Assembly (NCBI GenBank): GCA_020029545.1
Contig: JAIBJL010000003.1
Span: forward strand, 1 to 34,653
Source: Gammaproteobacteria bacterium
GTDB lineage: Bacteria; Pseudomonadota; Gammaproteobacteria; Steroidobacterales; Steroidobacteraceae
DNA length: 34,653 nt
Direction of reading: 5' to 3'
Shown here: in pieces, positions 1 to 34,653 of the stretch
Layout: every line of letters begins with the position of its first letter
Numbering within the stretch: position 1 is the first letter of the stretch
Notes under the pieces: generated by a model
Seen by the model: only the letters and a program-made list of their open reading frames with translations
Databases searched by the model: none
What the model was told of the DNA's origin: nothing
Made by a program: the position numbers and the translations under genes

Positions 1-186
1 CTTGTTGCGTGAAATGATCGAACGCGCCGGCTCCGGTTGCACCGTCGTCGCAAGCGGCGGCAGTGCCTCATCCAGATTGCTCCAGCCATCATCGACGAGT
101 TCCGTCCGGGTGGACTCGAAACGTCCCTCCGGATTGGAAACGGCGCCGCGGCCCGGTCGAATGCCATTACGTGTGGGAATAGCCAT
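1..186 (-). CDS. PA0069-family radical SAM protein, N-terminal 62 codons (truncated by window start)
   Basis: Manual minus-strand translation from ATG at 186 with no stop to base 1: MAIPTRNGIRPGRGAVSNPEGRFESTRTELVDDGWSNLDEALPPLATTVQPEPARSIISRNK. The RGRGAVSNPEGRFE...SIISRN pattern is characteristic of this family. Absent from the ORF track because it has no stop in the window. Confidence 0.8.
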   Translation of the reverse strand, partial: MAIPTRNGIRPGRGAVSNPEGRFESTRTELVDDGWSNLDEALPPLATTVQPEPARSIISRNK

Positions 187-253
187 GCGCGGATGTTACT
201 GTAAATAATCACAGTTACAATCCGTGCGGTGATGGAAGAGCGGGACTCGCCGC

Positions 254-1434
254 TCACTTCCCGTGCTTGCTCTCGGGAAACGTCTGCATATGGCGCAGTG
301 AAGGAAACAGGCGCGCCCAGATGCCGGTCACCATGAGCGTCGCGACGCCGCTTCGTTGGATGCCCCGATGAACACCGAACTCACGGCGCTCACGCGACCG
401 CGAATTGCATCGGGCGTTTCCAGCTGCACCAACAGATGCCGGATGTAGACGCTCACCATATCTGCGGCGCCGAGGACCGCCAGCGCGATCAGCGACACCA
501 TGAAGTGCTCGCTCAAGCCGAAGACCACCGTCGCGACGCCGAACACTGCCACGCCGCCGAACATCCATGCGCCCACATGCCGACGCAGCGGGTTGATAGC
601 CAGCACCAGTGCGCAGATGCTCGCACCCAGTCCCGGCGCGGTGCGTAGCAGACCCAACGCCACCGGGCCCGCGTGCAGGATGTCGCGCGCGAAGACCGGC
701 AGCAACGCGACAGCACCGCCAAATAGTACGGCGAACAGATCGAGTGAAATCGCGCCGAGTACGATCGGCCGGCTCCATACGAAACGCAGACCGGACAGCA
801 ATGTGGTCCAGTTCATCGGCTCCGCACGACGTTGTATTCCGGTCTCCGGGCCGATGCCCATCATCAGCACGAAGGCGAGCGCTGCAAGCACGGCTACGGT
901 TGCATACACGGCCGCCGGTCCGGCGAGATACAGCAAGCCGCCCAACGCCGGACCGACGATGGTTGCAATCTGGAAGACCGACGAATTCAACGCGACCGCG
1001 CGCGCGAAGCTTTCCCGCGGCACCAGGTTCGGCAGCAGCGCCTGTCCACTGGGCATCGAGAATGCACGCGCGCAGCCGAGCAGCACCATGGCGGCGAATA
1101 CCGGCCAGAGAGTCGTCAGTTGCCGCAATGTAAAGATCAACAGCAGCAATGCACAGACGGTCGAGACGCCGTAGCACCAGGCGACAATGCGGCGACGGTC
1201 GTAACGATCCGCCACCTGACCAGCGGGCAGGATGAGCACGACAAACGGCAGGAATTGCGACAGACCGATCAGGCCGAGATCGAGCGGATCGTGGCTGATG
1301 TTGTAGATCTGCCAGCCGACGGCAACCGTCTGAATCTGTGCTGCGAGCGTTGCTAGCACGCGCGCACATAGAAATCGTACTAATCCAGGCAGGCGCAACA
1401 CGTCGGCGGCGCGCAAGGTATCGGGCATCGGCAC
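254..1434 (-). pseudogene. MFS transporter (EntS-like), disrupted at the C-terminus by a deletion/frameshift
   Basis: Frame 328..1434 encodes a typical MFS protein up to ...VSSVFIGASNE, then AASRRSW-stop. The expected C-terminus GVATLMVTGIWARLFPSLRHMQTF continues in another frame (254..1369 ORF). Confidence 0.7.
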
Positions 1435-1600
1435 AGCGTACTTAGTTGAAAGTTCCGCAGCATACCGAGCGCGCCGCAGCGCCGCGCAGGTTTATGCACG
1501 CTGCAGGCAAGCACTTATCGAACCTTCACTGCGCAGACACGCTGCATCCTGGTGGCTTGGCGTCTGCGCGGGCGGACCGAAGCCAGACGCGCCCCGGTAC

Positions 1601-3349
1601 TTAGGCGACAGTCTGCACAGCGGTGGAATGCACTGGCAAGGGGAAGGTTACACGCAGCGTCGTCCCGGTATCTCTGGTCAGGGAGAGTTCGCCATGCAGT
1701 TGACGCACGAACGCGTCGATCAACGATCGCCCCAGTCCGCCCGGTTCGGCACCGGACGCAGGATCGAAGCCGATGCCGTCATCGCTGATCGCGACAGTGA
1801 GCACATCGTTGGCACGGCTTACGCGTACTTCGATTCGACCGCGATCGCGTCCGTGGAATGCATGTTTGTAAGCATTGGTGATGGCCTCCGTGACCAGCAG
1901 GCCGAGCGGCACGGCAACTTCAGGGCCGATCGTCTCTTCCGGCGCCTGCACGGTCAGCTCGACATGACGGCCGCCGGCCAGGCCGCCACGACGCAGTTCG
2001 ACGCACAGGTCTTCGAGAAACCATCGCAAGTCCACTTCCTGCAGTGTTTCCGATTCGTAGAGACGGCGGTGCAAAGTCGCCAGCGCGTTGACTCTGCTGC
2101 GCGCGTCGGCAAATGCGGCTTCGGCGCGCGGGTCCTTGATGCGTCGTGCGTGCAGGTTGAGCAGGCTCATCACCAGCTGCAGATTGTTTTTTACGCGATG
2201 ATGCACTTCGCGGATCAAAGCCTCTTTTTGTTTCACCGACTCGCGTAGTTCCAGTTCGCGCGCTGAAATCAGGTCGGCCATGCGCGTGAACGTCTCGCCC
2301 AAACTGCGAATTTCCGCAGGGGCGGCCGCGGCACGCTCCGGCCGGACCGTGTGGCGGCCGGATGCATACGCGGAGGTAATACGTTCAAGATAGGTAATCC
2401 AGCGCACGACCAGATGCTCGATGCCGAACCAGACCACGGCAATGGCGAGCACCCACATCAGGATGGGGGTCAGTACACCCCATGCAACCTGCAGTGCCAG
2501 CGGACCAATGGCCGTCAGCACGGGTGTTCCCATGATCACGAAGATACGGCCACCGAGCAACGGACTCATCGCGTACAGGCGCCAGGTGCCGTCGCGACCG
2601 CGCGTCGTAAACGTCTGCGTGCGCGACGCCAGGTAATCATCAATGAGCGCATCGGGCGGCAGGCCGGACGCGCCACCGCTCGGCGAAGCGTCCGCAGTGA
2701 TCAGATCGCCTTTGCCATCGAGCAACGCCAATGCGGTATCGGACGGCGCAGCTCGCTGATAACGACGGGTCAGCCAGTCCAGGCCGATGAACAAGGCAAC
2801 TGAACCGCGGATGACACCCTCATCATCGAGCAGCGGCACCGCCGTGACCATGCCCCACGAGTCCAACCAGCGAGCGAACACCAGGTCGCTGACGACGAAT
2901 GCATCGCCACTCATGATTTCGCGAAACCAGGCACGATCTTCGGCATCCGTGGCTTTCTTGAGCGGTGTCGAGGTGCAGCTGAAAAAGCCCTTGTCATCGA
3001 TAATGGCCGCGCCCGCATACTGATCGAGGCCGCCGATCGCACGCTGCAACGCACGTCGACACGCGGGCAAGCGTTGGGCCCGAATATCGGGCTGGGCTGC
3101 AAGGCTCGTGAGGATCTCGCGGGATGCGGAGATCATGTTCTCTTCTTCGTTGGCAGCGAGCTGTGCTGCCTGCGCGAGGTTCTGCTCAAGAATCCGCATG
3201 CCGCTGCGATAACTCGAGACCGCCTGCAGTACCGCAAGAACGCCTGGCGCCAGCATTGCGATGCCGACGATCAGGACCAGCCGCGGCCGCAAACCGGCAT
3301 TGCGCCCCCACCAGCGACTCGGACCCGCGGGCGCTTTCTGATTCTTCAT
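1601..3349 (-). CDS. Membrane sensor histidine kinase, HisKA_2/HRXXN type with extracytoplasmic sensor domain; probable general-stress-response kinase
   Basis: ORF 1601..3400; likely start MKNQKAP at 3349. N-terminal TM segment, periplasmic sensor region, second TM, HAMP-like region, phosphoacceptor REVHHRVKNNLQLVMSLLNLHARR, ATPase motifs ITNAYKHAF and DDGIGFD. Directly downstream of ecfG on the same strand. Confidence 0.88.
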   Translation of the reverse strand: MKNQKAPAGPSRWWGRNAGLRPRLVLIVGIAMLAPGVLAVLQAVSSYRSGMRILEQNLAQAAQLAANEEENMISASREILTSLAAQPDIRAQRLPACRRALQRAIGGLDQYAGAAIIDDKGFFSCTSTPLKKATDAEDRAWFREIMSGDAFVVSDLVFARWLDSWGMVTAVPLLDDEGVIRGSVALFIGLDWLTRRYQRAAPSDTALALLDGKGDLITADASPSGGASGLPPDALIDDYLASRTQTFTTRGRDGTWRLYAMSPLLGGRIFVIMGTPVLTAIGPLALQVAWGVLTPILMWVLAIAVVWFGIEHLVVRWITYLERITSAYASGRHTVRPERAAAAPAEIRSLGETFTRMADLISARELELRESVKQKEALIREVHHRVKNNLQLVMSLLNLHARRIKDPRAEAAFADARSRVNALATLHRRLYESETLQEVDLRWFLEDLCVELRRGGLAGGRHVELTVQAPEETIGPEVAVPLGLLVTEAITNAYKHAFHGRDRGRIEVRVSRANDVLTVAISDDGIGFDPASGAEPGGLGRSLIDAFVRQLHGELSLTRDTGTTLRVTFPLPVHSTAVQTVA

Positions 3350-3365
3350 GCCGCGAAGTGGCGCG

Positions 3366-3935
3366 TCAGGAGGTTCCGGACCGTTGCGGAGCGTTGGCAC
3401 TACCGGGCTGGGTATCGAGAAAGGTCAGCGGACCGTTGATCTGGGCCGCATCCGCGCCGAGCAGGTCAACCAGTCGGTCGCGGGCGCGAGCAATGCGGCT
3501 CTTGATGGTACCCACGGCCACCTGGCAAACATCTGCCGCTTCCTCATAAGACAATCCGGTCGCGCACACGAGAATCAGTGCTTCGCGCTGATCGGCCGGC
3601 AGCTCCAGCAACGCGCGACTCAGGTCGCGCAAATGCAGCTTGGCATCGTGGTCAGGCGCGACAGCAACCTGCGCCGCGCAGATGCCATCCGGGTCCTCCA
3701 CTTCGAATTTGCGATGCCGTAGTTCGGAGTAGTAGCAGTTACGCAGAATCGTGAACAACCAGGCTTTGAGATTGCTGCCCGACTGGAATTGTTCACGGTT
3801 GGTCCAGGCTTTCAGCACGGTATCCTGCACCAGATCGTCGGCACGCGCCGGGTCGCCGCACAGCGAGCGTCCGAACGCGCGCAATGCCGGCAACAGAGCC
3901 GTCACTTGATCGAGAAATTTATCCTGCCCGGACAT
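3366..3935 (-). CDS. ecfG: ECF sigma factor, EcfG (ECF15)-like general stress sigma factor
   Basis: ORF 3366..3959; likely start MSGQDKF at 3935. Region 2 FGRSLCGDPARADDLVQDTVLKAW; region 4 LPADQREALILVCATGLSYEEAADVCQVAVGTIKSRIARARDRL. Adjacent to NepR. Confidence 0.88.
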   Translation of the reverse strand: MSGQDKFLDQVTALLPALRAFGRSLCGDPARADDLVQDTVLKAWTNREQFQSGSNLKAWLFTILRNCYYSELRHRKFEVEDPDGICAAQVAVAPDHDAKLHLRDLSRALLELPADQREALILVCATGLSYEEAADVCQVAVGTIKSRIARARDRLVDLLGADAAQINGPLTFLDTQPGSANAPQRSGTS

Positions 3936-3955
3936 GTTGTTATTCGACCACGGCC

Positions 3956-4138
3956 TCAACGACCGCGCTCCTTGTCTTCGAGCTGCTTCAAGAGCGCTTT
4001 GAATTCATCAGGCACGGGTTCTTCCATCACATCGGTGAACATACGTCGCAGGCGGCCACTCAACCAATCGGGGACTTGGTCGAGCGGTGTGCCGTCCGGT
4101 GCCAATGCCGCAGGGTCTGGCTTGATTTTCTCAGTCAT
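3956..4138 (-). CDS. nepR: NepR-like anti-sigma factor (60 aa)
   Basis: MTEKIKPDPAALAPDGTPLDQVPDWLSGRLRRMFTDVMEEPVPDEFKALLKQLEDKERGR. LRRMFTDVMEEPVPDEFKALLKQLE fits the NepR core; ATG at 4138. Confidence 0.85.
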   Translation of the reverse strand: MTEKIKPDPAALAPDGTPLDQVPDWLSGRLRRMFTDVMEEPVPDEFKALLKQLEDKERGR

Positions 4139-4221
4139 GATGTTCGTCTTCGAGATCATCGGGCGCGCTGTGCGGCAGACTGGATGAATTGACCCAGCTG
4201 AGTCGACTGTCAGTCCACCCA

Positions 4222-4246
4222 AACGCGTAATTTTTGAAAAAGTTCC
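4222..4246 (-). promoter_or_regulatory. EcfG-type promoter upstream of nepR-ecfG (GGAAC-N16-CGTT)
   Basis: Minus strand reads GGAAC TTTTTCAAAAATTACG CGTT; exact match to the known EcfG consensus, 84 nt upstream of the nepR ATG. Confidence 0.8.
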
Positions 4247-4357
4247 AGTCGCTACGGAACCTTTGTTGTAACTCATCCATACTAATACGCTTGCACTCCT
4301 CCCCAAGGATCTCACCTCATCCGAGTGCACGAGTAAACATTCACGGAGTCGACATCT

Positions 4358-5131
4358 ATGGCCCTGGCCCATGCAATCGCCGAACACCTGCCTTACCTGC
4401 GCCGCTACGCACGCGCGCTCTGTGGTACGCAAGCCAGTGGCGATGCTTATGTACGAGCCACGCTGGAAGCGATCATTGCCGACACTTCGGTTCTGAGCCC
4501 GGGACAGCCGCCACGCGTCGGTCTGTATCGAGTGTTTCATCGCATTTGGGGTTCAACGGACACCGAAGCACGATCCATCGCGGGATCAGCCGACGAAGCC
4601 GGCGGGGTCCAAAAGCGGCTTCAAAAGCTGACACCTGCGCATCGCCAGGCGCTGCTGCTCACGGCGATGGAAGGATTCAACGTCAGCGAAACGGCCCACA
4701 TCCTGGGTGTGTCCGAAGCCCAGGTACAACAGATGGTCAGTCAGGCAGTCCGCGAGATCTCCAGTCAGCCCAGCACCCGCGTGCTCATCATCGAGGACGA
4801 GCCGATCATTTCACTGGATCTGCAAAGCATCGTGCGCGAGATGGGACACAGCGTGGCAGCCATCGCAACCACGCGCGATGAAGCTGTACGCGCGGCGCGT
4901 CAATCGGAACCCGGACTGGTACTGGCCGACATCAAGCTGGCCGACGGCAGCTCAGGGATCGATGCCGTGCGACAGATACTGAGCGAAGTGGAAGTGCCGA
5001 TCATTTTTATCACGGCTTATCCGGAACGCCTGCTGACCGGCGAACGCCCCGAGCCTACCTTCCTGGTAACGAAGCCGTTCGTCCCCGAAACAGTACGCGT
5101 CGCAGTCAGCCAGGCATTGCTGTTCGCCTGA
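4358..5131 (+). CDS. phyR: PhyR-like response regulator (sigma-like N-terminal domain plus receiver domain)
   Basis: 257 aa; N-terminal ECF-like half (HLPYLRRYARALCG...LTPAHRQALLLTAMEGFNVSETAHILGVSEAQVQQMV), C-terminal receiver (RVLIIEDEPIISLDLQ...LVLADIKLADG...PIIFITAYPERLLTGERPEPTFLVTKPF). Divergent from nepR. Confidence 0.9.
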   Translation: MALAHAIAEHLPYLRRYARALCGTQASGDAYVRATLEAIIADTSVLSPGQPPRVGLYRVFHRIWGSTDTEARSIAGSADEAGGVQKRLQKLTPAHRQALLLTAMEGFNVSETAHILGVSEAQVQQMVSQAVREISSQPSTRVLIIEDEPIISLDLQSIVREMGHSVAAIATTRDEAVRAARQSEPGLVLADIKLADGSSGIDAVRQILSEVEVPIIFITAYPERLLTGERPEPTFLVTKPFVPETVRVAVSQALLFA

Positions 5132-5242
5132 ACGCCCTGGCAGCCGCCACGCTCACAATGAGCTCTGCAACCGCGAGGGGTTCCGTGCTGAAATTCGCTT
5201 GAAATGCGAAATACGAGCGACGCAAAAACAGACTCAAAAACA

Positions 5243-5270
5243 AAAAAGGGAGCTGAACAGCTCCCTTTTT
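5243..5270. terminator. Rho-independent terminator (probably bidirectional) between phyR and the DUF1328 gene
   Basis: AAAAAGGGAGCT-GAAC-AGCTCCCTTTTT perfect stem with flanking A/T tracts. Confidence 0.85.
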
Positions 5271-5321
5271 CTTGGCGCGGCGTTGCGCGCACCGTTCCCA
5301 CACGGGTCAGACAGGGACGCG

Positions 5322-5495
5322 TCAGACAGGCGGCCTGCCGCGCAGTGCACCGCTGACCAGTGCCACCAGCGTCAACACCAGGAACACGAAGAACAGAATC
5401 TTGGCGATACCTGCAGCAGCGCCAGCGATGCTCGTAAAGCCGAGAACCGCCGCAATGATCGCCACCACAAAAAAAGTCAGTGCCCAGGAAAGCAT
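5322..5495 (-). CDS. DUF1328 (YtjA-like) small membrane protein, 57 aa
   Basis: [57 protein letters not shown]; start at 5495 with upstream GAGGAGG ribosome-binding site. Confidence 0.88.
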
Positions 5496-5587
5496 GGTGA
5501 ACCTCCTCGAGGAGTGAAGCGAAAAACATTCGAGATTCGAACGTCCCGACAAACAAACGATGCATATGCAACGTGCTCGAAACAACT

Positions 5588-5612
5588 AACGCACCATGCT
5601 TCGGCTTGTTCC
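5588..5612 (-). promoter_or_regulatory. EcfG-type promoter upstream of the DUF1328 gene (GGAAC-N16-CGTT)
   Basis: Minus strand GGAAC AAGCCGAAGCATGGTG CGTT; plus strand aacg at 5588-5591 and gttcc at 5608-5612. Confidence 0.75.
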
Positions 5613-5668
5613 TCCACTGGCCTTGCTACAACTATCGCCCGCGGCCTGCCTCGCTTGTGTCGTGCTAG

Positions 5669-5693
5669 GGAACTTAGCGCGTACGTGGACGTT
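5669..5693 (+). promoter_or_regulatory. EcfG-type promoter upstream of the small lipoprotein gene (GGAAC-N16-CGTT)
   Basis: Plus strand GGAAC TTAGCGCGTACGTGGA CGTT, 62 nt upstream of the ATG at 5756. Confidence 0.75.
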
Positions 5694-5755
5694 TTGCCGA
5701 CGATCAAATCGTAGCCGGTCGCCATCGCGGCCTGCACTCACCGGGAGGATTATTG

Positions 5756-6001
5756 ATGACGAGTCAACGCCGCAGTCGATTCAAGGCATTGGGCTTCGCA
5801 GCACTGGCGCTCGGCGCAACGCTCGCTCTTGCTGCCTGCGAGAAAAAGGGACCGCTTGAACAGGCAGGCGAGGAAGTGGATGAAGCGGTGGGAACCCTGA
5901 AGAATGGCGGCGAGGAAACCACGGCGACGAAAGTCGACGACGCTCTGGATGAGGCCCGCGAAGGAACTCAAGATGCTGCGAATCAACTGAAGAAGGACTG
6001 A
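5756..6001 (+). CDS. Small lipoprotein, Glu/Lys/Ala-rich, 81 aa
   Basis: MTSQRRSRFKALGFAALALGATLALAACEKKGPLEQAGEEVDEAVG...; LALAAC lipobox; GGGAGG ribosome-binding site 7 nt before the ATG. Confidence 0.8.
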   Translation: MTSQRRSRFKALGFAALALGATLALAACEKKGPLEQAGEEVDEAVGTLKNGGEETTATKVDDALDEAREGTQDAANQLKKD

Positions 6002-6005
6002 ATCT

Positions 6006-6878
6006 TTAACGACAAGCTCGCCTGAGCAGTTCCGCAACGGCTGCGGGCTGTTCGTGATGCATCATGTGGCCCGCACCGCCCAGTGTTTCGATTCGGACGT
6101 CACGAAACAGCGTCGCCAAATGCTGCATTGTCAGGTCAGCAGCCATTTGGCGGGCGATCTCCGACTGATCGCCCGCCACCAACAGCACTGGCGCGGTAAT
6201 TTCCTTCCAGCAGGCTTCGGCCTGGTCGCGCTGGTAGAGCGTCGGATTGACGCGCTTGTGACGCGGATCGGCACGCAGCTCAATGCGCCCGTCAGCGCGC
6301 TCGCGTCCCCAGGAGCGTGCGATGAAATCCAGGTGCGCAGGCGGAGTACGCGGATTGCGCCGTCCCAGAATCCCGGCGAAGTGCGCAAAGCTGTCGTAGA
6401 TCGCGAACTGAGTACCCGCAGCGATCTGGTCCAGCCATTGCCGGTATTGCGTTGGCGCCTGGTCCGGCATGGTCCGCGACAGACCAAACCCCTCCAAACT
6501 GACGACACGACGTATCCGTTGCGGACGGATGCCGGCATACATCAGTGCCACATTGCCACCCATGCTGTGGCCTACCAGATCGAGCGGCTGCCCGGGCGAC
6601 AGCCAGTCGACGATCGCGTCCAGATCCGCGAGATAGTCGGGAAACCAGTAGCCCCCTGCGGACCACTGGGTGCGACCGAAGCCGCGTGCATCGAACGCCA
6701 GCAGCGTGCGTTCGGGCAGGTGATCGGCCAGGAACTGGAAAGTTTCGCCGGTATCGCCCCACCCATGCAGCAACAGCACGGGACGCTCATCCTGCCCGGG
6801 CCAGCGATAAAAATGGAAATCCAGCTCGCGAATGGATCGTTTCAGACATTGCGCCGGCCGCGCCGCGATGTAAGTCAT
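6006..6878 (-). CDS. Alpha/beta hydrolase
   Basis: 290 aa; LLLHGWGDTGETF, nucleophile elbow GHSMGG, C-terminal GGAGHMMHHEQP. Confidence 0.9.
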   Translation of the reverse strand: MTYIAARPAQCLKRSIRELDFHFYRWPGQDERPVLLLHGWGDTGETFQFLADHLPERTLLAFDARGFGRTQWSAGGYWFPDYLADLDAIVDWLSPGQPLDLVGHSMGGNVALMYAGIRPQRIRRVVSLEGFGLSRTMPDQAPTQYRQWLDQIAAGTQFAIYDSFAHFAGILGRRNPRTPPAHLDFIARSWGRERADGRIELRADPRHKRVNPTLYQRDQAEACWKEITAPVLLVAGDQSEIARQMAADLTMQHLATLFRDVRIETLGGAGHMMHHEQPAAVAELLRRACR

Positions 6879-7026
6879 GAACAGGAGGCTGGCGATGACC
6901 TGGGAACGAGCGGCAAGGAAGGCTCAGCGCTCGGGCACCGCAGAACGAATTGCCGTCCGCCTGGCAGCGGACGGCAATTCAATGCGCATCACCGGCCTCA
7001 TCCACCGTATCACTCAGGCAGGCGTA

Positions 7027-7344
7027 TCACTCAGGCAGGCGGGGAACGTGCGCAGCCGCAGGCTCCTGCAGATCTTCCGGCGTCGAGGTTACGACAACGG
7101 ATTCGGCCGCAATGACGGGTTTCGCCACCTTGCGGGGCGCCTTCTTCTTGCCGGCCTTCTTCTTCGCGACCTTGCCAGCCGCTTTCTTGGCCGTCTTCTT
7201 TGCCGGCTTTCGGGCCGCCTGCTTCGCTACCTTCTTGGCCGATTTCTTTTTCGCCGACTTCTTTACGGTTTTTTTCGCTCGCCCGACACTCTTCTTGCCA
7301 GCCTTCTTGGCTGACTTTTTCTTTCCCTTCTTTTTACTCGCCAT
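7027..7344 (-). CDS. Histone H1-like Lys/Ala-rich DNA-binding protein
   Basis: 105 aa; MASKKKGKKKSAKKAGKKSVGRAKKTVKKSAKKKSAKKVAKQAARKPAKKTAKKAAGK..., repeated KK(S/A)AKK motifs. Confidence 0.75.
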   Translation of the reverse strand: MASKKKGKKKSAKKAGKKSVGRAKKTVKKSAKKKSAKKVAKQAARKPAKKTAKKAAGKVAKKKAGKKKAPRKVAKPVIAAESVVVTSTPEDLQEPAAAHVPRLPE

Positions 7345-7452
7345 GTTTCACCTCGGTTAGTCCCACTTGGTTGGTCACAGGATTTCCCGTTTGTGTTGGA
7401 ATCCTGCTGTTTCGATTATCACGCGCACGCGCGCCTGATGCATCATAAGAAT

Positions 7453-10086
7453 ATGGGAAATGCAACGCAGATGGAGGACATTGTCAGGCGAGCGGAATCA
7501 TTGGGACCGCGCGAACGCGCCGATTTCGTTCGTCAGGCCTGCGGCAATGACGTACCGCTGCTCTCGCAGGTGCTGAGCATGCTCGGTACTCGCGCCCAGC
7601 AACCGGAATACTGGGACGAAATTCCGGACGCAGCGCCGCTGGAATCGACGGTGCGCATGGAAGGCCAGCGACTGGGGCCTTACCGGATCGTGCGCAAACT
7701 AGGTTCCGGCGGCATGGGCGATGTCTATCTCGCCGAACGCGCCGATGAGCAGTATCAGCAGCAAGTCGCGATCAAGCTGGTGCGTGCCGGAGCCTTCGCC
7801 GCGCAGGTGCACAGCCGCCTGCGCATGGAACGTCAGATCCTGGCACGACTGCAGCACCCGAACATTGCTCGGTTGCTGGATGGTGGCCAGACCGACGACG
7901 GCACGCCGTACATCGTCATGGAGTACATCGAAGGCGAAGCCATCGATACCTGGTGCGATCGGCGTCGCCTGGGCCTGGCCGAGCGCGTGGCACTGGTGCA
8001 AACCGTGTGTGGCGCCGTGCACTACGCGCACCAGAACCTGATCGTGCATCGCGACCTCAAGCCGAACAATATCCTGATCACGACCGACGGCACGCCGAAA
8101 CTGCTGGATTTCGGCATTGCCAAGCTGCTCGACAACCGCCAGTCGCTGCACACCATGGCGGTGACGCACCTCGACTATCGCGTCATGACCCCGGCGCATG
8201 CCAGCCCCGAGCAGGTACGTGGCGATGTCATCACCACGGCCAGCGACATCTACGTGCTCGGCGTGCTGCTGTATGAACTGCTATGCGGCCGGCGCCCGTT
8301 CCAGCTGGATGGCAGTCGCGTGACCGACCTGGAGCGCATCATTTGCGAGCAGGAGCCGATGGCTCCCAGTGCCATGGTGCTGCGGACCATGACCGACGCG
8401 CCGGAACTGCTGGCCGATATCGCCACCTGCCGCAACCTCACCGGGCCACGACTGCGGCGCGAGCTGAGCGGCGATCTGGACAACATCATCATGATGGCGA
8501 TGCGCAAAGATGCCAGCCGTCGTTACGCGTCGGCAGAACAACTGGCCGCCGATCTGCAGCGACACTACACAGGCCAGACAGTCCTGGCTGCGAGCGATAG
8601 CTGGATCTATCGCAGCCGCAAATTCATCGGCCGCCATGCGCTTGCGGTTGGCGCCAGCGTGCTGGCGACGCTCGCCTTGACGGCATTCAGCACGGTGACC
8701 TACCTGCAGGCGCAGCGCATCGCACGCGAACGCGACATTGCCGCGGCCGAACGTACGCGCGCCGAGCAGGTCTCCTCGTTCCTGGTCGAGCTGTTCGAGC
8801 TGTCCGATCCGTCGCGCAGTCGCGGCAACCAGCTCACGGCGCGCGAACTACTGGACCTGGGTGCCCGACGCATCAGTAACGGGCTCGCGAATCAGCCCCT
8901 GACCCGGGCCACGCTGATGGGCACGATCGGCGGCGTCTACGGCAGCCTGGGTTTGTACGGCGATGCAGTGTCCCTGCAACGCGAGGCGCTGGCTGCCTTG
9001 CAGAAGCTACGCGGCCCCCACGATGCGGAAGTCATCAAGGCGACGACCGCCCTGGGCGTCACGCTGCGCGAGCAGGGACAATTCGACGAAGCCTATCGCA
9101 CGCTAACCAATGCGATGCAGGCACAGAGCGCAGCGGCCGGCGCCACCGCGCTGGACCTCGCACCGATCGTTATCGAACTGGGCCGGCTGGCGGAATATCG
9201 CGGCCAGCTGGACGTGGCTCGCAGGTTGTACGAACGCAGTGTCGGCCTGTATCGCCAGTTCGGCATGGATCGGCAACCTGAGATGTCCTCGGCACTCAAC
9301 GATCTGGCCGGGTTGCTGCTGCAGCGTGGGGAGTACGCCGAAGCCGCCCGCTTGTATCGCACCGCACTGGATATCGATCGCAGCACGCTCGGCCAGGATC
9401 ATCCCCAGGTCGCCGTGCATATTCAAAGCCTGGCCTTGACGCTGCAACGCCAGGGATTGCTGGACGAAGCCGAACCGCTCTACGCCCAGTCGCTGGATCT
9501 CATGCAGCGGGTGCTCGGTCCCCAGCATCCAACGACGCTCGATGCCCTGGCGAACTACGGTACGTTTCTGCGACGCACCGGGCAGCACGAACGGGCGGAA
9601 GCCACCTTCCGCGATGTACTGCGGCGGGACATTGCCGCCCGCGGCGCCGGACATGCATTCGTCGGTCACGATCATGTCAACCTGGGCAATGTCTTGATTG
9701 ATCGCGCTCGTGCAGGTGAAGCCGTCGAAGAATTTACCGCCGCGCTGGCAATCTATGACAAGGCATTGCCCGCGGAACACGGCTATGTGGCCGCAGCGCT
9801 CTCGGGGTTGGGTCGTGCTCAATTGGAACTCGGCGAGCTGACGAACGCCGAGCGGACCCTGCGCCGGGCGACCGCGATGGGCGAACAGCAGCTCCCGGCC
9901 GACAGCGCGCCCCTGGCACAGGCTCGCAGCAGCCTGGGACGCGTACTGCTACAGCAGCAGCACTATGAGGCAGCGCGCGCCCTGCTGGAGCGCGCGTATC
10001 CGGTATTGGTGAAAACACAGGGCACCGATGCACCGGTCACCCATGAGGCTCGAACCGCCCTGGAGGCCGCCAAGGCCGCCGGCTAA
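7453..10086 (+). CDS. Serine/threonine protein kinase with TM segment and C-terminal tetratricopeptide repeats
   Basis: ORF 7393..10086, likely start MGNATQMED at 7453. GSGGMGDVYLAER, VAIKLVR, HRDLKPNNI, LDFGIAKLL, SPEQVRGD; TM near HALAVGASVLATLALTAF; multiple TPR motifs (YAEAARLYRTALDI, LDEAEPLYAQSLDL). Confidence 0.92.
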   Translation: MGNATQMEDIVRRAESLGPRERADFVRQACGNDVPLLSQVLSMLGTRAQQPEYWDEIPDAAPLESTVRMEGQRLGPYRIVRKLGSGGMGDVYLAERADEQYQQQVAIKLVRAGAFAAQVHSRLRMERQILARLQHPNIARLLDGGQTDDGTPYIVMEYIEGEAIDTWCDRRRLGLAERVALVQTVCGAVHYAHQNLIVHRDLKPNNILITTDGTPKLLDFGIAKLLDNRQSLHTMAVTHLDYRVMTPAHASPEQVRGDVITTASDIYVLGVLLYELLCGRRPFQLDGSRVTDLERIICEQEPMAPSAMVLRTMTDAPELLADIATCRNLTGPRLRRELSGDLDNIIMMAMRKDASRRYASAEQLAADLQRHYTGQTVLAASDSWIYRSRKFIGRHALAVGASVLATLALTAFSTVTYLQAQRIARERDIAAAERTRAEQVSSFLVELFELSDPSRSRGNQLTARELLDLGARRISNGLANQPLTRATLMGTIGGVYGSLGLYGDAVSLQREALAALQKLRGPHDAEVIKATTALGVTLREQGQFDEAYRTLTNAMQAQSAAAGATALDLAPIVIELGRLAEYRGQLDVARRLYERSVGLYRQFGMDRQPEMSSALNDLAGLLLQRGEYAEAARLYRTALDIDRSTLGQDHPQVAVHIQSLALTLQRQGLLDEAEPLYAQSLDLMQRVLGPQHPTTLDALANYGTFLRRTGQHERAEATFRDVLRRDIAARGAGHAFVGHDHVNLGNVLIDRARAGEAVEEFTAALAIYDKALPAEHGYVAAALSGLGRAQLELGELTNAERTLRRATAMGEQQLPADSAPLAQARSSLGRVLLQQQHYEAARALLERAYPVLVKTQGTDAPVTHEARTALEAAKAAG

Positions 10087-10090
10087 ATTA

Positions 10091-10190
10091 GTGAATCGTG
10101 AGTAGTGATTGGTGAATGGTAAGAACGCTACTTCCATCGCGGGATCGTGCACAGCGCGATGGAAACTATCTAATCACTATTCACCGTGCA
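10091..10190. repeat. Intergenic inverted-repeat element, copy 1
   Basis: gtgaatcgtgagtagtgattggtgaatgg...ttccatcgc-gggatcgtgcaca-gcgatggaa...aatcactattcacc; related sequence at 17743-17820. Confidence 0.6.
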
Positions 10191-10197
10191 CTCTTAA

Positions 10198-11718
10198 TCA
10201 ATCGCCCAGAAACAAGCGATAGGCCGGATTATTCGTCTCTTCCGAGTACGTGAACTTGAGTTCGCGCACATGTAGATCGAAGTCGATGCTTTCCTGCGGC
10301 GGGACCTGCACTGCCGCGAGCACGCGGCCATAGTCGGAGCCGTGATTGCGATAGTGAAACAGCGTGATGTTCCACTGGGTGCCGATGGCGTGCAGGAACT
10401 TCAGCAGCGCACCGGGCCGTTCCGGAAATTCGAACCGGAACAGGCGCTCGTGCTGGATTCCGTCGGCATGTCCGCCCACCATGTAGCGCACGTGCAGCTT
10501 GGCCATCTCGTTGTCGCTCATGTCGACGACCGGATAGGCAGCTTCCTTCAATGCCTTGATCACGGCCTCCTTCTCGGCACGGCCGTCGCCTAGGGCCAGA
10601 CCGACAAACAAGCGCGCGGCAGCCCCCTTGTGATAGCGATAGTTGAACTCGGTCACGCTGCGCCGGCCCAGGGCCTCGCAGAAGCGCAGGAAGCTGCCTT
10701 TCTGCTCGGGAATTTCCACCGCCAGCAGCGCTTCGCGCTGGCCGCCGATGTCGGCGCGTTCGGCCACATGGCGCAGCCGGTCGAAATTCATGTTCGCACC
10801 GCAGTTGATCGACACGAAGGTCCGATCCTTGCACTGCTCGCGCGCGATATAGCGCTTGATGCCAGCCACCGGCAACGCCCCGGAGGGCTCCACGATGCTG
10901 CGATTGTCCTCGAAGATGTCCTGGATGGCCGCGCACATTTCATCGGTGCTGACCAGGATCACTTCATCCACGTACTGGCGCGCCAGGCGCAGCGGCTCCT
11001 CGCCGACCCGTCGTACCGCGACGCCATCCGCAAACACACCGACACGATCGAGCGACACGCGCTTGCCCTCCTGCAGCGAGCGATGCATCGCATCGGCATC
11101 GTCGGGTTCGACGCCGATGATGCGGATCTTGGGAAACAGTTGTTTGACGTAGGCAGCGACGCCGGCGATCAATCCGCCACCGCCGACCGCGATAAAGATC
11201 GCGTCGATCCGATCGCCGGGATACTGGCGCAGGATCTCCATGCCGACGGTGCCCTGCCCCGCTATGACATCGGGATCGTCGAAGGCATGGATGTAGGTCA
11301 GGTTGCGTTCACGCGCCAGTGCCAGCGCGTGATCGTAGGCATGGTCGTAGTCATCGCCGTGCAGGACCACTTCGCCGCCGAAATCGATGACGGCTTGAAC
11401 CTTGATCTGCGGGGTCGTCACCGGCATGACGATGGTCGCATTCACGCCGCGACGTTTTGCGGCGAGCGCGACACCTTGTGCGTGGTTGCCTGCCGACGCG
11501 CAGATCACACCACGCTTCGCAATCGTCTCCGACAAGTGGGCAATCTTGTTATAGGCGCCGCGAATCTTGAAGGAGAACGCCGGCTGCAGATCTTCGCGCT
11601 TGAACAGCACCTGATTGCCGAGGCGGCGGCTCAGTCTGGGCGCATGTTCCAGCGGCGACTCGATGGCGATGTCGTACACACGCGCCTTGAGAATTCGTTC
11701 CAGATAATCGTTCGTCAT
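10198..11718 (-). CDS. ilvA: Threonine ammonia-lyase, biosynthetic (two C-terminal regulatory ACT-like domains)
   Basis: 506 aa; PLP motif VLFKREDLQPAFSFKIRGAYNKI, AVGGGGLIAG, C-terminal FRFEFPERPGALLKFL. Confidence 0.95.
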   Translation of the reverse strand: MTNDYLERILKARVYDIAIESPLEHAPRLSRRLGNQVLFKREDLQPAFSFKIRGAYNKIAHLSETIAKRGVICASAGNHAQGVALAAKRRGVNATIVMPVTTPQIKVQAVIDFGGEVVLHGDDYDHAYDHALALARERNLTYIHAFDDPDVIAGQGTVGMEILRQYPGDRIDAIFIAVGGGGLIAGVAAYVKQLFPKIRIIGVEPDDADAMHRSLQEGKRVSLDRVGVFADGVAVRRVGEEPLRLARQYVDEVILVSTDEMCAAIQDIFEDNRSIVEPSGALPVAGIKRYIAREQCKDRTFVSINCGANMNFDRLRHVAERADIGGQREALLAVEIPEQKGSFLRFCEALGRRSVTEFNYRYHKGAAARLFVGLALGDGRAEKEAVIKALKEAAYPVVDMSDNEMAKLHVRYMVGGHADGIQHERLFRFEFPERPGALLKFLHAIGTQWNITLFHYRNHGSDYGRVLAAVQVPPQESIDFDLHVRELKFTYSEETNNPAYRLFLGD

Positions 11719-11867
11719 GGACCAGAGCTTGGGACTGCCTGCAGGAGCGACCAGCGGCTACGGTAGCAGGAAATCCGCGTACAGGTCCAAATCCTGCCGA
11801 CCGGCGCGAACCCAGGGCGACTCTGCAATAATGCGCGCCGGTTGCCGCCACCCCAATTGCCTGCTCG

Positions 11868-13220
11868 ATGAACGACGAGTTTTCTCAACCCGCTGATGAC
11901 GCGCCCTGGTCCCAGGGACCGCTCAACCGTCGTGAGTTGCTCGCTGCCGCGATCGCAACTTCCGCAGCGCTCACGCCACGCGGTTCCGTGATGGCTCAGG
12001 GCACCGAGCCGCCGGCGTCATCGCGCGAACTATGGCAATGGGTGAGAACGCAACCGGTGCTCGACACACAGGTGGCATATCTGGACTCGGCCAGTGTCGC
12101 TCCCACCTGGCGCGCCTGCATGGCAGCCGAGTATCGGGCTCGCGAAAGCCAGAGCCTGGAGGTAACGAACGCGGCGCTGGAAGATCGCTGGATCACCGAA
12201 TCCACGCGCCTCGCCACCCGCTTTGCGGCCTTCAGTGGGTGCGATGCGGATGAAATTGTCTTTACGCACGGCACCGGGGAAGCGCTGAGCAGTGTGGCCG
12301 GCGGACTGGACCTGGCCGCCGGCGATGAAATCATCACCACATCGCAGGAGCATCCGGCAGCGCTGAGCCCATGGCTGATGCTGGCCCGGCGTCGCGGCGT
12401 CATCGTCAAACAGGTCGAGCTGCCGGTGCCGTTGACGGGTCCGGAACAGGTGCTGGGTCTGTTTGCCGGTGCCGTGACACCTCGTACGCGAGTGCTCGCC
12501 TTCAGCCAGGTGCAATACGGCGATGGCGCGCTGCTGCCGGTGCGCGATCTGTGTCAGTTCGCACGTCAGCGCAATATCGTCAGCGTAGTCAACGGGGCGC
12601 AGGCCTTCGGCATGCTGGATCTGAATCTGAGCGACCTGGGATGCGACTTCTACGGCGCCAGCTTTCACAAATGGCTGGGCGGTTGTCAGGGCAGCGGCCT
12701 GCTGTATGTGCGACGCGAAATGCTGGACCGGCTGTGGCCTGTGCAACCGCGCGGCATCGATGCCTCGCCGCCGGTGTTCGTACCCGCCCAAGCGCCGGCG
12801 CAGAACGGCGTGCCGGCAGCACTGCACAAATTCGGCAATGTGGTGCCGCACCTGTGGCCGGCCTTACGCGGCGGCGAAGCGGCACTGGATCTGCAGGCAC
12901 AGATCAATCGTACGCGTATCGAGGCTCGGGTGCGTGAACTCGCGATCTATGCGCGACTGCGTTTGCAACAGCTCAAGAAGATCGAACTGCTCACGCCAGG
13001 TCGCCCCGGCTTGTGGGCCGGCATTCTGTCGCTGCGGGTGCCCGGCCGATCGGCGGCCGAACTGGCCGATGCGCTCGTGAAGAATCATCGTGTGTACGTG
13101 CGCCGACTGGAATGGCCGAAAAGCGACGCAGGTGCCTTGCGTGTCTCCATGCATATCTTCAATTCGCACGATGATGTCGAGCGATTGCTGAATGGCTTGC
13201 AGTCGCTGGTGGGCAAGTGA
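11868..13220 (+). CDS. Class V aminotransferase-fold PLP enzyme with Tat-like N-terminus
   Basis: 450 aa; GASFHKWLGGCQGSGLLYV around the PLP lysine; N-terminus NRRELLAAAIATSAALTPRGSVMAQ resembles a twin-arginine signal. Confidence 0.85.
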   Translation: MNDEFSQPADDAPWSQGPLNRRELLAAAIATSAALTPRGSVMAQGTEPPASSRELWQWVRTQPVLDTQVAYLDSASVAPTWRACMAAEYRARESQSLEVTNAALEDRWITESTRLATRFAAFSGCDADEIVFTHGTGEALSSVAGGLDLAAGDEIITTSQEHPAALSPWLMLARRRGVIVKQVELPVPLTGPEQVLGLFAGAVTPRTRVLAFSQVQYGDGALLPVRDLCQFARQRNIVSVVNGAQAFGMLDLNLSDLGCDFYGASFHKWLGGCQGSGLLYVRREMLDRLWPVQPRGIDASPPVFVPAQAPAQNGVPAALHKFGNVVPHLWPALRGGEAALDLQAQINRTRIEARVRELAIYARLRLQQLKKIELLTPGRPGLWAGILSLRVPGRSAAELADALVKNHRVYVRRLEWPKSDAGALRVSMHIFNSHDDVERLLNGLQSLVGK

Positions 13221-13271
13221 CTGTGCGCAGCGCGGACCTGCGCTCGTTGCCGCCGCAGCGCTGAACCTGTC

Positions 13272-13679
13272 ATGGAGCTGGCGTATCTGCTTTTGACCGG
13301 CAGCCTCAGTGGTCTCGTCAGCGTGCTCGGACATTCAGTGTTATGGTCGGGCTTCGAACTGCTAGCACGGCCACAGCGCGAAACCTATGCCGACCTGCCG
13401 CTGCTGGAAGTGATCCTGCACATGCTGGCCGGCGTCGGCCTGGGCTTGCTGTTCTGGCTGAGCTGGGGCCTGGCGGCGATTGTCGATGTCGCGTGGTGGT
13501 TGCGCGGGCTGTCGTTCGGCGGCTTGTGTGTGATCGCACTGGTGCTGCCGCTGACGATCAGCACGCTGCTGGCGCAACCGCAAGCGTGGCGTGCACTGGC
13601 CGCACGCACCGCGCGCTGGATCACCACTTGCCTGATCGTCGGACTCGCCTGCGGCTGGAGCTGGGCACGACACATGTGA
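13272..13679 (+). CDS. Hypothetical membrane protein (135 aa)
   Basis: Several hydrophobic segments (LLTGSLSGLVSVLGHSVLW, VILHMLAGVGLGLLFWLSWGL, GLCVIALVLPLTISTLL); follows the aminotransferase on the same strand. Confidence 0.65.
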   Translation: MELAYLLLTGSLSGLVSVLGHSVLWSGFELLARPQRETYADLPLLEVILHMLAGVGLGLLFWLSWGLAAIVDVAWWLRGLSFGGLCVIALVLPLTISTLLAQPQAWRALAARTARWITTCLIVGLACGWSWARHM

Positions 13680-13779
13680 CACACGGCTCTTTCGCGAGAG
13701 AGCCGCACCCCGAAGGATGAAACTTCAAGCTCCTCGCAGCCATCCAGGCACATGGATGTGCCCGCCGCGAACGCGGCGA

Positions 13780-13813
13780 GAGCCGAGCAAAAATCACACT
13801 TTTTGCTCGGCTC
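13780..13813. terminator. Bidirectional intrinsic terminator between convergent genes
   Basis: GAGCCGAGCAAAAA-TCACAC-TTTTTGCTCGGCTC, perfect 14-bp stem between plus gene ending 13679 and minus gene ending 13854. Confidence 0.85.
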
Positions 13814-13853
13814 CACGACCCTCGTGACAGGGAGTCCGATGGGTCGTTTCGTA

Positions 13854-14708
13854 CTAGCGATCCAGAAACTCACGAGCCACTGCGGCGAATCGTTGCGGCG
13901 CGGCGCTGATGAATCCCTGACCGTAGTCGGGCAGATCCAGCAGACTGCCATTCGGTAACGCGCCGCGCACGCGGGGCGCGTACTCGGCATACTCATCGCG
14001 CAATCGCAGCACCATCGTGGGCTGCTTCAACAAGGGCAGTCGTTCCGCAGTGGGATAATCCACAGCGGCGGCAAAGGCACGCGCGCCATGCGTTCCGGCG
14101 CGCAGACGATCGCTGAAATCCTCAACCACGGCACCGACCGGCGTGTTCTGTCCCTTGCGAGTCAGCGCGGCGCGCCATTCGTCAGCGACGTCGCCACCAT
14201 CCTCACGCGAGCCTACGGTGGTGGTCTGGGCGTGCAAGGTCGCGCGCTCCTGCGCTGAATAGTTCGCCGCTCCCCACAGCATCACGCGACGTATCTGCTG
14301 CGGACGCGCAATCGCCAGCTCCGTCGCGACGCATGCCCCGAGCTGGTAACCGAATAGATCGACGCTGCGCAGCCGCAGACTATCGATGAAGTCGCCGACG
14401 GCTGCCGCCATATCGGTGACCGACACGCGCGCACCCGACGGATCGGACGTACCATGACCAGGCAGGTCGGGCGCGTAGACACTGCGATCGGTACCCAGCT
14501 CCTTGAGCATGGGCGCGAACATGCGTCCCGAGCCGCCGGCGTGATGCACACACACGACCGGGATATGTTCATCGAAACCACCGCCGGAGGGATACGACGT
14601 CCACAAATGAATCTGGCCGAAACGGCATTCGGCATAGGAGCGGCGCAGATGCACGACGGCGGGCTGTGCCAATGGCAGGCGGTTGCGGTTTTTGGCGTGG
14701 ATCATCAA
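13854..14708 (-). CDS. Alpha/beta hydrolase
   Basis: 284 aa; VVCVHHAGGSGRMFAPM, VYAPDLPGHGTSDP, nucleophile-elbow-like region LFGYQLGACVA. Confidence 0.8.
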   Translation of the reverse strand: MMIHAKNRNRLPLAQPAVVHLRRSYAECRFGQIHLWTSYPSGGGFDEHIPVVCVHHAGGSGRMFAPMLKELGTDRSVYAPDLPGHGTSDPSGARVSVTDMAAAVGDFIDSLRLRSVDLFGYQLGACVATELAIARPQQIRRVMLWGAANYSAQERATLHAQTTTVGSREDGGDVADEWRAALTRKGQNTPVGAVVEDFSDRLRAGTHGARAFAAAVDYPTAERLPLLKQPTMVLRLRDEYAEYAPRVRGALPNGSLLDLPDYGQGFISAAPQRFAAVAREFLDR

Positions 14709-15077
14709 ATCCCCTCGGTCATCGGGATAACTTAGGTCATCGGGATCAGGCGGTGGCCCGGCTTGCTGGGCTGACAGCGGATACGTTCCACAAACTCATT
14801 TGTCTGCGATCGCTGCGGGTCCCAAAAAAACTTCACCTTTCAGGTGCGAGCCCAGGTGCAAGCCAAGTCTAGTGGTCCCTCCCAGAGCAAGACAGGGATG
14901 CAGGTCTCAGGTTCACGCATCGGCGAACTAAGGTAAAACCGCTGCAGTTCATTACACTTGCAACCCGACACGTTGCAGCCGATCGGCCGGCAACCTGGCA
15001 TCGTGAACTGCCGGTGTTCGGCGACAAGCGGCTTTACTTATGCATGCGCCACGAGGCCACTGAGCGCGAGGTTACCG

Positions 15078-17168
15078 ATGACACACCCCTTCACGGGTAA
15101 GAGAAAACCGCAATTGTGGCTGTGGCTGTCGATTCTGCTCGGCCTGGGCAGTGCCGTGCAGGCAGAACCGCTGACGGCTGAAGCCATGTGGCGGCTGAAA
15201 CGACTCGGCGATCCGGCGATCTCGCCCGATGGCCGGCTGGCCGTATTGCCAGTCACCAGTTTCGATATCGACAAAAACAAAGGCGATGCCGATCTGTGGC
15301 TGGTCCCGACCAAGCCGGGCAAACCGCGACAGCTCACCAGTGGCGAAGCGAATGACTCAAGCCCGGTGTGGAGTCCCGACGGTGCGTTGATTGCTTTCGT
15401 TTCCCAGCGCGGCGACGACAAACAACCGCAGCTGTATGTGATTCCGTTCGATGGCGGCGAGGCGCGCCGTGTCACCAACATCCCCACGGGCGTCATGGCG
15501 CCGAAATGGTTTCCCGATTCGCGGCGCATCGCATTTCTGACGCAGGTCTGGCCGGATCTCAACACCTGGCCCGAAATGGAACAGCGCATGAAAGACCGCG
15601 AGCAGTCGAAAATGACGGCGCGGGTCTGGGACAAGGCGCCGATCAGCTACTGGGATCACTATCTGGATGGGCGTCAGACGCATGTGTATTCGATCGCCTT
15701 CACCGGCGGCGAAGTGCAACCCATCACGCGTGCCAGCGGCTTAGGTTTGGATGTGGCGGAACCCAACGCAACGTCGTACGACATCTCGCCCGATGGCAGC
15801 GAAATCGCTTTTGCCGCCGATACCGATCGCAGCGGCGTCGACCCCAACTTCGATGTGTTCGTCATGCCGATCGAAGGCGGGACACCGAAGAACATCACCA
15901 GCGACAATGCCGCGAACGACACTGCGCCGCTGTACAGCCCGGATGGTCGCTCGCTCGCGCTACGTCGCCAGATCGTCAAGGACTTCTACGCGGATCGCGC
16001 GCGGCTGATGATCTACGATCGTCGTGCCGGACAACTGCGTAATCTGACCGAGAACTGGGATCGCTCGGCCGACGGCCTGGTGTGGTCGCCGGATTCGCAA
16101 TCGCTGCTGGGTTCGATCGACGACGGCGGTGTGCGGCGCGTGTATCGCTTCGAAGTCGGCGGCGAGCTGCCGAAAGCAATCACCTCGACGCACAGTTTCG
16201 CCGCGCTTGCCGTGGCCGGCAGCGGCCCGGTGATCGTCGGCTTGCGTCAAAGCTTCAGCGAACCGCCGACCTTGGTCAGTATCATCGGCCGTAACGGCAG
16301 CGCCACCAAGCTGTCCGACTTCAACGATGCCGCGCTGGCGAAGCTCAGCCAGGGCAAGGTCGAAAGCGTCACTTATCAAGGCGCGAACGGTGAAAACATC
16401 CAGATGTGGGTCGCGTATCCGCCGAACTTCACACCGGATCGCAAATGGCCGCTGTATCTGATACTGCACGGCGGACCGCACAACGCGATGACGGATGGCT
16501 ATCAATGGCGCTGGAATGCGCAGGTTTTTGCCAATTGGGGTTACGTCACCGCCTGGCACAATTTCCACGGATCGAGCGGTTTCGGACAAGCCTTCGCCGA
16601 CTCGATCACGAAGGAATGGGCAGAGTTGCCGTACCAGGACACGATCAAGGCAAGCGAGTGGTTCGCAGCACAGCCATGGATCGATACGCAGCGCATGGCG
16701 GCGGGCGGCGGCAGCTTCGGCGGATACCTGGCGACGCTGCTGCTGGGCAGGCCACATCCGTTCAAGACGCTGGTCGCCCACGCCGCCGTGTACGACCTGT
16801 ATTCGCAATATGCGACCGACGATGGCGCGGTTCGCAAACGGCATGGCGAATTCTGGCAAGACATCGAGCGCACCAACCGCAATTCACCGCACATGAACGC
16901 GGCGAACTTCAAGACGCCCACGCTGATCATTCACGGCCAGCAGGATCTGCGTGTGCCCGTGAATCACGGTATCGAACTATTCAACACGTTGCAGAATCGC
17001 GGTGTGCCGAGCAAGTTCGTGTATTACCCGGATGAGAATCACTGGGTGCTCAAGCCGCAGAACTCACTGTTCTGGTACGAAACCCATCGCCAATGGCTGG
17101 AGCAGTACGTCAAGCCGGGCGCCGGCGATGCGGTCGCACCACCGGCAGCAACGCGCCCGGCGGAGTGA
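15078..17168 (+). CDS. S9 family peptidase (prolyl oligopeptidase family) with signal peptide
   Basis: ORF 14958..17168; start MTHPFTGKRK at 15078. WD40-like N-terminal repeats (SPDGRLAVLPV, SPDGALIAFVSQRG), catalytic GGGSFGGYLATL, HGQQDLRVP, DENHWV. Confidence 0.93.
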   Translation: MTHPFTGKRKPQLWLWLSILLGLGSAVQAEPLTAEAMWRLKRLGDPAISPDGRLAVLPVTSFDIDKNKGDADLWLVPTKPGKPRQLTSGEANDSSPVWSPDGALIAFVSQRGDDKQPQLYVIPFDGGEARRVTNIPTGVMAPKWFPDSRRIAFLTQVWPDLNTWPEMEQRMKDREQSKMTARVWDKAPISYWDHYLDGRQTHVYSIAFTGGEVQPITRASGLGLDVAEPNATSYDISPDGSEIAFAADTDRSGVDPNFDVFVMPIEGGTPKNITSDNAANDTAPLYSPDGRSLALRRQIVKDFYADRARLMIYDRRAGQLRNLTENWDRSADGLVWSPDSQSLLGSIDDGGVRRVYRFEVGGELPKAITSTHSFAALAVAGSGPVIVGLRQSFSEPPTLVSIIGRNGSATKLSDFNDAALAKLSQGKVESVTYQGANGENIQMWVAYPPNFTPDRKWPLYLILHGGPHNAMTDGYQWRWNAQVFANWGYVTAWHNFHGSSGFGQAFADSITKEWAELPYQDTIKASEWFAAQPWIDTQRMAAGGGSFGGYLATLLLGRPHPFKTLVAHAAVYDLYSQYATDDGAVRKRHGEFWQDIERTNRNSPHMNAANFKTPTLIIHGQQDLRVPVNHGIELFNTLQNRGVPSKFVYYPDENHWVLKPQNSLFWYETHRQWLEQYVKPGAGDAVAPPAATRPAE

Positions 17169-17276
17169 TCGGAGGCGGGATTCTGGATTCGGGACCAATG
17201 TACTGCGGCGAACTGGTGGTCAACACAACAGGCACTGCTTCTTTTCCGGACGAATCCCGAGTCCCGAATCACCTGA

Positions 17277-17681
17277 TCACGTCTCCCCACCCTTGCGCTT
17301 CTCCTCGTAGCGCACGACCGCCGCGCCACTGGTAACCGCAAGATCGCCTTCGACCAGCGCGCCTTGCGCCATGGCAATGCTGCGCGCGCTCACCGAACCG
17401 CGAATACGGGCGCTTTTGCGGATCTCGATTTTCTCGGCGATCATCAGTCCGCCGATCACCTCGCCGGCAATGATGGCGTTGCTCGCCTGCAGGCGACCTT
17501 CCCAGCGCGCACCCTCGGTCAGGGTGAACGAACCCTGCGCGATGCAGTCGCCGGTCACGCTGCCGGCGACGACGACATCGCCCTGACATTGCAGATCGCC
17601 GGTCATGATGGATCCCTGACCGATAAAAGTCGGACTGCCGAGGGCTTTGTCGGCGACGCGACGCCGCGGTGTGTCAGTCAT
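17277..17681 (-). CDS. Bactofilin (polymer-forming cytoskeletal protein)
   Basis: Start MTDTPRRRVADKALGSPTFIGQGSIMTGDLQCQGDVVVAGSVTGDCIAQGSFTLTEGARWEGRLQASNAIIAGEVIGGLMIAEKIEI; beta-helical repeat pattern. Confidence 0.88.
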   Translation of the reverse strand: MTDTPRRRVADKALGSPTFIGQGSIMTGDLQCQGDVVVAGSVTGDCIAQGSFTLTEGARWEGRLQASNAIIAGEVIGGLMIAEKIEIRKSARIRGSVSARSIAMAQGALVEGDLAVTSGAAVVRYEEKRKGGET

Positions 17682-17742
17682 TGCATTTTCCCCAATCCGT
17701 CTCTCAGACATCCTTCCAGCCAGGCAGCGCCGCGGATCACAA

Positions 17743-17820
17743 AGAGTGAGTGTGAATAGTGATTGGTGAATGGGAAGAAGGCTACTTTCCATCGCTTGAA
17801 TCACTCTCAAACCGATGAAA
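17743..17820. repeat. Intergenic repeat, copy 2 (related to 10091-10190)
   Basis: gtgaatagtgattggtgaatgggaagaaggctactttccatcgc closely matches gtgagtagtgattggtgaatggtaagaacgctac-ttccatcgc of copy 1. Confidence 0.55.
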
Positions 17821-18002
17821 AACCAACGAGGCTCCGCATAGCAGCCTGTCGGACCGACGAGACATGCTGCCTGCTCTCGCCCCGGCACTCGCTATGTCAC
17901 TTCCTGACGCAGCCCACCCGATCGGGTCGATAAGTGACCAGGCACGTCACCTCACCACGCCACTGCAATGGCCAACTTGTTGATTCAGTTGGGGCGGATC
18001 AT

Positions 18003-18018
18003 TGGCACATGCATTGCA
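18003..18018 (+). promoter_or_regulatory. Sigma54 (RpoN) -24/-12 promoter element
   Basis: TGGCACA-TGCA-TTGCA, exact fit to consensus TGGCAC-N5-TTGCW. Confidence 0.65.
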
Positions 18019-18028
18019 TTATCTGTTG

Positions 18029-18149
18029 CCAACGATCGACCGATCGCTCGCGGCAACGCGTAGGGGTCGACTCCGATCGCGCGTACCTCCCCCTTAAAAA
18101 GGTTCGCATCTCGCGCCGCCAGCGCCTTCCCGCTGGCGGCGTTTTTTTT
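18029..18149 (+). ncRNA. Candidate small RNA (~120 nt), RpoN-driven
   Basis: Lies between the sigma54 element and a strong intrinsic terminator; 5' GTTGCC...GGCAAC inverted repeat; unpaired-looking ACCTCCCCC stretch; no convincing ORF. Confidence 0.5.
18114..18149 (+). terminator. Strong Rho-independent terminator
   Basis: CGCCGCCAGCG-CCTTCC-CGCTGGCGGCG-TTTTTTTT; perfect 11-bp stem followed by 8 T. Confidence 0.9.
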
Positions 18150-18215
18150 GGTGCGCGTACCATGCCCGTCACCTGATATCTTCGCTGCGCTTCGAAGACC
18201 GTCGCGGAGGGCAGT

Positions 18216-18545
18216 ATGCGCAATCCCGTCTCGATCCTTGCCGGTCTGCTGCTCGCGATGCTCGTCACCGCGATGCCGGTCGTGGCCGATGAATCCATGC
18301 GCTGCGGTACCTGGATTGTTACCAGCGAAGCCACCGTTGCAGAGCTGGTCCAGAAGTGCGGCGAACCTGCGAGCAAGGAGGTCTCGACTGCCGACGTCTA
18401 TGCCAAGGGACCCCAGGCGAATCAGACCCGCAAAGTCGGCGTCACCACGACCGAACGCTGGACTTACGATCGCGGACCGCAGGCCTTTCGCATGATCGCC
18501 ACCATCGTCGACGGCAAACTCAACAGTATCGATCGGGCCAAGTGA
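18216..18545 (+). CDS. DUF2845-like secreted protein
   Basis: 109 aa with signal peptide; MRCGTWIVTSEATVAELVQKCGEPASKE...ERWTYDRGPQAFRMIATIVDGKLNSI. Confidence 0.8.
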   Translation: MRNPVSILAGLLLAMLVTAMPVVADESMRCGTWIVTSEATVAELVQKCGEPASKEVSTADVYAKGPQANQTRKVGVTTTERWTYDRGPQAFRMIATIVDGKLNSIDRAK

Positions 18546-18606
18546 CGCGCCGGCCGACTAGGCTTATCGTTACCGCAACTGTGCCCGCGCTGAAGGATTC
18601 CCACGC

Positions 18607-19950
18607 ATGAGACGAATCACGGCGACCGTCGTCGGCCTGCTTTGTTTGTCTGCGGCCACGACCTACGCCGCCGAGCCGGCCGCATCGGCCAAAGACATCA
18701 CTGCCGTCACGCTCGCCAACGGCATGCAGATTCTGACCTGGCCGGATCGCGACATCCCGAACGTTGCGCTGTACAACTTTGTGCGTGTCGGCAGCCGCAA
18801 CGAAGCGCCCGGCATCACCGGCCTGGCGCATTTCTTCGAGCACATGATGTTCAACGGCACCAGCACGCGCGCGCAGGGCGACTTCGACCGCACGCTGGAA
18901 GCCAATGGCGCTCGCAACAACGCCAGCACCTCGAACGATCTGACGATCTACATGGATTGGCTGCCCAAGGCGGCGCTGGAAACCGTATTTGCTGTCGAGG
19001 CCGATCGCCTGCAGAACCTGGCCTTCGAACCGAAGGTGGTGGAAAGCGAGCGCGGCGTGGTGTATTCGGAACGCCGGACAAGTGTCGATGACAATCCGTC
19101 GGCGCGCTTGTCGGAACAGGTGCAAGCCACCGCGTTTCTGGCTCATCCCTACGGCATTCCGACCATCGGCTGGCCATCGGACATCGAGTCGTGGCAGATC
19201 AGCGACCTGAAGGAGTTTTTCCAGCGCAACTACGCGCCGAACAACTGCACCATGGTACTGGTCGGCGATCTCGACCCGCAGGCGACGCTCGCGTTGGCAC
19301 GCAAGTACTTTGAAGCCATTCCCCGCCGCGCAGGTCCGAAGGCCGTGGTCACGAAAGAGCCGCCGCAAACTGGCGAACGTCGCGTGGCATTACAGGCGGA
19401 GGCGCAGACCCCGCTGGTGCAATTCGCGTATCGCGGCATAGCGAGCAACGATCCACGGTCTGCGGCGCTTGAACTGCTGTTGCGAATCCTGGCTGATGGC
19501 GATGCATCGCGGCTGCATCGAGCGCTGGTCGAGGAACAGCAGCTCGCGATTTCCGCCGATGGCTACTTGCAGTCGGGATTCGACCCCGGATTGATCTGGT
19601 TCTCATTGTCGTTGCCGGCGCAGGGAGACACGACGGCTGCCGAAAGCGCCTTCGATCGCGAAATCGAGCGGGTGCGCAAGGATGGCGTGACGGCGGCCGA
19701 GCTGTCGAGGGCGCGCAATCAGGCATTGGCGGACTTCTGGCGCGGTCAGGCCACGATCGATGGCAAAGCGGAAGCGCTCGGCACTTATGCCGTGCTGCGC
19801 GGCGGATACGAGAAATTATTTGCCGCGCCCCGCGCCTACGAAGCGGTCAGCGTTGCCGACATCCAGTCGCTGGCCAACGATCTGTTGCACAAATCGCTGC
19901 GCACCGTCGGCGTGCTGACGGCAGTCGCCAGCCAGGAAGCGCAGCCATGA
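18607..19950 (+). CDS. M16 family zinc metallopeptidase, catalytically competent subunit
   Basis: 447 aa; inverted zinc motif HFFEH in GLAHFFEHMMFNGT and downstream Glu; signal peptide. Confidence 0.93.
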   Translation: MRRITATVVGLLCLSAATTYAAEPAASAKDITAVTLANGMQILTWPDRDIPNVALYNFVRVGSRNEAPGITGLAHFFEHMMFNGTSTRAQGDFDRTLEANGARNNASTSNDLTIYMDWLPKAALETVFAVEADRLQNLAFEPKVVESERGVVYSERRTSVDDNPSARLSEQVQATAFLAHPYGIPTIGWPSDIESWQISDLKEFFQRNYAPNNCTMVLVGDLDPQATLALARKYFEAIPRRAGPKAVVTKEPPQTGERRVALQAEAQTPLVQFAYRGIASNDPRSAALELLLRILADGDASRLHRALVEEQQLAISADGYLQSGFDPGLIWFSLSLPAQGDTTAAESAFDREIERVRKDGVTAAELSRARNQALADFWRGQATIDGKAEALGTYAVLRGGYEKLFAAPRAYEAVSVADIQSLANDLLHKSLRTVGVLTAVASQEAQP

Positions 19951-21389
19951 ATCGCGTGCGTCTCGGTCTGCCTATCGCGTCGACATGGTGGCTTGGTGTC
20001 TGCCTGGCGCTGTGGGCCGCTCTCGGAGTCGCCGCTGGCAACACGCCCGCGGGTGTTTCGGTGCCCAGGTTTGAACGTGTCCAACTCGACAATGGCGCGG
20101 TCTTGCTCATGATGGAGCGGCACGATGTGCCGTTGATCGCCTTCGATGCCAGCTTGCGCGGCGGCGCAATGCTCGATCCCGACGGCGCGGAAGGCTGTGC
20201 CCACCTGCTCGCAGGACTGCTGGAAAAAGGCGCCGGCAAGCGCGACGCCTTTGCCTTCGCGGACGCCATCGCCGCGGTGGGCGGCACGATCCACACCGCC
20301 ACCGAGACTGAAAGCATCACCGTGAGCGGCTCCTTCATGAGCCGCGATCGCGGCCTGATGATCGAGCTGCTGGCCGATCTGCTGCAGCGACCGCGCCTCG
20401 ACCGCAGCGAGTTCGATGCATTGCGCGCGCGGGAAATCGAAACGTTGCGGGCGATCAAGGATTCGGATCTGGGTTCGTTGACGGCGGTTTACGGCAAGGC
20501 GGCGCTGTTCTCCGGTCATGGCTACGGCAAGCCGGTCGACGGCAGCGAGGCGGGTCTGGCGGCCGTGACTCACGAACGGCTCAGGCAGCATTACCAGGAT
20601 CAGGTCGGCGCGGATCGACTCATCCTGACGGTGGTCGGCGATTTTGCAACGACCGACATGAAGTCGCTGCTGACCAAGGCGTTCACAGGATGGCGTCGAT
20701 CAGACCAGGCCGTCGTCAACCCGACGGCGGCGGCGCGTGTCACCGGACGCAGAGTGGTTTTGATCGACGCACCCACCTCGGTTCAATCCTATTTCTGGGC
20801 GGGCAATGTCGGTGTCAGCCGCGCTTATCCGCAACGAGCCGCACTGGATGTCGCCAACACATTGCTCGGCGGCCGATTTACTTCTCTGCTGAACACCGAG
20901 CTGCGCATTCGCACGGGCTTGACCTATGGCGCCTCGTCGGGTTTCGAGCGGCTGACGCAACCGGGCGCGTGGCAGCTGACCTCGTTCACGCAAACCGCGA
21001 CGACGATCGCCGCGATCGATCTGGCGCTCGATGTCGTCGACCGGCTGCACGGCACTGCGATCGACGCGGCCATGATCGAGTCCGGCAAGGCCTACGTGCT
21101 CGGCCAGTTTCCGCTGGCATTGGAAACATCGGCACAGTGGGCGAACGCGCTGGGCGACCTGGCGTTCTACGGACTCGATCGCAGTTACATCGAACAGCGC
21201 GCCGCGCAGCTCAACGCCGTCACGCTGGTGCAGGCCCAGCAGGTCATTCGCGATGCGTTCCCCACACCGGACAATCTCGTGCTGGTGGTCATCGGCAATG
21301 CCGCGCAGATCCGCGAGGGCCTGCGCAAATATGGGCCAATCACCGAAATGAAGCTTGCCGATCCGGCATTCGCCGCGCAGGTCCGCTGA
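19947..21389 (+). CDS. M16 family peptidase-like protein lacking the HXXEH motif
   Basis: 480 aa; M16 architecture, but the motif position reads CAHLLAGLLEKGA. ATGA overlap with the upstream gene. Confidence 0.9.
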   Translation: MNRVRLGLPIASTWWLGVCLALWAALGVAAGNTPAGVSVPRFERVQLDNGAVLLMMERHDVPLIAFDASLRGGAMLDPDGAEGCAHLLAGLLEKGAGKRDAFAFADAIAAVGGTIHTATETESITVSGSFMSRDRGLMIELLADLLQRPRLDRSEFDALRAREIETLRAIKDSDLGSLTAVYGKAALFSGHGYGKPVDGSEAGLAAVTHERLRQHYQDQVGADRLILTVVGDFATTDMKSLLTKAFTGWRRSDQAVVNPTAAARVTGRRVVLIDAPTSVQSYFWAGNVGVSRAYPQRAALDVANTLLGGRFTSLLNTELRIRTGLTYGASSGFERLTQPGAWQLTSFTQTATTIAAIDLALDVVDRLHGTAIDAAMIESGKAYVLGQFPLALETSAQWANALGDLAFYGLDRSYIEQRAAQLNAVTLVQAQQVIRDAFPTPDNLVLVVIGNAAQIREGLRKYGPITEMKLADPAFAAQVR

Positions 21390-21470
21390 AAGCGGAAACC
21401 CTCATCAGCGACCGCGCATCCTGACAGGCGACCGGTGATGACACCGGCGAGGTAAAAACCCGGTGGTTTA

Positions 21471-21486
21471 TGTGACGTCAGTCACA
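21471..21486. promoter_or_regulatory. Candidate CRP/Clp-type binding site
   Basis: TGTGA-CGTCAG-TCACA, perfect CRP half-sites with N6 spacer. Confidence 0.5.
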
Positions 21487-21621
21487 GGGGTGGTGCATCG
21501 CGGACAGGAATTGTTCATCCGCCGCACACAGCTGTGCGCGCATCATTTAAATTGCAGACCTCACTCGCGGACGACGCAGCTGCCTTGCTGCGGATTCCGT
21601 GTGACAATGTCCACAAACACC

Positions 21622-21802
21622 AGCAGCCTGTCGGACTGAAGTGATCGTAGCGAGGCGCGTGGCAGATGGAGGACAGTTTTTCGATCGTTCGAGGCGAATA
21701 GCCCTGGTCCAATTCAATGGGGGCTATTTAACGAGAAGGATCGGAAAAATGGACCCAGCTGACACCACCGCAGTAGATCAACCTTCAGTCCGACAGGCTG
21801 CT
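21622..21802. mobile_element. MITE-like non-autonomous element with 20-bp perfect terminal inverted repeats
   Basis: Left AGCAGCCTGTCGGACTGAAG (21622-21641), right CTTCAGTCCGACAGGCTGCT (21783-21802); about 141 bp between the repeats with no convincing ORF. Confidence 0.65.
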
Positions 21803-21846
21803 AGGTGGCGCTTCCGCACACGTCGGTTGTTCAGCCGACATGACTC

Positions 21847-21871
21847 AACGCCGCAGCATCGGCGATGTTCC
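21847..21871 (-). promoter_or_regulatory. Orphan EcfG-type promoter match (GGAAC-N16-CGTT)
   Basis: Minus strand GGAAC ATCGCCGATGCTGCGG CGTT, downstream of the DUF885 stop codon; no obvious gene below it. Confidence 0.3.
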
Positions 21872-21896
21872 TTCGCAAGCTTGGTTTCGCTTCGGT

Positions 21897-23738
21897 TCAG
21901 TGCTTGCGAGTTGCTTCGATCCAGCGATTGATTTTTGCTTCCAGCACACCGAGCGGCAGCGCGCCATCACGCAGGATCTGGCTGTGAAATTGCTTTACAT
22001 CGAAAGCGGCACCGAGTTGGGCTTCAGCGCGGTTGCGCAGTTCGCGAATGCGGAGTTGGCCGATCTTGTAGCCCAGCGCCTGGCCGGGATCGGCGATGTA
22101 GCGCTCGACTTCCGACTTCACATCCGTCTCTGCGATGGATGAATTGTCGAGCATGTATTGAATGGCACGTTCGCGCGTCCAGCCGCGAGTATGCAAGCCG
22201 GTATCGACGACCAAGCGCATTGCACGCAACATCTCGTCACTCAAGCGGCCGTAGTACTGCCACGGATCGGTGAACATGCCGAGTTCCTTGCCGATCGATT
22301 CGCAGTACAGCGCCCAACCTTCGACGTAGGCGGTGTAGTTGCCGCCAAAACGCCGAAATTTCGGCAGGTCGGTCAGCTCCTGCTGTATCGAAATCTGGAA
22401 GTGATGTCCCGGTGCCGCTTCGTGCAGCGAGAGCGTTTCCATGCCGAACTTGGGCTGCGCCTTCAAGTTGAAAGTATTGATGTAGAAAATCCCGGGGCGG
22501 GAGCCGTCCGCCGATGGCGACTCATAAGAGGCGCCGGCAGCGGCCTCGGCACGGAATGCCTCCACTTCGCGCACCTCGTAATCCGCCTTGGGAAAATCGC
22601 TGAATAGCGCCGGCAACCGGGCGTCGATTTGCTTCTTGAGTTCGCGGTAGCCTGCCAGCAGCGACTCGCCATCGGTGAAGTAGAAGCGCGGATCGTCCTG
22701 CACGAAACGAAAAAACGCCGCCAGATCGCCTTCGAATCCGACTTGCCGCCGTACCTGGTCCATCTCGCCGCGGATGCGGGCCACTTCGCTCAGACCGAGC
22801 GCATGAATCTCATCCGGCGTGAGCTGCGTCGTTGTGTAGGTCTCGGCGAGGAAAGCGTACCAGCGCCTGCCATCCGGCAGTTCCGACCAGCCGACCGCAC
22901 TGCGGGCATTCTGCAGATATTCATCGCGTACGAAATCGTGCAGGCGGCGATACGCCGGACCCAGCTGATCGGTGATGGCGCCGCGATACTCCTCTTCAAG
23001 GCGCACGCGATCGGCTGCGGGCACCGCTTCCGGGAAATTGACGACCGGCCGATAGAACAGGCTGTTGACCGGATCCTCGACCAGCAATGCGGCAAGCTGT
23101 GACTGCACCTGCTCCATCACGACCCGCGGATATACGACGCCATGCCTGATGCCCTCGCGCATGTTGACGATGGCTTGATCCGACCACACCACGTAATCGG
23201 CGATGCGGGCGAGGAAGTTTTCGTAATCCTTTACCGTATTGAACGGCTGGGCGCTGGTACCGGAACCGAGCAGCGGCATCAGGTTGGGCACACTGAACAA
23301 CTGATTGACCGGTAGCCAATGCGATGGGAACGCAGCAGCTGCAAGTGCCGTACGTCGCTCGTAGACGAATATCTCCCAGCTCAGAAGATCTTCCGGCGAC
23401 AGCGTGGCCGGATCGAACTGCAACGCTGCGTCGAGCGATTGCTGATCCAGCGCCCGCACTGCGTCCCGCTCTTCAGGCCCGATGCTGTTGGCGAGCCGGT
23501 CGTCATAGCGATGATCGCCGATGAATGTGGCCTGCACCGGATCGTGCTGCAGCGATTTCTCGAAGTGCGCCTCGAACAGCTGCGCCAGCGCCGCATTCGC
23601 CGTCGCTCGCGGCACCGCTGGCACACCGACTGCGGACTGCGGCGGCGCGGGATTTCCCGAGTGAGTACTGCACGCCGCCAGTCCCAGTGCTGCCAGCATC
23701 GCCATCAGTCCTGCGTTCATGAAATGCCGATCTGCCAT
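21897..23738 (-). CDS. DUF885 family lipoprotein (putative metallopeptidase)
   Basis: 613 aa; lipobox LAACSTHSG; HEAAPGHHFQ motif. Confidence 0.92.
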   Translation of the reverse strand: MADRHFMNAGLMAMLAALGLAACSTHSGNPAPPQSAVGVPAVPRATANAALAQLFEAHFEKSLQHDPVQATFIGDHRYDDRLANSIGPEERDAVRALDQQSLDAALQFDPATLSPEDLLSWEIFVYERRTALAAAAFPSHWLPVNQLFSVPNLMPLLGSGTSAQPFNTVKDYENFLARIADYVVWSDQAIVNMREGIRHGVVYPRVVMEQVQSQLAALLVEDPVNSLFYRPVVNFPEAVPAADRVRLEEEYRGAITDQLGPAYRRLHDFVRDEYLQNARSAVGWSELPDGRRWYAFLAETYTTTQLTPDEIHALGLSEVARIRGEMDQVRRQVGFEGDLAAFFRFVQDDPRFYFTDGESLLAGYRELKKQIDARLPALFSDFPKADYEVREVEAFRAEAAAGASYESPSADGSRPGIFYINTFNLKAQPKFGMETLSLHEAAPGHHFQISIQQELTDLPKFRRFGGNYTAYVEGWALYCESIGKELGMFTDPWQYYGRLSDEMLRAMRLVVDTGLHTRGWTRERAIQYMLDNSSIAETDVKSEVERYIADPGQALGYKIGQLRIRELRNRAEAQLGAAFDVKQFHSQILRDGALPLGVLEAKINRWIEATRKH

Positions 23739-23890
23739 GCCGGTAATTTATCCCAATTCAATCCGTTCCGATTCGAAAACGGGCCTGCATTACGCACGCG
23801 CTACCGCTACACTACGCCGCCATGTCCGGACGATGCTGCGCCTGCCGGGCCAGCGCGGTTCTTCATTCAGCGACGCCCAAGAATTTTTAG

Positions 23891-24652
23891 ATGACCAAAG
23901 CCGCTCCCGCTGCGCGCGAACCACCGTTTGTCATTCGCTTCGGTCCGGTGGGACTGGCTCAGATGCGCGTGCAAACCATGGATGCCGCTGCGGTTCACGC
24001 CGAAGTCATGGCCCGCATCGCTTCGGCGCCGCAGTTGTTCGAACGCACCGCCGTATGCCTGGATCTGGGCGAACTGGAAATGGTACCGACGGCGCGCGAC
24101 GTGCGTGCGCTGCTCGATGCGATCAAACGAGCCGGCATGCTGCCGGTGGCGCTGGCGCGCGGTAACGAGATCGTCGATGGACTCGCCCGCGAACTGGATC
24201 TGCCGGTGGTAGCGCAGGTACGCGCGGTCAGCAAGCAGTCGGCAGAGATGCAGCCGAAGGCCGAAGCACCAGCCGCCGTGCCCAAAGCGGCCGCCCTGCT
24301 CGATGCCGACTCGCAGGGCGCTGTCGCTCAATTGCATCATCAACCGGTGCGTTCGGGGCAGCGCGTTTACGCACGCAATCGCGATCTCATCGTCACCACG
24401 ACGGTCGGCGCCGGCGCCGAGGTGATGGCCGACGGATGCGTCCATGTCTATGGCGCGTTGCGCGGTCGCGCACTGGCCGGCGCGCGCGGCGAAATTACAG
24501 CCCGCGTGTTCTGCCAGGAGTTCAATGCGGAGCTGGTGTCCATTGCCGGCGTGTTTCGTGTCTTCGAAACCATTCCTGCGGAGCTGGTCGGCAAGCCGGT
24601 ACAGGCCTGGCTGAGCGGCGAAGATCTGCATTTCGCCCGCCTCGGCTCCTGA
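23891..24652 (+). CDS. minC: Septum site-determining protein MinC
   Basis: 253 aa; C-terminal VRSGQRVYARNRDLIVTTTVGAGAEVMADGCVHVYGALRGRALAGARGE; followed by minD and minE. Confidence 0.95.
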   Translation: MTKAAPAAREPPFVIRFGPVGLAQMRVQTMDAAAVHAEVMARIASAPQLFERTAVCLDLGELEMVPTARDVRALLDAIKRAGMLPVALARGNEIVDGLARELDLPVVAQVRAVSKQSAEMQPKAEAPAAVPKAAALLDADSQGAVAQLHHQPVRSGQRVYARNRDLIVTTTVGAGAEVMADGCVHVYGALRGRALAGARGEITARVFCQEFNAELVSIAGVFRVFETIPAELVGKPVQAWLSGEDLHFARLGS

Positions 24653-24745
24653 GCCCCCGAAGCCCCCTGAGCCACATGAGTCATTGCCGTCCTACCCGCG
24701 CTCCTTGCACCGGCACCCTCTTTCTCTTTTAAGGAGACCTGAGCT

Positions 24746-25558
24746 TTGGCAGAGATCATCGTAACTACCTCAGGCAAAGGCGGCGTCGGCAAGACGACCA
24801 CCTCCGCCAGCATCGCCAGCGGCATCGCCCGTCGCGGCAAGAAAGTCGCCGTCATCGATTTCGACATCGGCCTGCGTAATCTCGACCTGATCATGGGTTG
24901 CGAGCGGCGCGTGGTGTACGACTTCGTCAACGTCATCCAGGGTGAATCCACGCTCAAGCAGGCGCTGATCAAGGACAAACGCATCGAGACGCTGTTCGTT
25001 CTGGCGGCCTCGCAGACGCGCGACAAGGATGCGCTGTCGCTGGAGGGGGTGCGCAAGGTGCTCGATGAACTGATCGCCGACGGCTTCGATTACATCATCT
25101 GCGACTCGCCGGCCGGCATCGAGAAAGGCGCACACCTGGCAATGTACTTCGCCGATCGGGCCATCGTCGTCGTCAATCCCGAAGTTTCCTCCGTGCGCGA
25201 CTCCGATCGCATCCTCGGCCTGCTCGCCAGCAAGACTCAGCGTGCCGAGAAGGACGAGTCGAAGGTCAAAGAGCATCTGCTGCTGACGCGTTACAGCCCC
25301 AAGCGCGTGGCGGCCGGCGAAATGATGAGTGTCGACGACGTCAAGGAAATTCTCGGGATCGAAGTGATCGGTGTCATCCCCGAATCGCCCGATGTGCTCG
25401 CGGCATCGAATGCCGGCACGCCTGTCATCCTGAACGCGGAGAGCGACGTGTCGCTCGCCTATGAAGATGCAGTCGCGCGCCTGCTCGGCGAGACGGTGCC
25501 CCTGCGCTTCCTTGAAGAGCCGAAGAAGGGCTTCTTCGCGCGCATGTTCGGAGGCTGA
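24746..25558 (+). CDS. minD: Septum site-determining protein MinD (TTG start)
   Basis: 270 aa; IIVTTSGKGGVGKTTTSASIASGIARRGKKVAVIDFDIGLRNLDLIMGCERRVVYDFVNVI; AAGGAG ribosome-binding site upstream of TTG. Confidence 0.97.
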   Translation: MAEIIVTTSGKGGVGKTTTSASIASGIARRGKKVAVIDFDIGLRNLDLIMGCERRVVYDFVNVIQGESTLKQALIKDKRIETLFVLAASQTRDKDALSLEGVRKVLDELIADGFDYIICDSPAGIEKGAHLAMYFADRAIVVVNPEVSSVRDSDRILGLLASKTQRAEKDESKVKEHLLLTRYSPKRVAAGEMMSVDDVKEILGIEVIGVIPESPDVLAASNAGTPVILNAESDVSLAYEDAVARLLGETVPLRFLEEPKKGFFARMFGG

Positions 25559-25559
25559 C

Positions 25560-25817
25560 ATGGGTCTGCTAGCTTTTTTCCGGCGTTCGCCCGCGACCGC
25601 CAACATCGCCAAGGAACGCCTGCGCATCATCGTCTCGCAGGAGCGCTCGGCCCGCGGCGGCCCGGACTACCTGCCGCTGCTGCGTCGCGAGTTGCTGGAA
25701 GTGATCCGCAAGTACGTCAATGTCGATCCGGAGGCGATCCAGATCAATTTGGAGCGTGAAGAAGGCCAGGAAGTGCTGGAGCTCTCGGTGCAATTGCCGG
25801 AGAAAAAAGCCGTCTGA
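25560..25817 (+). CDS. minE: Cell division topological specificity factor MinE
   Basis: MGLLAFFRRSPATANIAKERLRIIVSQERSARGGPDYLPLLRRELLEVIRKYV; start at 25560. Confidence 0.96.
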   Translation: MGLLAFFRRSPATANIAKERLRIIVSQERSARGGPDYLPLLRRELLEVIRKYVNVDPEAIQINLEREEGQEVLELSVQLPEKKAV

Positions 25818-25941
25818 ATCGGAGTTGCGGGCGGCGGCCCGCATCAACAAAGGCGCGCCTGCGACACCCATCCGAGGGCGCCACAGAAATGCAATCTTCC
25901 GGGACTACTGTTGGCGACCCGCCCCACGAGTACGTTCCCCC

Positions 25942-27567
25942 ATGAGCGCCAATGCCGCTGCGATCCCCGCTACCAGGCAAACCAACCGCCCGCAGCTGGA
26001 CCACAAGCCTAGCCCGGTCACGGCAATTATCTTTGTCGGACTGCTGGCAACCGGACTGCTGTTCACGGCGTACAGCCTGATCACCGACGTCAGTGCCGCA
26101 GGCGTGCGCACGACGACGATCGTGCCGTTCATCCTGCTGGGCGTCGCGCTGCTGATCGCTTTAGGGTTCGAGTTCGTGAACGGCTTTCACGATACCGCCA
26201 ACGCCGTGGCCACCGTGATCTATACGCACTCGTTGCCACCGAATTTCGCCGTTATATGGTCCGGTCTGTTCAATTTTCTCGGCGTGCTGTTCTCCAGCGG
26301 CGCCGTGGCGTTCGGCATTATCTCGCTGCTGCCGGTCGAGCTCATCCTGCAGGTGGGTTCGGGCGCCGGGTTCGCCATGGTGTTCGCGCTGCTGATCGCC
26401 GCCATTCTCTGGAATCTCGGCACCTGGTGGCTGGGTCTACCCGCTTCGTCTTCGCACACGTTGATCGGTTCGATTATCGGCGTCGGCGTGGCGAACGCGC
26501 TGATGCACGGTCGCGATGGCACGAGCGGCGTCGATTGGACCCAGGCGACCAAAGTCGGTTATTCGCTGCTGCTGTCGCCGCTGATCGGTTTCTGTGCCGC
26601 TGCCCTACTGCTGCTGGCGCTGCGCGCTTTGGTGAAAAACAAGCAGCTGTATGAAGAGCCGAAAACCAACGCGCCGCCACCTGCCTGGATTCGCGGCCTG
26701 CTGATCCTCACCTGTACGGGCGTCTCGTTCGCGCACGGCTCCAACGATGGCCAGAAAGGCATGGGGCTGATCATGCTGATCCTGGTCGGTACCGTTCCGC
26801 TGGCGTACGCGCTGAACCGTGCCATGCCCGTGGAAGAGACGACGCAATTCGTCGCCATGGCGCAGGTGACACAGCAGTCCCTGGCCGCCAGCGGACTGAC
26901 GGATGGCGCGCAGCTACCGGCCGATGCCGATGCGCGTAGTGCTCTCTCGAACTATGTGCGAACCAAGCAATACTCGCCTGAGGTCATCGCGGCGCTGACG
27001 TCGGTCACCGGCAGTATCGGCCAGCAGGTACGCGAGCATGGATCGCTTGCGAAAGTGCCTTCCGAAGCCGTCACCAACGTCCGCAACGATATGTATCTCG
27101 CTTCCGAAGCGATTCGCTTTCTGGACAAAGCGCCGGAGGTGAAGTTCGACGCGGCGACGCGCACGAATCTAAAGGCCTTCAAGACCGAAATCGACGATGC
27201 CACGAAATTCATCCCCTTGTGGGTCAAGATCGCGGTCGCCATTGCACTCGGTCTCGGCACCATGGTCGGCTGGAAACGCATTGTCGTGACCGTTGGCGAG
27301 AAAATCGGCAAGACTCATCTGACCTACGCACAGGGCGCATCGGCGGAGTTGGTGGCCATGCTGACCATCGCTGCTGCCGATGTTTATGGATTGCCGGTAT
27401 CGACGACCCACGTGCTATCGTCGGGCGTAGCCGGCACCATGGCGGCGAATCGATCGGGATTGCAGCTTGCCACAGTGCGCAATCTGCTGATGGCATGGGT
27501 GCTGACTTTGCCCGCGGCCATCGCACTCTCGGGGACGCTGTACTGGCTCTTCAGTCAGCTCTTTTGA
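25942..27567 (+). CDS. Inorganic phosphate transporter, Pit family
   Basis: Start MSANAAAIPATR at 25942; GFEFVNGFHDTANAVATVIYTHSL, LPASSSHTLIGSIIGVGVAN, FAHGSNDGQKGMG, LPVSTTHVLSSGVAG. Confidence 0.95.
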   Translation: MSANAAAIPATRQTNRPQLDHKPSPVTAIIFVGLLATGLLFTAYSLITDVSAAGVRTTTIVPFILLGVALLIALGFEFVNGFHDTANAVATVIYTHSLPPNFAVIWSGLFNFLGVLFSSGAVAFGIISLLPVELILQVGSGAGFAMVFALLIAAILWNLGTWWLGLPASSSHTLIGSIIGVGVANALMHGRDGTSGVDWTQATKVGYSLLLSPLIGFCAAALLLLALRALVKNKQLYEEPKTNAPPPAWIRGLLILTCTGVSFAHGSNDGQKGMGLIMLILVGTVPLAYALNRAMPVEETTQFVAMAQVTQQSLAASGLTDGAQLPADADARSALSNYVRTKQYSPEVIAALTSVTGSIGQQVREHGSLAKVPSEAVTNVRNDMYLASEAIRFLDKAPEVKFDAATRTNLKAFKTEIDDATKFIPLWVKIAVAIALGLGTMVGWKRIVVTVGEKIGKTHLTYAQGASAELVAMLTIAAADVYGLPVSTTHVLSSGVAGTMAANRSGLQLATVRNLLMAWVLTLPAAIALSGTLYWLFSQLF

Positions 27568-27665
27568 GGGAGAGGAGTTGAGTGGCAAGATTATCCACCT
27601 GCACCTGACTATCGGTACTCACCACTCACTTTTCCCCAATCGCCTCGGTCGCGTCGCGCGGCAGC

Positions 27666-28205
27666 TCACCACACCAGATCATCCGGCACGATGAAGTCCT
27701 TGTACGGATCGTTCTCGTCCACCTGGCCGGATTCCTGTTTGAGCGTCACGATCGCCTGCGGGTCGCGCTCGCGAATGCGCTCGGCTATGGGCGGCGGCAC
27801 CAGTTCGTAGTGGCCCTGGTAGCGAATGAACACCAGATCGCCGCGCAGAATCCGCGCGCGTAGTGCCGGCGTGACCGAGATCCGGCGCACCCGGTCGCGA
27901 TCGATGAAGTTGAAGTAGTCGTCGGTCTGCAGCTTGGGTTCGCGATTCTGCTCGACCAGCTGTGCAACCTCGGCACGCAGGGCTTTCTTCGCCGCCTTTT
28001 CCTGCTGCAGACGATTCAGTTCCTGATCGCGAGCGAGCTTTTCGGCCCGCGCTTTTTCCGCGGCCAGCTTTTCTTCGTTCGTCGGGCCGACCTTGTGCTT
28101 GGCCTTCTGGTGCTGCTGCTGTCGCTCTTGGTGATCGATCTGCTTCGCTTGCTTTTTGCTGCCCAGGCCCGCGGCCAGCAGCTGTTCACGCAACGACATG
28201 CTCAT
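27666..28205 (-). CDS. DUF2058 (YaiL-like) protein
   Basis: 179 aa; LREQLLAAGLGSKKQAKQI..., NFIDRDRVRRISVTPALRARILRGDLVFIRYQGHYELVP. Confidence 0.88.
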   Translation of the reverse strand: MSMSLREQLLAAGLGSKKQAKQIDHQERQQQHQKAKHKVGPTNEEKLAAEKARAEKLARDQELNRLQQEKAAKKALRAEVAQLVEQNREPKLQTDDYFNFIDRDRVRRISVTPALRARILRGDLVFIRYQGHYELVPPPIAERIRERDPQAIVTLKQESGQVDENDPYKDFIVPDDLVW

Positions 28206-28448
28206 GGGACATTCGAACCGACAAGTGAGAATCGGGCAGTGAGTTTACTAGAACACATGGCACTTGCTTAAGCGGAAGCAGTCACCGTCCGGCAAGAGAA
28301 CTGAGCATCGGCGTCGGGTCTGCCTAACCCGGTTTCACTTGTGCGCAGCGTGATGCGGTCGCAGGATAGCAGCGCCGATGGCCGCGACCGTCGCCTTTTC
28401 AGCCGCGCTGTCCATGCCTTTGGCAAATTTTTCTTAAGGAGAATCAGC

Positions 28449-29129
28449 ATGTTCATGGCGCTTCGGCTGGCGGCCACCGGCTTCTTGCTCGCATTCGCAG
28501 CGACCACACACGCCGCGGAATGGATAGAAGGAAAACATTACTTTCTTATCGAGCCGCGTCAGCTGACCACGGCGCAGGCCGGCAAGATCGAAGTGACTGA
28601 GGCGTTTTCATATGGCTGCCCGGCCTGTAACAAATTCGCACCGATTGCCGACCAGCTGAAGGCTGGTCTGCCTGCCAACGCTCAGATGGTGTATCTGCCG
28701 GCATCGTTCAATCCGTCGGAAGATTGGCCGATGTTCCAGCGCGCCTTCTACGCGGCACAGGCGCTGGGACTCGTGGAGAAAACGCACAATGCAATGTTCG
28801 ACGCCGTCTGGAAGACCGGTGAGCTGTCGATCCTGGATGCATCGCAACAGCGTTTGAAAAACCCGCTGCCGACGATCGAGGACGCCGCGAAGTTCTACGC
28901 GCGTGTCACGGGCATCAAAGCTGAAACGTTCGTCGCCACCGCAAAGTCCTTCGGCGTCGAAGCCAGCGTGCGGCGCGCCGACATGCTGATGCGCGCCTAC
29001 AAGGTACCCAGCACGCCGACAATCGTCGTCAACGGTCGGTATCGCCTGGATGGTGCATCCGCCGGCGGCTATTCGCAGCTGATCGAATTGACGAAATGGC
29101 TGGTCGCCAAGGAATCGCCGCCCCACTGA
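28449..29129 (+). CDS. dsbA: Thiol:disulfide interchange protein, DsbA family
   Basis: Start at 28449 after AAGGAG; signal peptide; VTEAFSYGCPACNKFAP (CPAC active site); cis-Pro KVPSTPTIVVNGRY. Confidence 0.9.
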   Translation: MFMALRLAATGFLLAFAATTHAAEWIEGKHYFLIEPRQLTTAQAGKIEVTEAFSYGCPACNKFAPIADQLKAGLPANAQMVYLPASFNPSEDWPMFQRAFYAAQALGLVEKTHNAMFDAVWKTGELSILDASQQRLKNPLPTIEDAAKFYARVTGIKAETFVATAKSFGVEASVRRADMLMRAYKVPSTPTIVVNGRYRLDGASAGGYSQLIELTKWLVAKESPPH

Positions 29130-29150
29130 ACCACCGTTTCAGCACCCACC

Positions 29151-29498
29151 TCAGCGCCGGCCACGGACCCGATTCGTGGCAGTGTTGACTGGCTTGTCGC
29201 GGAGGCGGTTGCGGCGCCGGAAAGCCGCAAGGTCGATGATGGTGGCGCTCGGCAAAGTCGACACCGAGTGGGTCGAAGCCGCCCGCAGTGGGCCACGACA
29301 ATCGGCGCAGCGCAGCACGCTCCCCGGCCGGCACAGCGATCTGAGACGACCGGCACTCCGGCTGATGTCACGCAGGTCGACAGGGCGGCAGCCCACCGTG
29401 CACCGGTTACACACCACCAGCACCTTCCGGGAAGGCGCGCGACGCGCGAAGAGGTCGCGAATCGCTTGCAGCACCAGGGCAGAACGAAGGGAAGTCAT
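29151..29498 (-). CDS. Hypothetical zinc-ribbon-like protein (115 aa)
   Basis: Paired cysteine motifs CNRC...CADC within VLVVCNRCTVGCRPVDLRDISRSAGRLRSLCRPGSVLRCADCRGPL; fills the gap between dsbA and the kinase gene. Confidence 0.45.
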   Translation of the reverse strand: MTSLRSALVLQAIRDLFARRAPSRKVLVVCNRCTVGCRPVDLRDISRSAGRLRSLCRPGSVLRCADCRGPLRAASTHSVSTLPSATIIDLAAFRRRNRLRDKPVNTATNRVRGRR

Positions 29499-29585
29499 GA
29501 CAGGAACGCAGTGCTAGAGCTGGGTAATTGGTATAGCAGGAATTTATTCTGCGTCAACCGTCAAAGCGGTCAGTTCGCGCATCGG

Positions 29586-30566
29586 TCAAGCAATCAATGA
29601 CTCGAAGTCGACATCGAGTACCCGTCGCGCCTCGTCAAGGCGGACCACGGCATCAGCGCGCGCCGGCATCTCCGCGAGCACATGCCGCGTCAGGCGCTCG
29701 TAGTGAGCTACGAACTCCCGCACCTGCGCATCGCTCATCACTCGAGTCAGATCGCCGTGCTGCTGCATGACACGCTCGCGCAACTTATGCTCCTGTTCGC
29801 AACGCCAGCGTGCGACCACGTCGAAGCCCGGCGCCGCCAGCAATACCAAACGATCGATCGAGGCAAACAGGCGCTGATAGTCAGTCGCCAGAGCATCGTT
29901 GATGTAGCGGCGCCAGATGCCCTCTGCATCCTGACACTGTTCCAATTCGTTGATCGGCGTCTGTAGTTGCTCGGTAGCTTGCGGTACTGCGCCGACGCAC
30001 CAGCCTTCCAGAACCACGATCTGCGCCGGTTGGTCGATGACCGGCCACAGCGATTCCGGGCAGCGGTCGTCACGTCCCTTGTCGAATGCCGGTAATGCCG
30101 TGGCACGGCCCGACCGCAGCGACGCCAGCGTGCCTAGCGCGAGTGGAATATCATGAGTGCCCGGCACCCCGCGTGTGCGCAGCAATGGATGAACGGTTGC
30201 TGCCAGCCGCATCCGCTCCGCGTGTGCCAGATAGAAATCGTCGATCGACAACGTAGCGACCACGAAGTTTTCTGTCTCGAGCAGGATCTGCAGTACTCGC
30301 GCAATCGTCGACTTGCCGCTGCCCTGCGCGCCGCAGATACCGAGGGTGATACAACGACCCGCTGCGCGGGCCAGCATCTTCACGCGTTGCGCCAGCGGCC
30401 GACAGACCGTGTCGACGGTCGCTGCAAAAGTCACCGGCAGGCGTTCCGCGGCCAGCAATGCATCGAGCGCAGTGGAATGGTTGACGTGCATCGTGTCTGC
30501 CGACCATGACTTGAGTGACAGCCAATGGGAATGGTGCCTACTAGCAGCGTGCGCCACAATTGCCAA
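29586..30566 (-). CDS. D-glycerate 3-kinase-like P-loop kinase
   Basis: 326 aa; ICGAQGSGKSTIARVLQ, SIDDFYLAHAERMRLAATVHPLLRTRGVPGTHDIPL, LEGWCVGAVPQ. Start may be the Met at 30491. Confidence 0.88.
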   Translation of the reverse strand: MAIVAHAASRHHSHWLSLKSWSADTMHVNHSTALDALLAAERLPVTFAATVDTVCRPLAQRVKMLARAAGRCITLGICGAQGSGKSTIARVLQILLETENFVVATLSIDDFYLAHAERMRLAATVHPLLRTRGVPGTHDIPLALGTLASLRSGRATALPAFDKGRDDRCPESLWPVIDQPAQIVVLEGWCVGAVPQATEQLQTPINELEQCQDAEGIWRRYINDALATDYQRLFASIDRLVLLAAPGFDVVARWRCEQEHKLRERVMQQHGDLTRVMSDAQVREFVAHYERLTRHVLAEMPARADAVVRLDEARRVLDVDFESLIA

Positions 30567-30570
30567 CCAA

Positions 30571-30857
30571 TAGAGCCTGGGGCGTGGGGCCTGGGCAGGA
30601 GACTAGAATTCCTTGCGCCAGCGTGTACGCCGGTCTATTAAAAAAGGCTGTTGAAGGGTAAGAAGAAGAGAATTTCCACGGGGCTCACGGAGGAACACGG
30701 GGTTCGGAATAGATACATGGCATGAACCAAGACAGAGCTTCTGACTACGGAAACTTCTGTGGCTAAATTCCTTGCCTTGACCCCGTGCCCCCCATGATCC
30801 CCGTGGAAATCCAACTCCGCTCCTGCCCAGGCCCCGAGCCCCAGGCCCTTGCGCCAA
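30571..30857. repeat. Large nested imperfect inverted-repeat element (~290 bp)
   Basis: Outer arms gcctggggcgtggggcctgggcaggag / ctcctgcccaggccccgagccccaggc; inner arms atttccacggggctcacggaggaacacggggttc / gaccccgtgccccccatgatccccgtggaaat. Confidence 0.65.
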
Positions 30858-30893
30858 GGCAGTCAGGTTGAATTGAGTCGCGGAGCAAACACT

Positions 30894-31625
30894 CTAGCTC
30901 TCGGCGTCGGCTACAAACTTGTACCCGACGCCGCGAACCGTCAACAAGTGCCGGGGCCGCGCCGACTGGTCTTCGATGTACCGTCGCAGACGCACGATAA
31001 AATTGTCGATCGCGCGCGTGTCGGTGCTCTCCGGCAGTCCCCACACGTCTTCGAGGATTTGCTTACGCGAGACAACCTTGCCCTGATTGCGGATCAGGTA
31101 ACGCAACAGATCCACTTCCATCAGCGTCAGTTTGAAGGTGCCACCGGCGGTGCGCAGTTCGAGCGCATTGAAGTCCACGACTCGGCCGTTGAATTCGAAC
31201 GAGCCGCTGTCGCCATTGGACTTGCCGGTGTTCGCCGCCCGTTCTTCGCCATGCCACGCGCGACGCCGCAGCAGACTGTTGATGCGCGCCAGCAGAATAT
31301 TCAGGTCGAACGGCTTCGGCAGATAGTCGTCGGCACCGCTGGCAAACCCCTTCAATACATCTTCAGGACGATGCAGCGCGGTGAGCATCAGGACCGGCAC
31401 GAAAAGCTCCGCCTTGCGCAACTCGCTGACCACCGCAAAGCCGTCCATGCCCGGCAACATGACATCGAGCACCGCCACATCGATAGGCTCGCCTGCGCCT
31501 TGCAGGCGCTGCAATGCCTCCTCCCCGGTGCCAAAGACTTCTACCGCATGTCCTTCGGCCTCCAGGTTGAAGCGCAACCCCTGAGCGAGATGCGCTTCAT
31601 CTTCGACGACCATGATCCTGCTCAT
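30894..31625 (-). CDS. OmpR/PhoB-family response regulator
   Basis: 243 aa; MVVEDEAHLAQGL, AVLDVMLPGMDGF, winged helix VVSRKQILEDVWGLPESTDTRAIDNFIVRLRRYIED. Confidence 0.95.
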   Translation of the reverse strand: MSRIMVVEDEAHLAQGLRFNLEAEGHAVEVFGTGEEALQRLQGAGEPIDVAVLDVMLPGMDGFAVVSELRKAELFVPVLMLTALHRPEDVLKGFASGADDYLPKPFDLNILLARINSLLRRRAWHGEERAANTGKSNGDSGSFEFNGRVVDFNALELRTAGGTFKLTLMEVDLLRYLIRNQGKVVSRKQILEDVWGLPESTDTRAIDNFIVRLRRYIEDQSARPRHLLTVRGVGYKFVADAES

Positions 31626-32521
31626 TGCGGCATGTACCTGGGAAGACGCAGCGTGATCTGTGCGCCCTGGCCTTCACCTTCGCTCTGTGCCGAGACATCG
31701 CCGCGGTGCTTCTTGAGCGTAGCCCTGACGATGAACAGTCCCAGGCCTGTGCCTTTGACAGTCGTACGCGATCGACCGGCGCGATAGAAACGTTTGAATA
31801 TGCGTTTGAGCTCGTCCGGCGGAATTCCCACGCCCCGGTCGCTGATCCGAATCAAGACATGAGCTCCCTGGGTCAGGGCTTCGGCGCGAATCCGCACGCC
31901 GCCAGTCGAGTATTTCACCGCATTGTCGAGCACATTCGTCAGCGCGATGCGCAACTCCTCCATGTCGCCCAGCACGACCGTATCCGCGGCGGACTCACAG
32001 GGAATCTCGATGAGCGACTCGGGATCGAGATGATGGCGCGTGCGCCCCGCCTCGACGCATTCGTGCAGTAAATCGGCGATATTCAATGGCGCCCAATCTC
32101 CGACCCGACGCTTCTGCGACGTTTGAGCCGCACGCAGCACCTGGTCGACCGTCGCCATCAGCCGATCGGTATCCCGATGCATGATGCGATAGAAATCGTC
32201 GCGCTGGGCATCGGTCACAGCGCGCGATTGCAGCGTTTCGAGGTACATGCGGATCGAGGTGATCGGCGTCTTCAGTTCGTGCGTCACGGCATTGACGAAA
32301 CTGTCGTGCTGCTCATTCCGCCGGATTTCCCGCACCAGGAAGATCGTGTTCAGGATCATGCCCACGATGATCAATGCAAACAGCACGATACCGATGACCA
32401 GGGGCACAACGCTGCGCCAGTGGAGAATCCAGGTGACATTGAGTCCGACCGCGACGGCGACCAGCAGACTGCCGAGGACGATAAAGAACGCGATGGCTTT
32501 GCTGCGACTGGTAATGAGCAT
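31622..32521 (-). CDS. Sensor histidine kinase (HisKA class)
   Basis: 299 aa; two TM segments; VNAVTHELKTPITSIRMYLETL; SDRGVGIPPDELKRIFKRFYR; GTGLGLFIV. 4-nt overlap with the regulator. Confidence 0.95.
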   Translation of the reverse strand: MLITSRSKAIAFFIVLGSLLVAVAVGLNVTWILHWRSVVPLVIGIVLFALIIVGMILNTIFLVREIRRNEQHDSFVNAVTHELKTPITSIRMYLETLQSRAVTDAQRDDFYRIMHRDTDRLMATVDQVLRAAQTSQKRRVGDWAPLNIADLLHECVEAGRTRHHLDPESLIEIPCESAADTVVLGDMEELRIALTNVLDNAVKYSTGGVRIRAEALTQGAHVLIRISDRGVGIPPDELKRIFKRFYRAGRSRTTVKGTGLGLFIVRATLKKHRGDVSAQSEGEGQGAQITLRLPRYMPQ

Positions 32522-32705
32522 TGCCGGTGCAGTGTAACGGCAAGCGAGCGGGCGTGGGCCAGGGACTAACGGTTGCCCTGCGCTTCGTGATCGAAGCGCG
32601 GTGAGGGCCGCAGCAGCTTGAAGACGGAATCAGCTGCCGCTGTCGTTCAAGATCCCTTCAAGATCCCCTCACCGCCGCGCCGCCTCTCCCCAAGAGAGGC
32701 GCTGC

Positions 32706-33626
32706 TCATGCAGCTTCATCCAACGCCGCGCCAAGCGCAATCGCCGGCTGAGTCCTCGTCTCCTGCACCCGGCCATCGAAACGCGGCAGTTTGACGTCGC
32801 GCGCCAGGCCCAATAGGCGCAGCGTCTGGATGCCATACCAATTCAGATCGAACTCGTACCAGCGCAGGCCATGTCGTGCCGACTGCGCATGCGCATGATG
32901 ATTGTTGTGCCAGCCTTCACCGAAGGTCAGCAGCGCCACCCACCAGTTGTTACGCGAATCATCGCCCGTCACGAAGCGCTGCGAACCCCACAGATGCGTT
33001 GCCGAGTTCACCAGCCAAGTGCAATGCAGACCGACGACAACGCGCAGGAAAATCGTCCAGAGCACTACATTCCAACCGAAGATCGCGAGAATCGTGAAAC
33101 CCAATGTGGTCAGCGGCACCCAATGATACCTGCTGATCCAGACATGAAATTTATCCTTGATCAGATCCGGCACCAGCGGCGCCAGCTGTTCGGTCGAGTG
33201 ATGCATGGCCTTGCCGGTCATGATCCAGCCCATATGCGACCACCACTTGCCGTCGCGCGGCGAATGCGGATCGCCCGGCTTGTCGGTGTACTTGTGATGA
33301 GTACGATGCGTCGCGACCCAGAAGATCGGCCCGCCTTCGAGCGCCAGGGTTGCGCACACCGTCATGGTGTATTCGAGCCATTTGGGCGTCTTGTAGCCGC
33401 GATGCGTCAGCAGGCGATGATAGCCCATGCCGATGCCAAGGCCGCCGGCGATCCACCAGAGCGCAACGGCGAGCAGCAAGCCGGTCCAGCTGAAGGCGAA
33501 CAGCGCTGCGACCGCAAGCACATGGAATGCGATCATGAAGAATGGAGTGATCCAGTTCTGCCAGACGGGTGCGGCGGGGGTATCGGTACTCAAGACATAT
33601 CCTCGTGGGTTATCGACGTGGATCAC
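32706..33626 (-). CDS. Acyl-CoA (delta-9 type) fatty acid desaturase
   Basis: 306 aa; histidine boxes HRLLTHRG, HRTHHK, HNNHHA. A TTG start at 33593 is an alternative. Confidence 0.93.
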   Translation of the reverse strand: MIHVDNPRGYVLSTDTPAAPVWQNWITPFFMIAFHVLAVAALFAFSWTGLLLAVALWWIAGGLGIGMGYHRLLTHRGYKTPKWLEYTMTVCATLALEGGPIFWVATHRTHHKYTDKPGDPHSPRDGKWWSHMGWIMTGKAMHHSTEQLAPLVPDLIKDKFHVWISRYHWVPLTTLGFTILAIFGWNVVLWTIFLRVVVGLHCTWLVNSATHLWGSQRFVTGDDSRNNWWVALLTFGEGWHNNHHAHAQSARHGLRWYEFDLNWYGIQTLRLLGLARDVKLPRFDGRVQETRTQPAIALGAALDEAA

Positions 33627-33707
33627 GATAACAACGAGTCACCCAGGCGACTGTAATACTTGTGTAATTTCTATCGTCGGCCAGCGAACTGACGCCCTAT
33701 GCACTTT

Positions 33708-33736
33708 TTGACATCGGGTACCGACTCTCCTGTTAG
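33708..33736 (+). promoter_or_regulatory. Possible sigma70-like promoter upstream of the radical SAM locus
   Basis: TTGACA-N17-TGTTAG; perfect -35, weak -10. Confidence 0.3.
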
Positions 33737-33808
33737 TGACCGCCGCCGGTAAACGCGTGCCTCGCCAACGCTCAGCAGTAAAATGAAGTCGCAGTCCCCG
33801 CAGAGCGG

Positions 33809-33955
33809 GTGGCTTTCAAATCGCGAGCTTTTTTTCAAATCGTCAGTTCCTCAAAAAAATCGCGGGGCGGTAATAATTCGGAGTCTCGGTGCGGAAATCC
33901 CGCATCACCTCACAGCATCACGGGTGGTTCAATGGACCCTGACGGCGTTTCATAA
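33809..33955 (+). CDS. Candidate RiPP precursor peptide (48 aa, GTG start)
   Basis: Manual translation: (M)AFKSRAFFQIVSSSKKSRGGNNSESRCGNPASPHSITGGSMDPDGVS; ends 20 nt before the radical SAM ATG. No strong ribosome-binding site. Confidence 0.35.
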   Translation: MAFKSRAFFQIVSSSKKSRGGNNSESRCGNPASPHSITGGSMDPDGVS

Positions 33956-33975
33956 TTTTCCTGGAGAAGCACGGC

Positions 33976-34653
33976 ATGGACTGCGATGCGCCATCCACCG
34001 GGGTAAAGTTCAGATTGAGCAACTACACGATTTTCGTGGATTTGCCTCATGACGAGTGCTTATTGATTCACGGCTATTCTGGTGCTTGGGACATTGTTGA
34101 TTCCCACCTTGCCCAAGGACTGCGGAGATTCAGACGCGGACCTGCGTTTGTGCCACTGATCGGGCAACCATTTAGCGACGAATCGCCCAACGACGGCGCA
34201 GAGTCTATCGAATGCCTCCCTTGTGACGTGAGCGACCTTCTTGTCAAGAGAGGATACCTTACGACATTGTCGGCAGTCGAAGAGCAAAGCCAAGTATCGA
34301 CACTCGCGACAAACCTGCATGCAATGGCGACCCACGAAGCGCCTTCGTACGTCTTTGCACTCTCGTACGCCTGCAATCTGCGCTGCGCGTATTGTTTTCA
34401 AGACCAATTGAGAACGAAGCCGGAGAATGCGCCAAGACTGGTAGATATGACGCAGGATATGGTGGATCGGATTTTCTCGATAATGCCTGAAATCGAGTCG
34501 CGGCACGGCTGCACGGAGTCACCACGTCCAGTCAGACGAATTACGCTGTTTGGAGGCGAACCCCTGGTGCCACAGTTGCGACCGCTCGTCGAATACGTGG
34601 TCAGTTCTGCCAGATGCAATGGCCCAGCAACGTTATCAGCCGTAACCAACGGT
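33976..34653 (+). CDS. Radical SAM peptide-maturase-like protein, N-terminal 226 codons (truncated by window end)
   Basis: Manual translation: MDCDAPSTGVKFRLSNYTIFVDLPHDECLLIHGYSGAWDIV...YVFALSYACNLRCAYCFQDQ...RRITLFGGEPLVP...SAVTNG. Contains CxxxCxxC and the GGEP motif; GGAG upstream of the ATG. Absent from the ORF track because it runs off the window. Confidence 0.88.
   Translation, partial: MDCDAPSTGVKFRLSNYTIFVDLPHDECLLIHGYSGAWDIVDSHLAQGLRRFRRGPAFVPLIGQPFSDESPNDGAESIECLPCDVSDLLVKRGYLTTLSAVEEQSQVSTLATNLHAMATHEAPSYVFALSYACNLRCAYCFQDQLRTKPENAPRLVDMTQDMVDRIFSIMPEIESRHGCTESPRPVRRITLFGGEPLVPQLRPLVEYVVSSARCNGPATLSAVTNG

Follow-up and report, generated by a model that had tools for sequence, protein, structure and literature searches.

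Sigma54 (RpoN) is known to transcribe enhancer-dependent small RNAs (sRNAs), CrcZ, NrsZ and Qrr being examples, and in Escherichia coli the activator GlrR (QseF) drives the sigma54 sRNA GlmY. RepG of Helicobacter uses the C/U-rich loop of its terminator as a seed, and in ar14 and the anti-Shine-Dalgarno (anti-SD) sRNAs of alphaproteobacteria a GC-rich terminator comes after a C-rich stretch that resembles an anti-SD sequence. In Xanthomonas, sX13 is reported to form stem-loops with apical C-rich loops (4C/5C), for which G-rich mRNA motifs near start codons are the proposed targets, with pilus genes among those repressed (PMC3771888).

The locus considered here lies at 18003-18149 of the window, i.e., the whole analysed stretch of 34,653 nucleotides. 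It is likened to sX13 in its C-rich apical loops, and differs from it in having a sigma54/enhancer promoter and a second C-loop that is the terminator itself. With GlmY of Enterobacteriaceae it has in common a short RNA, a sigma54 promoter, an upstream palindrome and an IHF-like site, but the enhancer palindrome of GlmY is different (TGT-N12-ACA). The best sub-threshold Rfam match was ar14 (RF02344; E 0.0054, 25.4 bits vs. a gathering score of 58.8), similar in its layout of C-rich stretch and terminator, a score that is no evidence of homology; ar14, atoC and Spot 42, all below the cut-off, were judged to reflect chance or a C-rich/terminator resemblance. No Rfam family, the GlmY model included, was matched at gathering level in the window or in 16 related loci; the initial annotation had not recognised the RNA and had proposed this search. 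The Rfam scans gave no hit to sX13, and none at gathering level to RepG, CrcZ, NrsZ or Qrr, in the loci scanned. Among publications on sigma54/RpoN sRNAs with C-rich loops or bactofilin, as judged by their listings, this RNA was not found described, and those on PilR and sRNAs, mostly in the form of titles and abstract openings, gave no PilR-controlled sRNA. As far as these searches go, the locus represents an sRNA family that had no name before; its general kind is known (enhancer-dependent sRNAs, C-loop sRNAs), and its switching between sRNA and mRNA forms is unusual.

Organisation of the locus and its predicted transcript

The features of the locus and its neighbours are collected in Table 1. 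The textbook -24/-12 element reported in the initial annotation is the single match in the window to the pattern TGGCAYRNNNNTTGCW (-24 GG / -12 GC). With one mismatch tolerated, chance would yield 1.63 matches per window, so that a lone site is no proof by itself and conservation has to decide. The transcription start site was placed at about 18029, 12 nt past the C of the -12 element. For the predicted RNA (18028-18149) the folding energy is -57.7 kcal/mol, with a z score of -4.72 against shuffled sequences; the RNA ends in the perfect 11-bp stem and eight T residues noticed at the outset. No plus-strand open reading frame (ORF) of at least 20 aa lies wholly within the predicted transcript, as had been anticipated, and the listed plus-strand ORFs begin upstream of the start site or at the terminator end.

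Table 1. Positions of the predicted elements of the locus and of the adjacent genes in the window
Feature	Position	Strand	Basis or remark
Bactofilin gene, divergent neighbour	17280..17681	-	PF04519, E 4.2e-21
Enhancer-like palindrome TGACCAGGCACGTCA (TGAC-N7-GTCA), putative PilR site	17935..17949		Pattern match
IHF-like site CAACTTGTTGATT (YAANNNNYTGATW)	17973..17985		30 nt before promoter
Sigma54 -24/-12 promoter TGGCACATGCATTGCA	18003..18018	+	Pattern match; relatives keep TGGCAYNNNNNTTGCW
5' part of RNA, variable, foldable	18029..18080	+	Starts at predicted start site; sequence not conserved
Hairpin 1, GCG-U-ACCU / AGGU-U-CGC, loop CCCCCUUAAAA	18081..18107	+	Minimum free energy fold, R2 match
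Intrinsic terminator, 11-bp stem (arms 18114-18124 / 18131-18141), loop CCUUCC, T8 (18142-18149)	18114..18149	+	Fold
DUF2845 gene, beyond terminator	18216..18545	+	PF11006
M16 peptidase gene	18607..19950	+	PF00675/PF05193

Two structural proposals of the initial annotation stood in part. The GUUGCC/GGCAAC stem assigned to the 5' end (18025-18030 with 18052-18057) would begin ahead of the predicted start site, and therefore cannot be counted on as belonging to the RNA. The anti-SD-like stretch ACCUCCCCC is present at 18085-18093, within hairpin 1; the feature kept in relatives is a C-rich hairpin loop, closer to the C-rich loops of sX13 than to a linear anti-SD sequence. As modelled, the functional unit is likely to be the hairpin at 18081-18107 with its C-run in the loop, rather than a free single-stranded CCUCCCCC, and the anti-SD idea is thus refined, not proved.

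Conservation among relatives

A BLAST search with a 161-nt query gave matches in 11 of 60 genomes, the window's own among them, and in all ten non-self relatives TGGCAYNNNNNTTGCW is followed by hairpins and then by a terminator whose loop is C-rich. A covariance analysis in relatives had been suggested, and a model built on eight of them, the window excluded (R1), recovered the window in its own whole genome (E 8.8e-9). R1 was positive in 11/14 genomes of the genus (own included), in 42/200 of the family and in 4/196 of the order sample, each of these four from the same family. A second model (R2), restricted to the RNA core without promoter and built on 14 sequences with the window among them, aligns to the window at 18081-18149; it was positive in 94 of 217 family genomes, representing 18 of 25 genera, and found nothing in the other 123. 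On the class sample, R2 was positive in 11/369 genomes, namely the window's own, a strong one (G501, locus L238), which lies outside the family and has both promoter and bactofilin, and nine weak ones; the latter, mostly without promoter and C-loops, were taken as chance terminators. A degenerate pattern scan of genome contigs proved too loose, with scattered taxa among the matches listed: of its 19 source loci, sixteen were searched with R1 (the others being the window, L008 and L011), and only L031 matched, weakly and partially.

Over 88 loci R2 gave 96 matches. A sigma54 element lies within 260 nt upstream of 44 of the 45 matches scoring at least 50 bits, against a background of 10/3811 other stretches of the same loci (0.26%), and accompanies 15 of the 51 rows below 50 bits. 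The hairpins are also kept. The loop of hairpin 1 is ACUUCCCC or ACCUCCCC in most relatives; in genus g18, where many of the RNAs measure about 75 nt and are built of two hairpins, hairpin 1 reads GCGAACA-ACUUCCCC-GUGUUCGC and the terminator loop AUUUCCCCC or similar. When 35 members with promoter support, window included, were aligned with MAFFT (A6), CCCC occurred in the hairpin-1 loop of all 35 and 27 had a C-rich terminator loop; 7 of 16 predicted pairs show pairing-preserving changes on both sides. The model-fitted alignment A4 gave two-sided pair-keeping changes in 18/18 pairs, beyond 500 shuffles, a count that leans toward structure because weak R2 rows are included and the alignment is fitted to the model, A6 being the less biased check.

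Gene neighbourhoods were compared over 43 distinct loci, L161 and L163 counting as one place. Bactofilin stands on the upstream side in 38 of them, and an M16 peptidase gene occurs within the fetched stretch in 19; in loci L130-L139 the peptidase is present in 10/10, a downstream conservation within the genus. The initial annotation had also raised the alternative that the RNA is a mere leader of the downstream DUF2845 gene, which is unlikely in the window because the terminator is strong and downstream genes vary among relatives; moreover, no DUF2845 match was found beside the sRNA in relatives' loci, which argues against a leader role. Promoter, palindrome, IHF-like site, C-loop hairpin and terminator are co-conserved across genera while the downstream genes change, and sequence comparison thus supports the original proposal that 18003-18149 is a conserved sigma54-dependent sRNA gene.

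Other loci met in the searches have related traits. L171 and L173 (G070 and G086, genus g16) carry a sigma54-like TGGCACAGGCATTGCA, then ACUCCCCCCU and a terminator; no bactofilin is nearby, and no TGAC-N7-GTCA palindrome occurs within the 200 nt inspected. The palindrome-promoter loci L295-L300 of genus g6, except L298, encode an RNA whose long stem carries a loop very rich in C (such as CUUCCCCCCC...), with no clear T-run. In L218 (G658, same class) a two-hairpin unit with C-rich loops is repeated four times in tandem on the minus strand, at 897-1781, and the same stretch has four sigmaE-like GGAACYT-N-GTCTNA elements; C-loop sRNAs controlled by envelope stress may be arrayed here.

Upstream sites and candidate activators

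The enhancer-like palindrome and the IHF-like site are additions to the initial annotation. TGAC-N7-GTCA was found in 54 of 59 upstream regions (the next-commonest palindrome in 18; shuffled sequences 0.27%), at 68-81 nt from the promoter in 49 of the 54. An IHF-like match accompanies it in 46/54 palindrome-bearing loci and sits 30-32 nt ahead of the promoter in 41/54 (shuffles 0.8%). Searched as a pattern, the palindrome followed after 48-78 nt by the promoter occurred in 93 of the 217 family genomes, mostly as a single copy, as compared with 1 genome for the reversed control.

The window's genome has one rpoN and six sigma54-activator domains (PF00158), which from their sequences we read as NtrC, a GlrR homolog, NtrX and three others; PilR is not among the six in this assembly (91% complete, 619 contigs). 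NtrX is without the sigma54 loop and was rejected. Over nine genomes compared, the sigma54-type activators common to all five sRNA-positive ones are two, NtrC and GlrR; NtrC was set aside, being also in every sRNA-negative genome tested. PilR, for which NCBIfam gave no match bearing that name and which we name from the adjacent pilA and from its C-terminus, is present in four of the five positive genomes (G007, G022, G121, G026) and also in the negative G009, G027 and G111. Seven 19.5-kb regions round pilR contain pilin genes in four regions, five genes in all, and TGAC-N7-GTCA precedes 4/5 of the pilA sigma54 promoters in pilR regions, at a distance of 125-135 nt in three cases and 222 nt in G027. 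Two palindromes stand ahead of pilA in G033 (L309), and in G121 and G033 the palindrome sits directly between pilR and pilA. Since the palindrome of the sRNA loci also precedes pilA sigma54 promoters beside pilR, PilR is favoured and is likely, on this sequence evidence, to be the activator of first choice, with GlrR as its rival. The P. aeruginosa PilR site, described as TGT-N11-AGA plus GTCT elements (PMC6058289), is unlike the TGAC-N7-GTCA palindrome.

That GlrR (QseF) activates the same sRNA, which would make the gene a functional counterpart of GlmY, appears unlikely on balance. GlrR orthologs occur in 5/5 sRNA-positive genomes tested, as only NtrC does likewise, and are missing from the negative G024 and G111; the homolog of the window's genome, for which GlrR is the best NCBIfam match, below cut-off, is 57% identical to E. 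coli GlrR, and E. coli glmY is laid out alike, with a palindrome, an IHF-like TAACTCATTGATT and a sigma54 promoter. However, the E. coli GlrR/QseF sites are described as being of the type TGT-N12-ACA (PMC6075780) and not TGAC-N7-GTCA, although the recognition helices of the two proteins are nearly the same, and it is this difference in the known site that keeps GlrR a rival only; TGTC-N10-GACA, which is of the TGT-N12-ACA type, is not among the 40 most frequent upstream palindromes. Also against GlrR, the protein is found in the sRNA-negative G009 and G027, and the homolog of the window's genome reads DAFPGA in place of GAFTGA. This difference in the sigma54-contact loop (L348, G000:C144; GAFTGA in G007 and G009) may be either a real change or a sequence error.

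Coding variants of the locus and possible functions

In several genera the promoter and the C-loop hairpins are separated by an ORF of about 72-96 codons (L230, L231 and L245 in g6, L234 in g17), an arrangement also found in L228 and L242 (g24; by eye) and in L243 (G012, of the window's genus). In these loci the hairpins form the 3' UTR of the small ORF, so that a mere terminator or stability role is possible there. The small protein gave no significant Pfam or NCBIfam match (four sequences tested), keeps F-R, I-D and GYE residues across ten sequences, and is encoded by 5 of 14 genomes of the genus, the window's not among them; in G002, G007 and G013 the ORF stands behind a second promoter copy at another place. 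At L311-L316, L228, L230, L231, L234 and L243, a promoter of this type stands ahead of the gene for this undescribed protein, which is about 72-96 aa long and has the pattern FRRGxPIxDP...GYExE. We tentatively propose, at somewhat less than even confidence, that one PilR/sigma54-controlled RNA element occurs both as the 3' UTR of the mRNA encoding this protein, in some genera, and in others as a free C-loop sRNA of about 75-150 nt, where the ORF would have been lost or have moved behind a promoter copy of its own.

The same coding variants (g6, g17, g24 and G012, with promoter, ORF and hairpins in this order), together with the lack of conservation in the 5' part of the window RNA, would also suit a locus that does not act in trans, either a relic promoter and terminator or the leader/3' UTR remnant of a lost small coding gene, devoid of present regulatory function. 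We consider this improbable: the forms without ORF keep the C-loop and stems in many species, down to about 75 nt in L148, one of the shortest relatives, in which the 5' part is almost missing; promoter, palindrome and IHF-like site are kept at fixed spacing; and the terminator stays while downstream genes vary.

The reading we favour, with moderate confidence, is that of a stand-alone sRNA gene driven by sigma54 and an NtrC-type activator, most likely PilR, whose C-loops pair with G-rich mRNA starts. The activator, most likely this type IV pilus regulator, would bind the palindrome, IHF would bend the DNA, and sigma54 RNA polymerase would start near 18029 and transcribe about 120 nt, as far as 18149. 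If sX13 is a guide, messenger RNAs are the probable partners of the C-rich loops, which would pair with G-rich stretches round start codons or Shine-Dalgarno sequences and mostly lower the translation of several mRNAs. The bactofilin mRNA, with the start region GGGGAAAA in the window, was dropped as a target because its GGGG is not kept in L134, L136, L137 and L138.

The C-rich loops could instead titrate a protein or another RNA, as a sponge. The presence of two similar loops in each RNA, which recalls decoy RNAs, would agree with such a role, and the sRNA loop motif UUUCCCC also occurs in pilA leaders of G121 and G026 (L391 and L392), possibly by chance; nevertheless, neither the pilA leaders of G009 and G027 nor the second pilA of G121 have this motif, and no protein binding the C-loop motif was identified, so that we regard titration as rather improbable compared with the pairing of the C-loops with mRNAs.

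PilR has been studied as a transcription factor for pilin. With a C-loop RNA acting on several mRNAs, PilS-PilR signalling would gain a post-transcriptional arm, and pilus sensing would reach many mRNAs via one short C-loop RNA. If the tentative two-form proposal is true, the element itself would be the post-transcriptional arm of the pilus regulator, and its variants would constitute a natural series of steps linking an mRNA 3' UTR and a stand-alone sRNA. The swapping of an sRNA gene and a coding gene behind one conserved enhancer-dependent promoter is thus open to testing in this family.

Follow-up and report, generated by a model that had tools for sequence, protein, structure and literature searches.

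A rare radical SAM–SPASM locus of the RiPP type with a probable downstream cysteine-cluster substrate in a Steroidobacteraceae genome

Among the described systems closest to the locus considered here, CteB is a thioether-forming RiPP maturase, and QhpD is a SPASM enzyme that generates Cys thioethers within the gamma subunit of quinohemoprotein amine dehydrogenase. The ranthipeptide maturase PapB joins Cys to the β-carbon of Asp in CX3D motifs, with other spacings also being tolerated (PMC9413430). The locus that we report from a gammaproteobacterium of the family Steroidobacteraceae is a rare, uncatalogued radical SAM system of the RiPP type, and its clade lies outside the named NCBIfam families. 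We consider it likely that the locus comprises two genes: one coding for a maturase that unites an RRE-like domain with a radical SAM core and a SPASM domain, and one, downstream, for its 160-aa substrate, with Cys thioether formation as the likeliest chemistry.

The window, i.e., the whole stretch of 34,653 nucleotides that was analysed, spans the whole of contig C301 in a draft genome with 619 contigs. As noticed in the preliminary description, a radical SAM gene with CNLRCAYC and LFGGEPL motifs runs off its right end: a frame opening with an ATG at 33976 stays open through the last base, 34653 (plus strand), and provides 226 codons and no stop in the window. The final 20 bases of the window (34634–34653, plus strand) recur once elsewhere in the genome, at the exact end of contig C26 (L025), oriented such that the gene carries on in frame. 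Joining the two contigs yields a single uninterrupted protein of 518 aa, which is completed by positions 7197–6301 of L025 (G000:C26, minus strand) and aligns end to end with its relatives. A 20-base end overlap would be expected by chance at about 1e-6 across all contig ends of the assembly. In a comparison of 62 contigs, end overlaps were otherwise limited to one 52–53-base repeat-like pair and one 14-base pair; hence, overlaps such as that between the window and C26 are not routine in this assembly, yet this one is far above chance. The exact overlap together with the full-length alignment of the joined protein thus makes it very likely that the two contigs are adjacent in the genome, a placement based on 20 bases shared by two contigs of a draft assembly. 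Gene order in the genus was uninformative as proof of the join, the fetched stretches of five genus members being devoid of the window-side genes. The 52–53-base repeat-like sequence (GCACCCTCTTAGGTGCTTGATTTCGGGAGCGCC...) is common to the ends of contigs C15 and C16 of the same genome (L150 and L151) and may be a dispersed element at which the assembly breaks; it does not occur in the window.

The maturase gene is preceded, about 9 bases ahead of its ATG, by a GGAG resembling a ribosome-binding site; in the gap ahead of the gene, a consensus scan recovered no promoter-like sites and an Rfam search no element. Residues 133–140 (34372–34395, plus strand) constitute the CX3CX2C motif of the SAM-binding 4Fe-4S cluster, CNLRCAYC, and residues 191–197 (34546–34566, plus strand) the GGE motif of the radical SAM core, LFGGEPL; the joined protein matches PF04055 with 35.7 bits (cut-off 29.5). 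Its L025 part, which lies beyond the window, supplies a complete seven-Cys SPASM domain, C389-X12-G402-X4-C407...C448-X2-C451-X5-C457-X3-C461...C477, under the pattern CX9-15GX4C...CX2CX5CX3C...C, and the SPASM model TIGR04085 scores 51 bits against a cut-off of 27. The best named models are NF038107 (CefB, 114 bits) and TIGR04463 (102 bits), with cut-offs of 600 and 525, respectively, and the third-best is NF047865 (PapB) with 87 bits against 340; the CteB-type model TIGR03974 gives 54.7 bits against 425. With all these scores under the curated cut-offs, membership in the CefB, TIGR04463, PapB and CteB-type families was rejected. The maturase is likewise not QhpD, because its TIGR03906 score of 51 bits falls far short of the 453-bit cut-off, and viperin and MoaA, which match in the core, were discarded at scores far under their cut-offs. 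In a sequence search of the PDB, the best match of the joined protein is CteB (E 9e-8).

N-terminal to this core, residues ~13–119 (34012–34332, plus strand) are predicted to form a leader-recognition (RRE) domain, whose signature LLIHGYSGAWDIV is common to the relatives of the maturase. AlphaFold2 predicts a β-β-β-α-α-α arrangement for this region, with a pLDDT of at least about 90 over residues 11–50 and 81–110, and Foldseek places TigE (E 4e-6), the heterocyclase 4v1u and the RRE of TbiB1 (E 0.017–0.037) among the matches of the N-terminal half, the matched TbiB1 structure being that of a lasso-peptide leader-recognition protein with its leader bound. The Pfam PqqD model does not match the N-terminus, so the assignment rests on the predicted fold: of the earlier proposal of a PqqD/leader-recognition-like N-terminus, leader recognition persists as a structural prediction and the match to PqqD falls away.

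Relatives were gathered by scanning one genome per GTDB species with an alignment query that included a Muribaculaceae plasmid homologue, which recovered at least 80 related loci. The maturase's nearest relatives, among the matches listed, have an N-terminal LLIHGYxGAxDxV signature in common; in the tree, the maturase groups on a long branch with a Melioribacteraceae protein (L048) and a Bacteroidota/Balneola group with moderate support (90/91). The closest match, again among those listed, is a fragment from a Hyphomicrobiales MAG (L059) that is broken by assembly gaps and is 40% identical over residues 12–202. The maturase is otherwise rare: searches elsewhere in its order (396 other genomes, E 1e-12) and in its phylum (398 other genomes, E 1e-20) recovered no comparable match, and a class sample queried with half of the protein returned generic radical SAM proteins and one distant full-length homologue (L022, 28%). 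Gene neighborhoods of the nearest clade display a consistent configuration: in all six loci legible past the enzyme gene (L026, L048, L041, L032, L033 and L034), one or two small Cys-containing ORFs lie directly downstream of the enzyme. Most of these precursors combine a leader-like SIEELExRLETDP block with a C-terminal Cys core, and in L032 and L041 an M50-like peptidase comes next, on Pfam matches under cut-offs only. In the sister group from Bacillota and Spirochaetota, the precursors are nif11-like, lie downstream or upstream of the enzyme and in several members end in ...VAGG-CYxxC. Four enzymes and six precursors of these relatives passed no NCBIfam family cut-off other than that of the general SPASM domain model. 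A Foldseek search with the full model of the relative L048 retrieved CteB as the best match (E 6e-18), then TigE and then sulfatase maturases. By analogy with these loci, we infer that the maturase acts on a peptide and that its substrate gene lies downstream.

The survey also yielded observations on individual neighborhoods. One plasmid homologue adjoins an annotated CefA substrate that is itself long (679 aa). In Petrocella, a related radical SAM gene has on its 3′ side a tandem row of three ORFs (L037 7394–8044, plus strand) that resemble precursors and in which short Cys motifs recur (NACAANVTASACGANATVTNCG and similar); one of the three was compared with NCBIfam and Pfam and had no match. 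In Prevotella, a precursor-like ORF adjoining the radical SAM gene (L034 7357–7614, plus strand) displays regular Cys-Gly-Asn-Ser units after an ELExRLETDP leader and likewise has no family match. At L045, a 226-aa ORF ends 299 bases ahead of a related radical SAM gene, which starts at 6001, and codes for a nif11-like leader and a CYTNMTC core that is fused to an intein/Hint-like sequence (CFTGDSEVAVPGGMKHIKDLQVGDKV...), the Hint-likeness being judged by eye only.

Across the join, the maturase stop overlaps the start of an ORF for a 160-aa protein (L025 6304–5822, minus strand) in an ATGA, with a GAGGG just ahead of that start. The protein opens with MTPAKAIGRKLKPEKIKNVVSSLTPINIDVSKLAERLKGGTQIGGGDAGACVIDISCCIIDCSKCAPNDIDIYTDPANEMGG... 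and has all five of its Cys residues (51, 57, 58, 62 and 65) within 15 residues, CVIDISCCIIDCSKC; in a sample of 384 non-overlapping ORFs of the genome, two reach such a density (at least five Cys per 15 residues), this one among them. Cys57-Asp61 and Cys65-Asp69 form CX3D pairs, and about 95 residues follow C-terminal of the cluster. We found no relatives of the protein in Pfam, NCBIfam, PHROGs, the PDB, plasmids or phages, and none in 99 related genomes or in the genomes of six relatives. In a comparison with the sister-group nif11-like precursors, made after a weak match had been noticed, it takes first place among 484 ORFs, but the E-value is 0.28, which is at most a hint of a nif11-like leader. 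A separate equation of its N-terminal IDVSKLAERL with the SIEELEARLE leader of the relatives was a likeness by eye and was set aside, since the first 50 residues do not fit the ELExRLE leader profile (10th of 484). Extension to the right, suggested in the preliminary description, supplied the SPASM cysteines and a downstream Cys-cluster ORF, but no protease or exporter in the 42 kb seen. We regard the 160-aa protein as probably the substrate of the maturase; its length, beyond the 47–96 aa of the relatives' precursors, counts against this role, as do the ~95 residues past the cluster, the poor fit to the ELExRLE leader profile and the failure to find relatives of the protein or a protease or exporter gene near it.

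In the two-gene system that we favour, the N-terminal RRE-like domain would bind the 160-aa protein at its beginning, with the N-terminal 40–50 residues serving as the leader. The 4Fe-4S cluster bound by CNLRCAYC would cleave SAM to a 5′-deoxyadenosyl radical, and the two SPASM auxiliary clusters would be used during the cross-linking of the substrate, with the CVIDISCCIIDCSKC cluster as the modified region. Here, the Cys residues may be converted to thioethers to nearby residues, perhaps to Asp in the pairs Cys57-Asp61 and Cys65-Asp69. The CteB-like folds, the Cys-rich precursors of the relatives and the CX3D pairs together point to such thioether cross-linking as the likeliest chemistry. The motifs of the maturase, its continuation across the join, the Cys cluster and the order of the genes are read directly from the sequence, whereas the leader boundary, the thioether chemistry, its acceptors, the product and the role are putative.

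A different substrate had been suggested in the preliminary description, namely a 48-aa GTG-started ORF (33809–33955, plus strand) directly 5′ of the maturase, which would form a precursor-then-maturase arrangement of the sort common in other families; its basic/hydrophobic start and G/N/S-rich end lent it some appeal. We consider this ORF to be a chance occurrence rather than part of the system and the precursor role to be extremely improbable for it. Its GC by codon position (0.47/0.57/0.45) is non-coding-like and differs from that of all real genes of the locus; when the 349-bp gap is simulated by Markov copies, about 52% of these contain a plus-strand ORF as long or longer; and it codes for a single Cys. 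The family databases had no match to it, and comparison with the sequence beside 87 related loci gave nothing convincing (best E 0.42). Moreover, the clade loci have no conserved small ORF upstream of the enzyme, their precursors being situated downstream, as is the 160-aa candidate here; this is an outcome that the preliminary description itself named as refuting its proposal. The composition, the chance length and the gene order of the relatives largely rule the ORF out as the precursor; the window held a chance ORF, and the likely substrate lies on the next contig. Another reading is that the enzyme matures sulfatases or is some other radical SAM/SPASM protein with a non-peptide substrate, the 160-aa ORF being unrelated to it. 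Sulfatase maturase structures do occur among the Foldseek and sequence matches, as they do for all SPASM proteins, but the anaerobic sulfatase maturase model TIGR03942 scores 58 bits against a 349-bit cut-off, no sulfatase gene adjoins the maturase and the nearest relatives adjoin Cys-containing peptides. The N-terminal RRE-like domain also speaks against this identity, as sulfatase maturases are not known to have an N-terminal RRE. We therefore rejected a grouping with anaerobic sulfatase maturases, and non-peptide substrates in general appear very unlikely. The broader suggestion of a radical SAM RiPP maturase locus, in contrast to that of its precursor, is borne out by the RRE-like N-terminus, the full SPASM domain, the Cys precursors adjoining the relatives and the CteB fold of L048.

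More serious, if still unlikely, is the alternative that the 160-aa product functions as a longer protein, with a structural or metal-binding role or as a subunit of an enzyme, the central Cys segment of which is matured in the manner of QhpD. The ~95 residues past the cluster, the alternation of Cys and Asp within it, the failure to find a protease or exporter nearby and the weak match of the maturase to the QhpD-type model would all fit; indeed, the long stretch after the Cys cluster means that the whole protein, not a short peptide, could be the product. QhpD proper, however, is disfavoured by the unmet TIGR03906 cut-off and by the lack of amine dehydrogenase subunit genes nearby, and the relatives in the clade adjoin short peptides. 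A more specific proposal, which we put forward as speculative and rather doubtful, is that the maturase is from an undescribed radical SAM–SPASM family and that the branch represented by this host cross-links, in place of a short leader-plus-core peptide, the central part of an orphan protein of 160 residues, forming several interlocked thioethers (Cys–Asp or other) in CVIDISCCIIDCSKC and keeping the ~95-residue C-terminal part. If true, a self-contained cassette of only two genes would give rise to a cross-linked product on the scale of a protein.

The composition of the locus sets its two genes apart from their flanks. The maturase gene has a GC of 0.555 (0.59/0.48/0.60 by codon position), and the 160-aa ORF matches it (GC 0.54, GC3 0.59). 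The neighbours have a GC3 of 0.70–0.77, with 0.74 in a fatty acid desaturase gene (0.59/0.47/0.74), 0.77 in a DUF2149 gene and 0.76 in CobN, in agreement with the earlier remark that GC3 is less biased here than in the neighbours. Two genes alike in composition between differing flanks are what one would expect of a two-gene unit between native genes, and both the composition and the rarity in the order are consistent with acquisition of the locus. As for the flanks themselves, a search of 13 other members of the genus (E 1e-60) did not recover the adjoining desaturase (PF00487; window 32706–33626, minus strand). On the other side, L025 carries a cobalamin riboswitch (RF00174, 110 bits; 259–456, plus strand) directly 5′ of a gene for a CobN-like chelatase of 1473 aa (470–4891, plus strand), which is followed by a MotA/TolQ/ExbB-like gene and the DUF2149 gene; the CobN, TolQ-like and DUF2149 set is kept in five other genus members.

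These findings add a clade of peptide-modifying radical SAM proteins that passes no NCBIfam family cut-off, is marked by an N-terminal signature of its own and consistently has the substrate gene downstream, and they point to a substrate candidate with an unusual Cys cluster. They also illustrate that precursors can be misassigned where a contig ends inside a maturase gene. In terms of known systems, CefB (NF038107) and TIGR04463, which have Cys-rich substrates, are the best-scoring models for the maturase and its relatives; the CefB substrate CefA has a Cys at every fifth position, whereas the 160-aa candidate shows no such repeat. The CteB/SCIFF maturase (5wgg, 5why; TIGR03974) is the top fold for L048 and the top PDB sequence match for the maturase, but the locus differs from the CteB/SCIFF systems in having no SCIFF-type precursor. 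From QhpD (TIGR03906) it differs in that no amine dehydrogenase genes are present at the locus. The LLIHGYxGAxDxV clade of Bacteroidota, Balneolota and Ignavibacteriota (L026, L032, L033, L034, L041 and L048) shares its domain build and signature with the maturase at 29–33% identity over the full length and has its substrate gene directly downstream. The clade's precursors, however, are 47–96 aa long and usually pair an ELExRLE leader with a Cys core at the C-terminus, with an M50-like peptidase in some loci, whereas the candidate here is 160 aa long and has a central Cys cluster, with no ELExRLE leader and no peptidase seen. Finally, the two CX3D pairs of the 160-aa protein recall the ranthipeptide maturase PapB (NF047865), the chemistry of which is a candidate for that operating at this locus.
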